Source: Candidatus Methylomirabilota bacterium
Lineage (GTDB): Bacteria > Methylomirabilota > Methylomirabilia > Rokubacteriales > CSP1-6
Direction: 5' to 3'
Assembly: GCA_035709005.1 (NCBI GenBank)
Contig: DASTFB010000040.1
Location: forward strand, 1-64,000
Length of the DNA stretch: 64,000 nucleotides
Shown in pieces: positions 1-64,000 of the stretch. The first letter of the stretch is position 1, and each line of letters starts with the position of its first letter. The notes below the pieces were generated by a model. It searched no databases and was not told where the DNA came from. It saw nothing but the letters and a program-made list of their open reading frames with translations. The position numbers were made by a program, and so were the translations under genes.

Positions 1-1
1 C

Positions 2-901
2 CGCCTGCATGCCGAGGGCCGCACGCTGGCGCCAGGCGTGCTCGGTGTGCCCGCCGGTCGCGGCGGCTTCCACATCAAGGCGGCCGGGCTCGTCGGCGAG
101 CGCAGCTACTTCGCCGCGAAGACGAATGCGAACTTCCCCGACAATTCCCGTTTCGGCTTACCGACGATCCGCGGCACCGTCGTGCTCGCGGAGGCGGAGA
201 CGGGAGAGCCGCTCGCGATGATGGATTCTGCGAGCGTGACGGCGTTGAGGACGGGGGCGGCGACGGCCGTGGCCGCGAAGTTCCTGGCGCGCGATCACGC
301 CCGCACCGCGACCATCGTCGGATGTGGCGCTCAGGGGGAGATCCAGCTGGCCGCAATCGCCGCGGTGCTGCCGCTGCAGCACGTGTGGGTGTTCGACACC
401 GTCGGCGTGCGCGCGGAGAGTCTCGCCACCCGGGCCCGAGCGGCTCTCCAGATCCACGTCGAGGCGGCCACAAAGCTTCATGCCGCCAGTCGCGAGTGTG
501 ACGTCTGCGTCACCTGTACACCATCGCGGCATTGGCTCGTGTCCCGCGACGACGTCGCGCCCGGCACGTTCATCGCGGCGGTCGGCGCCGACAGCTATGG
601 CAAGCAGGAGCTGGAGCCGTCGCTCCTGGCCTCGTCGACGCTTGTCGTCGACGTCCTCGAGCAATGCGCGGAGATCGGTGAGCTGCAACACGCTCTTGCT
701 GCGGGTCTGATGACCCGGGACCAGGTCCATGCCGAGCTCGCCGAGGTTGTCGTGGGCCGCCGGCCAGACAGGACGCGTGACGATGAGATCACCGTGTTCG
801 ACAGCACCGGCACCGCGCTGCAGGACGTGGCGGCCGCGATTGTGGTCTACGACAAGGCGAGGGCGATGGAGCGCGGGACCGAGGTGAACCTCGATGACTG
901 A
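2..901 (+). CDS. ornithine cyclodeaminase/mu-crystallin family protein, 5' end cut by window
   Basis: The reading frame is open from base 2 to the TGA at 899-901, so the N-terminus lies outside the window; the first internal start would be GTG 38. The family binds NAD(P)H and covers ornithine cyclodeaminase, alanine dehydrogenase and ketimine reductase activities. Visible are the N-terminal dimerisation region with the substrate-site stretch GERSYFAAKTNANFP, then a Rossmann fold with IVGCGAQGE near window residue 110. The substrate cannot be told from sequence. A 96-bp gap separates it from the chromate-type operon, so co-transcription is possible but not shown. Confidence 0.85.
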   Translation, partial: RLHAEGRTLAPGVLGVPAGRGGFHIKAAGLVGERSYFAAKTNANFPDNSRFGLPTIRGTVVLAEAETGEPLAMMDSASVTALRTGAATAVAAKFLARDHARTATIVGCGAQGEIQLAAIAAVLPLQHVWVFDTVGVRAESLATRARAALQIHVEAATKLHAASRECDVCVTCTPSRHWLVSRDDVAPGTFIAAVGADSYGKQELEPSLLASSTLVVDVLEQCAEIGELQHALAAGLMTRDQVHAELAEVVVGRRPDRTRDDEITVFDSTGTALQDVAAAIVVYDKARAMERGTEVNLDD

Positions 902-997
902 GTCAGGGGCCACACGGTGGCAGGGGAGCAGGACCGGCTCTTCGGTGAGGCGGGCCGCCTGGGCCTCCGTCGCCCTTCATGCCAACAGGAGAGTCAG

Positions 998-1816
998 ATG
1001 AAATGGATTACGCGTGAGCGCGCGCGTGTCGACCGCATCGCCTGCCCGTGGCTGATCACCAGGTTCGTCGATCCACGGCCGGAGTTCGTGTTCGGCCCGT
1101 CGGGTGAGGTTCTCGGTGAGGCGAAGCGTCAGAATGCGATCCCGTACGACATCCCGAACGTCGAGCTCGGACACCACGGCCCGAAATGTTCGTTCGATGC
1201 CTTCATCGAGCGGTACGAGCTCGCCGATCCGGCGCTCGGCTTGCTTGCGCCCATCGTGCGTGGCGCCGACACGGATGACCGTGGTCTGAGGCCAGAGTCG
1301 GCGGGGCTGTATGCCGCGGCGACCGGCTTTCAGGCCACGAGCCGGGACGACTTCGAGAACATGGCGCGCCAGTTCCCGATGTACGACGCCCTCTATGCGT
1401 ACTGTCAGACGCAAGTGCCGGCCGCACAGCAGGCCCGGGTCCTGTTCGTCTGCCTCCACGGCGCGGGGAAGAGCGTTGTGGCGGCCGCCCACTTCCGGCG
1501 CCTGGCGGCGGCGCGCGGGCTCACGATCGAGGCCGTCGCGGCCGGCACCGAACCGGGCGCGGAGCTGACACCGGCGGCGGTGAAAGGGCTCGCAGGCGAG
1601 GGGTTGCCGCCGAGACCTGCCCGGCCACGGCCGGTCACGCTGTACGACCTGGACAGCGCGGCGCGCGTGGTGAGCTTCGGCTGCGACACCCCGGCGAAGG
1701 GCCAGCGGATCGACCAGTGGGACGTCCCCGCCATCAGCGACGGATATGACGCGGCGCGTGACCGGATCGTGCGGAACGTCGAGCGGCTCGTCGCCGAGCT
1801 TGCGGAAGGACGTTGA
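998..1816 (+). CDS. ChrB-like domain fused to a low-molecular-weight phosphatase/ArsC-fold domain
   Basis: The 272-aa protein starts at ATG 998, preceded by AGGAGA at 987-992; a GTG at 917 is open but lacks this site. Residues 1-136 match the chromate resistance ChrB C-terminal domain (DRIACPWLITRFVDP near residue 12 is typical). Residues 147-272 have the low-molecular-weight tyrosine phosphatase/arsenate reductase fold, with VLFVCLHGAGKS as P-loop. The family P-loop is CX5R; here it is C152-X5-K158, so the phosphate-binding arginine is replaced by lysine. It heads a propeller-chrA operon, so a chromate or oxyanion response role is inferred. Phosphatase or reductase activity is uncertain. Confidence 0.8.
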   Translation: MKWITRERARVDRIACPWLITRFVDPRPEFVFGPSGEVLGEAKRQNAIPYDIPNVELGHHGPKCSFDAFIERYELADPALGLLAPIVRGADTDDRGLRPESAGLYAAATGFQATSRDDFENMARQFPMYDALYAYCQTQVPAAQQARVLFVCLHGAGKSVVAAAHFRRLAAARGLTIEAVAAGTEPGAELTPAAVKGLAGEGLPPRPARPRPVTLYDLDSAARVVSFGCDTPAKGQRIDQWDVPAISDGYDAARDRIVRNVERLVAELAEGR

Positions 1817-1818
1817 CG

Positions 1819-2760
1819 ATGTCGCTGCGCCATCTCGGCTTCATCGACTTGCCCGCTCACGTGAAGGAGGGTGGTTTCGATCACGCGGCGGTCCACGAGC
1901 CGACAGGCCGCATCTACGTCGCTCACACCGCGAACGACGCGATCGACGTGATCGACGTGGAAGCGTGGAAGTGCATCGGGTCCATCCCCGGGCTGATCGC
2001 GGTGGCCGGCGCGCTGGTGTCCGCGTCGTCCGATCTCGTGATCACGTCGAATCGCGGCGAGGACACGGTCGGCTTCTTCCGGCCCGATGACCCCGCGTCC
2101 GTCGAGAAGATCGCCGTCGGCGTCCGGCCGAATGGTCTTGCGTATGATCCCGAACGCGGGCAGCTCCTGGTCGCCCACGTTGGAGATCCCGCCATTCCGG
2201 GATCCCGCACGGTGTCCATCATCGATGTTCGGGCGCGGAAGCCGACGGCCGACATCCCCGTTACAGGCCGTACCCGCTGGACCATCTACGACCCGATTGC
2301 CGAGACATTTCACGTCAACATCCTGGATCCGCCACAGATCGTCGTGGTTGGCATGAGCCACGCCGGCGTGGGCCACCCCGCCGGGATACGGCGTGTCGTG
2401 CCGATACCCCATGCCGGCCCGCACGGCCTGGACATTGACGTCGCGCGACGTCGGCTGTTCTGTGCCTGCGATGCGGGCGTGCTGCTCGAGGTGCATGCGG
2501 ACTGCGGCGACGTCCTCGCGGCGGAAACCATCGCCGGCGTCCCCGACGTCGTGTTCTACAACGTCGCGCTGGGCCGAGTCTACGTGGCGATCGGTGATCC
2601 CGGCGTCATCGAGGTCTTCGACACGCTGCCGCTGAGGCGACACCAGACGATCGCGACGGAGGCGGGCGCGCATACGCTGTCGTTCGACGCCGCGCGCAAC
2701 ATCGTGTGCGCGTTTCTCCCGGCGAGCCATCGCGCGGCCGTGTACCGTGACGAGCCGTAA
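1819..2760 (+). CDS. YVTN/YncE-type beta-propeller protein
   Basis: This 313-aa protein is built of repeats around phrases such as GRIYVAHTANDAIDVIDVE, RPNGLAYDPERGQLLVAHVG and HGLDIDVARRRLFCAC, which are blades of a seven-bladed propeller like YncE. No signal peptide is visible, so a cytoplasmic location is likely. ATG 1819 is preferred because GGAAGGA (1804-1810) sits 8 nt upstream; a TTG at 1813 overlapping the previous stop is too close to it. It lies between the ChrB-like gene and chrA in one tight run. Its ligand and role are unknown; the position suggests an accessory or sensing part in oxyanion resistance (inference). Confidence 0.75.
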   Translation: MSLRHLGFIDLPAHVKEGGFDHAAVHEPTGRIYVAHTANDAIDVIDVEAWKCIGSIPGLIAVAGALVSASSDLVITSNRGEDTVGFFRPDDPASVEKIAVGVRPNGLAYDPERGQLLVAHVGDPAIPGSRTVSIIDVRARKPTADIPVTGRTRWTIYDPIAETFHVNILDPPQIVVVGMSHAGVGHPAGIRRVVPIPHAGPHGLDIDVARRRLFCACDAGVLLEVHADCGDVLAAETIAGVPDVVFYNVALGRVYVAIGDPGVIEVFDTLPLRRHQTIATEAGAHTLSFDAARNIVCAFLPASHRAAVYRDEP

Positions 2761-2810
2761 CACCGCCTGTTGCGCTCGTCTCTTGTGCTGTCTCGAGGAG
2801 GGTGGGACTG

Positions 2811-4004
2811 ATGTCAACGACAATGCCGCTCACGGCTCGACGCGTCGGCCTCGGGCAGTTCGTGCGCTATTTCCTGTATCTCGGCAGTCTCGGATTCGGT
2901 GGACCGGTGGCCCTCGCCGGTTTCATGCACCGGGACCTGGTCGAGAAGGAGCGGTGGGTGGCCGAGGAGGAGTACCAGCTCGCGCTGGCACTCGCCCAGA
3001 TCATGCCCGGTCCCCTGGCCGCGCAGCTGGCGATCGCGCTGGGCTACTTCCAACACGGCATCGTCGGGGCCACAGCGGTCGGGCTCGCGTTCACCGTGCC
3101 CTCGTTCCTGATGGTCGTCGGCGTGTCCCTGGCCTACGTACGGTTCGGCGGGCTTTGGTGGATGCAGGCGCTCTTCTACGGGATCGGCGCCGCCGTGATC
3201 GCCATCATCGCGATCGCGGCCTACCGGCTCTCGCGCTCGACGAACAAGCGCGACCCCTTGCTGTGGGGGATCTTCGGCGCCTTGAGCATCGTCACGGTGG
3301 TGGCCCAGGCGGAACTGGCCGAGTTTTTCGTGCTAGCGGGACTGGCCGTCTTGTTCGTGCGCGTACGTCCGGGACGCCGCGAGGCGCTCATGGCCGGCGT
3401 CGGCGGCCTGGGCGTGGTGGCGGCGATCTGGCTCATCGAGCGATGGTTCCTCACCGTCGGGGTTGGCGGCGAGGACGTCTTGCTGCAGATCTTGCTGTTC
3501 TTCACAAAGGCGGGTGCATTCGTCTTCGGCAGCGGCCTCGCGATCGTTCCATTCCTCCAGCAGGGCGTGGTGCAACAGTTCGGGTGGCTGACCGACCATC
3601 AGTTCCTGGACGCGGTCGCGGTGGCGATGATCACGCCGGGCCCCGTCGTCATCACCGTGGTCTTCATCGGCTTTCTGGTGGCCGGACTCCTGGGCGCGAT
3701 CGCGGCGGCCGTCGGCATCTTTCTCCCCGTGTATGTCTTCACGGTGGTGCCCGCGCCGTGGTTCAGCCGGAACCGCGACAACGTCCAGCTGAGGGCCTTC
3801 GTGCAGGGTGCGACCGCCGCCGCAACGGGCGCTCTGAGCGGCGCGGTCGTCGTGCTGGCGACGCGCGCGATTTACGACATCCCGACGGCAGGCATTGCGC
3901 TGGCCACCCTGGCCATCCTGTGGCGGTACAGGATCCCTGAGCCCATCGTCGTGCTGGCGGCAGCGGCGGCCGGCCTCGTGATCTGGCTCGGCCGGGGCGC
4001 GTGA
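2811..4004 (+). CDS. chrA: chromate transporter, CHR family, two-domain
   Basis: This 397-aa integral membrane protein has two homologous CHR halves. The first has FLYLGSLGFGGPVALAGFMHRDLVEKERWV and QIMPGPLAAQLAIALGYFQ; the second has FTKAGAFVFGSGLAIVPFLQQGVV and AVAMITPGPVVITVVFIGFL. Known members export chromate (some take up sulfate) by chromate/proton exchange. Length is typical for the long-chain family. Start ATG 2811 has GAGGAGGG at 2795-2802, 8 nt upstream; the in-frame GTG 2802 overlaps that site. It is the third gene of the run starting with the ChrB-like fusion, 50 bp after the propeller gene. Confidence 0.92.
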   Translation: MSTTMPLTARRVGLGQFVRYFLYLGSLGFGGPVALAGFMHRDLVEKERWVAEEEYQLALALAQIMPGPLAAQLAIALGYFQHGIVGATAVGLAFTVPSFLMVVGVSLAYVRFGGLWWMQALFYGIGAAVIAIIAIAAYRLSRSTNKRDPLLWGIFGALSIVTVVAQAELAEFFVLAGLAVLFVRVRPGRREALMAGVGGLGVVAAIWLIERWFLTVGVGGEDVLLQILLFFTKAGAFVFGSGLAIVPFLQQGVVQQFGWLTDHQFLDAVAVAMITPGPVVITVVFIGFLVAGLLGAIAAAVGIFLPVYVFTVVPAPWFSRNRDNVQLRAFVQGATAAATGALSGAVVVLATRAIYDIPTAGIALATLAILWRYRIPEPIVVLAAAAAGLVIWLGRGA

Positions 4005-4054
4005 CATCCGGAACGTGGGGGCACTTGGGCTGGCTCGGTGTTTGGCTGGGTGTG

Positions 4055-4071
4055 GGTTGCCTGGGGCAACC
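4055..4071 (+). terminator. possible terminator hairpin after chrA
   Basis: A perfect 7-bp stem GGTTGCC / GGCAACC with a TGG loop lies about 50 bp past the chrA stop. No T-tract follows, so it is at best a weak or Rho-assisted terminator. Confidence 0.3.
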
Positions 4072-4124
4072 TGGCCAGCCGATGAGCCCGATCCGTCATT
4101 CGCGACTCGGGGTACGATGTCGGC

Positions 4125-4595
4125 GTGAATGTGGACGGGCTCAAGGTCGTCGTGCGTGGGTCAGGGGACATCGGGTCGGCGGTCGCCCACCAACTCGTCC
4201 GAGAGGCGTGCGCCGTCGTGATCCAGGAAGACCCCACGCCGACGACCACGAGGCGCGGCATGGCCTTCACGGATGCCGTGTTCGACGGATGGACCAGCCT
4301 GGACGGGATCGACGCGATCCGAGCGCGAGACACCACTGACGTCCGGAGACTGCTCGCCGCGCGTGAGGCTATCCCGGTGTACGTCGGGGCGCTCGAGCCG
4401 CTCCTGAAGGAGGTTGCCCCTGCCGTCCTGGTGGATGCCCGGATGCGAAAGCACGAGGCGCCACAGGGTCAGTGCGGGCTGGCAGGCCTCACCATCGGCC
4501 TTGGGCCTGGTCGGGGTATCAGTGAGCGACCGCGCCGGATCGCGGACGGTGTGCTGAAGGCGATTCGCAAATGGGACGACCGCCCGCCGCGCTGA
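4125..4595 (+). CDS. YqeB/EF2563-family selenium-dependent molybdenum hydroxylase protein, shortened
   Basis: The 156-aa product starts with VVVRGSGDIGSAVAHQL, contains TTTRRGMAFTDAVFDG and LVDARMRKHEAPQG, and reaches LTIGLGPG. This is the N-terminal half of the YqeB/EF2563 family linked to molybdenum hydroxylase maturation. Full members are roughly 270 aa. Here the sequence passes straight from GLGPG to a short tail (RRIADGVLKAIRKW) that resembles the family C-terminus. This looks like an in-frame internal deletion of about 100 residues. Start is GTG 4125, since no ATG precedes the glycine motif. It stands alone, without xdh genes nearby, and may be non-functional. Confidence 0.65.
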   Translation: MNVDGLKVVVRGSGDIGSAVAHQLVREACAVVIQEDPTPTTTRRGMAFTDAVFDGWTSLDGIDAIRARDTTDVRRLLAAREAIPVYVGALEPLLKEVAPAVLVDARMRKHEAPQGQCGLAGLTIGLGPGRGISERPRRIADGVLKAIRKWDDRPPR

Positions 4596-4610
4596 GGCGG
4601 AGTGAGCCGT

Positions 4611-5186
4611 TCACCTCGCCGAGGGCGTTCCCGCTCTAGCGCACTCGGCGCGCCAGCGCTCGTTCGCCTCGGCGAACCAGCGCCGGGCCCGCTCGATGTC
4701 GTAGGGACGCTCCTGTAGCGTCTCGGGGTCCCAGTCACTTCGAGGCATATGGAAAAAATCCCCGCCGTAGATGTGGATGGCTCCAGTGAAGTCGCGAAGC
4801 GGGTTCACGACCGAATGGATGACCGCTTGGCCGAGCACCGCGACATCCCCGCGGTCCAGTTGCCTTTCACCGACGGCAGCCAGCCCTCCGGGGGCGCGGC
4901 GATAGAACGTGTTGTCTTCGCGGCCCCCGTACAGCCCGATGATCGCCCACATCCGGTGGTCATGCGGGTAGGCCACCAGCCCCGGCGTCCAGATCACCTT
5001 GAGGATCGTGAGGTCGGGGGAATGGTGGAGGGTAACGATCTGTCCCTCCGGCGGAGTGCCGAGGGCCGCCTCCACCTCACCGGGATGGGCCACGGCGCGC
5101 TCGAGCAGTTCCTTGATGGCGAGCTCCGGGGAGTGCTCGGCGAGCGCGGCGCGACAGTCAGCGACGAAACGATCGACGTCGAACAT
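4611..5186 (-). CDS. cupin-fold, cysteine dioxygenase-like protein
   Basis: This 191-aa protein has a central double-stranded beta-helix. YPHDHRMWAIIGLYGG carries H75 and H77, GREDNTFYRR follows, and H124 lies in AVIHSVVNP. This HxH...H pattern is the metal site of cysteine/thiol dioxygenase-like cupins. The substrate is not evident. ATG 5186 is preceded on the minus strand by AGGAACGG. It is divergent from the LysR regulator at 5299, the classical arrangement for a regulator and its target, so control by that LysR protein is a reasonable inference. Confidence 0.75.
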   Translation of the reverse strand: MFDVDRFVADCRAALAEHSPELAIKELLERAVAHPGEVEAALGTPPEGQIVTLHHSPDLTILKVIWTPGLVAYPHDHRMWAIIGLYGGREDNTFYRRAPGGLAAVGERQLDRGDVAVLGQAVIHSVVNPLRDFTGAIHIYGGDFFHMPRSDWDPETLQERPYDIERARRWFAEANERWRAECARAGTPSAR

Positions 5187-5252
5187 GGCCGTTCCTCCTC
5201 GCGAAAGAATAGGTCGCTGGGGCCAACCCTAGCGGCGCGCTTGCCTCGTGTC

Positions 5253-5262
5253 CAATGCATTG
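5253..5262. promoter_or_regulatory. 10-bp palindrome in the cupin/LysR divergent region
   Basis: CAATGCATTG is a perfect palindrome in the intergenic region, 8 bp upstream of the TATAAT at 5270-5275. Its position fits a LysR operator or autoregulatory site. Experimental support is absent and the assignment is by position and symmetry only. Confidence 0.35.
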
Positions 5263-5269
5263 CAAGGGC

Positions 5270-5275
5270 TATAAT
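5270..5275 (+). promoter_or_regulatory. candidate -10 box (TATAAT) of the LysR gene
   Basis: A perfect TATAAT in GC-rich surroundings would place transcription start near 5282. That is downstream of the ATG at 5278 but upstream of ATG 5299, supporting the latter as the LysR start. No good -35 box was found at 17-bp spacing, so activator dependence is possible. Confidence 0.4.
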
Positions 5276-5298
5276 CCATGCCTGTTGGGCATGGCGTG

Positions 5299-6237
5299 AT
5301 GGAGCTTCGCCATCTGCGCTACTTCGTCGCCGTTGCCGAGGCGGGGGCTTTCTCTCGCGCCTCGACCCGTCTCGGCATCACGCAGCCGGCGCTGTCCCGG
5401 CAAGTGCGCGACCTCGAGCTGGAGCTCGGCGTCCGGCTCTTCGAACGCACGGGGCGCCGCATCCAATTGACGAATCACGGCGAGGGACTCCTGTCGCGCA
5501 GTCGCGACCTCCTGACCGCCGCAGCACAGCTCGGTGAGCACGCGCAGGCCATGCGTGGGGGCCAGGCGGGTGTTCTTCGCATCGGCGCGTCGCCACAGGC
5601 GATCCAGAGCTTCCTGGCGCCGTTCCTGGCCCGGTACTTGAAACCACGGCCCCAGATCGAGGTCCATCTGCTCGAAGAAGGCGGTCTGCGGCTTCCCACC
5701 CTGGTCGAGCGGGGTGACGTCCACTTCGCCTTCGGAGTCCTTCGCGGCGAAGAGCCGCTCGAAGGGCGCTTGCTCTTCGCGGCACGAACGCTCGCCGTCG
5801 TGTCCTTGATACATCGTCTGAGACAACGCGCGATCGTCGACATCGCCGAGCTGCGAAATGAGCCGGTCTTGCTGTTACGCCAGGAATTTGGAACGCGCGA
5901 TGCGTTCGACGCAGCATGCCGGCTCGCGCGGATACGACCTCGAATCGTCCTCGAGTCCGGCGACCCGCAGTCGCTCGTCGCGCTCGCCGAATCGGGCCGC
6001 GGAGTCGCGATCGTTCCGTCGACCGTTCTGTTCGCCGGGCGAAGGGTCCATGCGGCGCCGATCCTCCATGCCGGTACCTCCCTCGGCATCTGGGGCTCGA
6101 TCATATGGGATCCACGCCGCTTCATGCCCGCCTATGCCAGGGCGTTCGTCGACGAGGTCACCGCGTACACCCGCCGCACGTATCCGGGCCGACAATTCGA
6201 TCGGCGCGCGCCGCCCGTACCAAGGCCCGGATCGTAG
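5299..6237 (+). CDS. LysR-family transcriptional regulator
   Basis: This 312-aa regulator has a typical LysR N-terminal winged helix-turn-helix: MELRHLRYFVAVAEAGAFSRAS, then TQPALSRQVRDLELELGVRLFER. A periplasmic-binding-like effector domain follows (VLRIGASPQAIQSFLAPFL; GRGVAIVPSTV). Start ATG 5299 is chosen because the family begins at MELRHLRYF and the probable -10 box lies at 5270. The effector is unknown. Divergent orientation and a palindrome between the two starts suggest it controls the cupin gene. Confidence 0.92.
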   Translation: MELRHLRYFVAVAEAGAFSRASTRLGITQPALSRQVRDLELELGVRLFERTGRRIQLTNHGEGLLSRSRDLLTAAAQLGEHAQAMRGGQAGVLRIGASPQAIQSFLAPFLARYLKPRPQIEVHLLEEGGLRLPTLVERGDVHFAFGVLRGEEPLEGRLLFAARTLAVVSLIHRLRQRAIVDIAELRNEPVLLLRQEFGTRDAFDAACRLARIRPRIVLESGDPQSLVALAESGRGVAIVPSTVLFAGRRVHAAPILHAGTSLGIWGSIIWDPRRFMPAYARAFVDEVTAYTRRTYPGRQFDRRAPPVPRPGS

Positions 6238-6315
6238 TTCTCTCGCCTGCCCAAGTTCTTCAAGGTGGCGGAACGGTCTGCGTCGCAGCTCGCTGACGTA
6301 GCCGTAGTTGCCGTT

Positions 6316-7038
6316 TCATGCTGGACCCTTGGAAGGGTCTTGGAACGGTTGAACGTCAGCACGTCTCGCTAGTCGCCGGCCGGAGCCGCTGCCGGTCGCG
6401 GAGCGTCGTTTGGGCCGGCGGACGGTCCTCACCTTGCCGCTCCCGCCTCCTCCGCAGAAGAACAGATCGCCGCCATCGGACTCGAGCCCCGAAACGCCCA
6501 CTCCGGGCGGCATCTCGAGCGTCTCTAGAACTTCTCCCGTTCGAGGATCGACTCGCCGCACATCGCTTTCGTCGCCGTCCCAGGTGCCGTGCCACAGCTC
6601 TCCGTCGATCCAGGTGACCCCGGTGACGAAGCGGTTGGACTCTATCGTCCGAAGAATCGCCCCTGTCTGGGGATCGATTTGGTAGATCTTCCGGTCCCGA
6701 TACTGCCCCACCCAGAGCGTCCCTTCGGCCCACGTGAGCCCCGAGTCACCGCCGCCGCCGGGCGCCGGGATCGTGGCGAGCACACGCCCGGTCTTCGGGT
6801 CGATCTTCTGGATGCGATCCCCGGCGAGCTGAAACAGGTGCTGGCCGTCGAAGGCCGTTCCTGCACCCGCGGCGACATCGATCGAGCGCAGCGTCTTCCC
6901 ACTCGCGGGATCGAAGGCGGTCAGCTTGTCTCCAGCCGCAACCCAGACGTTCTGACCGTCATACGTGACTCCATGCACCTGGTCGACACCCGAAAAGGGT
7001 CCATACTCACGGACGATCTCGGCGGTTGATCGGCCCAT
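6316..7038 (-). CDS. glutamine cyclotransferase/Vgb-like beta-propeller protein
   Basis: The 240-aa product repeats propeller-blade phrases (VHGVTYDGQNVWVAAGDKL, GRVLATIPAPGGGGDSGLTW, GELWHGTWDGDESDVRRVDP). It resembles streptogramin-lyase or glutaminyl-cyclase-like propellers. No signal peptide is seen. The last roughly 28 residues (from about 213) are low-complexity and unlike the blade repeats, so the true C-terminus may be distorted. It starts 9 bp after the stop of the winged-helix gene at 7048-8268, in the same direction, so the two form an operon. Enzymatic function is not assigned. Confidence 0.7.
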   Translation of the reverse strand: MGRSTAEIVREYGPFSGVDQVHGVTYDGQNVWVAAGDKLTAFDPASGKTLRSIDVAAGAGTAFDGQHLFQLAGDRIQKIDPKTGRVLATIPAPGGGGDSGLTWAEGTLWVGQYRDRKIYQIDPQTGAILRTIESNRFVTGVTWIDGELWHGTWDGDESDVRRVDPRTGEVLETLEMPPGVGVSGLESDGGDLFFCGGGGSGKVRTVRRPKRRSATGSGSGRRLARRADVQPFQDPSKGPA

Positions 7039-7047
7039 GCGGCCATC

Positions 7048-8268
7048 TTAGTCCGTCGGCAGAGGCGGGGGGAGTAACAAGGTGGTCGTGAATCCCGGCA
7101 CGGGCGGGGTCATCCAACGACGCGCTCGCCCGCGACCGAACGACTGCACCTTGCCTGCCGCCTCGAGCGCGTCGAGCGCCCGCTGCACGGTGCGCTGGCT
7201 CGTTCCCAGCGCCAGGGCAAGGGCTGAGCTCGACCACGATTCCCCGTCGCCGAGGAAGGCGAGCACCTGCGCATGCTCCTCTTCGACGGGCGGGGCCAGG
7301 ACGACCACCTCGCGTGCGCGGCGCGGCGCCAGCACGAACCCTCGCTTCGTCGCGCGCACGTCGGCCAGCGTCCGAAGCACCGCGCGAAGGCGCCCGACTT
7401 CGACGCGCAACCGCGCACGATGCGATTCATCGGCGAGGGTCGATCCGAATGCCCGGGCAACGAGCGCGTCCCTCGGTACGTCTCCCGGCCATGCTTCGCT
7501 CAGCGCGCGTGCGAGCGCGAACAACACCGGACGCGTTACCAGCGAGACCACCTTGCTCGCACAGCGCAGGACATGTCGGCAGGCGTCCACGATGAACGCT
7601 TTCGACGCCAGCAAGGCTTCGACCTCTTCGAGGAGCAGGGCTCGCTCCCCGCCATTCGCAATCAGGCGCGCAGCGGGCGTGTTCAGAACAAGGGATGCGC
7701 TTTCTACCTCCGCCGTCAGCGCAGGGATGCGTGCCCGGTGCGCTTCGCGCCTGGCCCGAGCGAGCGCAGCGCGCGCCACCTTCGTCCTGAGGCGTCGAAT
7801 CGCGATCCCCATGACCACCAGCTCGTGGGCGGTCCGGGCCGCGGGAGGGAGGGGCGCGGGGTCGAGCTCGTCGAGCGCATGCTCGGCCTCGTCGACGCGA
7901 CCGATCAGGAGGAGGCGTCGGACCTCGAGATACCGCGCATACGCGGCGTTCACGCGGTCGCCGTGCTCCTGGAGCGTCGTCCGCGCCGCGTCGAGCGCCT
8001 TCGCAGACCAGCCGAGGTCGCGCGAGACGAGCGCGATCTCGGCCTCGGCGACGAGGCACCTCGCGCGGGCCACGGCCTCGTTCGTCCCAAAGGCGCGCGC
8101 AGCACGTCGCAGGAGAGCCTTCGCTCGAACGAGATCGCCGAGCTGCGCCATCGCCATGCCTCGAAGCGCGAGAGCAGGCGCGTCGTCGCGCAGGGCGATC
8201 CGCTTCAAGGCGCCCAGGGGATCACCTGCCGCCAGTGCACGCGCCGCGGCAGTGATCAGCGAGTCCAT
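7048..8268 (-). CDS. helix-turn-helix protein with N-terminal TPR-like helical region
   Basis: The 406-aa product is almost entirely helical and Ala/Arg-rich. An N-terminal part of about 230 residues looks like TPR-type repeats (LALRGMAMAQLGDLVRAKALLRRAARAFG). The C-terminal part has a winged-helix motif near residues 350-390 (SALALALGTSQRTVQRALDALEAAGKVQSFGRGRARRW). A regulator binding DNA through the C-terminal domain is likely. The partner gene 9 bp downstream encodes a propeller protein of unknown role, possibly its target or cofactor. The inducer is unknown. Confidence 0.65.
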   Translation of the reverse strand: MDSLITAAARALAAGDPLGALKRIALRDDAPALALRGMAMAQLGDLVRAKALLRRAARAFGTNEAVARARCLVAEAEIALVSRDLGWSAKALDAARTTLQEHGDRVNAAYARYLEVRRLLLIGRVDEAEHALDELDPAPLPPAARTAHELVVMGIAIRRLRTKVARAALARARREAHRARIPALTAEVESASLVLNTPAARLIANGGERALLLEEVEALLASKAFIVDACRHVLRCASKVVSLVTRPVLFALARALSEAWPGDVPRDALVARAFGSTLADESHRARLRVEVGRLRAVLRTLADVRATKRGFVLAPRRAREVVVLAPPVEEEHAQVLAFLGDGESWSSSALALALGTSQRTVQRALDALEAAGKVQSFGRGRARRWMTPPVPGFTTTLLLPPPLPTD

Positions 8269-8450
8269 GGGAATCCCGTCACACTTGTAACTCCCACCGT
8301 TCGCTACCTGGCGCTAAATCTACCTCATGACCAGCAACGAGCGATGGGCGGCGAACGGAAGCGTGAACTGGTGCCGGCGGAGAAGGTGGACCGAACGCGG
8401 GGCGGAAGGGCACGCACGGTGAAGGATACCCGGGGAAGGAGAGAAAGGCG

Positions 8451-8850
8451 ATGACGAAGGACGGAACCGGGACACGGAAATAGTGGCTCGCAGCGCGGCT
8501 CGAGCTGCTCGAGGCGGAGAAGGAGCTCACCCGGCGCGGCGACGAGCTGGCGCGGCGGCGGCAGGAGCTGCCGTGGGGACGGATCGACAAGGAGTACCGA
8601 TTCGAGACGGACGAGGGGAGCGCCTCGCTGGCAGCACGCTTCCGAGGGCGCTCGCAGCTCCTCGTCTACCACTTCATGTTCGGGCCTGACTACACGGCGG
8701 GGTGTCCGGCCTGCTCGGCGATCGCGGACGGGTTCGACGGCTTCGTCGTCCACCTGGCCAACCACGACGTCATGCTTGGGGCGGTGTCGCGGGCGCCGCT
8801 CACGAAGCTGCAGGCATACAAGGGGCGGATGGGGTGGACGTTTCCAATGC
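8451..8850 (+). pseudogene. DUF899 (thioredoxin-like) family protein, decayed
   Basis: From ATG 8451 (AGGAGAG upstream at 8437-8443) the frame reads MTKDGTGTRK, then an in-frame TAG at 8481-8483. It continues as WLAARLELLEAEKELTRRGDELARRRQELP and on to LLVYHFMFGPDYTAGCPACSAIADGFDG and GRMGWTFP. This is the conserved DUF899 N-terminal two thirds with the thioredoxin-like CPAC motif. Similarity stops abruptly near 8850 and the frame runs into unrelated sequence. A premature stop plus lost C-terminus makes this a pseudogene unless the TAG is a sequencing error. Confidence 0.75.
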
Positions 8851-9135
8851 CTCCTGCCACCGACCGTGCGCGAGCGCCGCCCTGCCCTTCTGCAGCGCGG
8901 CCTGGGTCGGGCCCGCACCTCTCGCGTGCGATGGACGTGGCCAGCCCCGGACAAGCGAAGGGCGGTGCCGGGGGCTCGCATCGGGGTGCGGGCCCGCCGT
9001 GGGCGTCGGGCCGACGACGTATTCGCGCTTGGGCGGCCTTCGGCGCGCGCCGCGGGGGCGCGCGCCTAGGTCAGGAGCAGGATCGCGAGCGAGACGCTGA
9101 CCTGCATCACGCGGGCGACGCGCTCCGACCGGGCC
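8851..9135. other. intergenic stretch without a recognised gene
   Basis: This lies between the end of DUF899 similarity and the stop of the NrfD gene. The DUF899 frame stays open to 9167 but encodes Arg/Ala/Pro-rich sequence with no recognisable motif. No RNA gene or repeat was seen. Confidence 0.5.
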
Positions 9136-10362
9136 TCACTGCGCCACACCTGTTCCGCGGCGGCTAGAGAGGACGCCGAGCTCGATTGGGATCGCCACCT
9201 TCGCGAGCAGCGTGAAGACCAGCATCCCGAGGGCCCAGATCCCAAGCGAGACGAACACCTCTGCCCAGGACGGCGTGTACTCGAACACCTCACCGAGCGG
9301 CGTCGGCACGAAGCCCGGGATGACGAGTCCCATTCCCTTCTCGATCCAGACGCCGACGATGGCGAGGACGCAGGCGATGCTCGCGGCGGCCCGGCGTCTC
9401 CGCAGCGGATGCAGGGTGAGAATCGTCGCGGCCACGACCTGCAAGACGATGGCGCTCCAGATCCATGGCACGAGCCGGTTGGCGCCGTCCAGTCCCAGGT
9501 ACAGGTACGTGGCCGCGGTGACCTCCTCGGTGCGGAAGTAGAAATCGGTAAAGAGCTCGGCGCCCAGGAGAAACAGGTTGATCTGGAGCGCCACCGTGGC
9601 CATGAGCGTCATCAGCTGGATCACGGACGCCTGGATCTTGAACGGCGTCTGACGGACGATGACCTGCAAGGCCAGCACGATCAAGGCTGGCCCCGACGTG
9701 AACGCCGAGGCCAGGAACCGGGGTCCGAGCACCGCAGTGTGCCAGTACGGGCGGGCCACGTTCGAGGAGAAGAGAAACGCCGTCACCGTATGGATCGAGA
9801 TCGCCCAGGCGATGGAGACCAGGATCGCCGGAAAGTACACGTTGAGGCGCGGCTCGCGCCCCTGATAGCGGTTGAAGAGCATGTAGAACGGAATCGTGAC
9901 GCTGAGCAGGAGATAGCCGCCGAGAACGACGACGTCCCACGCCAGCAGGGACTCCGGGAAATGCAGCCGTCCGAGCAGGGGGATCATGTGCCACATCCGC
10001 TCGGGCCGTCCCAGGTCCACTACGACGAAGAGGATCGACATGATCACCGCGGCGACGGCGATGCCCTCGCCGATCAGCACCACGTGCTTGACGTCCTCGC
10101 GGTGGAACACGTAGGCGGGGATCACCAGCATCACCGCGGCGGCGGCGATGCCCACCAGGTACGTGAAATTGGCGATGTACACGCCCCACGACACCTGATC
10201 GCTCATGCCCGACGTGATCAGCCCCTGGTCCAGCTGACGCGCGTAGAACAGGAGGCCGGTGAGAATCACGACGCCCAGAGCACCGACCCAGGTCCAGTAG
10301 ACGCGGCCGCCCCGGAACACTTCTCTCACCCCATCGGCGAAGAACGCGGTGACGGCGCGCAT
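9136..10362 (-). CDS. nrfD: NrfD/HybB-type quinone-interacting membrane subunit
   Basis: This 408-aa polytopic protein has about ten hydrophobic segments, for example YWTWVGALGVVILTGLLFYA and SWGVYIANFTYLVGIAAAAVM. It belongs to the NrfD/PsrC/HybB family, which exchanges electrons between quinones and an iron-sulfur subunit. Start ATG 10362 lies 5 bp after the stop of the Fe-S gene; a longer open frame upstream is antisense-like sequence. It is the last gene of the five-gene electron-transfer operon. No catalytic molybdopterin subunit is encoded next to it, so the direction of electron flow cannot be read from the locus. Confidence 0.9.
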   Translation of the reverse strand: MRAVTAFFADGVREVFRGGRVYWTWVGALGVVILTGLLFYARQLDQGLITSGMSDQVSWGVYIANFTYLVGIAAAAVMLVIPAYVFHREDVKHVVLIGEGIAVAAVIMSILFVVVDLGRPERMWHMIPLLGRLHFPESLLAWDVVVLGGYLLLSVTIPFYMLFNRYQGREPRLNVYFPAILVSIAWAISIHTVTAFLFSSNVARPYWHTAVLGPRFLASAFTSGPALIVLALQVIVRQTPFKIQASVIQLMTLMATVALQINLFLLGAELFTDFYFRTEEVTAATYLYLGLDGANRLVPWIWSAIVLQVVAATILTLHPLRRRRAAASIACVLAIVGVWIEKGMGLVIPGFVPTPLGEVFEYTPSWAEVFVSLGIWALGMLVFTLLAKVAIPIELGVLSSRRGTGVAQ

Positions 10363-10367
10363 GGCCC

Positions 10368-11327
10368 TCAGTCCGCGAAATACCAGAACTTGGGTTCGGT
10401 ACCGAGATCTTCCTTGAGCCGGAAGACCGTCTTGTTCTCGAGCACGTACCGGATGTCGCTGTTGGGATCGAGCAGGTTGCCGAAGATGCGCGCGCCGGTC
10501 GGACAGGCCTCCACGCACGCCGGCTGGCGTCCCTTGCGCGAGCGCTGGATGCAGAACGTGCACTTCTCGACCACGCCCCGCGGCCGGGGCCGGTTTCCCA
10601 GGAAGTGGGTGTCCGTGTTGAGGGCCTCCGCGGGCACGGTCGGCTCGTTCCAGTTGAAGTGGCGCGCCCAGTAGGGACAGGCGGCCATGCAGTAGCGGCA
10701 GCCGATGCACCAGTCATAGTCGACGACGGTGATGCCATCCGGCTCCTGCCATGTCGCCTCCACCGGGCACGCCTTGACGCAGGGCGGGTTATCGCACTGC
10801 ATGCACTGGACGGGGAGGTAGAACTTGCCGGGGCGGGGGACGGTCTCAGCCTCGTAGTAGTGGTCGGCGCGGTTCAGGTTCATGTCCCCGTGGTCGAGCT
10901 CGAGAACCCGGATGTACTGCATCGACGAGTCACGGCCGGTGTTGTTCTCTGCGACGCAGGCCTCCACGCACTTCCGCACACCCTTGCACTTGGAGATGTT
11001 GAGGGCGTAGCCGAAGACGACCCCATCCAACGCCGGTTCGGTTCCAACGGTGATGTCCTCTCCGTACTGGCGCTTGGCCCGGCGCTCGATGCGGGCGACG
11101 GCCTCCTTCACCTCGTCAGAGCTCATCCTCTGATAGTGCTTCTGGAAGAGCCGTCCGAGCATGTCGGACAGCGGCTCGGCATCCGCTCCGGCCGCCTTCG
11201 CGGCCTGGGCGAGCGCCGACCGCCCGCCGAACAGCGCGGCGACGGCGCCCACGAGCGCGCCCAGCCCCAGCACCAGACGACGGGTGACACCGAAGGTGCG
11301 CGAGCCGAACCCGGGGTGCTCGGCCAT
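10368..11327 (-). CDS. periplasmic four-cluster [4Fe-4S] protein (DsrO/HybA/NrfC-like)
   Basis: The 319-aa product has an N-terminal export segment (TRRLVLGLGALVGAVAALFGG) after two arginines, compatible with Tat export or a membrane anchor. Cysteine sets follow at 114/120/124, 175/178/183/187, 207/210/213/217 and 256/259/271/275, giving up to four cubane clusters. Such subunits pass electrons between an NrfD quinone protein and redox partners. ATG 11327 overlaps the stop of the small Tat gene as ATGA. Residues 68-88 (MSSDEVKEAVARIERRAKRQY) closely resemble the C-terminus of that small Tat protein. Confidence 0.9.
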   Translation of the reverse strand: MAEHPGFGSRTFGVTRRLVLGLGALVGAVAALFGGRSALAQAAKAAGADAEPLSDMLGRLFQKHYQRMSSDEVKEAVARIERRAKRQYGEDITVGTEPALDGVVFGYALNISKCKGVRKCVEACVAENNTGRDSSMQYIRVLELDHGDMNLNRADHYYEAETVPRPGKFYLPVQCMQCDNPPCVKACPVEATWQEPDGITVVDYDWCIGCRYCMAACPYWARHFNWNEPTVPAEALNTDTHFLGNRPRPRGVVEKCTFCIQRSRKGRQPACVEACPTGARIFGNLLDPNSDIRYVLENKTVFRLKEDLGTEPKFWYFAD

Positions 11328-11545
11328 CAGCGTGCCCGTCTCTTGGCGCGAATGCGGCCCAGCGCCTGCCTCACCTCCGCGCGGCTCATCTTGCGCAGGT
11401 CCCGCACTGACACGTCGCGGGTCGCCGGCCGCGCGGCCGCTACGGCCGCCGCACCCGGGGCCACGGCGGCCCCGGTCCCGAGCAGCGCCGCAGCGCGCCC
11501 GGGCACCCCCCGGGTGAAGAAGTCGCGCCGACTGAGATCTGTCAT
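11327..11545 (-). CDS. small Tat-signal protein of the electron-transfer operon
   Basis: This 72-aa protein begins MTDLSRRDFFTRG, a clear twin-arginine motif. An Ala/Gly-rich hydrophobic stretch follows, then a basic tail. Residues 53-70 (MSRAEVRQALGRIRAKRR) resemble residues 68-85 of the downstream Fe-S protein. ATG 11545 overlaps the stop of the cytochrome gene (ATGA), and its own stop overlaps the Fe-S start (ATGA), so all three are translationally coupled. Candidate roles are a small structural subunit or an assembly helper; neither is proven. Confidence 0.7.
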   Translation of the reverse strand: MTDLSRRDFFTRGVPGRAAALLGTGAAVAPGAAAVAAARPATRDVSVRDLRKMSRAEVRQALGRIRAKRRAR

Positions 11546-12372
11546 CGGGGCTTTCCCTTCTCGTCGCCCAGCCGCTCCCAGATCTTCGGAATCGGGGCCC
11601 GTGGCAGAGGCTGCCGGCTGAGGCCGCTCCGGACCTTGGGTGGCGGGCTCGGCTCGAACGGCTTGATCGATGGCGAATGCGGGTTGTGGCACTCGGTGCA
11701 ATTGAGGATCACGCGCTCCCCACCCCACCGCCCGATCTGGCTGCGATCCTCGACCTTCAGCTCCTCGGCGACCGCCGGGATCTTCCGTTGATCCTCCCAG
11801 GCTCCCTGGCGCTTGCCGTGGCCGCCGAAGAACCAGTCCAGGCGCTGGTAGTGGCACTGCCCGCACAGCTTGTAGGACTCATCGTAGGGAATTCGGCTGC
11901 CGCGTATCGACACCAGGTTGTCGATGTCGGTCCCCTTGTGGCAGGCGTCGTAGCACCAGAAGCGGCCCCCGCCGTGCTCGAAGGTCAGGTTCGTGTGCTC
12001 GTCGACCAACTCGCGCACGCGGCGGTCCACGAACTTGTTGTCGTGGCATTTGGTGCAGGGGAAGTTCCGTATCCGATCCTGCCGCGGGACGACCGTGAAG
12101 GAGGGCGCATCGCCCGTCGTCTGTCCCCGCGCGGTTGCACCCCGGACCGGCTTGCGGCTCTCCATGAGACGGGCGAGCGCCTCATCGGCCTCCTGGCGGG
12201 TCTGGCGCTTCGAAGCGCTGGCGGCGGGCGCGGTTGCCGGAGTCACCGGCCCCGGGGTGTCCGCCGCCCACGAGACGCTCGGCGCCGGGGTCGACGACCG
12301 CAACGCCGAGAGGGCCGCCGCGACGCACAGCGACAGCACGAAGCACCGCCAGTATCGAGCCCCAGGCCTCAT
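11542..12372 (-). CDS. exported tetrahaem cytochrome c
   Basis: The 276-aa product has an N-terminal signal-like segment (CFVLSLCVAAALSALRSS). It carries four haem c sites: C106-TK-CH, C140-YDA-CH (CX3CH), C170-GQ-CH and C225-TE-CH. The unusual three-residue spacing of the second site is clear in the DNA. It is probably periplasmic and relays electrons between the EB_dh-type protein and the Fe-S/NrfD subunits. ATG 12372 is used; GTG 12381 is an alternative three codons earlier and sits closer to AGGAAAGGA. Its stop overlaps the next ATG. Confidence 0.88.
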   Translation of the reverse strand: MRPGARYWRCFVLSLCVAAALSALRSSTPAPSVSWAADTPGPVTPATAPAASASKRQTRQEADEALARLMESRKPVRGATARGQTTGDAPSFTVVPRQDRIRNFPCTKCHDNKFVDRRVRELVDEHTNLTFEHGGGRFWCYDACHKGTDIDNLVSIRGSRIPYDESYKLCGQCHYQRLDWFFGGHGKRQGAWEDQRKIPAVAEELKVEDRSQIGRWGGERVILNCTECHNPHSPSIKPFEPSPPPKVRSGLSRQPLPRAPIPKIWERLGDEKGKPR

Positions 12373-12398
12373 CGAACCCACCCGTTCCTTTCCTCGAA

Positions 12399-12421
12399 GG
12401 GCCCCTCGGCGCGAGGGGCCC
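12399..12421 (-). promoter_or_regulatory. strong intercistronic hairpin in the haem operon
   Basis: GGGCCCCTCG and CGAGGGGCCC form a perfect 10-bp GC-rich stem with a 3-nt loop. It lies between the EB_dh gene stop (12439) and the cytochrome ribosome site. No T-run follows, so an mRNA-processing or stability hairpin, or an attenuator setting subunit ratios, is more likely than a full terminator. Confidence 0.6.
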
Positions 12422-12438
12422 CTCGCCGGGAAGCCCGA

Positions 12439-13494
12439 TCACTTGAAGGTGAGCCGGTGCACACCCTCGTGGTAGAGGTGATTGATCGCCGTGTTGTCGA
12501 ACACCGACAGTCCGAAGTGGTACGGCTTCTTGAGGTCGCTGAACTGCACGTCCTGCTCTTTGGCCTTGTCTCCGCTCGTGACGAGCTTGCGCTTCATCTC
12601 CAGCGTCCAGGCGCCGTTTTTCCACACGCCCTTGGCCGCAATGTCACCGCGCGAGCCGTCGAAGGGGGCGATGACGATGCCGGCGACCACGTCACCGGGC
12701 TTGAACGTGTCGACGAAGTCCGTCTTCTGCTCGTCGAGGATCCAGTACTTGTTCGCGGCCGGCGTCTTGCTCATCCACGTGGGGCCGCTCTTGTCCTTCT
12801 TGACGTTGTCGACGTACCCCCCGCCTGTCTTGGCGTCGGTCCTCCGGCCCCAGTTGGCGTTCTTCGCCGGGTCCTTGGTGTTGTCCACGTACTGGTCATC
12901 GACCTGGCCGACCGGGTTCGTCCGGACGGCCTTCCAGTGCCACATGTCGATGGTCTCGCCGCCAGCGTCGGTGTACTTGCGGCCCGGGGACTTGTCCTCG
13001 ATGCCGGCGATCTTGCCGCCGCGCGCCTTGTGGCAGGCGACGTCGCACCCCTTCTTGTCGAATCCCTTGGCGCTGATGTTCCAGAACACGGCAAGCTTGT
13101 CTTCGTAGTAGGTGTTCTCGTGCCCCGTGCGGTCCTGGGCGGCGAGCTTCTTCCACTTACCGTCGGGCTGCTTCACCCAGGGTCCGCGCTCGAGACTCTC
13201 AGTCGGGTCGGCCCATTGCACAAGGAAGTAGATGTTCTCGGCGTCGTACATCGATTTCATCGTCACGTTGCTCTTGGTAATGCCCTTGTAGTTCTCTGGC
13301 TTGTAGGACGTCTGGTCCACGGTGAACTTGTACGCGGGAACCTTGTCCCAGGCCGCGTCGGCCACTCCGTCGATGGTCGGCGCCTTGTCGGTCTTGACGC
13401 TGACCAGCGACTTCTGGGCCAGGGCCGGAGTCGCGGTCAGCATGAGGAACAACAGGGCCGTTGTCCCGGCTGACGTCATTGCGCGCGTTCGCAT
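12439..13494 (-). CDS. EB_dh-domain (ethylbenzene dehydrogenase gamma-like) haem protein
   Basis: The 351-aa product starts with a signal peptide (TSAGTTALLFLMLTATPALAQ). The mature part matches the EB_dh/DOMON-like haem-binding domain of type II DMSO reductase gamma subunits (APTIDGVADAAWDKVP; NIYFLVQWADPTES; DKLAVFWNIS; PYHFGLSVFDN). In addition it has C150-DVA-C154-H155, a CX3CH haem c site within the domain. ATG 13494 is preceded by AAAGGGGG. It is the first gene of the minus-strand operon. A sigma-54-like promoter lies 58-73 bp upstream of the start codon. Confidence 0.85.
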   Translation of the reverse strand: MRTRAMTSAGTTALLFLMLTATPALAQKSLVSVKTDKAPTIDGVADAAWDKVPAYKFTVDQTSYKPENYKGITKSNVTMKSMYDAENIYFLVQWADPTESLERGPWVKQPDGKWKKLAAQDRTGHENTYYEDKLAVFWNISAKGFDKKGCDVACHKARGGKIAGIEDKSPGRKYTDAGGETIDMWHWKAVRTNPVGQVDDQYVDNTKDPAKNANWGRRTDAKTGGGYVDNVKKDKSGPTWMSKTPAANKYWILDEQKTDFVDTFKPGDVVAGIVIAPFDGSRGDIAAKGVWKNGAWTLEMKRKLVTSGDKAKEQDVQFSDLKKPYHFGLSVFDNTAINHLYHEGVHRLTFK

Positions 13495-13551
13495 CGGTGC
13501 CCCCTTTCCGCCGACCGTGATGGCGCCGGCTGCTTGTGAACCGGCGCTGGG

Positions 13552-13567
13552 TGCAAGCCATGTACCT
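13552..13567 (-). promoter_or_regulatory. candidate sigma-54 promoter of the haem/Fe-S/NrfD operon
   Basis: On the minus strand the sequence reads AGGTACATGGCTTGCA. It has GG (-24) and GC (-12) separated by exactly 10 nt and a perfect TTGCA -12 block. Transcription would start near 13542, about 48 nt before the EB_dh ATG. Confidence 0.5.
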
Positions 13568-13575
13568 GATCGGCG

Positions 13576-13599
13576 TGTCCGAACTGTTTGGGTCGGACA
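13576..13599. promoter_or_regulatory. inverted repeat TGTCCGA-N10-TCGGACA
   Basis: A perfect 7-bp dyad with a 10-bp spacer lies between the two divergent sigma-54-like promoters. Such a site suits a dimeric enhancer-binding or other regulator acting on both sides. Assignment is by symmetry and location. Confidence 0.45.
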
Positions 13600-13813
13600 G
13601 GCAGGATTTGGCGGCGATTCCAGGCGACTCGGGCCGCAAGATCGCTCGGGATAGGCTGGGGTGATCGCGCCCCGGTGGGGCCCCAACGCCCCGCATCGCG
13701 CGGCCCAACACCCGCGTTTGGCCCGTCCACCTCCCACGACGGACTTCGTCCAAATCGTGACTTTTCGATGAGAATGCCAACGACGGGCTGGGGCCAAAGC
13801 TGGCCCGGGCGAG

Positions 13814-13828
13814 TGGCACAGTCCTTGC
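13814..13828 (+). promoter_or_regulatory. candidate sigma-54 promoter of gltA
   Basis: TGGCACAGTCCTTGC matches the -24/-12 consensus at all ten defined positions (TGGCAC-N5-TTGC), with GG-N10-GC spacing. Start of transcription is predicted near 13840, giving a leader of about 45 nt before ATG 13885. Confidence 0.65.
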
Positions 13829-13884
13829 CCGCAGCTCTGCCGTCGAGGTGCGGCGCACGGCACGGTGAAAGCGGAGGGCACGCC

Positions 13885-15146
<1,262 letters not shown>

Positions 15147-15150
<4 letters not shown>

Positions 15151-16337
15151 AGACCAGCATGTACGCCAGCGCGCCCGCGCGCGTGTACTGGGAGCTCACG
15201 CGTGCGTGCGACCTGGCGTGCCGCCACTGCCGCGCGGAGGCGTACCGCGAGCGCGCCCCCGACGAGCTCACCACGACGGAGTGCGAGCGCGTGCTCGACG
15301 CGCTCGCACAGTCGGCCGCTCCGAAGCCGCATCTGATCTTCACCGGAGGCGACCCGCTCAAGCGCCCGGATCTCGTGATGCTGGTGCGAGCGGCGGTGGC
15401 GCGCGGGTTCGCCGTGTCGGTGGCCCCGAGTGCGACCGCCGGGATCACCGGCGCGGTCGTCCGCGAGCTGAAGGGCGCCGGGGTGAGCGCAATGTCCCTG
15501 AGCCTGGACGGACCGAGCGCCGCGCATCACGATGCCCTGCGGGGGGTGCTGGGCTGCTTCGGCTGGACGCTCTCGGCGGGACAGCGTATCGTCGGGGCCG
15601 GCATCCCGCTGCAAATCAACACCTTGGTGACCGCGGACACCGAACCCCTGCTGGAGGACACCGTCAAGGTGGTGGTTGGCCTGGGGGCCGCCCGCTGGAG
15701 CCTGTTCTTCCTGGTGACCGTCGGCCGGGGCCGAGCCTTGACGCCGGTGGATTCGGTGACATGCGAGCGACGCCTGCGGTGGTTGGCCGCCAACGCCGAG
15801 CGCTGGCCGTTCGTGGCCAGCACGACGGAGGCCCCCCACTATCGTCGCGTCCTCATCCAGCGTATGCGTGCCGCCGGGAAAGGCACCGTGGATATTCCGA
15901 CGAGCGGACGCGGCTGGGGCATCCGCGACGGCAACGGCATCATGTTCATCTCCGCGGGCGGCGACGTGATGCCGTCGGGGTTCCTGCCCCTCGCTGCAGG
16001 CAACGTCCGCCAAGTCAGCCCGCTCGACGTGTACCGCGACGCGCCGATCTTCCGCGCACTGCGCACACCCTCGCTTCTCCGAGGTCGCTGCGGCGCATGC
16101 GAATTTCGCATCCTGTGCGGCGGCTCTCGGGCGCGTGCCTGGGCTGCCAGCGGTGATGCGTTCGGGGAGGACCCGTTGTGCGGGTGGGCCGAGGCGCCAG
16201 CGCTTCGTCCCGGCGTCGAACGCGACGAGCTCCTCGGCGGCGAGAGCGCGCAAGATGTGCAGGCACGTGCTCGGCACGAGCTCGCGCGCGGCCTCGCGCC
16301 GGCCAAGCAGGCGCAGGATCGCGATCGCTCGTATTGA
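15147..16337 (+). CDS. radical SAM/SPASM protein of the TIGR04053/AhbD-NirJ type
   Basis: The 396-aa product carries the radical SAM motif C21-DLA-C25-RH-C28 and the HLIFTGGDPLKRPD and MSLSLDGPSAAHHDALRG segments. A SPASM auxiliary-cluster region has cysteines at about 315, 318, 324 and 345. The family includes enzymes that act on tetrapyrroles, so a role in haem modification beside a multihaem operon is attractive but unproven. ATG 15147 overlaps the gltA stop. Residues from about 348 to 396 are not family sequence; they are antisense to an IclR fragment (16185-16343). The original C-terminus was probably replaced by read-through. Confidence 0.85.
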
Positions 16338-16343
16338 CAACAT
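16185..16343 (-). pseudogene. IclR-family regulator, helix-turn-helix fragment only
   Basis: The minus strand encodes LSIRAIAILRLLG, then ARELVPSTCLHILRALAAEELV and FDAGTKRWRLGP. This is the winged-helix start of an IclR regulator, with a few residues missing between LLGRRE and ARELV. The match stops exactly where the SPASM domain of the opposite gene ends, so the effector domain was lost at that junction. Confidence 0.65.
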
Positions 16344-16434
16344 ACCGGCAGCCGTGGTCCGATCACGCCGCGGTAGCGCGCATCGAAGAGGCTGACGGAC
16401 TAGGCGACCGCTTCTTCTGTCCCTCGTCGGCGGC

Positions 16435-16964
16435 GTGGGGACACGACCTTCGGACGCCGAGCTCGAGGCGCACTTTGCGCTCTACCGAACGAGGAAGTAC
16501 GCGGCGCGCTGCCGCGTCGCTGGAAGCGACGTGCGCGAGGGCCAGGGGGCCGCCGACGATGGCGAAGGGGCCGATGACGGTCACCGGCTTCATCGCGTAC
16601 GCGCAGGGGTGGGGAGGCCTGTACATCCGAGCGAAGAAGCTCGCGTGGAAGCAGATCCACCGTCATCCCGGGCTCGGCATCAGGAACCGGTTCGGCATTC
16701 CGGACTGTCCCGAGCGCGTGCACTGGGAGAGCGAGGTAGCGACGATGGTCGGGGCCCCGGGCCCGTACGACTGGCTTCCTGCGCCACGCGCAGTGCAAGG
16801 TCGGCCGGCACAACCCTGAAGGCGATACGCTGCGTATCGACGGCACCGTGAAGCGCAAGGTCGCGGAGGACGGACGGCACCTCGTGGAGATCGAGCAGGA
16901 AGGCAGGAACCGGGACAGCGAGCTGTCGGTCGTCGGCAGTGGCCTCGTGGAGCTGCCGGAATGA
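16435..16964 (+). pseudogene. MaoC-like/hot-dog acyl dehydratase family gene, frameshifted
   Basis: Recognisable pieces lie in three frames. They are SDAELEAHFALYRTRKYAARC (frame of 16435), KGPMTVTGFIAYAQGWGGLYIRAKKLAWKQIHRHP to GAPGPYDW (frame of 16178), and FLRHAQCKVGRHNPEGDTLRIDGTVKRK to LVELPE ending at TGATGA (16776-16964). Together they make an ordinary MaoC/FAS1-type hydratase of beta-hydroxyacyl substrates. Two frame changes and a deletion after PYDW break it. Confidence 0.7.
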
Positions 16965-17025
16965 TGATCCCCGTGGTCCAGCACGGACGAGGACCCGCGA
17001 TGAAGCGGCCGCGCCAGCGATCAGG

Positions 17026-18291
17026 TCACAACGGCTGGCCGGCGGCTTCCACGGCGGCGACTCGCGCGCGGGCGCGGCTGACGCGCCAGTAGAGGGCACC
17101 CAGGATGACGAGGTTGACGAGGCCGCTCAGCACGGCGTGAAAGTACGAGTGCGTGTAGCCGCCCGTGAGGTCGAACACGTGCCCGCCGTGCCAGCCGCCC
17201 AGTCCCATGCCGAACCAGGCGAACATCACAACCACGGCCAGCGACGTGGCGGCCAACCGCGGAGGAACCATCTCGCGGACGCAGACCCAGACCGACGTCA
17301 TGACGCCGCTGAACCCGAGGCCGAAGAGGGCGCTGAGCAGGTAGAGCAGCGGCAGCGACTCCACGCGAGTAAACCAGAAGACGAGCGCCGTCTGCAGGGC
17401 CGAGGCGAGGAAGTAGGAGCGGAGCCCGCCGAGGTAATCGGTGAGCCGGCCCAGGAAGATCCGTCCGAGCACCCCCGAGCCCATGATGACGACGAAGATG
17501 CGTGCCGCCTCGGCGTACGGCAGGCCCCGGTCCGTCAGCATCGCGACCGTGTGGACGATCGGGATGGACATCGTGGTGCAGCAGAAGACGGCAGCCGCGC
17601 TCAGCCACGCCACCACGACGGGGGCGGGCAGTGGGAGCTCGTCCTGGCTGCCGCCGCGCGTTGCCGGCTCGCCGGCCGCGAGCAGCGGCGGCGTCCGCAC
17701 CAGGAGCGCCAGCGGCACCGCGAACAGCGCGTAGAGGATCGCGAGGGTCAGGTAGGCAGTGCGCCAGCCGTAAGCCTCCACGACGTGGGCGGCCAGGAAC
17801 GCCACGAGCGCCTGGCCCAGTGGGCCGCCCGAGGACAGGATGCCGAGCGCGAGGCCCTTCCGGCGGACGAACCAGAGGCCGACGTTCGCGATGATCGGCA
17901 CGTTCACGGCGGCGAAGCCGAAGCCGCCGAGCGCCATGTAGAGCACGTAGAACTGCGAGAGCGACGCGAGCCACGAGAGCAGCAGCAGCGCCGTCGGCTG
18001 CGCCAGCACGCCGACGAGCACCACCGGGCGCGTTCCGTACCGGTCGGCCACGCGCCCCCAGAAGACGCCGGCGACGCCGATGGTGACGGCCGCGGTCGTG
18101 TAGGAGAGGGCGGTGGCGCCACGCGGCCAGCCGAACTCCTCGGAGAGCGGCTTGAGGAAGACCGAAAGGCTCGAGAGGGCGCCGAGATTGAGCGCCACCA
18201 GGACGGTGCCGAGCGCCAGCATCACCCAGGCATAGCCCGTATCCGGGGCTGCGGCCTCCGTGTCGCTCCAGTATGGCCGTCGTGATCGCAT
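17026..18291 (-). CDS. MFS transporter
   Basis: This carrier of about 421 aa has twelve predicted transmembrane segments, in the oxalate/formate or monocarboxylate-like MFS group. MFS signatures GRVADRYGTRPVV (loop 2-3) and GRLTDYLGGLRS (loop 8-9) are present, and the C-terminus is short and polar. The substrate is unknown. ATG 18291 is used; ATG 18306 (five codons earlier) is equally possible because neither has a clear ribosome site. It is divergent from the glutamine synthetase-like gene across 140 bp, so transport of an amine or organic acid handled by that pathway is possible. Confidence 0.85.
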   Translation of the reverse strand: MRSRRPYWSDTEAAAPDTGYAWVMLALGTVLVALNLGALSSLSVFLKPLSEEFGWPRGATALSYTTAAVTIGVAGVFWGRVADRYGTRPVVLVGVLAQPTALLLLSWLASLSQFYVLYMALGGFGFAAVNVPIIANVGLWFVRRKGLALGILSSGGPLGQALVAFLAAHVVEAYGWRTAYLTLAILYALFAVPLALLVRTPPLLAAGEPATRGGSQDELPLPAPVVVAWLSAAAVFCCTTMSIPIVHTVAMLTDRGLPYAEAARIFVVIMGSGVLGRIFLGRLTDYLGGLRSYFLASALQTALVFWFTRVESLPLLYLLSALFGLGFSGVMTSVWVCVREMVPPRLAATSLAVVVMFAWFGMGLGGWHGGHVFDLTGGYTHSYFHAVLSGLVNLVILGALYWRVSRARARVAAVEAAGQPL

Positions 18292-18431
18292 GGTCACGGC
18301 CAGCATCGTGCCCGGAATCCGGCGGTCGGTCCAGTCCCCGGACCGGGCTCGTACGGGCGGGGCTTGACGACGGCGATGGTCTGCGGCGCGACCCCCGCCA
18401 TAGGAGACGGACGCGCTATCCTACGCACGCC

Positions 18432-19805
18432 ATGGCCACCCGGCGTCCCCGACGACGCGGTCCCGACCTGCCCGAGCAGGCCCGGCGGGCGGGTGTCCGC
18501 CTCGTGCGCTTCCTCTATACCGACAACGGCGGCATCACGCGCGGGAAGGCCACGCACGTGGACGGGCTCGCGCATCGCCTGTCCGACGGCATCGGGCTCA
18601 CGGTGGCGATGCAGGCGATGAACATGCTGGACCAGCTCCAGGCCGTGGAGGGCCTCGGCCCCGTGGGTGAGATCCGGCTGATCCCTGATCCGCAGACGTT
18701 CACCGTCCTCCCGTACGCGCCCCACGCGGCGGCCATGACGAGCGACATGCGCACGCTGGAGGGGGCGCCCTGGGAGGCGTGCCCGCGCGCTTTTCTCAAG
18801 CGGCAGATCGCTGCCTGCGGCGCGGCAGGGTTCAGCGTGCGCGCCGCCTTCGAATGCGAGTTCACCCTGGCCGTGAAGCGGGCCGACGGCGGGTTCGCGC
18901 CGCTGGACGCGAGCCTCTGCTTTTCCACCGTCGGGATGACGACGGCGGCGCCCGTGATGGACGACATCGTGTCCGCGCTCGAGGCGCAGCGCATTCCGGT
19001 CGAACAGTACTACCCGGAGCTCGGCCACGGCCAGCAGGAGCTGTCGATCGCCCACGCGCCGGCGCTCGAGGCCGCCGACCGGCAGGTCTTCTATCGTGAG
19101 ACCGTCCGGGCCGTCGCTCACCGCCACGGATTCTGGGCCTCGCTCGCCCCCAAGCCCTTCGTCGACCAGGCCGGCAACGGCGCCCACATCCACTTCAGCC
19201 TGTGGGACGCGGCAGGCCGTCGATCTCGCATGCACGACCCGCGGGGCCGCTACGGCGTGAGCACGCTCGGCTATCGCTTCATCGCCGGGGTCCTCGAGCA
19301 CCTGCCGGCCCTGCTCGCGCTCACGTGTCCCAGCGTGAACTCGTACCGCCGGCTCCAGCCACACTTCTGGAGCTCCGCCTACACGGCGTGGGGGCCCGAC
19401 AATCGCGAGGCGGCGGTGCGGGTGCCGTCGACGTTTCCTTCCGACCGCGCCGGCTCGACCAACGCCGAGCTCAAGGCGTCGGACTCGTCGTCGAATCCCT
19501 ACCTCGCGCTGGGAGGATTGCTGGCGGCCGGCCTCGACGGCGTCAGGCGCGCGCTCGAACCGGGCGAGCCCGTGCTCGTGGACCCGGGCGCCCTGTCCGA
19601 GACTGAGCGGCGCGAGCGCGGGATCCAACGGTACCCGACCACGCTGCGCGCGGCGCTCGACCAGCTTGAGGCGGACGCCGTGCTCATGCCGGCCCTGGGC
19701 CCGACACTGGCCCGTGCGTACCTCGCCGTGAAGCGCTCGGAGGCGGAGGCGTTCGCCCGCGAGGACGCGGCCTTCGAGACGAAACACCATTTCTGGAAGT
19801 TCTGA
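18432..19805 (+). CDS. glutamine synthetase-like ligase (GlnA-type, FluG-like partner)
   Basis: The 457-aa protein has the GS catalytic fold: FLYTDNGGITRGKATHVDG at the N-terminus, FECEFTL (metal Glu), GNGAHIHFSLWD (metal His), and NSYRRLQPHFWSSAYTAWGPDNREAAVR (ATP/glutamate site). It probably joins an amine to glutamate or a related acid (gamma-glutamyl-polyamine or methylamide type) rather than serving general ammonia assimilation. ATG 18432 starts the conserved region; no strong ribosome site is seen. The amidohydrolase follows 1 nt after the stop. The two enzymes are the same pair fused in fungal FluG. Confidence 0.85.
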   Translation: MATRRPRRRGPDLPEQARRAGVRLVRFLYTDNGGITRGKATHVDGLAHRLSDGIGLTVAMQAMNMLDQLQAVEGLGPVGEIRLIPDPQTFTVLPYAPHAAAMTSDMRTLEGAPWEACPRAFLKRQIAACGAAGFSVRAAFECEFTLAVKRADGGFAPLDASLCFSTVGMTTAAPVMDDIVSALEAQRIPVEQYYPELGHGQQELSIAHAPALEAADRQVFYRETVRAVAHRHGFWASLAPKPFVDQAGNGAHIHFSLWDAAGRRSRMHDPRGRYGVSTLGYRFIAGVLEHLPALLALTCPSVNSYRRLQPHFWSSAYTAWGPDNREAAVRVPSTFPSDRAGSTNAELKASDSSSNPYLALGGLLAAGLDGVRRALEPGEPVLVDPGALSETERRERGIQRYPTTLRAALDQLEADAVLMPALGPTLARAYLAVKRSEAEAFAREDAAFETKHHFWKF

Positions 19806-19806
19806 G

Positions 19807-20943
19807 CTGGACCTCGACGCCGTCCCGATCCTGGATCAGCACTGCCACGCGCTGCTACGCGACGGGACCGTCGCCGACGCCGCCACCTACGCACGGTTCT
19901 TCACCGAGAGCGGCGATCCGAAGATGCACGCGCGCCACGTCCCCGAGACCGTCTTCTACCGGTGGGCCATCCGGGAGCTCGCGACGATCCTGGCCTGCGC
20001 GCCGACGACCGAGGCGGTGCTGGCGGCGCGCGGGGGCATGTCGGCCGACGCGCTGGCCCGGCATCTGCTCGGCGCCGCGAACATCGCGGTCCTCCTCGTC
20101 GATCACGGCTATCGCACCGACGAGACCTGGCCGCCGGCCGAGCTAGCGGCGCGATTGCCGTGTCGCGTCTTGCCGGTGCTGCGTCTCGAGGCGCTCGCGC
20201 AGGAGCTGATCGTCCGCCACGAGACGTTCGATGCTCTCCTCGACGCATACTCCGCGTGCATCGAGAGGGCGCGGGCGGACGGCTTTGTGGCCGTCAAGAG
20301 CATCATCGCGTACCGGACGGGGCTTGCGGCGCAACCGACGTCGCGCGCCGCCGCCGGCGCTGCATTCGGCCCCGTGAAGGAGCGCGCGCGACGCGACGGT
20401 CGGGTGCGTCTCGCCGCGAAGCCGCTCAACGACTACCTGTTCCTGCGCGCGCTCGAGATCGCCGAGCGGCAGGCCATGCCCGCGCAGATCCACACCGGCT
20501 TTGGTGACGCCGATCTCGACCTCCGCGAGGCGAACCCGCTGCACCTGCGCCCGCTGCTCGAGAGCGGCCAGTATGCCAACGTGCCTTTCGTTCTCCTGCA
20601 CGCGAGCTACCCCTACGTCCGCGAGCTCGGATACCTGACGGCCATCTACGCCAACGTCTACGCCGACGTGGGGCTCGCCATCCCTCATCTCGCCGCCGAG
20701 ATCCCGACGATGCTGCGTCAGCTGCTGAGCCTCGCCCCGTCGACCAAGGTGGTGTACTCGAGCGACGCCTCGCAGATCCCCGAGCTGTTCTGGCTGGCCG
20801 CGCGCTGGGGGCGGCGCGGGCTCGGGACGGTGCTGGACGAGCTGGTCGCCCTCGGCGCGCTCGACGGCGGCGAAGCGCTCGCGGTCGGGGGCCGGGTGCT
20901 CGGGGGAAACGCCGCCGGGATCTACGGCCTGCCCTGGCCGTAA
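19807..20943 (+). CDS. amidohydrolase (FluG N-domain-like), probable CTG start
   Basis: The 378-aa protein is a metal-dependent TIM-barrel amidohydrolase. Metal-ligand motif DQHCHALL (H12, H14) opens the conserved region, and AKPLND, QIHTGFGDADLD and FVLLHASYPYVREL follow. YADVGLAIP and VVYSSDASQIPELFWLAARWGR complete the family. The first ATG is at 19924, downstream of the HxH metal ligands, and no ATG, GTG or TTG exists upstream in frame back to a stop at 19729. CTG 19807, with GGAAG 7 nt upstream, is therefore the likeliest start, 1 nt after the GS stop. Otherwise the gene has lost its start. Confidence 0.75.
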   Translation: MDLDAVPILDQHCHALLRDGTVADAATYARFFTESGDPKMHARHVPETVFYRWAIRELATILACAPTTEAVLAARGGMSADALARHLLGAANIAVLLVDHGYRTDETWPPAELAARLPCRVLPVLRLEALAQELIVRHETFDALLDAYSACIERARADGFVAVKSIIAYRTGLAAQPTSRAAAGAAFGPVKERARRDGRVRLAAKPLNDYLFLRALEIAERQAMPAQIHTGFGDADLDLREANPLHLRPLLESGQYANVPFVLLHASYPYVRELGYLTAIYANVYADVGLAIPHLAAEIPTMLRQLLSLAPSTKVVYSSDASQIPELFWLAARWGRRGLGTVLDELVALGALDGGEALAVGGRVLGGNAAGIYGLPWP

Positions 20944-20955
20944 ACGGCCGATGGC

Positions 20956-21147
20956 GTGCTGGTTGGTGTCGATCGGCTCAATGGGCCGACCCCGTGGCCA
21001 AAGGTCCCTGAGACGAGGGTCCCACTGTTCGGGGCACCGAACGGCCATGCCGACCCCCGCGGAAGCGATGCCCACAACACGAAGCTGAGCGAGCAGCGGA
21101 CCACGGCAGTCGCGGAGGCCCTCGTCGAGGCAGGCGTTGCCCGGTGA
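20956..21147 (+). pseudogene. OmpA-like C-terminal domain remnant
   Basis: This 63-codon frame contains GHADPRGSDAHNTKLSEQRTTAVAEALVEAGV. That is the helix-strand unit of OmpA/Pal-type peptidoglycan-binding domains (consensus like G-ADPRG-YN-LSERRA-AV). The rest of the domain and the signal peptide are missing. The next locus ends in a second OmpA-like unit, so the two may derive from one duplicated family. Confidence 0.5.
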
Positions 21148-21167
21148 CCGTGAGAGAACCCAGGCGC

Positions 21168-21975
21168 ATGATCCGACGGGCCCGCGTAGGGTCGCCGGCG
21201 CCGCCGTGTTGATGGCAGTGACCGGCTGCGGCATGCAACTCGGCTACAGCGGCCCGCCCCTGTATGCGTGGCGTGACGGCTGCGTCGAGGTTGTCGACGG
21301 TTAGGCAGCGGATGCCTGGCGGGCCACGGCCCCGTGGACAGATGGCGGCTGGGACTACGGTCGTGCCGTGGATACCTGGCGAAAAACGGCGCCATGGCCG
21401 TCTGAGGGCTACGTCGCGAGCGACGACGGTTATGCGCCCTTGCCCTGCACCCCAGCCCCGTGCGGTACGCTAAACGGACGCCCGGGCCCGCCGGCCTCGC
21501 CGGGCCCACCGGGTCGCCGGGGCCAGCCTCCACGGCCCCTGGCCCTCCTGGAGCTCCCGGCCCTCCCGGCCCTCCCGGCGGCCTGAAGCCCAGCAGCTCC
21601 GCGGAGCAGCGGCTGTACAGCGCAGTGGAGCCGTTTCACTTCGAGCCCCGGAGCGCGGCGCTGCTCGATCGGTGCGCCGATGAGATCGCGCTCCTTGTGG
21701 CCTGGCTAAAGGACCAGCTCCAGACCGCCCTGAGCCTCCGCGGCTATCTCGACCAGCGGGAGACCGTGGAACAGGACACGGCGGTGAGGGAGAAGCGGGC
21801 CATCGCTGTCCGCGAGGCGCTCGTCGCGGCTGGAATCGCCCCGGGCAGGATCCAGATCGTCGCCGCCGCGGAGCCCACGTTCGTCTGTGCCGAGCCCACG
21901 GAGGCCTGCCTGGAGCGGAACGTCGAGGAGGGGTCTGGACATGACCACGCTGATCGCGGCGATGTGCTGGTTTGA
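21168..21975 (+). pseudogene. collagen-like/OmpA-like lipoprotein gene, multiply broken
   Basis: An Arg-rich start (ATG 21168) shifts frame into a lipoprotein signal AAVLMAVTGC, with the lipobox Cys at 21227-21229. That frame meets TAG at 21302 and continues with two TAPW-containing units. It reaches a Gly-Pro-rich collagen-like stretch, and a second frame change near 21510 leads to GPPGAPGPPGPPGG followed by an OmpA-like domain (FHFEPRSAALLDRCADEIALLVAWL; AVREALVAAGIAPGRIQIVA). Intact members would be surface lipoproteins bound to peptidoglycan. At least two frameshifts and one stop are needed to explain this copy. Confidence 0.6.
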
Positions 21976-22063
21976 TCCTCGCCACGGGGCTCGTTCCTGC
22001 GTTCGCGCAGCCGGCCGAGGAAGCCTGGACGGCAACACAGAGAACCCACCGGGCAGCACCCCG

Positions 22064-22510
22064 TTACCCCGGAATCTCAGCTTCGATGAGTTGCGCGAGA
22101 AGGATGAGCGATTCTTGCCAGCCGAGATAGCAAGCCTCTGGTGGAATGGCCTCGGGTATCCCTTCTTGAACGATGTTCACCTCAGTACCGCAGGAGACCT
22201 TCTTCAAGGTGACCGTCGTCTGCATTTCTCCGGGTAGGTTGGGATCGTCGAACTTATCCGTGTAGCGAATACGTTCGTGTGGCACCAGTTCAAGAAATGT
22301 TCCGCCGAAGGAGTGGCTGTGGCCCGTGGTGAAGTTCGTGAACGACATCTTGTAGGTGCCGCCCACTGTCGTGTCTATATGGTGAACCTTGCCCGTAAAG
22401 CCGTTCGGCGGAAGCCATTTGGCCATTGCCTCGGGATCGAGGAATGCCCGATAGAGTTTCTCGGGCGCCGCGCGAAGCACTCGGTGAAGCCGGACGGTGC
22501 TTGTGGACAT
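22064..22510 (-). CDS. SRPBCC/AHSA1-family protein
   Basis: The 148-aa protein has the START-like helix-grip fold of the Aha1/CalC group: VRLHRVLRAAPEKLYRAFLDPEAMAKWLPPNGF, GGTYKMSFTNF, ERIRYTDKFDDPNLPGEMQTTVTLK, and CYLGWQESLILLAQLIE at the end. Such proteins bind hydrophobic ligands; the specific role is not assigned. ATG 22510 has AAAGGAGA about 8 nt upstream on the minus strand. It is divergent from the GH94-like gene and has no operon partner. Confidence 0.88.
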   Translation of the reverse strand: MSTSTVRLHRVLRAAPEKLYRAFLDPEAMAKWLPPNGFTGKVHHIDTTVGGTYKMSFTNFTTGHSHSFGGTFLELVPHERIRYTDKFDDPNLPGEMQTTVTLKKVSCGTEVNIVQEGIPEAIPPEACYLGWQESLILLAQLIEAEIPG

Positions 22511-22678
22511 GCCGGGGTCTCCTTTGTGATGCCATAGTGCCCTTTCTCTGCATTCGGGCCGCCTGTTAGTCGAACGGGGCTCGACGAAATCGACACGCGG
22601 GCCTCATGAGCTACTCCTGCACGAGGGGCCTGGCACCCGCGTGTATCATCGTCCACGAGGAAGGTCCGCCGAACGGCC

Positions 22679-25600
22679 ATGGCCGCGCCCTCCCGACGTG
22701 ACTCGATCCCGATCGCCGACGCGAAGGGCTTTGGCCTGGTCGAGCTCGGGTCGGGCAGCGGCTTGCGGGCGGAATTTCTTGCGAGTGGTGCCCTGTTCGC
22801 CTTGCGACATCGCCAGACGCTGATCAATCAGCTATTGCCCGGCCCGGCCGAGGACGGGTTGTTCCGGCTTCTGGTGCGCTGGTGGCCGGGCGGGAAGGCC
22901 CAACCACGGGCGCCAGACGGTTGGACGGCGGTGGCCGGGCCCGGGCTCACCTTCGGGCGCGTCGGCCCGCGCGCGGTCACGTGGGCGGCGGGGATGGCCG
23001 GAACGCTGGCGTCCACGACGACGTTCGTGCTGCATCCGAAGCTCGCCCACTGGAGCTGGCGCATTCGCGTACGCAACACCTCGGCGTCAGCTCTTCGGAT
23101 CGATGTGCTCCACGCGCTGGATCTGGGCCTCGCGGACGAAGCCGCCGTGCGCAACAACGAGGCCTACGTCTCCCAATACCTCGACCTCCTTCCCCTGTCC
23201 ACCCCAACCCTCGGATGGGTGGTTCTCGCGCGCCAGAATCAACCGATGGCGGGCGGGCTTCATCCGTGGCTCGCGGTGGCCTGCGCGTCGGGCGCGGAGG
23301 CCTGTTGCACGGACGGCTGGCAGTTCTTCGGTGGCGACCATCGTGTCACCGGAGAGCCCCTCGCGGTGCGGGTGCCAGCCTTGCCGTCGCGGCGACTGCA
23401 ATACGAGTTTGCCCTGGCCGGGCTGCAGAGCCGGGCCGTCGAGCTCGTCCCCGGCGCCACCGGCGAGGTGACATTCGTCGCCTGCTATCTCGACGATCAT
23501 CCGTCCGCCTCCGCGCCGGACGATGTGAACCGCTTGACCGGGATCGTGTCCTCCCGCCGGGGGCCGGTTCGGCTCCTGGCTCCCGAGGCGTCTGGCCGGA
23601 CGTCGCTCTTCGTGGGAGCCCCGTGGTTGCACGGGGCGGCACCGACGGCAGCCGATTGGGAGGCGTGGTTTCCCGGCCGGCGGCGCCACGAAGAGCGAGG
23701 GGCGGACGGCACGCTGCTCGCGTTCTTCCACGGGGCCGAAACGCATGTCGTCGGCCGCGTCAAGGAGGAGACGGTCATGCGCCCGCACGGGCACATCCTG
23801 CGTAGTGGTGAGCCGCGATGGGTCGACCGCGAGCATCTCGGTCTCACGTGCTACGCGGCGGGTATCTTCGCCGCCCAGGTCTATCTGGGGAACCCGAGTC
23901 TGACGCGCTTGCTGTCGGTCGTTCGCAACCATCTCAACGTCGCGCGTGCGGCGGGCCAGCGTGTGTGGCTCCGCGAGGCAGGAGAGTGGCGTCAGCTCGG
24001 CGTGCCATCGGCGTTCGCGATGACGCCGGGCGACGCCTGGTGGATCTATCGCTTCGACGACGACGTGATCGCGGCGCGGGTATGGTGCTCATCACATCAC
24101 GCCGCCGCGTTCCTGGAGCTGCGGGTCACCACGGGCGCGCCTCGCGAGTTTCTCATCACGCACCAGCTCGCGCTCGGCGCCAACGAGTTCGACCAGGGCG
24201 GTGAACTTGGACTTCACGCGGAAACCGGCTGGCTGAGCTGCAGTTTCGATCCCAAAGGGGTCACGGCGGAGGGGCTTCCGGGTCTGTGCTTCGCCATCGC
24301 CGCCGCCGAGCCTGCCGATGTCGCGGCGATCGGTGGCGACGAGCTGCTCTATCTCGATGGCGTCCGTCGCGGCGGGCCGTACGCCGTCGTGCAGACCCGG
24401 GCGGTGACGCGGTGCGCCGTCATCCTTCTGGGGTCGCTCGTGGGGACCGCGGCGCTGCCAGCCGCGGTGGCGGCGGCGCGGCAGGAGTGTCGGGAAGGAT
24501 GGGCCGCCGCGCGCGCGCTGGATGCGCCGGTGCGGCTGAGCGGCGGGGTCGATCCGGCCGTCGCGCGGATCGACGAGATTCTGCCCTGGTTCACCCACAA
24601 TGCCGGGATTCATTTCTCAGCCCCGCACGGACTCGAGCAGTATGGCGGCGCCGCCTGGGGTGTCCGGGACGTCTGCCAGGGATCGGTCGAGTGGCTGCTC
24701 GCGTCCGCCGAGGCGCCGACGGTCCGGCGGGCCCTGGAGACGGTGTTCACTCAGCAGTATCCGCACGACGGGGGATGGCCGCAGTGGTTCATGCATCCGC
24801 CGTTTCACAGGATTCAGCAGGCGCACAGCCACGGCGACGTGTGTCTGTGGCCGGTGAAGGCCCTCTGCGATTACGTGGAGGCGACGAACGATCTGGCCTT
24901 CCTGGAACACGAGATCGGCTACACCGATCCGGCATGCTTCGAGCCGACGGGCCCGCACGAGACGCTGTGGGCGCATTGCGACCGGGCGCTCGCTCAATGC
25001 CAGGCGCGCTTCGTGAGGGGGACGGCGCTGGTCGACTACGGGGACGGCGACTGGGATGACACCCTGCAGCCTGCCGATCCGGCGATGAGGACGCGCATGG
25101 TCAGCGCCTGGACGGTCGCGCTCGCGTACCAGACGCTCCGCCAGTTTTCGGAGGTCTGCCGGCGCGCAGGCGAGGACGCCCGCGCGTGGCGGGTCCGCGC
25201 ATTGCTGGAGCGCATGCGGGCCGACTTTCACGAATACTTGATGCCTGGAGGGACGGTGGCCGGCTTCATGGTGCACGAGGCCGACGGCGCTTGGCGGCCG
25301 CTCTTGCATCCAGCGGACGCGCTGACCGGCATCCGGTACCGTCTCCTGCCCATGACGCGTGCCATCCTGGCCGAGCTGTTCACCCCGGTGGAAGCGCAGC
25401 GGCATCTCGATATCATTGCCCGCGAGCTTTGGTTCCCCGACGGCGTCCGGCTGATGAGCGAGCCGGTTCCGTATCACGGCGGGTGCCAGCGCCTCTTCAA
25501 GCGCGCGGAGACGGCGGCGAACGTCGGCCGCGAGATCGGCCTGCAGTACGTCCACGCCCACCTGCGGTACGCGGAGGCCATGGCGAAGACCGGGAACGCC

Positions 25601-26125
25601 GAGGCGCTCTGGTGGGCGCTGCGAGTCTGCACTCCCGTGGGACTGACTGACGTCGTTCCCAACGCCGCGCCGCGCCAGAGCAATGTCTATTTTTCCAGCT
25701 CGGACGCCGACTTCGCCGATCGCCTCGAAGCGGCGACGCGCTGGAATGAGCTGCGCACCGGTCGTGTGGCCGTGCGCGGCGGCTGGCGACTCTATTCGAG
25801 CGGTCCCGGTTTGTTCCTGCACAAGGTGCGCACGTGTCTGCTGGGGGTCCGCGAGTCGTTCAGCGATGTCGTGTTCGATCCGGTGCTGCCCCATCGGCTC
25901 GACGGCTTGATCGCACAGCTGACGCTGCTGGAGAGGCCCGTCGAAGTTCGATATCGCGTGCGCGACGCGAGCGTCGGCCCCTCGGGAGTCGTCGTCAATG
26001 GCGTGCGGATCTCTCTCACCGCGCGTGACGAGAATCCCTACCGCGTCGGAGGATGGCGCGTGCCGGCGGCAGAGCTATCGGCGTTATTGGGCCGCCAGCG
26101 GGACGTGATCGAGGTCGAGCTGTGA
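22679..26125 (+). CDS. GH94-like glycoside hydrolase/phosphorylase, large
   Basis: The 1148-aa protein has an N-terminal beta-sandwich region and a C-terminal (alpha/alpha)6 barrel, as in cellobiose/chitobiose phosphorylases and the phosphorylase part of cyclic beta-glucan synthase. Barrel motifs include LPWFTHNAGIHFSAPHGLEQYGG, RDVCQGS (about 663-669), FTQQYPHDGGWPQWFMHP and DYGDGDWDDTL (about 787-797). GH94 enzymes usually show RDxxQD; here the last Asp is Gly, so activity or specificity may differ. No signal peptide is visible. It overlaps the following gene start as GTGA, implying an operon with a now-broken second carbohydrate gene. Confidence 0.75.
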   Translation: MAAPSRRDSIPIADAKGFGLVELGSGSGLRAEFLASGALFALRHRQTLINQLLPGPAEDGLFRLLVRWWPGGKAQPRAPDGWTAVAGPGLTFGRVGPRAVTWAAGMAGTLASTTTFVLHPKLAHWSWRIRVRNTSASALRIDVLHALDLGLADEAAVRNNEAYVSQYLDLLPLSTPTLGWVVLARQNQPMAGGLHPWLAVACASGAEACCTDGWQFFGGDHRVTGEPLAVRVPALPSRRLQYEFALAGLQSRAVELVPGATGEVTFVACYLDDHPSASAPDDVNRLTGIVSSRRGPVRLLAPEASGRTSLFVGAPWLHGAAPTAADWEAWFPGRRRHEERGADGTLLAFFHGAETHVVGRVKEETVMRPHGHILRSGEPRWVDREHLGLTCYAAGIFAAQVYLGNPSLTRLLSVVRNHLNVARAAGQRVWLREAGEWRQLGVPSAFAMTPGDAWWIYRFDDDVIAARVWCSSHHAAAFLELRVTTGAPREFLITHQLALGANEFDQGGELGLHAETGWLSCSFDPKGVTAEGLPGLCFAIAAAEPADVAAIGGDELLYLDGVRRGGPYAVVQTRAVTRCAVILLGSLVGTAALPAAVAAARQECREGWAAARALDAPVRLSGGVDPAVARIDEILPWFTHNAGIHFSAPHGLEQYGGAAWGVRDVCQGSVEWLLASAEAPTVRRALETVFTQQYPHDGGWPQWFMHPPFHRIQQAHSHGDVCLWPVKALCDYVEATNDLAFLEHEIGYTDPACFEPTGPHETLWAHCDRALAQCQARFVRGTALVDYGDGDWDDTLQPADPAMRTRMVSAWTVALAYQTLRQFSEVCRRAGEDARAWRVRALLERMRADFHEYLMPGGTVAGFMVHEADGAWRPLLHPADALTGIRYRLLPMTRAILAELFTPVEAQRHLDIIARELWFPDGVRLMSEPVPYHGGCQRLFKRAETAANVGREIGLQYVHAHLRYAEAMAKTGNAEALWWALRVCTPVGLTDVVPNAAPRQSNVYFSSSDADFADRLEAATRWNELRTGRVAVRGGWRLYSSGPGLFLHKVRTCLLGVRESFSDVVFDPVLPHRLDGLIAQLTLLERPVEVRYRVRDASVGPSGVVVNGVRISLTARDENPYRVGGWRVPAAELSALLGRQRDVIEVEL

Positions 26126-26756
26126 CGAGTACGACGCTCGACGACTTCACCGAGCTCTCCGGTTGGAGCCCGGTGACGTCGGGACAGGCGCAACTCCGCA
26201 TTTCCGGGGATCGAGGGCCCCGGGACGGCGCCATGCGGCTCGACTTCGATTTCAAAGGTAGTGGCGGCTTCGTCGTGGCCCGCAAGCGCTTGTCGTTCCC
26301 GCTGCCGGAGTCCGCTCGAGCCTTCACCGATACGTTCAGGACGGCGGCGCGCACATCCTGGTCAATCGCGACGGGGCCGCGCTGCAGCCCGGTCCCCGTC
26401 GTTACGCGCGATCGTGGATCCGCGACGGCGCGACCATGGCGGCGACCCTGCTGCGCGCAGGCTGCACCGAGGAGGTCCGGGACTATCTTCGCTGGTACGG
26501 GCGCCATCAGGCCCCCGACGGGACCATCCCGTGCTGCGTCGACAGTAACGGCCCCGACTGGCTCGCGGAATACGACAGCCAGGGTGAGTTCATCTACGCC
26601 GTCATGGAGTACTTCCGCTTCACCGGAGATCGCGTCTTCCTCTCCGAGATGTGGCCGGTGGTGGCCAGATCCGTCGATCGGATCGAAGCGCTGCGCAGCC
26701 AGCGCCTCACGGCCGAGTTCCCGACGCCGGAGAAACGGGCCTACTATGGGCTGCTG
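26122..26756 (+). pseudogene. carbohydrate-active protein remnant: N-terminal binding domain joined to a six-hairpin glycosidase piece
   Basis: GTG 26122 overlaps the GH94-like stop. Residues 1-62 (TTLDDFTELSGWSPVTSGQAQ to KRLSFPLPE) resemble a CBM11/discoidin-like jelly-roll start. Near 26320 the frame changes. The new frame (26325 on) reads VQDGGAHILVNRDG, RRYARSWIRDGATMAATLLRAG, DYLRWYGRHQAPDG, EYDSQGEFIYAVMEYFRFTGD and ends at KRAYYGLLPES near 26756. This is an (alpha/alpha)6 glycosidase fragment. A large internal deletion and lost C-terminus are inferred. Confidence 0.6.
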
Positions 26757-27096
26757 CCGGAGTCTGCGAACACTGGAACTCGATGATGTGCTGGAGCGAA
26801 TGGGCGGCCTGAGCGTTCAGCGGGACTGGGGCGAAGCGCTCTCGCTCGGCGAGCAGCAGCTGCTCTGTATCGCCCGGGTGGTTCTCGCCGCGCCTCGCTT
26901 CGTTTTCCTCGAACGACCCAGCGCGGCCCTCGGGGCCCCACAGGTCGATCGGGTCTTGCGCCTGCTCCGGGAGCGGTCGATCACGTACATCACGGTTGGG
27001 GGCGGCGGCGACCGGACGGACGACTACCACTTCATCCTCGAGCTTGCCGGCGACGGCGGATGGGCCTGGAAAGCGCTCGGAGTCGCCGTGAGTTAG
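26757..27096 (+). pseudogene. C-terminal fragment of an SbmA/BacA-type ABC transporter ATPase
   Basis: From about 26757 the frame reads RTLELDDVLERMGGLSVQRDWGEALSLGEQQLLCIARVVLAAPRFVFLERPSAALG and on to WAWKALGVAVS. It contains the ABC signature LSLGEQQ and a Walker B-like FVFLE (usual FVFLD). Transmembrane and Walker A parts are absent. The fragment follows directly on the glycosidase piece, so two unrelated genes were joined here. Confidence 0.65.
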
Positions 27097-27131
27097 ACTA
27101 TCGGCGAACTCGCGGAGGGGAGGAGAATCTC

Positions 27132-27887
27132 ATGGCGTTCTACGAAAGAGGCCCGGTCCGTATCTACTACGAAGAGGTGGGTTCCGGCTTCCCCCTGTTG
27201 CTCATCCCGGGCGGCGGGCTCAATTCGGCACTTTCCTCCTGGCAGACAGCCTCGCCCTTCAACCCGATGGAACGGTACCACGACGACTTCCGCTGCATCT
27301 GCGCTGACCTGCGCAACGCCGACCCCGGGCAATCCAGCGGCCCGCTCGAGATCGACCGCCCCTGGGACGCCTATACGGACGACCAGCTCGGGCTGATGGA
27401 CCACCTCGGCATCCGGGAGTTCATGGTCATGGGCTTCTGCATCGGCGGGCCGATGATCCACAACCTTCTCAAGCGGGCACCAGAGCGCGTCGTCGCGGCC
27501 GCGATGATGCAACCCAGCGGGTTCAGGCCCGAGATGCCGGACCTCTTCTACCAGAACAACATGACGAAGTGGGGACCGCAGCTCTGCGCGAGGCGCCCCG
27601 AGGTCACGATGGCCACTGTCCACGACTTCCTCACCAGCATGTACACGAAGCGTGCCGACTTCGTGTTCACCGTATCGCGCGATTTCGTGCGCTCCATCCG
27701 GACGCCGCTGCTGATCGCGCCCGACGACGTGCCCGCGCACCCGTACAAGGTCGCGATGGAGGTGGCCAGCCTCGCCCCGAATGCCGAGGTGACGATCTAT
27801 CCTTGGAAGGATTCGCAGGAGCACATCGACCAGGTCGTGGAGCACGCGCGGCGCTTCCTCAAGGCGCACGAACCCGTCAGAGCTTAG
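27132..27887 (+). CDS. alpha/beta hydrolase with Cys in the nucleophile elbow
   Basis: The 251-aa protein has an alpha/beta hydrolase fold: PLLLIPGGG oxyanion strand, VMGFCIGGP nucleophile elbow with C103 in place of Ser, LLIAPDDVPAHP (acid strand) and SQEHIDQV with the candidate catalytic His. A Cys nucleophile recalls dienelactone hydrolases, though Cys also occurs in non-hydrolytic members. ATG 27132 follows GAGGGGAGGAG. It begins a tight same-strand run with a CMD protein and an LLM flavin oxidoreductase, suggesting degradation of an organic (perhaps aromatic or cyclic) compound. Confidence 0.85.
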   Translation: MAFYERGPVRIYYEEVGSGFPLLLIPGGGLNSALSSWQTASPFNPMERYHDDFRCICADLRNADPGQSSGPLEIDRPWDAYTDDQLGLMDHLGIREFMVMGFCIGGPMIHNLLKRAPERVVAAAMMQPSGFRPEMPDLFYQNNMTKWGPQLCARRPEVTMATVHDFLTSMYTKRADFVFTVSRDFVRSIRTPLLIAPDDVPAHPYKVAMEVASLAPNAEVTIYPWKDSQEHIDQVVEHARRFLKAHEPVRA

Positions 27888-27925
27888 GAACGCGGAGCCG
27901 CGCCCCACCGGGGGCAGAGGTGACC

Positions 27926-28483
27926 ATGAGCGAGGGACGCTTCACCACGTTGACGGCCGAGACCATGACGCCGGAGCAGAAGCGCGTGGCGGAAGCCATC
28001 CAGTCGGGGCCACGCGGCGCGGGCCTTCGCGGGCCGTTCAACGCACTTTTGCGTAGTCCGGAGCTGTGCGATCTCGTCCAGCGGGTCGGCGCTTTCGTGC
28101 GGTTCAACACGTCGATCCCGGCGCGGGTCAACGAGCTGGCCATCATCATGGCCGGGCGGAAGTGGACGGCGCAGTACGAGTTCTACGCGCATCGGCGGCT
28201 CGCCATCGAGGCGGGCCTCAAGCCGGCCATCGCCGATGCTATCGCCGCCGGCACCCGTCCCGCCGGCATGGCGGAGGACGAGGCGATCGTGTACGACTTC
28301 GTCGCCGAGCTGCTGGCGACGGGCCAGGTGTCGGACGCCGCCTTTGCGCGCGTGAAGGCGGCCTTCGGTGAGCGCGGCGTGGTGGACCTGGTGGGCGCGG
28401 TCGGCTATTACAGCCTCGTATCGATGGTGCTGAACGTCGCGCGCGTCCCCCTGCCGGCCGGTGTCGACCCCCCGCTGAAGTAG
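27926..28483 (+). CDS. carboxymuconolactone decarboxylase-family protein
   Basis: The 185-aa all-helical protein matches CMD family members: MTPEQKRVAEAIQSGPRG, GPFNALLRSPELCDLVQRVGAFVRFNTSIPARVNELAIIM, and WTAQYEFYAHRRLAIEAGL. The AhpD-type CxxC is absent, so it is of the decarboxylase or unknown subtype, not a peroxidase. ATG 27926 was chosen over longer antisense-like extensions because the conserved N-terminus starts there. It is 38 bp after the hydrolase and 62 bp before the LLM gene. Confidence 0.88.
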   Translation: MSEGRFTTLTAETMTPEQKRVAEAIQSGPRGAGLRGPFNALLRSPELCDLVQRVGAFVRFNTSIPARVNELAIIMAGRKWTAQYEFYAHRRLAIEAGLKPAIADAIAAGTRPAGMAEDEAIVYDFVAELLATGQVSDAAFARVKAAFGERGVVDLVGAVGYYSLVSMVLNVARVPLPAGVDPPLK

Positions 28484-28545
28484 CTGCTCCGAACATGAGT
28501 GCGCGGCTCCCAGATCCGCCCCGCTCTCGACTGGAGGATGAGCCG

Positions 28546-29589
28546 ATGGAGTTCGGGATCTTCAATCTGATGGGGTCGCGCGAGGCGGACAAGCCGACCG
28601 CGCAGGTGTTCGGTGAAGTCACCGAGCAGACGAGGCTGGCCGACGAGCTCGGCTACACGACTGCCTGGTTCGCCGAGCACCACTTCTCGAACTATTGCTT
28701 GTGCGCGTCGCCGTTGATGATGGTGGCCCATTGCGCCTCGATCACCAGGCGGATTCGGCTCGGCACCGCGGTCGTGGTGTTGCCCCTGTACAACCCGGCG
28801 CGGCTGGCCGCCGAGATCGCCACGGCCGACGCGTTATCGAACGGCCGCCTGATGCTCGGCGTCGGATCCGGGTATCAGCCCTACGAATTCGAGCGGTTCG
28901 GGATCGACATCGCGCAGAATCTCGAAATGACCGAGGAGCTCTGCGACATCCTCGAGCTGGCCTTCAGCCGGGATTTCTTCAGCTACAACGGCAAACACTA
29001 CCGGATGCCAGACACGCATATCCCCTCCCGCCCGGTGCAGAACCCGCTGCCGATCTACGTCGCCGGCCACAGCCCGGCGATGTTCCAGACCGCCGCGCGG
29101 CGTGGCTATCGAGTCCTGTCGTCGGGCCGGGTCGGCGGCCCCACGTTTCTGGCCGAGCAGTATGCCGACATGGTCGCCGCGTTCGCCGCCGAGAACGCGC
29201 CCCTGTCGCGGGCGCACATCACCATCAACCGCTTCGCCCACATCACCGACAGCCGCGACGAGGGGATGCGCTTTGCCGAGAACGCGCGCTATCAGACGCG
29301 GCTGGCGTCGAGTCTCAGGCGCCGGCAGGAAGTCATGCGCGGCACCGTGCTGGTCGATGTCCCGTACCCCGACGAGCCGTCGCTCGAGACCATCCACGAC
29401 AATCTGCTGATCGGTGATGTCGACACGATCGCCGAGAAGCTCGTCGCCGAGGTCCACGCGACCAAGTTCGTGCAGGTGTGCTTCTCGTTCAAGGTCGGGA
29501 ATACGCCGCACAAGGCGGCGATGCGCTCGATGGAGCTGATGATCGGCGAGGTCAAGCCGAAGGTGGAACAAGCGCTCGTGAGAGCATGA
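28546..29589 (+). CDS. LLM-class flavin-dependent oxidoreductase (luciferase-like)
   Basis: The 347-aa TIM-barrel protein shows bacterial-luciferase-like features: MEFGIFNLM, ADELGYTTAWFAEHHFSNY, RIRLGTAVVVLPLYNPARLAAEIATADALSNGRLMLGVGSGY and NPLPIYVAGHSP. Members are FMN (or F420)-dependent monooxygenases or dehydrogenases; the co-substrate is not evident. ATG 28546 has TGGAGGA 7 nt upstream. It overlaps the EVE-domain gene by ATGA and is preceded by hydrolase and CMD genes, consistent with an oxidative catabolic module. Confidence 0.9.
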   Translation: MEFGIFNLMGSREADKPTAQVFGEVTEQTRLADELGYTTAWFAEHHFSNYCLCASPLMMVAHCASITRRIRLGTAVVVLPLYNPARLAAEIATADALSNGRLMLGVGSGYQPYEFERFGIDIAQNLEMTEELCDILELAFSRDFFSYNGKHYRMPDTHIPSRPVQNPLPIYVAGHSPAMFQTAARRGYRVLSSGRVGGPTFLAEQYADMVAAFAAENAPLSRAHITINRFAHITDSRDEGMRFAENARYQTRLASSLRRRQEVMRGTVLVDVPYPDEPSLETIHDNLLIGDVDTIAEKLVAEVHATKFVQVCFSFKVGNTPHKAAMRSMELMIGEVKPKVEQALVRA

Positions 29590-29996
29590 ACTGGCTCGTC
29601 AAGGAGGAACCCACCCACTACGGGTTCGAGGCGCTCGTGAAGGACAGGAAGGCCGTCTGGAGCGGCGTCAGGAACGCGCTGGCCCAGAGGCATCTTCGCG
29701 CCATCAAGAAGGGCGACCACATCTTCTATTACCACACCGGCGATGAGAAGGCGGTGGTCGGGATCGCCAGGGCGCTGTCCGCCGCCTATCCGGATCCGGA
29801 GGACGCAAGCGGCAAGTATGTGGCGGTGGATATCGCGCCGGTCAAGCGGCTTCCCAGGCCGGTGACGCTCGCCGAGTTCAAGGCCGACCCAGCTTTCAAG
29901 GACTTTGCGCTGGTCCGCATCGCGCGGCTGTCGGTGATGCCCGTCACCGATGCGGAGTGGGCGCGGATCGAGCGCATGGCAAGGAAGGCCGACTAG
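29586..29996 (+). CDS. EVE-domain protein
   Basis: The 136-aa single-domain EVE (PUA-like) protein has NWLVKEEPTHYGFEALVKD, WSGVRNALAQRHLRAIKKGDHIFYYHTGDEKAVVGIARA and FALVRIARLSVMPVTDAEW. EVE domains bind modified bases in DNA or RNA; the actual ligand here is unknown. ATG 29586 overlaps the LLM stop as ATGA. The gene end overlaps the convergent Gfo/Idh gene by 4 bp. Confidence 0.92.
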   Translation: MNWLVKEEPTHYGFEALVKDRKAVWSGVRNALAQRHLRAIKKGDHIFYYHTGDEKAVVGIARALSAAYPDPEDASGKYVAVDIAPVKRLPRPVTLAEFKADPAFKDFALVRIARLSVMPVTDAEWARIERMARKAD

Positions 29997-31108
29997 CTGG
30001 CGAAGGTTTGGTCCAACCTGACCGAGCGGCCGGTGGCGGAGGATCGCTCGATTGCGTCGATCAGCTTGTGGCGCCGGACGGCGAGGGCGAAGTCGACGTC
30101 GAAGGAGCCACGGCCGCGCAGAGCCTCGGCGGCGCGCGCGTACGCCTGGGCGACGTTGTAGGGCTGGCCGCTCGGCGTGCCGGCCGGAACGACCTTGTAC
30201 CTGGCCGGGACGGGCATCGCCGCGAGGGGTTCTTTGCCCCTGCCCGCGTGCACCTCGCTGCCTCCGGTGTTGAACGAGCCTTCCGCACGGATGACCAGGG
30301 CGCCCTCGCGCCCGTAGATCTCGATCCGGTTACCACCGGGATTCGAGGGGACGGCGGCGACATTGACCGACACCTCGGCGCCGCTCACCATGCGGCCGAC
30401 CACGTTGATGCTGTCCGGTGAGTCGACCGGGACCGCCTTTCCCTCCAGGGTTCGCCACTCCGGGATCCGCGTCGTCACCCGGGCCGAGACCTCGGCTAAC
30501 TCGCCGAGCACGGCGCAGAGCGCGTCGATGGCGTGGCCGCCCGTGATGGTCAGTACGTTGGCGCCGTTCGCGCGGACGCCCTGCCAGATGCGACCCGGAC
30601 CCCGCTGGAGCTGGGCCGGCACGACGCAGGTCAGGTTCGCCGTGAGCACGTCGCCGATGTAGCCCTCCCGGATGAGATCGCTTGCGTAGAGGATCGCCGG
30701 GGCGCTGCGCGCCTGCAGACCGACGATCGTCTTGATGGAGCGCTGGCCGGCGAGGCCCGCCATTTCCTCCGCCTCGGCCAGCGTCCTGCCCAGCGGCCAT
30801 TCGCAGAACACGGCCTTTCCCGCCTGCAGGCCGGCCATCACCAGATCGCGGTGCCCGGGCACCCGCACGCAGACGACGATGAGGTCGACCTCCGGATGCG
30901 CCGCCATGTCGCTGAACCGGTGGAATGCCCGCTCGACGCCGAACGCCGCGGCCGAGGCCCTGGCCGTGTCCTCGTGCGCGGTGCAGACCGCCTTCAGCTC
31001 GTACTGGGGCAGAGCTTTCAGGGCGGGGACGTGGGCATTGGCCCCCCAGCCGCTGCCCCCTGGTGTCACGGTCGCTCCCACGATTCCCACGCGAATCTTG
31101 TCCGTCAT
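29993..31108 (-). CDS. Gfo/Idh/MocA-family oxidoreductase
   Basis: The 371-aa NAD(P)-dependent dehydrogenase has an N-terminal Rossmann fold (RVGIVGATVTPGGSGWGANAHVPALKAL), then FCEWPLGRTLAEAEEM, the family EKP-like motif with W in place of K. The C-terminal alpha/beta domain includes IWQGVRANGANVLTITGGHAIDALC. The substrate is probably a sugar or polyol but not specified. The lysine of EKP often acts in catalysis, so EWP suggests an altered reaction. ATG 31108 has GGGAGG upstream. It is a monocistronic gene convergent with the EVE gene. Confidence 0.88.
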   Translation of the reverse strand: MTDKIRVGIVGATVTPGGSGWGANAHVPALKALPQYELKAVCTAHEDTARASAAAFGVERAFHRFSDMAAHPEVDLIVVCVRVPGHRDLVMAGLQAGKAVFCEWPLGRTLAEAEEMAGLAGQRSIKTIVGLQARSAPAILYASDLIREGYIGDVLTANLTCVVPAQLQRGPGRIWQGVRANGANVLTITGGHAIDALCAVLGELAEVSARVTTRIPEWRTLEGKAVPVDSPDSINVVGRMVSGAEVSVNVAAVPSNPGGNRIEIYGREGALVIRAEGSFNTGGSEVHAGRGKEPLAAMPVPARYKVVPAGTPSGQPYNVAQAYARAAEALRGRGSFDVDFALAVRRHKLIDAIERSSATGRSVRLDQTFAS

Positions 31109-31138
31109 CCTGGACCTCCCGGCGGCGACAGTACCTCC

Positions 31139-31888
31139 TCACACCTCCGCTCCGCCAGCGGAACCTTCCGGCCCGATGCGGCCTCCGGTCACGCGGCGCT
31201 CGGCTTCGACCTTGAGCGGTCCGAGCATCAGTCGTCGAATCAGGATGATGCCGGGCGACAGGCATGACCAGTACAGGCGGAACCGCGCGCGGGCTGCGGG
31301 GTCGGTGGCGATGGCGCGTGTTTCGCCACGGAAGATCGAAGCGGCCGGCCCGTCCGGATCGGCGCGAAGCGTCCAGGCAATCTTGACGTACCCGGGTTCG
31401 GCGAAGGCGGCGAAGGCCTCGGCGGGCACGCCGCGGAACGTGGGGTTCGGCTCCCAGGGTTTCGTGACCGCGCCCACGACCACCGCTCGTCCGGGCAGCT
31501 CGTCCAGAACGACCCATCCGAGCGACTGCACCAGCGCCAGCAGACCGCGCGGTCGCACGTGCTCGTCCGGCGTGGCGCCGAGGATCAACTCGCGGCTCTT
31601 GAAGATGAGACGCACGATCCGGCTCTGGAGGAGATCCATCTCGCGCGCGGCCGCGAAGGTCACCGCGGCCGGCGCGGCGATCAGGACGTGATGCCGCTCG
31701 ACGACCTCGTACTCGGGCATGAACCGGTCGAGCAGTGGATCCGCTTCGTTCGCGGCCGGTCGTGGAGCGCGCCCATAGCGGGACCACGCGGTCGCGACGT
31801 AGATCGCGTAGGCGGCGGCGGCCAGCCCCGCGCCGGCCGTCAGCCATCGGAGGCCCGATCGCAGGGACGAGGTCGTGACCGGTTTCAG
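31139..31888 (-). CDS. membrane-anchored SRPBCC-like protein, start unclear (CTG?)
   Basis: The conserved SRPBCC-like body starts at ATG 31720 (YEVVERHHVLIAAPAAVTFAAAREMD). The same frame is open upstream and encodes a convincing membrane segment: SGLRWLTAGAGLAAAAYAIYVATAWSRYG, then a short linker PLLDRFMPEYEV. No ATG, GTG or TTG occurs upstream in frame. CTG 31888, 7 nt after the stop of the preceding PLP gene, would give 249 aa. With ATG 31720 it would be 193 aa and lack the anchor. The function is unknown; homologues are ligand-binding START-like proteins. Confidence 0.55.
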   Translation of the reverse strand: MKPVTTSSLRSGLRWLTAGAGLAAAAYAIYVATAWSRYGRAPRPAANEADPLLDRFMPEYEVVERHHVLIAAPAAVTFAAAREMDLLQSRIVRLIFKSRELILGATPDEHVRPRGLLALVQSLGWVVLDELPGRAVVVGAVTKPWEPNPTFRGVPAEAFAAFAEPGYVKIAWTLRADPDGPAASIFRGETRAIATDPAARARFRLYWSCLSPGIILIRRLMLGPLKVEAERRVTGGRIGPEGSAGGAEV

Positions 31889-31895
31889 GAGGTGG

Positions 31896-33130
31896 TCAAC
31901 TCTCGGCGAACGCCCGATCGAGGGCCTGAGCGAGGTCGGCGATGAGATCGTCGGCGTCCTCGATCCCGACCGCGTAACGGATGAGATTATCCTTGATCCC
32001 GATCTGGAGGCGTTCCTCGCTGGTCAGCTCGTAGAAGCTCATGATCGCGGGTTGCTCGATGAGGCTCTCCGCCCCGCCCAGCGAGGCCGCGATGTGCGGG
32101 ATGGTGCAGGCGTCCACCACCCGGGAGGCGGCATCGATGTCGCCGCGCACCTCGAAGGAGACGACGCCGCCGAAGCCACGCATCTGTCGCTTGGCAATGT
32201 CGTGCTCGGGGTGGTTCGGCAACCCCGCGTAGTGAACGGCGGCGACTCGGGGGTGGGCGGCGAGAAACTCCGCGACGGCCTGCGCGTTGGCGTTCTGCCG
32301 TTCCATGCGCAGCGCGAAGGTCTTGAGCCCCCGCACCAGCAAGTACGCCGCGAAGGGATCGACGACGGCGCCGGTGATTCCCTGCAGTCCCCGGATGGCA
32401 TCCACCAGCTCGCGGGAGGCCAGCACAGCGCCGGCGAGAAGGTCGTTGTGGCCGCCCAGGTATTTGGTCGCGGAGTGCACGACCACGTCAGCTCCCCATT
32501 CGAGGGGGCGCTGATTGTAGGGCGTGGCGAACGTGGCGTCGATGACCGTCTTGACCCGGTGCCGACGACCGATCGCGGCGAATCGCTCCAGATCGAGGAT
32601 GCGGTTGTAGGGATTCGTCGGCGACTCGCTCACCAGGGCCCGGGTGGTGGGCCGGATGGCGTCCTCCAGGGCTTCGTAATCGCCGGCCGGCACCGTGGAG
32701 ACCTCGATGCCGTAGCGGGAAAGCGTCTGGTTCAGGAACTGGCGCGTCCGCCGGTAGCTGTCATCGGTAACGACCACGTGGGTGCTGCGGGCGAGCAAGG
32801 CGAACAGCGCCGTGGTCATCGCACCCATGCCGCTGGCAAAGAGCAGACAATCCCCGGCGCCCTCGAGCGCGGCGAGCTTGGCCTCGGCGACGCGCTGGGT
32901 GGGGTTGCCATAGCGCCCGTACTCGATGCGCTCGATCTTACCGTCGAAGTGGTCCTTCAGCTCCTGCGTATTGGCGAAAGTGTAGGTGGCGGTCTGCACG
33001 ATGGGCGTGGCCAGGGCGTGGGCCGGTTTGGGACGTGGCTCGCCGCCGTGCACGGCCAACGTGCTGGGGCCGAGCGGTTGCTTGGGCGGCTCGACCTGCC
33101 TGCTGCGAGGAGGCGCGACCCGCTCGTCCA

Positions 33131-33131
<1 letters not shown>
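31896..33131 (-). CDS. cystathionine gamma-synthase-family PLP enzyme
   Basis: The 411-aa enzyme belongs to the Cys/Met metabolism PLP family. Motifs are TPIVQTATYTFANT, YGRYGNPTQRVAEAKLAALEGA, FASGMGAMTTALFAL, SESPTNPYNRILDL, and HSATKYLGGHND with the PLP lysine at K223. It probably handles an activated homoserine or cystathionine in the aspartate-derived pathway. ATG 33131 overlaps the threonine synthase stop as ATGA (GTG 33134 is an alternative). Coupling to thrC puts both enzymes at the homoserine branch point, where they compete for or share substrates. Confidence 0.9.
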
Positions 33132-34477
<1,346 letters not shown>

Positions 34478-34612
34478 GCCGAGGCCAGTATAGCGCCGCC
34501 GGGCTGCCCGGCGCCCGGCGCTCCGTATCCTTGACCGCTCCGCGGCGCCGGACTACCTTGCTGTCTATCGAGACTCGGCTCGCCGAGGGACCACGAAACA
34601 GGGAGAGTCGCC

Positions 34613-34939
34613 ATGACGGTCTATGAGCTACGCACCTACACCCTTCAGGTCGGCAAGATGGCCGAGGCGGTCAAGCTGTACACGGAGTTCGGGTTCCCGG
34701 CGCTCCAGAAGGGCGGCCAGGACAAGAAGCTGATCGGCTACTTCCAGGCCGACACGGGCACGATCAACCAGCTCGTCCATCTGTGGAAGTTCGACGACGA
34801 TGCCGACCGGCGCGCGCACTGGGCGTCGGTGTTCGCCAACAAGGATTTCATCGAAGGCTTTGCCGCGAAATTCCGGCCCCTGGTCGTGTCCCAGGAGGTC
34901 AAGCTGCTGACCGCGGCGCCGTGGGGACCGCACCCCTGA
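34613..34939 (+). CDS. NIPSNAP-family protein
   Basis: The 108-aa ferredoxin-like (dimeric alpha/beta barrel) protein has the family opening TVYELRTYTLQVGKMAEAVKLY. LIGYFQADTGTINQLVHLWKFDDDADRRAHW and FAAKFRPLVVSQEVKLL follow. Members are small and of poorly known function, often with catabolic genes. ATG 34613 has CAGGGAGA upstream. It is followed 18 bp later by the PAC2 gene, on the same strand. Confidence 0.9.
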   Translation: MTVYELRTYTLQVGKMAEAVKLYTEFGFPALQKGGQDKKLIGYFQADTGTINQLVHLWKFDDDADRRAHWASVFANKDFIEGFAAKFRPLVVSQEVKLLTAAPWGPHP

Positions 34940-34957
34940 GAGGTTCAGAGGATCGCC

Positions 34958-35857
34958 ATGGATAACGTGCAGTTCGAGCGCGAGCCGCCGGCCGGGTTGA
35001 CGACGATGGTCATGGCATTCGGGGGATGGATCGATGCCGGCCGGGCGGCGACGGGCGCCTTGCGACACCTGGCCCGAGACCTGGGGGCCACACGACTCGC
35101 CCGGATCGACCCTGAAGAATTCTTCGTGTTCACCCTGGAACGCCCCGAGGTCCGGTTGAAGGCCGATGGGGGTCGTGACATTCACTGGCCGCGGAGCGAG
35201 TTCTTCTCGTGGCATCCAGGGCAGGGCCGTGACGGCCTCCTGCTGTTCAGCGGCCCCGAGCCACATCTGCGCTGGCGCGCCTACAGCAAGGCGTTCCTGG
35301 ACGTGGCTGAGCGCTGTGGGGTGAGACGGATCGTCTCGCTCGGAGCCCTCCTGGCCGGCGCTCCTCATACGCGGCCGGTGCGTGTCACAGCCCGCTGCAG
35401 CGACGCCTCCACCCGCTCGTTGCTCGAAGCATGGGGCATGTACCGTCCGCCGACCTACGAAGGACCGACCGGTATCTCGACGGCCCTGCTGGACGCCGCG
35501 GAGCGACGGGGAATGCAGTACGTCGGCTTCATGGGGCAAGCGCCGCACTATCTGCAAGATACCGAGAACCCGGCGGCGATTCAGGCCCTGGTGTCCTGCA
35601 CGGCGCGCCTGCTCGATCTGAGCCCGGACCTGTCCCACTTCGCCGAGGCCATCCGGGAGTTCCGCGCGCAGTGTGATCAGGCGGTGGCTCGGGACCGCGC
35701 GACCCGAGAGCACGTGCGGCAGCTGGAGCAGCAATACGACGCCGAGGCACGCGAGGAGCCGCCACCGCTACCTGGCGGAGAGCTGGACTCCGAGAAGCTG
35801 ATGCAGGATCTCCAGGATTTCCTGCGCAGGCAGCGAGAAGGCGGGGCACAAGGGTGA
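34958..35857 (+). CDS. PAC2 (proteasome assembly chaperone-like) family protein
   Basis: The 299-aa protein matches bacterial PAC2 proteins. TMVMAFGGWIDAGRAATGALRHLARDLG leads, followed by RIDPEEFFVFTLERPEVRL, RRIVSLGALLAGAPHTRPVRVTA, and YEGPTGISTALLDAAERRGMQYVGFMGQAPHYL. The C-terminal 60 residues are charged and probably coiled-coil. The role in bacteria is unknown; some genomes with a proteasome carry it near proteasome genes, but none are seen here. ATG 34958 is close to the NIPSNAP stop, suggesting an operon. Confidence 0.88.
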   Translation: MDNVQFEREPPAGLTTMVMAFGGWIDAGRAATGALRHLARDLGATRLARIDPEEFFVFTLERPEVRLKADGGRDIHWPRSEFFSWHPGQGRDGLLLFSGPEPHLRWRAYSKAFLDVAERCGVRRIVSLGALLAGAPHTRPVRVTARCSDASTRSLLEAWGMYRPPTYEGPTGISTALLDAAERRGMQYVGFMGQAPHYLQDTENPAAIQALVSCTARLLDLSPDLSHFAEAIREFRAQCDQAVARDRATREHVRQLEQQYDAEAREEPPPLPGGELDSEKLMQDLQDFLRRQREGGAQG

Positions 35858-35919
35858 GACGGTAGCCCCGGCTCCGATGTGCGGAACCGGGGCTGACCCC
35901 CGCCTGCAGGCAGATCACC

Positions 35920-37326
35920 TCATTGCACGACCCCGGCCTCGCGGAGCAAGTCCTTCACGCGGAACGATCCGCCCTCAGGCACAAAGCCCTTTCGGATGTA
36001 GGAGTTCTTGTCGGCCGCCAGCAGCCCGCCGATCACCTCGGCCACGATGCGGCTGCCGACCGGGCCCAGCTTCGCTCCCTGATGGACGATTTCCGCCTCG
36101 GCCAGGATGTAGAGCCACAGTGGCGTCTGCTCTTCGTAGGCAGGATCGTCACGCAGGGCTGCCAACCGAGGAATCGCCTCGGCGATCTCTTCGTTGGTGA
36201 AGACGCGGAGGCCGAGACGCTCGGCGACCGCCTGTCCGCTGGGCAGCCCGTACTCACGGGCCCGCTGGATGTTGCGCTTGGCCAGAATGGCCGAACCGCT
36301 CGCCTCCGCACCCGGGATCGGTAGCGTGAACAGGCCGGCCGACAGCAGCGTGTCGATCTTCCGGCTGACATTCACCGCCAGAGGGAACCCGTCGACGTTC
36401 ACGAAGTTGGGCCAGAAGATCACATGGTCGGACGTGATCGGCCGACCGCCCCGAAGGTCGTCTGACGCGGCGGGGTTGAACACCTGGATGAAGGACCCAG
36501 CCTCGGTGAGGCGGTAGGCCGCGCGCACCTGAGAGTGGCCGAAGCGATAGGCGCCGACCGAGAACTCCACCGGCATCTCGGCCTTCGCGGCCTTCTTCGG
36601 ATCGTAGTAGCGAGTGCGGATTTTGCGGACGGTGCCGTTCCCGGACGCGATGAAGACGTCCTCGTACACGTCGGGGTCGAGCACCTCGGGCAGGAACTCG
36701 TGGACGACGATCCACTGGTGGCGCCACTCCATCAGTTGCCGGGCGTCCTTGAACTTGAAGCCATCGTCGATCAGCTTGTTGTGGGCGCGCAGGTACGCGA
36801 CATGGATCTGGGCGATGATCTGGTTCTCATCGTTACGGGGGTCTCCGATGATCGCCGACCCGTCGGGATTGCGCGGCAGGTCGAGGCCATCGGGGCCACC
36901 GATCCTGAGGTGCTCGCCAGCTGCCTCGTACAGCGCGGGATTGGGTTTCTTGCGATTGCCGTACACGCTGTCGAGGTTCAGGCGTTGATCCCGGTCGTTG
37001 GGGATCGTGGTGGGGTCTACGAAGTCCACCGGCAGCGGAAGACTATCCAGCGTCAGGTCGTGATCGAGGAACTGCCCGAAGTAGGTGAAGAAGGCCGGCA
37101 CCCGATCCGGGTTGTTACCACTGCCATCCCCATCATCGGCGAGTGGCCCGCCTGCGACGGTGAGCGCGTCCAATGCCGCGTCGGTGGGCGCATCATAGGC
37201 TGGGAGCTCGGGAAACAGCCGGCCAAACGTTTGCTGCTGGGCCGCGCCTGCGGAGAGCGCCAAGAGTGCAGTCAGGAGGGCCGCGAGCAGCAGGCGAATC
37301 GGAAGCTTCGGAACACGAAGAGGCAT
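35920..37326 (-). CDS. exported animal-type haem peroxidase
   Basis: The 468-aa secreted protein has a signal peptide (LLLAALLTALLALSAGAA, ending near residue 29). Animal-peroxidase features are FFTYFGQFLDHDLTLD (distal His H89), IGDPRNDENQIIAQIHVAYLRAHNKLID, YRFGHSQVRAAY (proximal His H264) and ITSDHVIFWPNF. Members oxidise halides or organic substrates with H2O2 outside the cell. ATG 37326 follows AGGAGACCTG; ATG 37341 is too early for that site. A 75-aa exported protein lies 68 bp upstream on the same strand. Confidence 0.93.
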   Translation of the reverse strand: MPLRVPKLPIRLLLAALLTALLALSAGAAQQQTFGRLFPELPAYDAPTDAALDALTVAGGPLADDGDGSGNNPDRVPAFFTYFGQFLDHDLTLDSLPLPVDFVDPTTIPNDRDQRLNLDSVYGNRKKPNPALYEAAGEHLRIGGPDGLDLPRNPDGSAIIGDPRNDENQIIAQIHVAYLRAHNKLIDDGFKFKDARQLMEWRHQWIVVHEFLPEVLDPDVYEDVFIASGNGTVRKIRTRYYDPKKAAKAEMPVEFSVGAYRFGHSQVRAAYRLTEAGSFIQVFNPAASDDLRGGRPITSDHVIFWPNFVNVDGFPLAVNVSRKIDTLLSAGLFTLPIPGAEASGSAILAKRNIQRAREYGLPSGQAVAERLGLRVFTNEEIAEAIPRLAALRDDPAYEEQTPLWLYILAEAEIVHQGAKLGPVGSRIVAEVIGGLLAADKNSYIRKGFVPEGGSFRVKDLLREAGVVQ

Positions 37327-37394
37327 CAGGTCTCCTCTCATCGGGCGGCCGGCAGCAGGACGTGTGCCATCCTCGAATGCAGAAAAGAAGAGAA

Positions 37395-37622
37395 CTACCG
37401 GACGGGAGGCGTCACGGACATGACGAACAGCGTCCGATCATGTCGAGAGGGGATCGGCATGTAGAAACTGCAACCGTCAGGGAAACGGATTCTACTGCCG
37501 TTCCTGATGTCCACGGTCTTTTGCCCGTTGCCGGAGGCCTGAGGCGTCACGTGAATGGCGATGATGCCTGTGACGATGAACGCTACGGCGAGCCCGAATG
37601 CGCGGACCGATACACGTTGCAT
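37395..37622 (-). CDS. small exported protein upstream of the peroxidase
   Basis: The 75-aa product starts with a signal-like hydrophobic segment (FGLAVAFIVTGIIAIHVTPQA). A short basic mature part containing IRNGSRIRFPDGCSFYMPIPSRHDR follows. GGGGAGG 6 nt upstream of ATG 37622 is an excellent ribosome site, which argues for a real gene. It shares strand and a 68-bp spacer with the peroxidase, so both are probably co-expressed. No family was recognised; a helper or substrate for the peroxidase is speculative. Confidence 0.6.
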   Translation of the reverse strand: MQRVSVRAFGLAVAFIVTGIIAIHVTPQASGNGQKTVDIRNGSRIRFPDGCSFYMPIPSRHDRTLFVMSVTPPVR

Positions 37623-37850
37623 GCTAACCTCCCCTGTATCAAGATGCTGGGTGTTTGCCGCTAACGGGTTGACGCCAGCCTTGAGGTTGATCAGATCCTA
37701 CCGCGGTACCGAGCGGCTTGGTGGGGTGGTGTCGCGTCCCGTAACCTCACGTCCGGGCGCAGGAGCCTCAGCGCCGTGGATTGGCGCCGGTGTATTCTTG
37801 CCGGTGAGCACGACGGCCGATGAGCGTGCTGCTCCGTTTCATCGCTCTCT

Positions 37851-38262
37851 ACGCTCTTCGTGCTGGTCGGTCCTGCGCTGGTGACGCGCCTTGGCCCGGC
37901 CAGGGTCGTGGTGCTCGCGGCGACGGCCGGGGTTCTGCGCTGGGTGGTGATGGCCTCCACGACCCAGGCGGTGGCCCTCGCCCTCGTGCAGCCCTTGCAT
38001 GGGGTCACGTTCGCAGCGCTACATCTCGCTTGCATGCGCCTCATCGTGGCGATCGTCCCCCAGCACCTTGCGGCGACGGCGCAGGCGACGTACGCGGTCG
38101 GCGCCACGGCGACCACGGCCCTGCTGACCGCCGCGTCAGGGAGGCTTTTATGCGAGGCTCGGCGCGCAGGGGTTCCTGGTGATGGCGGTGCTCTGCGCCA
38201 CGGCCGTTCCTCTGGCATTGGGACTGCGCGCGGGTCGTACAGAGCACCTTCGCCTCCGGTGA
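37851..38262 (+). pseudogene. MFS (PPP/nucleoside-like) transporter, C-terminal remnant
   Basis: The frame at 37860 reads LVGPALVTRLGPARVVVLAATAGVLRWVVMAST, then HGVTFAALHLACMRLIVAIVPQHLAATAQA and ALLTAASG. After a frame change near 38145 it continues FYARLGAQGFLVMAVLCATAVPLALGLRAG to TGA 38260-38262. This is the last five or so membrane segments of a PPP-type MFS carrier. The first half of the gene is missing and a frameshift interrupts the rest. Confidence 0.65.
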
Positions 38263-38375
38263 CAGGGTCCGGACTCCTCCTCGCTGCTGCGCGGCGGCGC
38301 CGCCACCACAGGGGCGGAGCGGGCTGTCGGTCGGGAACGAGCGGCCCTACCTCGTTGACCGTCGGGTTAGGCTCA

Positions 38376-38804
38376 ATGAGAGAGGAGCGACTGCGCCGTG
38401 GACTGGCTGACGACGATGGCCTGTCCCGCCTGCCGGGCGACCTCGTGGTGCTGTCCGACTGGTGGGTGATCGGTGTCGCGGCGGCGCTGTACCTGGTCGA
38501 GTTTCTTGCCGACAAGATCGCGATGGTCGACTCGGCGTGGGACGCGATCCACACGTTCATCCGCGTACCGGGCGCCGTCCTTGCGGCCACGGCCTTCGCC
38601 GACTTCGACCCCACCTTGCGGGTGCTCGCCTTTCTGGTGGGCGGCGGGCTAGCGCTCAGCTCGCACGGCGCGAAGGCCGCGACCCGCGTGGCCGTCAACT
38701 CCACGTCGGTGCCGGGGACGGGCGCGGCCGTCACACCGGCTCGGCGTGGTCGGCCGATCTGCGGTCTCGCCCCCCTTGACCCTTTCCTCACGGAGGTCAC
38801 GTAA
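38376..38804 (+). pseudogene. DUF4126 membrane protein, truncated remnant
   Basis: LSRLPGDLVVLSDWWVIGVAAALYLVEFLADKIAMVDSAWDAIHTFIRVPGAVLAATA and FLVGGGLALSSHGAKAATRVAVNS match the core of DUF4126 proteins. The N-terminal membrane segment is absent and the C-terminus after VNS is replaced by unrelated Pro/Arg-rich sequence. It sits between the MFS remnant and pyruvate kinase. It may still be translated from ATG 38376 but is unlikely to be functional. Confidence 0.55.
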
Positions 38805-38827
38805 AATCCTCGGCGCGCGGAAGGCGA

Positions 38828-40231
38828 ATGAACAAGATCCCCGGTATCGAGCGGAGGACGAAGATCGTCTGCACCATCGGCCCGGCCACGTCGTCCCCGG
38901 CGCAGCTCCGGGCACTCCTCGAGGGCGGGATGAACGTGGCCCGGCTCAACTTCTCTCACGGTGAGCCGGCGGAGCACCGGGCCGTCCTCGCCCAGATCCG
39001 CGCACTGAGCAAAGAGCTCGGCATCCCCACGGCGGTCCTCCAGGATCTCGCGGGCCCAAAGGTCCGCATCGGCACGCTGGCGCACGGCAGCGTCGAGCTC
39101 GAGGCCGGTCGCCGGTTCACCCTCACGACGCGCCCGGTCGAGGGCTCCCGTGACCGCGTGTCTGTCTCGTACGCGGGGCTTCCCGCCGCGGTCAAGGTGG
39201 GCGATACGCTGCTGCTCGCCGATGGCGTCATCCACCTCCGCGTCGAGCGCGTCACCGCCGAAGATATTCATTGCCAGGTGGTCGTCGGCGGCCGTCTCGG
39301 CAGCCGCAAGGGCGTCAACGTCCCCTCGGGGCTGCCTGATCTGCCCATTCTCAGTGACAAGGACCTGGGTGATCTGCGCGTCGGCCTGGAGCAGGGGATC
39401 GACTACCTCGGGCTGTCGTTCGTCCGATGGGCCGAGGACGTGCGAACCGCCCGGGCCCACATCGAGTGCCTCGGCGGCCAGGTGCCCGTGATCGCGAAGA
39501 TCGAGACCCAGGCGGCCCTGGACCACTTTGACGAAATCCTCGACACCGCCGACGGAATCATGATCGCCCGCGGCGATCTCAGCATCGAGACGCCGTTCGC
39601 CCGTGTTCCCATCGTGCAGAAGCATCTGATCGCTGAGGCGAACCGGCGGGCCAAGCCGGTCATCACGGCCACCCAGATGCTCTTTTCGATGGTGTCCGCG
39701 CCGCAACCGACGCGGGCCGAGGTCGCCGACGTCGCCAATGCTGTCCTGGACGGGAGTGACGCGGTGATGCTGTCGGAGGAGACGGCGATCGGCAGGCACC
39801 CGGTGCGTGCCGTGCAGGTCATGGCCGCCATCGCGCTGGAGACGGAACGTGGCGCGCTCCAGGGCCCGCGACCGCCCGGCGCGCCGGCGGAGTTGCCCCG
39901 GAGCGACGAGGAGGCGGTGGTCCAGGCGGCGTGTCAGCTCGCGGCCCATCGCAGCGTCGACGTCGTCGTGACGGTGACCCGGACCGGCGAGACGGCCCGC
40001 TTCGCCGCCAAGCATCGTCCCGCGCAGCCGATCGTCGCGTTGACCGGCGACCCGGAGATCTGTCGGCGACTGGCCGTCGTGCGCGGCGTGCTGCCGCTAG
40101 TCGTGCCCGCGTCGAGTCAGGATCCCGAGGAGATGATCGCGGCTGCGCGTCGCGCGGCCCGAGAGCGCGGCTGGTCCGGCATGCGCGCCGTGGTCGTGGC
40201 ACACGATCGACTGTGGACGGGTCGCCTGTGA
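38828..40231 (+). CDS. pyk: pyruvate kinase
   Basis: The 467-aa glycolytic enzyme converts phosphoenolpyruvate and ADP to pyruvate and ATP. Hallmarks are RRTKIVCTIGPATSS, GMNVARLNFSHGEPAEH, LQDLAGPKVRIG, the B-domain insert, PVIAKIETQAAL (catalytic Lys), GIMIARGDLSIE, KPVITATQMLFSM, PTRAEVADVANAVLDGSDAVMLSEETAIG, and a C-terminal allosteric-type domain (VTRTGETARFAAKHRP). ARGDLSIE is a small change from the usual ARGDLGVE. ATG 38828 is 24 bp after the DUF4126 remnant, and no operon partner follows. Confidence 0.96.
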   Translation: MNKIPGIERRTKIVCTIGPATSSPAQLRALLEGGMNVARLNFSHGEPAEHRAVLAQIRALSKELGIPTAVLQDLAGPKVRIGTLAHGSVELEAGRRFTLTTRPVEGSRDRVSVSYAGLPAAVKVGDTLLLADGVIHLRVERVTAEDIHCQVVVGGRLGSRKGVNVPSGLPDLPILSDKDLGDLRVGLEQGIDYLGLSFVRWAEDVRTARAHIECLGGQVPVIAKIETQAALDHFDEILDTADGIMIARGDLSIETPFARVPIVQKHLIAEANRRAKPVITATQMLFSMVSAPQPTRAEVADVANAVLDGSDAVMLSEETAIGRHPVRAVQVMAAIALETERGALQGPRPPGAPAELPRSDEEAVVQAACQLAAHRSVDVVVTVTRTGETARFAAKHRPAQPIVALTGDPEICRRLAVVRGVLPLVVPASSQDPEEMIAAARRAARERGWSGMRAVVVAHDRLWTGRL

Positions 40232-40346
40232 TGGCCGGCGTCGGCGATCAAGCATCGTCGTGAGCCGTTCCCCAACGATAGCGCCATGGACGATGCCGAT
40301 GACGAGGGTGCCCTTGATCGTAGGCCGCCACCTAAGCAGCGCTTGT

Positions 40347-41345
40347 TTATTCGATCACCTCGTTGGCGCGGGTGATGATCGATGGCGGAACCGTGATTCC
40401 GAGCGCCTTCGCGGTCCGCAGGTTCACCGTCAACAAGATGCCCGAGCGTTCGTCCACCGGGAGATCAGCCGGCGCGGCCCCTCTTAACAGCTTGTCGACG
40501 TAGCTGGCGGCGGCCCGGCCGACGGCGGCGAAGTCATCGCCGTAGGAAAGCAGCGCCCCTCGCTCTGCCCACTCCCTGCGGTGCCCCACGATTGGCAGCC
40601 GGTGTTCAACACTCAAGCGGATGAGAGCGTTGGAGAAGGTGGTCCGCAAGCTCGACGCGACAACCAGCACGCCGTCGACCTCGCCCGGTTGGAGGGCACG
40701 GTAGACGCGTTCGGTCTCGGCCAGGGTCGACACGGTGCGCTCGACCAGGACGAGGCCAAGCGCCTGCGCCGCGCGACGCGCCACCGCCAGCTGGGGATCC
40801 GAGGTCGGGTCCTTCGAATTTGCCAGGCTCAGGACCCGTCGCAGGTTCGGATGCGCTTCCTTGAACAGCTCGAGCCGCTTGGCGATCAGCTCCGGCGAGG
40901 CGAAGCCGGTGATGTTCCCGCCCGGGCGCGCGAGACTCCGCACGAATCCGCCACCGATCGGATCAAGGACGTGCAGGAATAGTATCGTCGTATCGGTCTT
41001 GGCGGCCACCGCCGCGCGGAGCGCCTGGTTCTCGACCGCAACGATCAAATCGACACGCTCACGGGTGAAGTCGTGGGCGGTACGCCGTGCGGCTTCTTCG
41101 TCCTTCTGGTTTCGGAAATCGAAGCGGATGTTCTTGCCGTCCTCGTAGCCGAGCTCAGCAAGTGTCTGGCGTAGGGCCGGAACCGATGGTGGGACGTGGT
41201 CGAGCCCAACGTGAAACAGCCCGATGTGCCATACCTTGGCTCGCGCACGGGGAGTCTGGGCGGGGCTGGTGAGCGGCAGGGTGAGGATCGCCACACTGAG
41301 AAGACCCGCGAGGCCGTGCCATCGACGGGCACGTGGTCGATCCAT
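40347..41345 (-). CDS. ABC transporter substrate-binding protein (PF04392/TrpX-type)
   Basis: The 332-aa exported binding protein has a signal peptide (GLAGLLSVAILTLPLTSPAQ). ABC_sub_bind motifs follow: VWHIGLFHVG, LRQTLAELGYEDGKNIRFDFR, VDLIVAVENQALRAAVAAKT, DPIGGGFVRSLARPGGNITGF, and LPIVGHRREWAERGALLSYGDDF. ATG 41345 has CGGAGGAG upstream; a start at 41390 would be less likely. Permease and ATPase genes are not adjacent, an orphan arrangement common in genomes rich in this family. The ligand is unknown. Confidence 0.9.
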   Translation of the reverse strand: MDRPRARRWHGLAGLLSVAILTLPLTSPAQTPRARAKVWHIGLFHVGLDHVPPSVPALRQTLAELGYEDGKNIRFDFRNQKDEEAARRTAHDFTRERVDLIVAVENQALRAAVAAKTDTTILFLHVLDPIGGGFVRSLARPGGNITGFASPELIAKRLELFKEAHPNLRRVLSLANSKDPTSDPQLAVARRAAQALGLVLVERTVSTLAETERVYRALQPGEVDGVLVVASSLRTTFSNALIRLSVEHRLPIVGHRREWAERGALLSYGDDFAAVGRAAASYVDKLLRGAAPADLPVDERSGILLTVNLRTAKALGITVPPSIITRANEVIE

Positions 41346-41677
41346 ATTTGCTCCTCCGTGTCCATTGTGGTCTCGAGCGACTCTCATCACGTGGCCGGGT
41401 CAGAGGCGGCCGACGCCGGTGAGCTCCGTGCGTACTCCGGGATCGTGATCGTCCGTCGGAACGCTACGGCGCGCTGGATTGTCTCCCTTCTCCGATCTCC
41501 TGGCAAGGCGAGCGCGCCGCCCTGCTTCCCGTTGGTGCAGGGATCGTCGCGCCCGGGGCCCGGAAGGCATCGCCCTCGCGCGAGCCCCTCCGGGAGCCCA
41601 TTTGACACGCCCCATTTCTTGACTCCCACGCCGGGAGAGTGTCAGGAATAGATAGACTTTGGAGAACGGAGAATGTG

Positions 41678-42193
41678 ATGAGGCTGTCCATGATTTCGGC
41701 AGGTGCGCTCGTGTCGGTATTGTTGAGCGGCTGTGTCACTCATCATCCACAAACAGCGGAGGAGTTTCGTCGAGCTGTCCCGGGGGCGTTCATGGCCAAG
41801 ACCGAGACGTTCGAGGTCGATCGCCCGTTTCGCGATGTGGCGGCGACATTTCGAAAGAAAGCGCCCGAATGTCTGGAGGTGACGGTCAGGACCACGTCGC
41901 GAACCACCACCAGTTACCAGGTCATCGTCACCGAGTTCAATCCGACCGTTGTGGTGACCGAGAAGAGAGCCGAGTTACACGTGCAGCAGCATCACAAGGC
42001 GGGTGTCTTGAAGGTGACCAAGGAGCCCGCCGGAGGGTACTACCTGCTCGTGGCCGATGCCTACCCGGTGGATCAGCGCCGGACGAAAGTGCAGATGTTC
42101 AGGCCCTCCGTTGGTCACGGGGTCTTGATTCGAGCGGTCAGGGCGTGGGCCACCGGGGAAGATCTCGGCTGTCCGGATATGACCAAGAGCTAG
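41678..42193 (+). CDS. lipoprotein of unknown function
   Basis: The 171-aa lipoprotein has signal LSMISAGALVSVLLSGC, with the lipobox LLSGC near residue 17. The mature part is all-beta in appearance with AVPGAFMAKTETFEVDRPFRDVAATFRKKAPECLEVTVRTT and ELHVQQHHKAGVLKVTKEPAGGYYLLVADAYPVD. No known domain was recognised. ATG 41678 has CGGAGA about 6 nt upstream. Another lipoprotein follows 45 bp later on the same strand. Confidence 0.7.
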   Translation: MRLSMISAGALVSVLLSGCVTHHPQTAEEFRRAVPGAFMAKTETFEVDRPFRDVAATFRKKAPECLEVTVRTTSRTTTSYQVIVTEFNPTVVVTEKRAELHVQQHHKAGVLKVTKEPAGGYYLLVADAYPVDQRRTKVQMFRPSVGHGVLIRAVRAWATGEDLGCPDMTKS

Positions 42194-42237
42194 AGCGGGC
42201 CATCCGCATCGGGCGTGAGTCTGGTCTGGACGTTACC

Positions 42238-42525
42238 GTGGCGAATCGTCTCAGGATTGCGCTCGCGGTTCTCGCCATCGGGCTGATGACCGGTTGCTCG
42301 GGGATTCGGCCGTATCCGAATACGCTGGCCAAGAACGTGCGCATCCGGACCGACGTTGAGTCCGCCGTCTGCCTGGCGCACATGATGGCGCTGCGGGTCT
42401 ACGGCGACGCGCGCAAGGCTCTTCGGAGCCAGATCCCGATGCTTGTGCTGATGGTGTTGTACACAGTGAGCAGCCTGTGGATCCTGTCCCAGCCTCTCGT
42501 CAAGACGGCTGGCAAACCCGCCTGA
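42238..42525 (+). CDS. short lipoprotein-like protein with C-terminal membrane segment, possibly chimeric
   Basis: From GTG 42238 the 95-aa product starts with a lipoprotein signal (LRIALAVLAIGLMTGCSG) and continues IRPYPNTLAKNVRIRTDVES. It then ends with an unrelated-looking hydrophobic tail, SQIPMLVLMVLYTVSSLWILSQPL. A lipoprotein with a C-terminal membrane helix is unusual. The change of character around residue 40 suggests two gene ends joined after a deletion. It lies directly downstream of another lipoprotein gene. The start has only a weak ribosome site. Confidence 0.45.
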   Translation: MANRLRIALAVLAIGLMTGCSGIRPYPNTLAKNVRIRTDVESAVCLAHMMALRVYGDARKALRSQIPMLVLMVLYTVSSLWILSQPLVKTAGKPA

Positions 42526-42549
42526 TAGGTCGGTCGGCAGCGGCCGTCG

Positions 42550-43053
42550 TTAGCCGCCGTAGAAGACCTTGTCGCCGAGCTCCTTGAGCCAGAGAGTGGC
42601 GTCGTCCGGACGGCCGTCGGGCGACTTCGCGATGCCGGCCTCGACCACGCGGCCCACGAAGACGGAGTGATCGCCCTTCTCGACCGTCGCCTCGAGCGTG
42701 CACTCGACGAACGCGGGGGCGTTGGTCAGGATGGGCGCGCCGGTCGTCCCGGCACGGAATGGCTCGCCGGAGAGCTTGCCGCTGGCGACCTCGGCCGGCT
42801 TGAAGAAGGTGTACGCGAGGGCCTGTTGCCCCTTGCCCAGCACGTTGAGGGCGAAGGCGTTCGTCTCTTTGATGAGCGAGTGCGCGTGCGAGTCGACCTT
42901 GACGCCGACCGCGACGAGCGGCGGCTCGAACGCGACCTGCGTGACCCAGTTCACGGTGGCGGCGGACACCTGGCCGCTCTTGTTCGCGGCCGTGAGGACG
43001 TACAGGCCATAGGGGATCATCCGCAGCGCGGTCCTCTTCGCGTTGGGGTCCAT
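42550..43053 (-). CDS. flavin reductase-like FMN-binding protein
   Basis: The 167-aa split-barrel protein matches flavin reductase-like proteins: LRMIPYGLYVLTAANKSGQVSAATVNWVTQVAFEPPLVAVGVK, HSLIKETNAFALNVL, and SVFVGRVVEAG. It probably supplies reduced FMN to a monooxygenase or is itself a small flavin oxidoreductase. ATG 43053 has GGGAGGA upstream. It is monocistronic, and no partner oxygenase is adjacent. Confidence 0.9.
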   Translation of the reverse strand: MDPNAKRTALRMIPYGLYVLTAANKSGQVSAATVNWVTQVAFEPPLVAVGVKVDSHAHSLIKETNAFALNVLGKGQQALAYTFFKPAEVASGKLSGEPFRAGTTGAPILTNAPAFVECTLEATVEKGDHSVFVGRVVEAGIAKSPDGRPDDATLWLKELGDKVFYGG

Positions 43054-43119
43054 CAGCTCGTCCTCCCTGGTGTGTCGTGATGCGTGCAGGACACTAGCGG
43101 TCCGGCGCGTTGGACGGCG

Positions 43120-43467
43120 CTACCGCGAGGGTCCGGGGGGCGGGGGCGGCGGCGTGCCCGGGGGCGGGGGCGGAGCATCGGCGGGCAGGGTGCTTGCCGG
43201 CATCGCCCCCGGCGACACGTACTGCCCGCCCGAGATGGGCACCCGGTGGCCCCGGCTGTACATGCACTGCGTGTACGCCATGTCGTACTGCCACTGGCTG
43301 CTCGAGCCTTGCCGCTGCGAGGCCCAGGTGCGGCAAGCGGTATCGTCGGCGGTGAACTGCTCGAAGGTCTTTCCCGTGCCGGGGAGCGCGACTACGCGGG
43401 GAGCCATCGTGCACGCGGCCAGCGGCACTGCTGCGACGAGGGCAAGCACGGAAAACCTCAACGACAT
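43120..43467 (-). CDS. proline-rich small lipoprotein
   Basis: The 115-aa lipoprotein has signal FSVLALVAAVPLAAC (lipobox PLAAC), a central YDMAYTQCMYSRGHRVPISGGQ segment and a C-terminal poly-proline tail. The ACRTWASQRQG and QCMYSRG pieces recall glycine-zipper-type envelope proteins with conserved cysteines. ATG 43467 follows AGAGGTGATG. It is 17 bp after the Tyr-rich protein gene on the same strand, so both envelope proteins may be co-expressed. Confidence 0.7.
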   Translation of the reverse strand: MSLRFSVLALVAAVPLAACTMAPRVVALPGTGKTFEQFTADDTACRTWASQRQGSSSQWQYDMAYTQCMYSRGHRVPISGGQYVSPGAMPASTLPADAPPPPPGTPPPPPPGPSR

Positions 43468-43484
43468 GGCATCACCTCTTGGGC

Positions 43485-44141
43485 CTAGCCGGCACCGGGC
43501 TTCGGGGCGACCGGGATCCAAGGCTCCGGACACTTGGCCGCCTTCGGGTAGTACTCGCGTGCGCTGGCGCAGTAGTACCAGTAGCCTGGACGGGCCTGCT
43601 CGACGTACACAGGCGGCTCCACGACCGCGGGAGCGCTGTACGTGTAGTAGGGATAGGAACGAGCGTAGGGATAGTACGGATAGAACGGATAGAACGGATA
43701 GTAGGGATAGTAGGGATAGTACGGATCCCAGTAGGAATACGGCCAGCCCCACCAGTACGTGCCGAATCCCACGACAACCCCGTGGTCGTGGCGCGGACGC
43801 GATCCGCCCGGCGCGGGCGTGTAGTCGAATCCCGGACGCGCTGGTGCCGACTGGGCGGGCGCGGGTCCTCCGCCACCCGGCGCCGGAGTTCCTCCGCTCG
43901 GCGCTGCCGGGCGTTCGAACCCCGGACGCGCCTGGGCAGACGGGTACTCTCCACTCGATGCCGGCGGGGCCGCGGGGCTCGGCGCCGCCGGGCGAGCGGG
44001 GCTCGGCGCCGACGGGCGAATCTCTCGCAGTCCGGAAGCCCCTCCGCCGCCAGAGGCCGGCGCATCGACCCGCTGGGCAGCGGCCGGCACGCTGAGCAAA
44101 ATCGCAGCAGCGAGCGCCCCGAGGCCGAGCTTCAACCGCAT
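43485..44141 (-). CDS. Tyr/Pro-rich exported protein
   Basis: The 218-aa protein has a signal peptide (LGLGALAAAILLSVPAAA) and an Ala/Pro/Gly-rich linker. A low-complexity core repeats Y-Y-P and F-Y-P units around residues 140-160. A short C-terminal domain follows, with YYCASAREYYPKAAKCPEPW. The core is encoded by a 9-bp tandem repeat at 43671-43724. ATG 44141 has AGGAAG about 8 nt upstream (ATG 44159 is an alternative). Tyr-rich, Cys-containing exported proteins can be matrix or adhesive; that is speculation here. Confidence 0.65.
   Translation of the reverse strand: MRLKLGLGALAAAILLSVPAAAQRVDAPASGGGGASGLREIRPSAPSPARPAAPSPAAPPASSGEYPSAQARPGFERPAAPSGGTPAPGGGGPAPAQSAPARPGFDYTPAPGGSRPRHDHGVVVGFGTYWWGWPYSYWDPYYPYYPYYPFYPFYPYYPYARSYPYYTYSAPAVVEPPVYVEQARPGYWYYCASAREYYPKAAKCPEPWIPVAPKPGAG
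43671..43724. repeat. 9-bp tandem repeat, six copies
   Basis: Six contiguous units of consensus ATAG[TA]A[CG]GG encode, on the minus strand, Pro-aromatic-Tyr triplets. Degenerate copies flank it. Slippage could vary protein length in 3-residue steps without a frameshift. Confidence 0.85.
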
Positions 44142-44247
44142 AAGGTATCTTCCTGCCATCCCTTCTGGTTACAGGTTCCGGTAAAAAGCCCCGAAGTGCA
44201 AGTTGGACGGGCGTCTCACGCGCGGTGGAGCGGAGAACGCGGGGACC

Positions 44248-45294
44248 TCAGTAACCGCGGGCGCGGTCGACCAGGTTCAGGAGCGGCGCGCCGGCGAGAT
44301 AGCGACGCAGGTTCTCGGCGAACAGCGCCGTGCAGGCCTCGTCGTAGCCGGGCATGAAGCCCGACACGTGCGGCGAGACGATGACGTTGTCGAGGGCGTA
44401 GAGCGGGTGGCCCGCCGCCGGGGGCTCCTCGGCGAACACGTCGACGGCAGCCCCGGCGATCCGCCGCTCGGCCAGGGCCCGGGCGAGGGCGGACTCGTCG
44501 ACGCTGGCCCCGCGGCCCACATTGATGAAATAGGCAGACGGTTTCATTGCCGCCAGCGCGGCGGCGTCGATCATCCCATGGGTCTCTGATGTCAGCGGCG
44601 CGCACAGGACCACGACGTCTGCTCGCGTCAGCAGCACCGAGAGCTCCTCGGTCGCGAGCCATTCGTCGGGCAGAGCCCCGTCGGGGTCGCCGGTGCCGGG
44701 CAGGCGATAGCCGGTGTCGGCCCGGCGCGCCACATTGCGCTTGCAGGCGAGCACCGTCATGGCGAAGGCCGTCTTGGCGATGCGCGCGAGCTCCCGCCCG
44801 ATGCTGCCGTAGCCGATGATGCCCAGCGTTGCGCCCCGCACCGGCGTGGGCACGAAGAGGGGCCAGCGCTGCCGGTCGGGCGGCCACACGCCCTTGGCCT
44901 GCCACTCCACCATGCGGGGGACGCGATGCGCGAGCGCCAGCAGCACCGTGATGACGTACTCTGCGATCGCCGGAGCGTGCACCCCGCTCGTGGTCGTCAG
45001 CAGCACCTCGCTCTGCGTGTAGACGGGATGAGTGTGGAACGCGTCCACCCCGGCCATGTGAAGCTGCACCCACTTGAGCCGCGGCGCGCGCGAGCGTCCG
45101 TTGCCACCGCCCACCAGGTCGGCGGGGACCGTCCCTGCGTAGAGGACGTCGGCGCGCGCGTAGTCGGCCGTCTGGGCGTCGGCGCGGGTCACGGTGACGC
45201 GCGGGGATACCGCCCGCATCCGGTCGAGCTTGGCCTCGTCGAAGGGCATCGTCACCAGAACATTCAGGGTGTCCGGGAGCGTGGCGTCACTCAT
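44248..45294 (-). CDS. D-isomer-specific 2-hydroxyacid dehydrogenase
   Basis: The 348-aa NAD-dependent dehydrogenase has LGIIGYGSIGRELARIAK (Rossmann), LTRADVVVLCAPLTSETHGMIDAAALAAMKPSAYFINVGRG and AVDVFAEEPPAAGHPLYALDNVIVSPHVSGFM, with the catalytic His in PHVSG. The N-terminal catalytic half holds GVHAPAIAEYVITVLLAL. The substrate is a 2-keto or 2-hydroxy acid, not specified. ATG 45294 begins the conserved LNVLVTM region; longer frames upstream overlap the next gene. The glutaredoxin-like gene lies 70 bp upstream. Confidence 0.9.
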   Translation of the reverse strand: MSDATLPDTLNVLVTMPFDEAKLDRMRAVSPRVTVTRADAQTADYARADVLYAGTVPADLVGGGNGRSRAPRLKWVQLHMAGVDAFHTHPVYTQSEVLLTTTSGVHAPAIAEYVITVLLALAHRVPRMVEWQAKGVWPPDRQRWPLFVPTPVRGATLGIIGYGSIGRELARIAKTAFAMTVLACKRNVARRADTGYRLPGTGDPDGALPDEWLATEELSVLLTRADVVVLCAPLTSETHGMIDAAALAAMKPSAYFINVGRGASVDESALARALAERRIAGAAVDVFAEEPPAAGHPLYALDNVIVSPHVSGFMPGYDEACTALFAENLRRYLAGAPLLNLVDRARGY

Positions 45295-45364
45295 GGGCAG
45301 AGCGGCGATTCCGGCGGCGGCGCGCAGGGAAGACCGCCAGTCAGGCGGAAGTCTCCCGGCTAGG

Positions 45365-45730
45365 TCAGGATCCGGAGCGCGCCGACAGGGAGGCCAGGGC
45401 ACGCTCGTACAACTCGTCGGTGTAGCCACGCACCAGCGTGTCGCCCAGCACGAGTACCGGCACGCGCAGGAGGCCGTCCTCGTGGAGAAGCCACCGGAGC
45501 GCTTGTGCATCGTCCACGGGCTCGGCCGCGGCATCGTGCTCGATGAAGCCGTCGCCTGTCTTGACGAGGAGACGCCGGGCGCTGCGGGCAAGGGCGACCG
45601 CGCCCGCGTGGTCCACCGGGTGCGTGTCCAGGGGGCGGCGCTCGAACTCGACACCCGCCCGCGTCAGAGCGCGCCGGGCAAGCTCGGAGGACGGGCAGTC
45701 GCATGCCCGGTCATAGAGGATGACCCGCAT
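45365..45730 (-). CDS. glutaredoxin/ArsC-like thioredoxin-fold protein
   Basis: The 121-aa thioredoxin-fold protein opens MRVILYDRACDCPSSELARRALTRAGVEFERR, with a CDC motif where glutaredoxins carry CxxC and ArsC proteins a single Cys. RVPVLVLGDTLVRGYTDELYERAL is a thioredoxin-fold cis-Pro strand (RVPVLV) plus helix. It probably handles thiol-disulfide or glutathione chemistry; the CxC arrangement makes the activity uncertain. ATG 45730 is the first codon of the conserved region. It lies upstream of the hydroxyacid dehydrogenase on the same strand. Confidence 0.65.
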   Translation of the reverse strand: MRVILYDRACDCPSSELARRALTRAGVEFERRPLDTHPVDHAGAVALARSARRLLVKTGDGFIEHDAAAEPVDDAQALRWLLHEDGLLRVPVLVLGDTLVRGYTDELYERALASLSARSGS

Positions 45731-45832
45731 GGTCGAGAGTGTCGGCGGCGGAAGCGCGCAAGTCAAGCTTGGCGCTCGGTGTACCCTGGGTCCGTCCGGA
45801 GCGCAGGCGAGCATCCGGGAACGGAGACTTCC

Positions 45833-46582
45833 ATGACGCGGAATGACCCCGCCGACCGTGACCGTCGAGACTTTGTACGTTTTGCCGGAAGCGGCCTGGC
45901 TATCATCGCGCTCGCGCCGGGGCCGCGCCTGGCCGGGGCACAGGCGCCGGCAAAGATCGGGATGATCGGCGCGGGCCGCCAGGGCAGTGCCCTCGGGGCG
46001 CTGTTGGTCAAGGCTGGACACCGGGTTATGTTCTCGTCCCGGAATCCCGAGCGGTTGAAGGACATGGTCGCCGGATTGGGATCGCTGGCGCAGGCCGGCA
46101 GCGTCGCGCAGGCCATCGCCTTCGGGGACGTCGTGGTGGTCGTCGTGCCCTACAGCGCGATGGATGAGATCGGAAAGGTGCACGCCACCGCCCTGGCGAC
46201 GAAAAGGCTGGTGATGGACGTGAGCAACCCGATCGCGCGGCGTGACGGTGAGGCGCTCGTCACGTGGGTGAGGGAACAGGGCGGGGCCGGGCTGGCCACG
46301 GCCAAGCTCCTCCCCGGCGCGCGCCTCGTTCGCGCCTTCAACGCGATCGGCTCGGCACGACTGGCTCAGCTCGCGCATCGCGCGGGCGAGCCGGTCGGGG
46401 TTCCGATCGCTGGGGACGACGCGAACGCCATCGCGGTCGCCGAGATGCTCATTCGCGAGATCGGGTTCGAGCCCGTCCTGGTCGGCGGCCTGACCATGGG
46501 CAAGCATCTGGTGCCCGGAACGCCGTTCGCCGGCGAGCACTCGGCGGCCCAGCTTCGACAGATCGCCGCCACCCTGCGCTGA
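45833..46582 (+). CDS. Tat-exported F420-dependent NADP reductase-like Rossmann protein
   Basis: The 249-aa protein has a twin-arginine signal (DRRDFVRFAGSGLAIIALAPG, RR at 11-12). A domain like NADPH:F420 oxidoreductase follows: IGMIGAGRQGSALGALLVKAGHRVMFSSRNPERL, VVVPYSAMDEIG, VMDVSNPI, LVRAFNAIGSARL. GMIGAGRQGSA is the dinucleotide loop. Tat export of a Rossmann reductase implies the nucleotide is loaded in the cytoplasm first, as in glucose-fructose oxidoreductase. ATG 45833 has CGGAGA upstream. It is an isolated gene. Confidence 0.75.
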   Translation: MTRNDPADRDRRDFVRFAGSGLAIIALAPGPRLAGAQAPAKIGMIGAGRQGSALGALLVKAGHRVMFSSRNPERLKDMVAGLGSLAQAGSVAQAIAFGDVVVVVVPYSAMDEIGKVHATALATKRLVMDVSNPIARRDGEALVTWVREQGGAGLATAKLLPGARLVRAFNAIGSARLAQLAHRAGEPVGVPIAGDDANAIAVAEMLIREIGFEPVLVGGLTMGKHLVPGTPFAGEHSAAQLRQIAATLR

Positions 46583-46640
46583 ACCTGCCTGGCGCTCTTC
46601 GAGGTGAAAGAGTGACCCGGGCCCTGCTATGCTCGCGGCC

Positions 46641-47786
46641 ATGACGGACACCACGCGCTGGGTCGGGACCTGGACGGCGGCACCCGCGCCCGCGGAAGGC
46701 GCGGCCTTCAGCAACCATACCCTGCGGATGATTCCGCGGGTCAGTCTCGGGGGCAGCCGGCTACGCGTGCGCATCTCGAACGCGCACGGCGCCAGGCCGC
46801 TGGCGATCGGCGCGGCGTCGATTGGCCTGCGCAGCACCGGTCCGGCGCTTGTGCCGGGCTCGTACCGGCAGCTCACGTTCGCCGGCGCCACCAGCGCCAC
46901 GGTCGCGGCGGGCGCGCTCATCGTCAGCGATCCGGTCGATCTCGTGGTCGCGCCGCTGTCGGACCTGGCCGTCAGCGTGCATCTGCCCGACGACCTGCCG
47001 GTGAGCTTCGGCATCACGGGGCGCTACGCGCGGCAAACCAACTACATCTCGCCGCCGGGGAATTTCACCGCCGACGAGCGCATGCCGGTCGGCCGCCTCA
47101 CCGACGACTGGTATTTCGTCTGCGGGGTCGACGTCATCGCCCCGCGAGAGACGGGCGCCGTCGTCGCCCTCGGCGACTCCTTGACGGACGCCAACATCTC
47201 GACCCACGACGGCCATCACAGCTGGCCCTCCCAGCTCGCGCGCCGCCTCCTGGCCCGGCCGGGCGGGCGGCCGATGGCGGTGATGAACCAGGGGCTCGGC
47301 GGGAACCGGGTCCTGCACGACATCCGGGGCGATAGCGGTCTGCGCCGCTTCGACCGCGACGTGCTGGCCCAGCCCGGCGTCACCCACACCATCATCATGC
47401 TGGGCACCAACGATCTGCGGAACCGTCACGGCAAACTCGAAGAAGAAGTCACCGCGCCCCAGGTGATCGCCGGGCTGAAGCAGCTCGCCCTGCGCGGCCA
47501 CGCGCGCGGCGTCAGGGTCATCGGCGGCACCCTGACGCCATTCGAGAACGAAACCTTCCTGCCCGGCGCCTGGAATCCGAAGCGCGAGGCGATCCGCCAG
47601 GAAGTCAACGAGTGGCTGCGCAAGACCGACGCCTTCGACGCCATCGCCGATTTCGACCGGGCCTTGCGGGATCCCGACCATCCGACCCGGATGCTGCCGA
47701 TCTACGATTGTGGCGACCACCTCCACCCGAGCGACCTGGGCTACCGCGCCATGGGGGATGCGATCGATCTGTCGGATTTTGATTGA
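46641..47786 (+). CDS. SGNH/GDSL hydrolase
   Basis: The 381-aa esterase-like protein has VVALGDSLTDANIS with nucleophile Ser near 180, VMNQGLGGNRVL, IIMLGTNDLRNRHG (block III Gly-Thr-Asn) and the C-terminal DHLHPSDLGYRAM with catalytic Asp/His. The N-terminal 170 residues form the jelly-roll seen in this SGNH subgroup. No classical signal peptide is visible. ATG 46641 (second of two, the first at 46629) starts the conserved TRWVGTWTAAPAPA. A strong hairpin follows the stop. Confidence 0.92.
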   Translation: MTDTTRWVGTWTAAPAPAEGAAFSNHTLRMIPRVSLGGSRLRVRISNAHGARPLAIGAASIGLRSTGPALVPGSYRQLTFAGATSATVAAGALIVSDPVDLVVAPLSDLAVSVHLPDDLPVSFGITGRYARQTNYISPPGNFTADERMPVGRLTDDWYFVCGVDVIAPRETGAVVALGDSLTDANISTHDGHHSWPSQLARRLLARPGGRPMAVMNQGLGGNRVLHDIRGDSGLRRFDRDVLAQPGVTHTIIMLGTNDLRNRHGKLEEEVTAPQVIAGLKQLALRGHARGVRVIGGTLTPFENETFLPGAWNPKREAIRQEVNEWLRKTDAFDAIADFDRALRDPDHPTRMLPIYDCGDHLHPSDLGYRAMGDAIDLSDFD

Positions 47787-47813
47787 CATGGGGGCCCCGA
47801 CATGGCCCCCATG
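47787..47813 (+). terminator. 10-bp stem hairpin after the GDSL hydrolase
   Basis: CATGGGGGCC and GGCCCCCATG form a perfect 10-bp stem with a 7-nt loop directly after the TGA at 47784-47786. No poly-U tail, so Rho-independent termination would be weak, but the position fits a 3'-end stabiliser or terminator. Confidence 0.5.
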
Positions 47814-47887
47814 CCGCCCACGTTCGGCGCGCCCGGGCGAAGCCGGAGCGCGCCGCTAACCGGATCGGCTCCTGAGGAGTTCCGACC

Positions 47888-49300
47888 ATGACCAGTCACG
47901 CGCTGCGTACGATCCTGGCGGTCGCCGGCTGGGACGACGAGCGCGCCCGCGCGGTCGAGATCGCCGGCGGCACCGATCCGATCTTGCCCACGCCGTTCCG
48001 CATCGGCGAGACCGCCGCGGCTGCCCTGGCGGCGGTCGGCCTCGCCGTCTCGGACGTGTGGGCCCTGCGGACCGGACGCTCCCAGGAGGTGGCCGTCGAC
48101 ACCCGGCAGGCGACCGCCTCGCTCCGTAGCGGGCACTATCTGCAGATGAACGGAGCGGACGTGTCGACCGAGCGCAACGTCGTGATGGGTGTCTATCCAG
48201 CCCGGAATGGACGCTTCAGCTACCTCCACTGCAACTTCCCGAACCACCGGGCCGCCGCCCTCCGCGTGCTCGGCGTGGCGGAAGACCGCGAGGCGGTTCG
48301 GCGAGCCGTGGCCAGGTGGGACGCCCTCGAGCTCGAGGAGGCTATCATCGTCGCAAACGGGGCGGGCGGCATGGTGCGCACCGGGGACGAGTGGGCCCGG
48401 CACCCGCAGGCCGCCGCGATCGCGTCGCTGCCGCTGATGGAGATCGTCAAGATCGGCGACAGCCCGCCGGAGAAGCTCCCCGACGGCGACCGGCCGCTGT
48501 CGGGCATCCGGGTGCTCGACCTCACGCGAGTGCTGGCCGGGCCCACCTGCGCTCGCACGCTCGCCGAGCACGGCGCCGACGTGTTGAAGATCACCGCGGC
48601 GCACCTGCCGAACATCGGCTACCAGGAGTACGACACCGGTCACGGCAAGCTCTCGGCCCATCTCGATCTCCGAGAGCGGAGCGATGTGAAGATCCTGAGG
48701 GGGCTGGTGCGCGAGACGGACGTGTTCTCCCAGGGCTACCGGCCGGGCACCCTGGGCAATCGCGGCTTCTCACCCGAGGAGTTGGCCCGCTTGCGCCCGG
48801 GCCTCGTGTTCGTGTCGCTGTCGGCCTTCGGCCATGCCGGCCCGTGGGCGTCGCGCCGCGGCTTCGACACGGTCGTGCAGACGGTCAGCGGCATCAGCAG
48901 CCGCCAGGGCGAGCTGTTCCCCGGCCCGGAGCCAGGCCCGCAATTCTATCCGGTCTCGGCGATCGATTATCTGACCGGCTATCTGATGGCCTTCGGCGCG
49001 CTGGTCGCCCTGGCGCGTCGCGCGCGCGAGGGCGGCAGCTGGCTCGTGCGGATCTCGCTCGCGCAGGTCGGCCGGTGGCTCGTCGGTCGCGGCGAGGTGC
49101 CCGCGGCCGAGCTGAAGGACGTGCCGAAGGAGTTCACGCCGCTGGAGCTCGAGCGCTGGTCGATGACGAGCGAGACCCCGGTCGGTCGGCTGCGCCATCT
49201 GCGGCCGGTGCTGCGCCTCTCCGAAACGCCCCCGTACTGGGCCCGGCCCACGGTGCCGCTCGGCTACCACCCGCCGGCATGGCCGAAACGAGCCGCGTAA
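47888..49300 (+). CDS. CaiB/BaiF-type (family III) CoA transferase
   Basis: The 470-aa protein has ALRTGRSQEVAVDTRQATASL early, then RPLSGIRVLDLTRVLAGPTCARTLAEHGADVLKI. FGHAGPWASRRGFDTVVQTVSGIS and DYLTGYLMAFGALVALARRAREGG follow. The family transfers CoA between acyl groups using an aspartyl thioester. ATG 47888 has GAGGAG 8 nt upstream. A family I CoA transferase gene begins about 21 bp after its stop, an unusual pair of unrelated CoA-transferase types in one operon. Confidence 0.9.
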   Translation: MTSHALRTILAVAGWDDERARAVEIAGGTDPILPTPFRIGETAAAALAAVGLAVSDVWALRTGRSQEVAVDTRQATASLRSGHYLQMNGADVSTERNVVMGVYPARNGRFSYLHCNFPNHRAAALRVLGVAEDREAVRRAVARWDALELEEAIIVANGAGGMVRTGDEWARHPQAAAIASLPLMEIVKIGDSPPEKLPDGDRPLSGIRVLDLTRVLAGPTCARTLAEHGADVLKITAAHLPNIGYQEYDTGHGKLSAHLDLRERSDVKILRGLVRETDVFSQGYRPGTLGNRGFSPEELARLRPGLVFVSLSAFGHAGPWASRRGFDTVVQTVSGISSRQGELFPGPEPGPQFYPVSAIDYLTGYLMAFGALVALARRAREGGSWLVRISLAQVGRWLVGRGEVPAAELKDVPKEFTPLELERWSMTSETPVGRLRHLRPVLRLSETPPYWARPTVPLGYHPPAWPKRAA

Positions 49301-49320
49301 CCCCGGCCGGAGCGCTTGCC

Positions 49321-50715
49321 ATGAACAAGATCGTCGAGTCGCCCCAACAGGCCGTCGCCGACATCGCCGACGGCGCGACGGTGGCCATCGCCGGCTTCAG
49401 TGTCGGGCACCGCTTCGCTACGAGCCTGATCTGCGCCCTGCGGGACCAGGGCACGAAGGACCTCACCGTCGTCTGCAACTCCCTGGGTGACGCCGGGGCG
49501 ACCCGCGGTCAGATCCTCGCGGAGAACAACCAGGTGAGGAAGCTCATTGCGGCGTTCTCGGTGCGGCCCGGCACGCCCACGGCGAGCGAGCAGCAGATCG
49601 CGGCCGGGAAGCTGGAGGTCGAGCTGGTTCCCCAGGGGATCCTGGTGGAGCGCTGCCGCGCGGGCGGCGCCGGGATACCGGCCTTCTACTCGCCGACCGG
49701 CGTCGACACCGCGCTGGCGGGGGGGCGGGAGATCCGACACTTCGACGGCAAGCCGCACGTTCTCGAGTACGCCATCCGCGTGGATTACGCGCTGCTGCGG
49801 GGGTATCGGGCCGACCGTCTCGGCAACGTCCAGTTCCGCGGCGGCAGCCAGAACTTCAATCCCAGCTTCGCCAAGGCCGCGCGGGTCGCCATCGTGGAGG
49901 TGGATGAGATCGTGGAGCCCGGCCAGATTCCTCCCGAGCTCGTCGATCTCCCCGGCATCTTCGTGTCACGCGTCGTCAAGACGACGCACGTCGTCGACGG
50001 CAAGACCTGGCGCCGGCCCGTCCGCCGGCCCGCGGATCAGCCGCGCCTGTACGGCGGCAAACCGGCGCTGACACGCGAGGGGATCGCCAGGACCGCGGCC
50101 CGGCTCGTCCGGGACGGCACCTACGTCAATCTCGGCGTCGGCATCCCCACCATGGTGTCGAACTATCTCCACGGCCGCGAGGTGATTCTCCACGCCGAGA
50201 ACGGCGTCCTCGGCTATGGCCGCATGGTCACCGACGAGCGCGAGATCGACCCGGATGTCTACAATGCCGCCGGCCAGTTCGTGGCCCTGACCCCCGGCGC
50301 GTCGTTCTTCGACAGCGTCACGTCCTTCGAGATGGCGCGCGCCGGCCGGATCGACACGGTCATCCTGGGCGCCTACGAGGTAGATCAGCAGGGCGACGTG
50401 GCGAACTGGAGCACGGCGGATGCCAGGCGTGGGGGCATCGGCGGCGCCATGGATCTGTTGTCCGGACGCTGCGAGCTCATCATCGTGATGGAGCACGTGG
50501 ACAGCAAGGGCCGGCCCAAGCTGCGGCGGGAGTGCAGCTATCCGGTGACCGGCAAAGCCTGTGTCAGCTACGTGGTGACCGACCTGGCGCTGCTGCGCCG
50601 GGAGCGGAACCGCTTCGTCCTGGATGAAGTGGCGCCGGGGTTCACTCCCCAAGAGGTCGTGGCGCTGACGGAGATGGAGATCGCGGTCGCGCCGAACGTC
50701 GGTACGATGCTATGA
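49321..50715 (+). CDS. fused alpha-beta family I CoA transferase (SCOT-like)
   Basis: The 464-aa protein contains both subunits of a 3-oxoacid/acetate CoA transferase: an A domain (VAIAGFSVGHRFATSLICALRDQG, LVPQGILVERCRAGGAGIPAFYSPTG) and a B domain (GTYVNLGVGIPTMVSNYLHG). The active-site Glu is E293 in HAENGVLGYG. The final part ASFFDSVTSFEMARAGRIDTVILGAYEV is typical. It moves CoA from succinyl- or acetyl-CoA to short acids. ATG 49321 is used (ATG 49279 is an alternative that overlaps the upstream gene). Confidence 0.92.
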   Translation: MNKIVESPQQAVADIADGATVAIAGFSVGHRFATSLICALRDQGTKDLTVVCNSLGDAGATRGQILAENNQVRKLIAAFSVRPGTPTASEQQIAAGKLEVELVPQGILVERCRAGGAGIPAFYSPTGVDTALAGGREIRHFDGKPHVLEYAIRVDYALLRGYRADRLGNVQFRGGSQNFNPSFAKAARVAIVEVDEIVEPGQIPPELVDLPGIFVSRVVKTTHVVDGKTWRRPVRRPADQPRLYGGKPALTREGIARTAARLVRDGTYVNLGVGIPTMVSNYLHGREVILHAENGVLGYGRMVTDEREIDPDVYNAAGQFVALTPGASFFDSVTSFEMARAGRIDTVILGAYEVDQQGDVANWSTADARRGGIGGAMDLLSGRCELIIVMEHVDSKGRPKLRRECSYPVTGKACVSYVVTDLALLRRERNRFVLDEVAPGFTPQEVVALTEMEIAVAPNVGTML

Positions 50716-51420
50716 GGCGCCGGCCGGCAGCTCGGCGAGGAGCCGGCCCAAGGCCGGCAGGCGGTCGGCGCTGTCGAACGCGCGCAACATCGCCCAGAAC
50801 GACGCCTGATTCGTCGTCACCACCGGCTTGTTGAATTGCCGTTCCCAGGAGGCCACCGACGACATCGTCGGGAAATTGCCCCCGGGGACCACGAACACCT
50901 CGATCTCCGGCCGATCGATCCGGGCAAAGGCCTCGAGCGCGTGCTCGGGCCCGAGCTGGCCGATCGCATAGGCGTCGGTGGCGCGAAAGCCTTCGACGGC
51001 GACCGCGTGGAGTGCGTGCTTCGTCTCGAAGTAGCGGGCGGCGCGCTGGCCCACCTCTTCTGTATAGGGCGACACGATGGCGATGCGGCGCGCGCCGAGA
51101 GCCCGCACGGCGCGGCCGACCGCCTGCGCCGACGTGATGGCCGGCGCGCCGGCCCCGACGCTCATCCGCTTGGTCACGATCTCGTCGTAGTCGTCGGCGA
51201 AGAGACTGGCCGAGGTCTGGGCGAGGATCACCAGCTCGACTCTCGCCGTCCCCAACAGCTGCGACTGATAGTCGATGTCCTCGTCGCGGCTGGGCGAGAA
51301 ACTGCCGCCGCTCGACTTGAGGCGCCCGAAGTGCGCCTGGTAGGTGGCGGGCAAGAGCCGGGACTCGATCTCGACCGTCCGGTTGGTGGAGGGAATCAGC
51401 ACGCCGAAATGTCGGGTCAT
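50710..51420 (-). CDS. maleate cis-trans isomerase/AMDase-like protein lacking both catalytic Cys
   Basis: The 236-aa protein has the Asp/Glu racemase-type fold of maleate isomerase and arylmalonate decarboxylase: HFGVLIPSTNRTVEIESRLL, VELVILAQTSASLFADDYDE and RRIAIVSPYTEEVGQRAARYF. The family uses two cysteines. Here the first site reads AQTSAS (Cys replaced by Gln) and the second reads VVPGGNFPT, with Gly where Cys is expected. It may be a non-catalytic or differently acting member. Its stop overlaps the 3' end of the CoA-transferase gene by 6 bp, in convergent orientation. Confidence 0.75.
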   Translation of the reverse strand: MTRHFGVLIPSTNRTVEIESRLLPATYQAHFGRLKSSGGSFSPSRDEDIDYQSQLLGTARVELVILAQTSASLFADDYDEIVTKRMSVGAGAPAITSAQAVGRAVRALGARRIAIVSPYTEEVGQRAARYFETKHALHAVAVEGFRATDAYAIGQLGPEHALEAFARIDRPEIEVFVVPGGNFPTMSSVASWERQFNKPVVTTNQASFWAMLRAFDSADRLPALGRLLAELPAGAS

Positions 51421-51500
51421 GTCGTGACGCTCTACTCCCTCCCGGCGCTCGCGGCAAGCCAGAAACCCGGCTTGGATGGATTACTCGTCAATTGTTTGGT

Positions 51501-51507
51501 ATATAGT
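51501..51507 (+). promoter_or_regulatory. AT-rich -10-like element before the radical SAM gene
   Basis: TATATAG stands in a run of about 25 AT-rich bases (51484-51508) in otherwise GC-rich DNA, right before ATG 51512. A -10 box here would give a very short or absent leader. No ribosome site is visible. Confidence 0.3.
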
Positions 51508-51511
51508 CGCC

Positions 51512-52741
51512 ATGGACCTCCGCCGGCGTATGGAGCTCCTCGCCGAGGCGGCGCTGCCCGATCGCGAGCAGGGCATGCCGACCCATCGCCGGTCCGTGCC
51601 GGTCAGCGGCCGGCCCGTCGCATCCATGGGGATCGCCCAGGCCCGGCTCCCCGGCGGCGGCTCGGTCAACCTCATGCGGGTCATGCAGACCAGCGCCTGC
51701 TCGCTGTCGTGCGGGTACTGCCCGATGTTCTGCGGTGGCGACGTCCCGCGCGCGACCGTCAGCCCCGAGGAGGTCGCCACCACGTTCATGGACTTGAACC
51801 GCAAGGGGCTCGCCGACGGCCTGTTCCTGACCTCCGGCGTCCCCGGTCGGCCCACCCGCGCAACCGATCGCATGCTGGCGACGCTGGAGATCCTGCGCGG
51901 CCGGGAGCGCTTCACCGGGTACATCCACGTCAAGCTCTTGCCCGGCGCCGAGACCGCGCAGGTCGAGGCGGCCGCGCAGCTGGCCACGCGGATCTCGGTG
52001 AATCTCGAAGGCCCGACCGACGCGCACGTCCGCACGCTGGCCACGGAAAAGGATCTCTCGGGCGACTTGTTGCCCAAGCTCGAGCTGGCCGGCCGCCTGT
52101 ACCGTCAGACCCGCGAGGAGGGCGGGCCGGGGCCGCGCGGTAGCGTCACCACGCAGTTCGTAGTCGGCGCCGCGGGGGAGCGCGACCGCGAAGTGCTCCG
52201 GCTGGTCGCCCGGCTGGAGGCCCAGCGCCTGCTCCACCACGCTCACTTCAGCGCCTTTCAGCCCGTGGCGGGGACGCCGTTCGAAGGCCTGGCGCCCATC
52301 CCGGCCGCGCGCGAGGCGCGTCTGTACCAGGCCGAGCACCTGCTGCGCGAGTACGGCTTTGGGGTGGATGAGCTGGCATTCGAGGCCGATGACAATTTGC
52401 CCCTCGAGCACGACCCCAAGACCGCGTGGGCGCTCGCTCACCCCGAGCGCTTTCCGCTGGAGCTCATGCGCGCGCCCCTCGAGCTTCTGCTTCGGGTCCC
52501 GGGCGTCGGCCCCAAGGCGGCCCGCGCCCTCGTCCAGGCCCGGCGGCACGCCCGGATCCGCGACCCGCGCGACCTGCGTCGCCTCGGCATCGACACGGTG
52601 CGCGCCGGTTATTACCTCCAGCTACGCGGTCACCGGCTGGCGGCGGCCCCGGCGCCTCGGCAGCTCGGCCTGTTCCCGCCCGGCGGCCATCTCACCCAGG
52701 CGCCGTTCCGCACGGCGGTCCCGCCCTGCGCTTACCGTTGA
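51512..52741 (+). CDS. radical SAM protein with C-terminal helix-hairpin-helix (TIGR03916-like)
   Basis: The 409-aa protein carries a cluster motif C63-SLS-C67-GY-C70-PMF-C74, FLTSGVPGRPTRATDRMLATLEILR, and YIHVKLLPGAE. A C-terminal helix-hairpin-helix (LLRVPGVGPKAARALVQARRHARIRDPRDLRRLGI, about 325-360) is the DNA-binding part. It fits the putative DNA modification/repair radical SAM family that is usually linked to a uracil-DNA glycosylase gene; none is adjacent here. ATG 51512 lies 11 bp after an AT-rich TATATAG segment, so the mRNA may be nearly leaderless. Its 3' end overlaps the convergent fusion gene by 10 bp. Confidence 0.85.
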   Translation: MDLRRRMELLAEAALPDREQGMPTHRRSVPVSGRPVASMGIAQARLPGGGSVNLMRVMQTSACSLSCGYCPMFCGGDVPRATVSPEEVATTFMDLNRKGLADGLFLTSGVPGRPTRATDRMLATLEILRGRERFTGYIHVKLLPGAETAQVEAAAQLATRISVNLEGPTDAHVRTLATEKDLSGDLLPKLELAGRLYRQTREEGGPGPRGSVTTQFVVGAAGERDREVLRLVARLEAQRLLHHAHFSAFQPVAGTPFEGLAPIPAAREARLYQAEHLLREYGFGVDELAFEADDNLPLEHDPKTAWALAHPERFPLELMRAPLELLLRVPGVGPKAARALVQARRHARIRDPRDLRRLGIDTVRAGYYLQLRGHRLAAAPAPRQLGLFPPGGHLTQAPFRTAVPPCAYR

Positions 52742-55437
52742 GACGGGCGGTCAGGCGACGCGCCGGCTCGAGCGCGCGGCATCTGCGGGTCCAGTGCCGC
52801 CACCGCGTCGCGCAGCGCGTCGCTGATCCGGTGCGCGGCGTCGTCGCCGCGGCCCCGGGTGGCGAGCTCTCGCGGGTCCAGCGGCGCGCCGAACACGACG
52901 CTGACGCGCGCGCGCCGCGGCAGGGCGCGTCCGGGGGGCAGGGCGCGCTCCGTACCGTCGATGAAGACCGGCACAACCGGGACCCCAAAGTGCTCGAGGA
53001 GCATGCCGATGCCGGGCTGAAACGGCTGAAGCTTGGCCGTCGGCGAGCGGCCACCCTCGGGGAACCAGACGAGATTGTGCTGGCGGCGCAGGATGCCGGC
53101 TCCCATGGCCAGGGAGCGCGCCCCGCGCTCGGGGTCCACCGGCACCACGCGCGCCAGGCGGCTGAAGAACCGCATGAGGCGGTTACGGAACAGCAGCGGC
53201 GCCCAGCCGGCCCAGAACGTCCTTGTCAGCCAGGACCGCGGGAGCACCGCGGCCAGCACGAATGGATCGAGGTAGCTGCGGTGGTTCGGCACCAGCACGA
53301 CCTGGCCCCGGGCGGGCAGACGCTCGCCGCCCTCGGCGCGCACGGCGAAAGCACCTCGCACGACGGCGCGGATGATCGCGTCGAGAGCGCTAGCGAGCGC
53401 GCGGACGGGCCCGCTAACCGGCTCGAGCCATCGCAGCTCGTCGGCGTCCAGCACCTCCTCGGGATGCTCCAGAGGATCCGCGACTGGCCCGACGGCGCCC
53501 GTGCCCGCCGCCTCGACGGCCGCCCACAGCAGATCGCGCACCGTCTCGACGGTCGCGATCTGGGCCTCGGTGAGGTTAACGCCCGCGCGCTCCCGCACGG
53601 CGACGGTGACGTTGAGCCACTCCAGCGAGTCGACGCCGAGGTCGAGATGCAGGCTCGTGTCCGGCGTGACCCGCTCGTGCCGGTACTGGGCGGTGAGCCA
53701 GTCCCACACGGCCCTGGCCGCGGGCTGCGCCAGCAGCGCGCGGTCGTCGGCTCCTAGCTCGTCCACACGGGCCGGCCGACGCGCGCCGGGCTCCGTCTGC
53801 TCGCCGCGCCGGGCGCGCTCGTAGATGTCAGCCAGCAGGTGGCGCCGCAACTTCCCCAGGCGCGTGCGCGGCAGCGCCTCGTGCGTGATCGCGTACTCGC
53901 CGACGCGCTGCCAGGTGGGCAGACGCCGCGACACCGCGCCCAGGGCGTCGCGCACCGGCGGCTCGACGGGGCCGCCACGGCGTCGCACCTCGGAGGGTTC
54001 GGGAACCACCACGGCGGCCAGCCGGCCGGCGCGCAGCAGCAGGCCGATCTCGCGGATGGCCGGCTCGGCGGCGTACTGCCGCTCCAGGTCCTCGGGCGGA
54101 ACGTTCTTGCCGCCCGCCAGGACCAGGATCTCCGAGACGCGCCCCACGAGCTCGAGGTAGCCCGCGCCGTCGAAGCGGCCGCGGTCTCCGGTACGGAACC
54201 AGCCGTCGGTGAACGCCTCGGCGGTCCTGTCCGGCAGGTTGAGGTAGCCGGCGAAGACGCCTGGGCCCCGCGCCAGCACCTCGCCCACGCCGTCGCCGTC
54301 GGGGTCGTCCAGTTTCAGCTCCACGCCGGCGAGCGGACGGCCCGCGGTGTGCAGGCGGCTTCGGCCCGGGACATTCAGTGTCAGGATCGGCGAGGTCTCC
54401 GTGAGGCCGTAGCCGGTGGCGACGTCCCAGCCCAGGGCCTCCAGCGTGCTCGCCACCCTGGGGTCGAGGGCGGCGCCACCGGACGCCACCACGCGCACGT
54501 GCGGCGCGAGCGCCCCCCGCACGCCGCGCAGCAGGCTGCGGCCGAGATGCAGCCCCGTCACGCGTCGCGCCAGGTTGGAGAGCCGCAGCGCGCCACGGTA
54601 GAGCGCCGTGGCCACCCGCCCGCGCCCTTTGACTCGAGCCTCCAGGCCGGACACCAGCGCCTCGTAGAGGCGAGGGACGCCCACGATCGCCGTCACCTCT
54701 CCCTCGTGCAGCGCCCGGACGATCTGCGGGCCCGTGAGACCCGCGGGCGTGACGAGCACCGCGCCGGTCGCCAGCACGAGCATGACGCCGATCATGAACG
54801 GGTAGACGTGGTGGAAGGGCAGGGGCACGAGCACGCGATCGTCCGGTCCGGCCAGGTTCTCCTGCAGCATGGCGGCCAGGTTGCTGGCGCAGTTGCGGTG
54901 GGTGAGGGGCACCCCTTTCGGCACGCCCGTCGTCCCCGCCGTGTAGAAGATCGCTGCCCGATCGTCCCGCCGCGCCGCCGTCCCCGCGTCCCCGTCTCCG
55001 GCGAGCAGCCGACGCCAACTCCGCTCGTCCCGCTCGTCGGTGTCGAGCAAGAAGATGTCCAGGCGCGCGCGCAGCCCGGCGGCCTCCAGCTCGTGCAGAT
55101 GTTCCTGCGCGGTGAAGATGCGCCGGATCCCGCTGTCGCGGACCAGGTGGGCCAGTTCGTCGCCGCGGGCGTGGGCGTCGATGGGCACCAGCACGGCGGC
55201 GGCGTCCAGCACGGCGAGGGCGGCGACCACCCACTCCGGGCTGCTGGGGGCGAACAGCCCGATCGGCTCTCCCGTCGCGCCGGCCCGGGCGAGGCCCGCC
55301 GAGAGGCGGCGGACGTGTTCGTCGAGGGCCGAGAACGACCACCGCTCGAGGCCCTGCCGCGTGAAGATCAGCATGGCGAGCCGGTCGCCGCGCGCGCCGA
55401 GCGACCGCGACACGGACTGCAGCGTCTGCACCGTCAC
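52732..55437 (-). CDS. AMP-ligase / ACP / acyltransferase fusion protein
   Basis: The 901-aa protein fuses three parts. Residues 1-about 570 are an acyl-AMP ligase: AIFYTAGTTGVPKGVPLTHRN (P-loop), TGYGLTETSPIL, GWFRTGDRGRFD and PRTRLGKLRRHLL (catalytic Lys region). Residues about 580-660 are an acyl carrier domain with carrier Ser604 in DLGVDSLEWLN. From about 690 an LPLAT acyltransferase has NHRSYLD (near 718) and FPEGGRS. It could activate a fatty acid, load it on its own ACP and transfer it to a lysophospholipid. GTG 55437 starts the conserved frame. It is divergent from the split-barrel pair. Confidence 0.88.
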   Translation of the reverse strand: MTVQTLQSVSRSLGARGDRLAMLIFTRQGLERWSFSALDEHVRRLSAGLARAGATGEPIGLFAPSSPEWVVAALAVLDAAAVLVPIDAHARGDELAHLVRDSGIRRIFTAQEHLHELEAAGLRARLDIFLLDTDERDERSWRRLLAGDGDAGTAARRDDRAAIFYTAGTTGVPKGVPLTHRNCASNLAAMLQENLAGPDDRVLVPLPFHHVYPFMIGVMLVLATGAVLVTPAGLTGPQIVRALHEGEVTAIVGVPRLYEALVSGLEARVKGRGRVATALYRGALRLSNLARRVTGLHLGRSLLRGVRGALAPHVRVVASGGAALDPRVASTLEALGWDVATGYGLTETSPILTLNVPGRSRLHTAGRPLAGVELKLDDPDGDGVGEVLARGPGVFAGYLNLPDRTAEAFTDGWFRTGDRGRFDGAGYLELVGRVSEILVLAGGKNVPPEDLERQYAAEPAIREIGLLLRAGRLAAVVVPEPSEVRRRGGPVEPPVRDALGAVSRRLPTWQRVGEYAITHEALPRTRLGKLRRHLLADIYERARRGEQTEPGARRPARVDELGADDRALLAQPAARAVWDWLTAQYRHERVTPDTSLHLDLGVDSLEWLNVTVAVRERAGVNLTEAQIATVETVRDLLWAAVEAAGTGAVGPVADPLEHPEEVLDADELRWLEPVSGPVRALASALDAIIRAVVRGAFAVRAEGGERLPARGQVVLVPNHRSYLDPFVLAAVLPRSWLTRTFWAGWAPLLFRNRLMRFFSRLARVVPVDPERGARSLAMGAGILRRQHNLVWFPEGGRSPTAKLQPFQPGIGMLLEHFGVPVVPVFIDGTERALPPGRALPRRARVSVVFGAPLDPRELATRGRGDDAAHRISDALRDAVAALDPQMPRARAGASPDRPSQR

Positions 55438-55612
55438 CCCGAGTCCTGCCGTCGTTCCGCCATCCAGTCGCCGCGTCTCTCCGGTGCGAAGCGTACACCC
55501 ACAGCGCGCGCCCCGATCGAGGGTCTCGATCTTGCCCGGCAAGGCGCAGACAACCGATGAGATGATCGCCCGAGAGAGCACGAACGACTGCTCCGGCGGG
55601 AGGCGCGAGGCG

Positions 55613-56002
55613 ATGACAAGCCGTGATGGGAACCCGAGGCGCGGAGTGACTCGCGACGTCGACCCGGCCGTCCTCGACGATCTGCGCCAACAGCCGCCGC
55701 GGGCCACCGTGGCCTTTGTCGACCGCGATCAAGTCGAGGTCCTTCCGGTCCGGGCTCGATACGCTGGCGATACCTATCGATTCGGCATCTTCCCCCAGGC
55801 CGCGACGGACCTGGGCAATCGGGAGGTCGTGCTGGTGATCGACGACGGGCAGTCCTGGTTCGAGCTCCGTGGTATTTCCGTACGGGGCCGGGCCAGGCGG
55901 ATCGATCGCGCAGCGTCGGGGGAGACGGACGCGCTCGCCTGGTACCTGGTCGAGCCGCGCCGTATCCACGCCTGGGACTACGGCGCCCTGCGGGAGGTGT
56001 GA
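55613..56002 (+). CDS. pyridoxamine 5'-phosphate oxidase-like split-barrel protein
   Basis: The 129-aa protein has the FMN/F420-binding split-barrel look: VDPAVLDDLRQQPPRATVAFVDRDQVEVLPVRARYAGDTYRFGI and ELRGISVRGRARRID. Length fits the PNPOx-like group, and function is probably flavin- or F420-dependent oxidoreduction. ATG 55613 has CGGGAGG about 15 nt upstream and CGAGG closer. A second PNPOx-like gene follows after 3 nt, making a tandem pair divergent from the fusion protein gene. Confidence 0.75.
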   Translation: MTSRDGNPRRGVTRDVDPAVLDDLRQQPPRATVAFVDRDQVEVLPVRARYAGDTYRFGIFPQAATDLGNREVVLVIDDGQSWFELRGISVRGRARRIDRAASGETDALAWYLVEPRRIHAWDYGALREV

Positions 56003-56005
56003 CCG

Positions 56006-56476
56006 GTGCTCTCGCCCGTCCATCCCCAGGTGCGGGCCTTCCTCCGCCACTCGATGGTCGCGCTGGTGGCGACGCGCTCGGCGAACGCGCGTCCGTTCAT
56101 CACCCCGCTCTGGTTCGTGGTCGACGGTGGGACGTTGTTCATCGCGACCGGAATGGAGAGCTGGACGAGTCGGAACATCGCCGGACATCCCGAGCTGGTG
56201 CTGCTGTTCAGCGGCGAAGGCTCAGGCCGGACGGATCGGGTCCTCCGTCTGCGAGGCACCGCCACCGTCCGGCGAGGACTGCCGCCCTGGCGGATCCTGC
56301 TCCGCATCGGCGCGAAGTACTACACCTCGCCCCGGGCGTTGCGAGCGGAGCTGGCGAACATCCGCAAGTGGCGGTTCCGCACACGCTACTACGGGCAGGC
56401 CAAGGGCGGTCCCGGGCACCTCCGAATCGTTTCCACGACCGCCGAGTTCCTGTCGCGGCCGGACCGCGTCGGATGA
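56006..56476 (+). CDS. pyridoxamine 5'-phosphate oxidase-like protein, second of a tandem pair
   Basis: The 156-aa split-barrel protein reads VHPQVRAFLRHSMVALVATRSANARPFITPLWFVVDGGTLFIATGMESWTSRNIAGHPELVLLFSG. This is the typical PNPOx-like or F420-type start, ending with RTRYYGQAKGGPGHLRIV. GTG 56006 lies 3 nt after the first gene's stop, with GGGAGGTG 6 nt upstream of it. The two proteins are only distantly alike, so the pair may form a heteromer or reflect an old duplication. Confidence 0.8.
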   Translation: MLSPVHPQVRAFLRHSMVALVATRSANARPFITPLWFVVDGGTLFIATGMESWTSRNIAGHPELVLLFSGEGSGRTDRVLRLRGTATVRRGLPPWRILLRIGAKYYTSPRALRAELANIRKWRFRTRYYGQAKGGPGHLRIVSTTAEFLSRPDRVG

Positions 56477-56615
56477 GCCGGCTGTACGTCCCTGGCTGCG
56501 ATGCCTGACGAGCTGACCGTGGTCGGAGCCGCCTGGCGCGCGACGCTCGGAACCGCCGACGCCGCAGTCACCGCCGGACGACGACGGGCGGCTCCGGTGT
56601 GAAGGGCTAGGCGGC

Positions 56616-57530
56616 CTACGGGGCCGGCTTGCTGGCGACGCCGGGCGCTTGCTCGCCCTTGGCCTTGGCCGTGGCGGCCCCGCGCTCGGCCGCCGCGTGC
56701 TCGATCTCGGCGTTCACCTCGCCGCCCAGCAGGAGCACGACGCCCGTGAGGTACAACCACAGGAGCAGGAGGATCACGCCGGCAATGGAGCCGTACGTCG
56801 CCGTGTAATTGCCGAAGTGGGAGACGTACTGCCGCAGGCCGAGCGACATGGCGATCCAGGCGATCGTCGCGACCAGGGAGCCGGGCGTCACCCAGTACCA
56901 CTTCCGGTGTTCCACTGCCGGCGCCGCGTAGTACAGGAGGGCGACACCGAACACGACGAACCCCACGGCGAGCGGCCACTGGACGACGTTCCAGACGGTG
57001 ACGGCGAGATTACCGAGGCCGACCGTGTCGCCCAGGAATCGGCCAATGGTGCCGCCGAATACCAGCAGCACCGCCGCCGAGAGCATCACGATGGCCAGCC
57101 CGAAGGTCAGGGCGATGGCAATCACCCGGCGTTTCCACCAGGGCCGGTTGTCCTGCACGTCATAAGCGATGCTGAGCGCGGTCATCATCGCCACCACGCC
57201 GCCCGAGGCCGCCCACAGCGCGGCGAGCGCACCGATCGAGAGCAGGCTGCCCCGCGCACCCCCCACGATCTCTCCCAGCGTCTTCTGGACCATCGACGCC
57301 GCGTCGGGGGGCATCGCCTGCTCGACGTAGGCCATGAGCCGGTTCATCAGATCCGGTATGGGCAGCATGCCGAGCAGGGCGGTGAGGAACATCAACGCCG
57401 GGAACAGCGCGAACACGAAGTAGTACGACAGGCCCGCCGCGCGGTCGAAGATCTCGTCCTGGTTCGCTTCCCGCCACACGCGCTTGCCGAGCTCGAGCAC
57501 ACTCAGGCCGCCGAGCTTCCAGATGGACAT
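56616..57530 (-). CDS. YihY/BrkB-family inner membrane protein
   Basis: The 304-aa protein has the family opening LGKRVWREANQDEIFDRAAGLSYYFVFALFPALMFLTALLGML. About six membrane segments follow (ALAALWAASGGVVAMMTALSIAYD; LTFGLAIVMLSAAVLLVFGG; ATYGSIAGVILLLLWLYLTGVVLLLGGEVNAEI). The old RNase BN assignment of this family is obsolete; the function remains unknown. ATG 57530 begins the conserved MSIWKLGGLSVLELG; a start at 57605 would add an unconserved tail. It is convergent with the PNPOx-like pair. Confidence 0.88.
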   Translation of the reverse strand: MSIWKLGGLSVLELGKRVWREANQDEIFDRAAGLSYYFVFALFPALMFLTALLGMLPIPDLMNRLMAYVEQAMPPDAASMVQKTLGEIVGGARGSLLSIGALAALWAASGGVVAMMTALSIAYDVQDNRPWWKRRVIAIALTFGLAIVMLSAAVLLVFGGTIGRFLGDTVGLGNLAVTVWNVVQWPLAVGFVVFGVALLYYAAPAVEHRKWYWVTPGSLVATIAWIAMSLGLRQYVSHFGNYTATYGSIAGVILLLLWLYLTGVVLLLGGEVNAEIEHAAAERGAATAKAKGEQAPGVASKPAP

Positions 57531-57700
57531 GCGCTCGTCGGGTGCGTGGGGGCTGGCTGCAGCCTGCCGAAGGGGCCGTACGGTCGCCACGATCGCTGGA
57601 CGCACTCAAACTGCGTGCCAGCGACCTCGGCGACCTCCGCCGGAGACCAGGCGCGTCCACCGACGACGGTCACCCCGGGTAAGGCCGATAGGGGCGGCGG

Positions 57701-58441
57701 TTGCCACGGGTTCGCCGCGTCGGTATTCTTCCCGCTGGTGTCGTCCATGGGCAACGGGATCTATCGCGAGGTCGTGAGCTGAGGTGCCGGCGGCGGTGTC
57801 TCCGGTCGGCGGGGCTGTTGGCGGCTGTGGCGCTCATCGCCGCGCTGGGGCGGCCGGGGCTGGCTGCCGCCGCCGACACCGACGCCGTCCGCGGCTATCT
57901 CGGCATTCGCATCGGCGGCGCGCTGCTCCTGGACGATGATCTCAACCCGCACATCGAAGGCAGCATGCTCCAGCAGCTCGTCGGCGTGGGGCTCGGCGTC
58001 AATCTGGGCCGGCACCTGAGCCTGGAGCTGGCCGGGGACGGGTACGAGCTCAACCTCAAGCTCCACGGGCTGCCGCGGGGTAACACCGTGGCCGAGTATG
58101 CGATCTACACCGTGGTGCCGCAGCTACGCCTGCGGTACCCCCTGCGCCAGGGACGCCTCACCCCGTACGCCCTGGCCGGGGTGGGCGTCAGCTTCACCGA
58201 GATCAACGACCAGAAAGAGCCGGTGTTCGACTTCGACATCGACATCGACGGCAATACCTGGGACGTGGTGGGAGCGCTCGGCGCCGGTGTGGAGTATTTC
58301 GTGGCCTCCAACATCGCCCTCGGGATGGAGGCCAAGTACCTGATCTCGCGGGGCCACGAGATCCGGCTGGAGGGCCGCACGAGCGACGTCAAGCTCGATT
58401 CGTTGCTCTTCTCGTTCGGCCTTCGCATCTTCTTCCCGTAA
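57701..58441 (+). CDS. OmpW-like outer membrane beta-barrel protein, start unclear
   Basis: The mature part (from ADTDAVRGYLGIRIGG) alternates hydrophobic and polar residues in strands such as GRHLSLELAGDGYELNL, RLTPYALAGVGVSFTEI, DVVGALGAGVEYFVASNIALGMEAKYLI, and ends LLFSFGLRIFFP with the terminal aromatic of barrel proteins. The signal core is SAGLLAAVALIAALGRPGLAAA. There is no ATG or GTG before it. TTG 57701 gives a long poor leader, whereas CTG 57779, with GAGG 7 nt upstream, would put the signal peptide right at the N-terminus. The listed span uses TTG. Pore or ligand specificity is unknown. Confidence 0.7.
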   Translation: MPRVRRVGILPAGVVHGQRDLSRGRELRCRRRCLRSAGLLAAVALIAALGRPGLAAAADTDAVRGYLGIRIGGALLLDDDLNPHIEGSMLQQLVGVGLGVNLGRHLSLELAGDGYELNLKLHGLPRGNTVAEYAIYTVVPQLRLRYPLRQGRLTPYALAGVGVSFTEINDQKEPVFDFDIDIDGNTWDVVGALGAGVEYFVASNIALGMEAKYLISRGHEIRLEGRTSDVKLDSLLFSFGLRIFFP

Positions 58442-58627
58442 GGCCGCCTGGCCAGGAGCCGATCATGGCGAAGGTGACGAAATCGGCGATCAAGTCGGCC
58501 TTGGCCGCAAGAGACAATCAGTGGCGGGACCCTCAACGTCTGAGAGTGGTGGAACCAGCCGCCGACGAGCCCGGTCCCGCAGGCCACACAAGCGCAGAAG
58601 GTGCTGAGTCCACCAACGGAGGTCGTC

Positions 58628-59680
58628 ATGAAGGGCGTCGTGTTTCTCGGGGATCGCAAGCTCGAGCTCAGGGAATTCCCCGATCCGACACCAGGCCCGC
58701 GCGACGTGATCCTCGAGATCAAGGCGTCGGGCATGTGCGGCAGCGACCTCCACAACTATCGCGCCCCGGCCCAGCCGGCCGGGGCGGTGACCGGCGGCAT
58801 CAGGCGAGTGGCCGGCGTGATCGCGGGCCACGAACCCTGCGGGGTCGTCGCCGCGGTGGGGGCCGGCGTCACCGAGAAGGAAGCCCGTGCCGGCCAGCGC
58901 GTGATGAACCACCACTATGAAGGCTGCGGCAGCTGCAAGCACTGCCGGGCGGGCTGGACGCAGATGTGCCTCGCGGGAGCGGTGGTCTACGGCTCGGGTG
59001 GGCACGGCGCGCACGCCCGATACATGAGGGTGCCGGTGTCGACGCTGGTGCCGCTGCCGGAAGCGCTCTCCTTCGTGACGGGCGCGGCGATCGCCTGTGG
59101 AACGGGGACGGCCTGGGGCGCCCTGAAGCGGCTCAACGTGCAGGGCGGTGAGACGATCGCCATCTTCGGCCAGGGGCCGGTAGGCTTGTCGGCGACGCAG
59201 CTGGCCATCGTGATGGGCGCGCGCGTCATCGCCGTCGACACCGCGCCCGAGCGGCGCGAGCTCGCCCGCCAGCTGGGCGCGCACGAGATCCTCGACCCGA
59301 AGGCGACCGACGTGGTGAAAGCCATCCGCGACCTCACGCACGGCGAGGGCGCGCACAAGACCCTGGACGCCTCCTCGGCGCCGGAGGCTCGCGCCGCCGC
59401 GGTGCGCGCGGTGCGGTCGTGGGGGACGGCGTGCTTCGTCGGCGAGCGCGGCCAGGTGACGCTGGACGTCAGTCCGGACCTGCTGCGCCGGCAGGTGACG
59501 CTGGTGGGCTCCTGGACCTTCTCCAGGCAAGGCCAGGCCGACTGCGCCGAGTTCGTCGCCGACCGGAATGTGGACGTGGAAAAGCTCTTCACTCACCGCT
59601 GGAAGCTCGAGCAGGCCGAGGAAGCCTACAAGGTCTTCGATACCCAGACTACCGGCAAGGCGGTCATCCTGCCGTCCTGA
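58628..59680 (+). CDS. zinc-dependent alcohol/polyol dehydrogenase (MDR family)
   Basis: The 350-aa medium-chain dehydrogenase has MCGSDLHNY with the catalytic zinc Cys, and AGHEPCGVVAAVG. The structural zinc cysteines lie in CGSCKHCRAGWTQMC. The NAD fold has ETIAIFGQGPVGLSATQLAIVMGARVIAVDTAPER. It oxidises an alcohol or polyol to carbonyl; the substrate is not evident. ATG 58628 follows GGAGGTC. It lies 47 bp before a Tat-exported GH28 gene on the same strand, so a link to pectin-derived sugars is possible. Confidence 0.93.
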   Translation: MKGVVFLGDRKLELREFPDPTPGPRDVILEIKASGMCGSDLHNYRAPAQPAGAVTGGIRRVAGVIAGHEPCGVVAAVGAGVTEKEARAGQRVMNHHYEGCGSCKHCRAGWTQMCLAGAVVYGSGGHGAHARYMRVPVSTLVPLPEALSFVTGAAIACGTGTAWGALKRLNVQGGETIAIFGQGPVGLSATQLAIVMGARVIAVDTAPERRELARQLGAHEILDPKATDVVKAIRDLTHGEGAHKTLDASSAPEARAAAVRAVRSWGTACFVGERGQVTLDVSPDLLRRQVTLVGSWTFSRQGQADCAEFVADRNVDVEKLFTHRWKLEQAEEAYKVFDTQTTGKAVILPS

Positions 59681-59726
59681 GTCAGGCCGGTCCACGAGGC
59701 ATCGGGCTTGCACCTGAGCCCCGGAC

Positions 59727-61394
59727 GTGAGCCTCTCGCGCCGGGCCTTCGTGCGGACAGCCGGGCTTTTCGGCATTCCCTGGCTCGCCTCGTGGTCGCT
59801 TCCCGGGGCGAGTGAGCCCGCCCGGCTGAGCGTTCGCGATTACGGCGCGCGAGGCGACGGCAAGACCAGGGACACCGCGGCCATTCAGGTGGCGATCGAT
59901 GCCGCCCCCCCCGGCGGCATCGTGGACTTCCCGCCCGGAGACTACCTGTCGGGCACGCTGCGCCTGCGGAGCCGTCTGGTGCTGCGACTCGCAGCCGGAG
60001 CGACGTTGATCGCCAGCGCGGACGACGTCGACTTCGATCCGTACGAGAAGCTCGAGTACGAGCCGTTCGCGGACCGCGAGACCAGCGACTTCGCGTTCGC
60101 CCTGCTCCAGGGACGCGGTCTGCAGCACGTCGGCATCGTGGGGCCGGGCCGGATCGACGGCAACCGCCGCTCGCGGGGCGGCCCGAAGCCGATCGCCCTG
60201 AAGCAGTGTCGTCACATCGCCATCCACGACCTGACCCTGGAGAACGCCCCCAACTACAACATCAGCCTCCTGGGCTGTGATCACGTCGATATCCGGGGTG
60301 TCATCATCCGGAACGGCTACTCCGACGGCATCGACCCCGACTGTTGCCGCCACGTGCGCATCGCCGGATGCCGGGTGGAATCCCGGGACGACGCGATCGT
60401 GCTCAAGGCCAGCCTGGCCCTCGGCGTCCGCCGCTCCACGGAAGACGTCCTCGTGACCGACTGCGACCTCGTCGACATCCGCAACGGTCTGAAGGTCGGC
60501 ACCGAGTCCAGCGGCGACTTCCGGAACATCGTGTTCCGCGACTGCACGCTGTCGGCGCGCCGGGAGCTCTGGGATCCCCCGCCCTTCGACATCAGACCGT
60601 ATCCCAGCGCGGGGGTGTCCATCCAGAACGTGGACGGCGGCCGGCTCGAGCGGGTCGCAGTCTCGGGCATCACCATGCGCGGTGTCCGGGCCCCGATCTT
60701 CGTGCGGCTCGGCGAGCGGGGCTGGGGCCAGGCCGTCCCCAGGGCCGGCGAGCTGACAAAGGTCACGATCTCCCATCTCGTGGCCACCGGCGCCGAGTGG
60801 ACCTCGTCCATCATGGGCGTCCCCGGTGGCGACGTGTCGGACATCACGCTGAGCGACATCTCGATCACCGGCGAGGGCGGCGGAGACGCCGACCTGGTGT
60901 CACGCCCGGTGCCCCAGCGGAAGCGCGAGTATCCCGATGCCGCGCGATTCCGCAATCTCCCGGCTTACGGGCTCTACTGCCGGCACGTCAGGGGCCTGCG
61001 CGTCGAGCGGACCGCGCTCCTCGTGGATTTCCCCGATCCCCGTCCGGGCCTGGTCCTCGAAGACGTCGGCCAGGCCAGCATCGCGGATCTCGTGGTCACG
61101 GCGCCTGCGGGAGGCGCGGCCGTCGCCTGGCTGCGGTCCGCGCAGGACTGCCTGCTGAGCGGGATACGGTCCCCGGACGCCGAAACGCTCGCCCGGCTCA
61201 GCGGGCCGGCGACGGCCCGGGTGCGCGTCGTCGCCGGCGCCGGCCTCACCCAGGTGATCCTTCTCGATCCTGAGGTCGACCCGGCCGCGTTGCGCACCGA
61301 GGGAAGCGTGATGTCCAGGACCGCCATGCCTCCGGAGGACGGGCTGCGCGCGGCGGCGGCCAAGCCGGGCCCAACTCTGCTCCAGGCCGACTGA
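59727..61394 (+). CDS. Tat-exported GH28-like right-handed beta-helix glycosidase
   Basis: The 555-aa protein has a twin-arginine signal MSLSRRAFVRTAG. RLSVRDYGARGDGKTRDTAAIQVAID opens the helix, with PPGDYLSGTLRLRS. GH28 core motifs follow: RNGYSDGIDPDCC (counterpart of NTDG), ESRDDAIVLK (Asp pair), NGLKVGTESSGDF (GHG-like position) and IFVRLGERG (RIK-like position). It should cleave galacturonan-type polysaccharide in the periplasm. GTG 59727 starts the signal. The C-terminal 100 residues look like an added beta-structured tail. Confidence 0.85.
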   Translation: MSLSRRAFVRTAGLFGIPWLASWSLPGASEPARLSVRDYGARGDGKTRDTAAIQVAIDAAPPGGIVDFPPGDYLSGTLRLRSRLVLRLAAGATLIASADDVDFDPYEKLEYEPFADRETSDFAFALLQGRGLQHVGIVGPGRIDGNRRSRGGPKPIALKQCRHIAIHDLTLENAPNYNISLLGCDHVDIRGVIIRNGYSDGIDPDCCRHVRIAGCRVESRDDAIVLKASLALGVRRSTEDVLVTDCDLVDIRNGLKVGTESSGDFRNIVFRDCTLSARRELWDPPPFDIRPYPSAGVSIQNVDGGRLERVAVSGITMRGVRAPIFVRLGERGWGQAVPRAGELTKVTISHLVATGAEWTSSIMGVPGGDVSDITLSDISITGEGGGDADLVSRPVPQRKREYPDAARFRNLPAYGLYCRHVRGLRVERTALLVDFPDPRPGLVLEDVGQASIADLVVTAPAGGAAVAWLRSAQDCLLSGIRSPDAETLARLSGPATARVRVVAGAGLTQVILLDPEVDPAALRTEGSVMSRTAMPPEDGLRAAAAKPGPTLLQAD

Positions 61395-61495
61395 TTCCCC
61401 TTGGCCGTCCGGGCGGTGGACGGCGCCTGTGTATGCTACACATCCAGGCTGGACGTCTCGGGGACATGGCGCCCGTCAGGGCAGGGGAGGCACGA

Positions 61496-61744
61496 ATGGA
61501 GAAGCACATCGAAGAGCGTGCGGTTCGAGACCTCATGACGCGCGCGCCGAAGACGGTCGGTCCACGCACCGGGCTGCTGGCGTTGAAGGCGCTCTTCGAG
61601 ACGCACGACTTCAACGCCTCGCCCGTGGTCGATGACAACGGCGCGCTACTCAGTCTGGTGACGAAGCTCGATTTCCTGAAGATGTTCAGTCCCGATCGCC
61701 GGCGCTGGATCCCCGATCTCAGATCCATCCGCCTCGCATGCTGA
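61496..61744 (+). CDS. single CBS-domain protein, C-terminally truncated
   Basis: The 82-aa product has AVRDLMTRAPKTVGPRTGLLALKALFETHDFNASPVVDDNGALLSLVTKLDFLKMFSPDRRRWIPDLRS, a complete first CBS unit. Homologues continue with a second unit, but here the frame ends in RLAC at 61744, inside the start of a DUF1538 fragment. CBS proteins bind adenylates and need two units for a proper site, so this one may be inactive. ATG 61496 has GGGGAGG upstream. Confidence 0.65.
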   Translation: MEKHIEERAVRDLMTRAPKTVGPRTGLLALKALFETHDFNASPVVDDNGALLSLVTKLDFLKMFSPDRRRWIPDLRSIRLAC

Positions 61745-62163
61745 CCCTGCTGATCGCCAAACTCATGGAGGTGCTCAAGGCTGTCTTGCCGCTCATCGCG
61801 GTGGTGTGCATGCTCCAGGTCGTTCTGGTCGGCGCGCCCGCCGCGCTCTTCGTCCAGTTCCTGGCCGGATCGGCGCTGGCGATCCTCGGCATGCTTCTGC
61901 TCTTCATCGTATTCGCTCATGCTCGTGCTGGTGCCCCTGGCGCATGACGCCGGGAGTGTGACCACCGGAGTCCTGAGCGCGTTGGTCCTGCTGGCCCTGG
62001 CGCTCGGCCTCAGCTGACGATCACCCGGCCGGAACAGGTCGACACCATCCTGCGAGAGATCGTCCGGGCGGCCGAGCTGAACGATACGGGCCGGGGCATC
62101 GCGTTCGTCCTCCCCGTCGGCAGAGTTGTCGGCGTGGCCCATCTCATGTCGCAGACTCCGTAG
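61738..62163 (+). pseudogene. DUF1538 membrane protein and P-II-like regulator remnants
   Basis: Three pieces lie in successive frames. LLIAKLMEVLKAVLPLIAVVCMLQVVLVGAPAALF (61738-61947) is a DUF1538 N-terminus. LVPLAHDAGSVTTGVLSALVLLALALGLS (61919-62017) is a later DUF1538 piece, with everything between deleted. RPEQVDTILREIVRAAELNDTGRGIAFVLPVGRVVGVAHLM (62017-62163) is the C-terminus of a P-II-family protein. DUF1538 and P-II genes are neighbours in other genomes, so a former cluster collapsed here. Confidence 0.7.
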
Positions 62164-62186
62164 CCGCCTCGCTCTGAGACGCTTCT

Positions 62187-62202
62187 GGGAAAAAGTTTTC
62201 CC
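62187..62202. promoter_or_regulatory. GGGAAAA-AG-TTTTCCC dyad upstream of the sigma-54 activator gene
   Basis: A perfect 7-bp inverted repeat with a 2-nt centre, extended by CTG/CAG with a one-base bulge. It is very AT-rich for this DNA, and a T9 tract follows at 62258-62266. It could be a regulator or IHF-type site, or a terminator for the remnants upstream. Confidence 0.35.
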
Positions 62203-62336
62203 CAGCCACGAATACGTTTGTAGTTCTTCCACGCATCGGTCGGTGCTGCATCGCGCTTTTTTTTTGGGCCGGCGCGGGACCGACAACATAATGACCGCCG
62301 GTCGCGGTGCTATTCGCAGTGCGCCGGGAAGTGACA

Positions 62337-63407
62337 ATGACCCTTGGACTCGATTCGTATCAGGCGCTCACGAACAGTGACGCTATGCGCAGGCTGAACG
62401 GAATCGTCGACCGTGTGGCGGCATCCGATGTCACCGTCCTGATCTGCGGCGAAAGCGGCGCGGGAAAGGAAATCGTGGCCCGGGCCGTCCACGGCCGCTC
62501 ACGGCGGCGCGACGGGCCCTTCGTCAAGGTGAACTGCGCGGCCCTGCCCCTGGAGCTGCTCGAAAGCGAGCTGTTCGGCTACGAGCGGGGCGCGTTCACC
62601 GGGGCCGTCCACGAGAAGCCGGGCAAGTTCGAGCTGGCCGAGGCGGGGACGATCTTCCTGGACGAGATCGGCGAGATGCCGGTCGCCCTGCAGGCCAAGC
62701 TGCTCCAGGTACTGCAGGACCGCGAGTTCTGCCGGCTGGGCAGCCGCCATGACATTCGGGTGGACGTGCGGGTCGTGGCGGCCTCGAACCGCGATCTGGC
62801 GCGGGAGGTGAAGCGCGGGGCCTTTCGCGAGGACCTCTTCTATCGTCTCAACGTCGTCAGCGTCCGTGTTCCGCCGCTGCGGGAGCGACGCGAGGAAATT
62901 CCCGTGCTGGTCGAACATTTCCTGGAACGTTACAGCCAGGAGCACGGCTGCTCGCCGCCGCGTGTCTCCGAGAGCACGCTGCAGCGCCTGATGCAGTACG
63001 ACTGGCCCGGGAACGTCCGCGAGCTGGAGAACATCGTCAAGCGGATCGTGATACTGGGGAGTGAGGCGGTCGTCGACGAGTTGCAGGAGGTCGAGAGGCC
63101 CGGATCCCTCGATGCTCCGCTGTCCACCGCGACGGGGCCCGGAGCCGTGCCGGCGGACGGCCTCTGGCCCGAGCTCGGCTCCGACACGCTCGGCCTCAAG
63201 GACGTCGTCCGCAAAGCGGCCGAGGAGACCGAGCGCCGCATGCTGAAGAGCGTCCTGGAGCAGGTCTGCTGGCGGCGCGTCGAGGCCGCCCAGGTTCTGC
63301 GCATCAGCTACAAGACCCTCCTCGAGAAGATCAAGTACTACGAGCTCGATCGACGAGCGGCGGAGACAGCGCAGGTGCCTCCGCGCGTTTCGTCGGACGC
63401 CCGTTAG
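62337..63407 (+). CDS. sigma-54-dependent transcriptional activator without receiver domain
   Basis: The 356-aa AAA+ enhancer-binding protein has GESGAGKE (Walker A, 38-45), the sigma-54 contact loop GAFTGA (85-90), IFLDEIGE (Walker B, 106-113), [24 protein letters not shown] and [17 protein letters not shown] Fis-type helix-turn-helix near the C-terminus reads [21 protein letters not shown]. There is no N-terminal response-regulator domain, so it may be constitutively active or controlled by a partner or its amount. ATG 62337 is used (GTG 62331 is close). A sigma-54-like promoter lies 95 bp after its stop. Confidence 0.95.
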
Positions 63408-63501
63408 GAAACGCGGGCTCCGCCTCTCATTTTGTGTAGGCAGCGTGTGTTCGTGATCGCCGCACCGCGTGCAAGTCGCCGTCGCCGCGATGATCGTCGC
63501 C

Positions 63502-63516
63502 TGGCACACATCGTGC
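63502..63516 (+). promoter_or_regulatory. candidate sigma-54 promoter before the small exported protein
   Basis: TGGCACACATCGTGC matches TGGCAC-N5-TTGC at nine of ten defined positions, with GG-N10-GC spacing. Transcription would start near 63528, about 35 nt before ATG 63563. The sigma-54 activator gene is directly upstream. Confidence 0.6.
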
Positions 63517-63562
63517 CTGTGACGAGACCGCTCGGCAGCGGGTCGAGAGCACAGGAGGGCCG

Positions 63563-63841
63563 ATGCGACGGTGGGCTTTCGTGGTGCTTTTGCTCCTGGC
63601 GGCCGAGGTCGGAGATGAGGAGGCCGGTCTCAGCAAAGGACCAACCGATCCCTCCGACATCGGAACTCGGTGCGCCGTGATGGCGGGCCGGACCGATCGC
63701 GCGTATCTGAACTGCGCCGAGCACGATCGGCGGGCCCGGAGGACGGGGGACCCCTCGGCCTCCGAGGGCCCGGTGCCGCGCTTCCGCGACACGATCACCG
63801 ATGGCCAGCCGGGCCGGCTGTATCGGGCGCCTGGCCGGTGA
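63563..63841 (+). CDS. small exported protein of unknown function
   Basis: The 92-aa product starts with a hydrophobic segment RRWAFVVLLLLAAEVG. A charged mature part with DIGTRCAVMAGRTDRAYLNCAEHD (two Cys) follows. ATG 63563 has AGGAGGG 4 nt upstream, a strong site. It sits under a sigma-54-like promoter and next to the matching activator, so it is probably a target of it. No family was recognised. Confidence 0.6.
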   Translation: MRRWAFVVLLLLAAEVGDEEAGLSKGPTDPSDIGTRCAVMAGRTDRAYLNCAEHDRRARRTGDPSASEGPVPRFRDTITDGQPGRLYRAPGR

Positions 63842-63899
63842 CGGCGGCTGGCGCCGATGAGCGCCAGCGTGCGGTGAACCTTCACGTGAGGAGGTTACG

Positions 63900-64000
63900 A
63901 TGAAGTACTTCGTCCTGGTTCTCGTCGCGGTGGGGCTGGCCGTGGCGCCAGCCCTGGCCATCGCTCAGGACACTTCGACCACCACCCCGGCGAACGCGGT
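63900..64000 (+). CDS. exported protein, N-terminus only (cut by window end)
   Basis: ATG 63900, with GAGGAGG 5 nt upstream, opens a signal peptide (KYFVLVLVAVGLAVAPALAIA) and a Thr-rich start of the mature part (QDTSTTTPANAV). The frame runs off the window. It follows the small exported gene on the same strand by 58 bp and may share its sigma-54-like promoter. Confidence 0.55.
   Translation, partial: MKYFVLVLVAVGLAVAPALAIAQDTSTTTPANA

Follow-up and report, generated by a model that had tools for sequence, protein, structure and literature searches.

Within the 64-kb stretch of DNA analysed here (the window), a gap of 389 bp separates two divergent transcription units, whose original assignment to an EB_dh operon on the minus strand and gltA on the plus strand was borne out by Pfam and NCBIfam. 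On the plus strand, gltA (13885-15150) encodes a type I citrate synthase scoring above the TIGR01798 cut-off, and the following gene, whose start overlaps the gltA end, encodes a radical SAM/SPASM protein (rSAM; 15150-16337, TIGR04053). On the minus strand, the operon begins with an EB_dh-domain heme protein (12439-13494, PF09459), followed by a multiheme c-type cytochrome recognized by profile match (11542-12381), a small protein with a twin-arginine-like motif (11327-11620; read from the frame alone, with an uncertain start, and without a family match in the NCBIfam search), a DsrO-related iron-sulfur protein (10368-11327; 196 bits vs. a DsrO cut-off of 200), and an NrfD/DsrP membrane subunit (9136-10242; above the DsrP cut-off). 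This EB_dh, multiheme cytochrome, DsrO-like, and DsrP set (9136-13494) is an uncharacterized electron-transfer complex, and the same genes occur in L055, a MAG labelled Candidatus Lambdaproteobacteria, with an EB_dh protein 69% identical. It resembles the DsrMKJOP and EB_dh/DMSO-reductase type II modules in its DsrO/DsrP-like subunits and EB_dh heme protein; it differs in that the five genes read include neither DsrM/K nor a molybdoenzyme subunit.

Three further citrate-synthase-family genes are present in the window genome, each nearest to type II models. As one of four family members, gltA is not the sole TCA entry enzyme. Because all three of the other genes are nearest to type II models, the window gltA is best regarded as an isozyme used conditionally. 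It does not belong to a prp operon: the product is a TIGR01798 citrate synthase, its neighbours are EB_dh and rSAM, and no prp genes lie beside it. The gltA-rSAM pair is conserved across the family, the radical SAM protein travelling with the citrate synthase gene, and 17 of 57 same-family genomes have a gltA of this type together with rSAM. The window GltA is shorter by ~8 residues in its N-terminal region (DLQRLGLL, vs. DLRQIKxGxxDFGLL in relatives).

Sigma-54 box ahead of gltA

The box facing gltA-rSAM (TGGCACAGTCCTTGCC, 13814-13829, plus strand) lies 71 nt upstream of the gltA ATG. At 13814-13828 it reads TGGCACAGTCCTTGC, a perfect TGGCAC-N5-TTGC and the highest sigma-54 score in the 64-kb window; when the intergenic region is shuffled with dinucleotides preserved, 0.25% of the shuffles produce a plus-strand site as good. 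The original prediction had placed a box here, facing gltA, and it is confirmed both as the window's best match and by its retention at gltA in relatives. A genome-wide sigma-54 scan, likewise proposed there and, as with all genome-wide scans in this work, carried out as a pattern search, returned 22 perfect matches vs. 8 for the reversed control pattern, several of them within ~1 kb of activator genes by their coordinates. RpoN is intact in this genome (204.7 bits; a frame of 466 aa that includes the ARRTVAKYRE box), which also encodes about 30 enhancer-binding proteins. A further sigma-54 activator domain is found in the window itself at 62370-62864, with a sigma-54-like site (TGGCACACATCGTGCC, 63502-63517) ~0.6 kb downstream.

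Among genomes whose upstream DNA was readable, a sigma-54 box stands ahead of the gltA operon, either directly or before the operon's first genes, in 13 genomes of the same family and, outside it, in one (G038) that belongs to a different family within the order. The box is directly upstream of gltA at -86 in G009, G029, and G080 (with two different spacer sequences) and at -42 in G011; it precedes a small cysteine-rich reading frame ahead of gltA in G013, G079, G027, and G077, an AhpD-like gene in G006, a methyltransferase-like gene in G032, and a Usp gene in G016, G071, G072, and G018. In five loci (L173, L187, L175, L182, and L172) the reading frame between the sigma-54 box and gltA is cysteine-rich, with the pattern CPFL..YPHG..FCTxGxHHxC. 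Since the box is conserved across the family, we regard the predicted sigma-54 control of gltA as strongly supported. More distant genomes of the same class have no gltA-upstream site of comparable strength, those outside the order being weak, and such control thus seems confined to the family and the one other-family genome. Conservation, offered originally as a check on the whole arrangement, extends to the gltA box and stops short of the EB_dh/gltA neighbourhood and of the dyad first proposed between them: EB_dh does not adjoin gltA in the relatives, and the divergent arrangement occurs only in the window genome.

Palindromes between the divergent promoters

The dyad first proposed as the enhancer, TGTCCGA-N10-TCGGACA (13576-13599), is a real and perfect sequence placed between both boxes, which is what speaks for a model in which it serves as the activator site. 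At least one perfect dyad with 7-bp arms nevertheless occurs in 52% of shuffles of the gap, the TGTCCGA dyad is not enriched genome-wide (16 matches with up to 2 mismatches vs. 14 for the control), and it is absent from the related gltA promoters that were compared. On these grounds we ruled it out as an enhancer, and the model built on it retains almost no likelihood.

A second palindrome, overlooked in that prediction, behaves differently. Two conserved copies, A (GGGGTGATCGCGCCCC, 13658-13673) and B (GGGGCCCCAACGCCCC, 13677-13692), lie 19 nt apart and together (13658-13692) follow the consensus TGGGGCG-N4-CGCCCCA repeated every 19 nt with 1 mismatch; none of 2000 shuffles has fewer than 3 mismatches. 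A palindrome search upstream of the sigma-54 boxes in 19 of these gltA-linked promoters, which form 14 independent groups, found GGGGC-N6-GCCCC in 9 of the 14. Across 300 dinucleotide shuffles, the most widespread palindrome word was present in at most 4 groups, and this word in at most 1. With up to 2 mismatches it is present in all 19 promoters, in many of them as a pair spaced 19-21 nt apart. When the genome carrying the window was scanned for the 19-nt tandem, the window copy ranked first with its 1 mismatch and only two others had 2 mismatches, on contigs C71 and C87, at both of which a sigma-54 box follows after 87-89 nt; the remaining seven, with 3 mismatches, are at control level (10 in all vs. 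12).

We then extended the tandem-dyad scan to the 57 family genomes, allowing up to 2 mismatches, and read 31 distinct sites beyond the gltA promoters. A sigma-54 box scoring at least 12.5 was found 20-150 nt away at 19 of these (~0.4 expected from the background rate), and one scoring at least 13.5 at 14 of the 31 (~0.1 expected), although the 31 sites are not all independent, because some are orthologous Usp promoters. Measured from the start of the dyad, the boxes tend to fall at about 88, 98, 110, and 121 nt, which is suggestive of helical phasing. In the window, the distance from the start of the tandem to the plus box is 156 nt, above the 86-122 nt usual elsewhere, and that to the minus box discussed below is 125 nt. 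Read from their sequences, the apparent targets elsewhere in the family include Usp operons, cytochrome genes, and a cytochrome-oxidase-subunit-like gene. GC-rich dyads of this kind could also be terminators or repeat elements with no tie to sigma-54, as might be argued from the single GGGGC-N6-GCCCC, which is not enriched genome-wide (35 vs. 42 for the control). Such elements would hardly account for a fixed 19-nt tandem spacing at set distances upstream of sigma-54 boxes across genera, and the window copy lies between divergent genes, where a terminator is not expected and where no terminator-like site was detected; we give this explanation very little credence. Based on the conservation, the shuffles, and the genome scans, we take the tandem dyad to be a real regulatory element, the predicted enhancer for an AAA+ activator.

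Possible control of the EB_dh operon

The box that the original prediction located on the minus strand at 13567-13552 is present (AGGTACATGGCTTGCA, 13552-13567), ~58 nt upstream of the EB_dh ATG; as a sigma-54 match it is weak. It has 8 of 10 consensus bases, and its score is reached by chance in 6% of shuffles when the entire gap is used and in 1.5% when shuffling is restricted to the 163 bp from the tandem enhancer to the EB_dh start. The minus box could therefore be a chance match, with gltA-rSAM alone under sigma-54 and the enhancer and the EB_dh operon served by an unrelated promoter. The separation of EB_dh from gltA in relatives favors this explanation, as do most EB_dh homologs, including the closest (L055), whose upstream regions contain neither sigma-54 sites nor the enhancer; the homologs fetched from named genomes gave one marginal sigma-54 match (L083) and zero enhancers upstream. 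On the other hand, no sigma-70 promoter was detected on the EB_dh side, and the box lies ~58 nt from the ATG and 125 nt from the enhancer start, near the spacing seen elsewhere. Furthermore, in G021 and G080, which represent two other genera, a tandem dyad (with 0 and 1 mismatch, respectively) and a sigma-54 box head EB_dh-containing operons, in which an EB_dh homolog is accompanied by cytochromes and Rieske/cytochrome b proteins, a different complex from that in the window. We consider control of gltA-rSAM alone unlikely, while giving it appreciable weight. Because the G021 and G080 operons carry both elements, shared control of the window EB_dh operon is credible despite its weak box. The proposal of one enhancer-binding protein for both genes is accordingly plausible, given these two operons and the tandem dyad between the boxes, though the dyad it chose is not the enhancer and the EB_dh box is weak. 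Overall, we think it quite probable that the gap serves as a divergent control region for sigma-54, in which one tandem enhancer is shared by both sides and operated by an NtrC-type two-component system.

A candidate two-component system and its predicted regulon

The tandem dyads on C71 and C87 point to candidates for both components of that system. The C71 dyad adjoins a minus-strand gene of the window genome (G000:C71:13660-15057) whose product combines a receiver domain (PF00072), an AAA+ domain with GAFTGA (PF00158), and a Fis-type HTH (PF02954), which places it in the NtrC family; the dyad is followed by a sigma-54 box and then a Usp-BirA-Usp-kinase-receiver operon. On the other side of this activator gene lies a second, divergent sigma-54 box (TGGCACCCGGCTTGCT, at L219:6362), with a one-mismatch dyad 71 nt upstream, which faces Usp genes and a YeeE/YedE-like transporter set. 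The C87 dyad comes directly after a PAS histidine kinase gene; beyond it lie a sigma-54 box and genes for a receiver protein and a DASS/citrate-type transporter. In G018, G072, and G032, a single stretch holds, in this order, the orthologous kinase and activator genes, a sigma-54 box, Usp genes, gltA, and rSAM, the Usp operon running on into gltA-rSAM. The C71 regulator is 75% identical to the one in G072, vs. at most 49% for the genome's other activators; for the C87 kinase, identity to the kinases of G018 and G032 is 59-61%. Because this regulator and kinase match the gltA-linked pair of the relatives, the kinase-regulator-gltA cluster appears to have been split over three places in the window genome (the gltA gap, C71, and C87), each of which retains an enhancer and a sigma-54 box.

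Orthologs of the C71 activator (60-78% identity, with paralogs at most 54%) are present in 15 of the 17 genomes with this gltA and in 5 of the 40 without it (Fisher p about 8e-8, ignoring relatedness), and the regulator is found in 7 of the 8 genomes with tandem sites away from its own locus (p 0.002); since the genomes are related, these counts overstate their independence. The tandem dyad might instead be bound by another of the ~30 activators, the C71 protein merely neighbouring its own target. The size of that repertoire allows for this, as does G021 (81% complete), which has a perfect tandem dyad and in which no C71 ortholog was found. An accidental neighbourhood is harder to reconcile with the enhancer lying just downstream of the activator gene in seven genomes (the window genome, G002, G013, G016, G032, G033, and G078) and beside the kinase in the window genome, or with the co-occurrence of activator and gltA/enhancer across genomes, and we judge a different activator to be rather improbable.

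We therefore return to the C71 product as the most likely regulator, with the C87 product as its candidate kinase. The sites, their conservation and spacing, and the genomic associations come from sequence; from them we infer binding, the phosphorylation partner, the direction of control, and the signal. We propose that sigma-54 RNA polymerase would sit in a closed complex at 13814-13829 ahead of gltA-rSAM, and probably also at 13552-13567 ahead of the EB_dh operon. The NtrC-type response regulator, phosphorylated by the membrane PAS histidine kinase, would bind the tandem dyad at 13658-13692 and open one or both promoters through DNA looping and ATP hydrolysis. The same pair would also drive the Usp-protein operons and the receiver-protein/DASS-transporter operon, which is a second reason to view this citrate synthase as conditional. 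Because the promoter and paired site recur beside one two-component regulator, gltA, and probably the respiratory complex as well, would be switched on with stress-protein genes; citrate synthase would rise together with respiratory electron transfer, presumably on a redox- or energy-related signal. The best reading is of one predicted two-component/sigma-54 regulon covering citrate synthase, respiratory complexes, and Usp proteins.

The predicted system is of the NtrB/NtrC-glnA type in its PAS histidine kinase, its receiver-AAA+(GAFTGA)-Fis regulator, and its tandem palindromic enhancer ~70-160 nt upstream of a -24/-12 promoter. It differs in its targets, here citrate synthase, Usp proteins, and cytochrome operons, and in an enhancer, TGGGGCG-N4-CGCCCCA, unlike the NtrC site. 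In PrpR/sigma-54 control of prpBCDE, too, sigma-54 and an enhancer-binding protein govern a gene of the citrate synthase family; however, the product of PrpC is 2-methylcitrate and PrpR does not belong to the two-component receiver proteins, whereas the enzyme here is a type I citrate synthase outside any prp neighbourhood. In Geobacter sulfurreducens, TCA-cycle and respiratory genes have been linked to the RpoN regulon in a report that names fumarase and acetyl-CoA transferases and whose text does not mention citrate synthase or gltA (PMC2725144). An rpoN mutant of Paraburkholderia phymatum shows increased gltA expression, the reverse of what is proposed here (PMC5979394). Our literature search returned nothing joining citrate synthase, sigma-54, and an enhancer-binding protein, and nothing on Rokubacteria with RpoN. 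The mechanism, an NtrC-family activator with sigma-54, is classical; the set of targets, the sequence of the enhancer, and the host group have, as far as the searched literature shows, not been described. Judged by kinship and genome sizes, the host is probably a Rokubacteria-like member of Methylomirabilota.

With moderate confidence, we propose that this uncultured family possesses an undescribed two-component/sigma-54 regulon in which a dedicated type I citrate synthase isozyme and respiratory complexes (EB_dh-cytochrome-DsrOP) would be activated from one shared tandem enhancer, along with Usp proteins and a transporter of the di/tricarboxylate type, and which may link TCA carbon entry to a respiratory-stress signal. 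The regulator, kinase, enhancer, and target list constitute a regulatory hypothesis for an uncultured group that is testable with synthetic DNA and an RpoN host, and the enhancer sequence offers a way to locate the remaining members of the regulon by sequence alone. To our knowledge, citrate synthase is usually transcribed from housekeeping promoters; sigma-54 control would tie its expression strictly to the activator and its signal.
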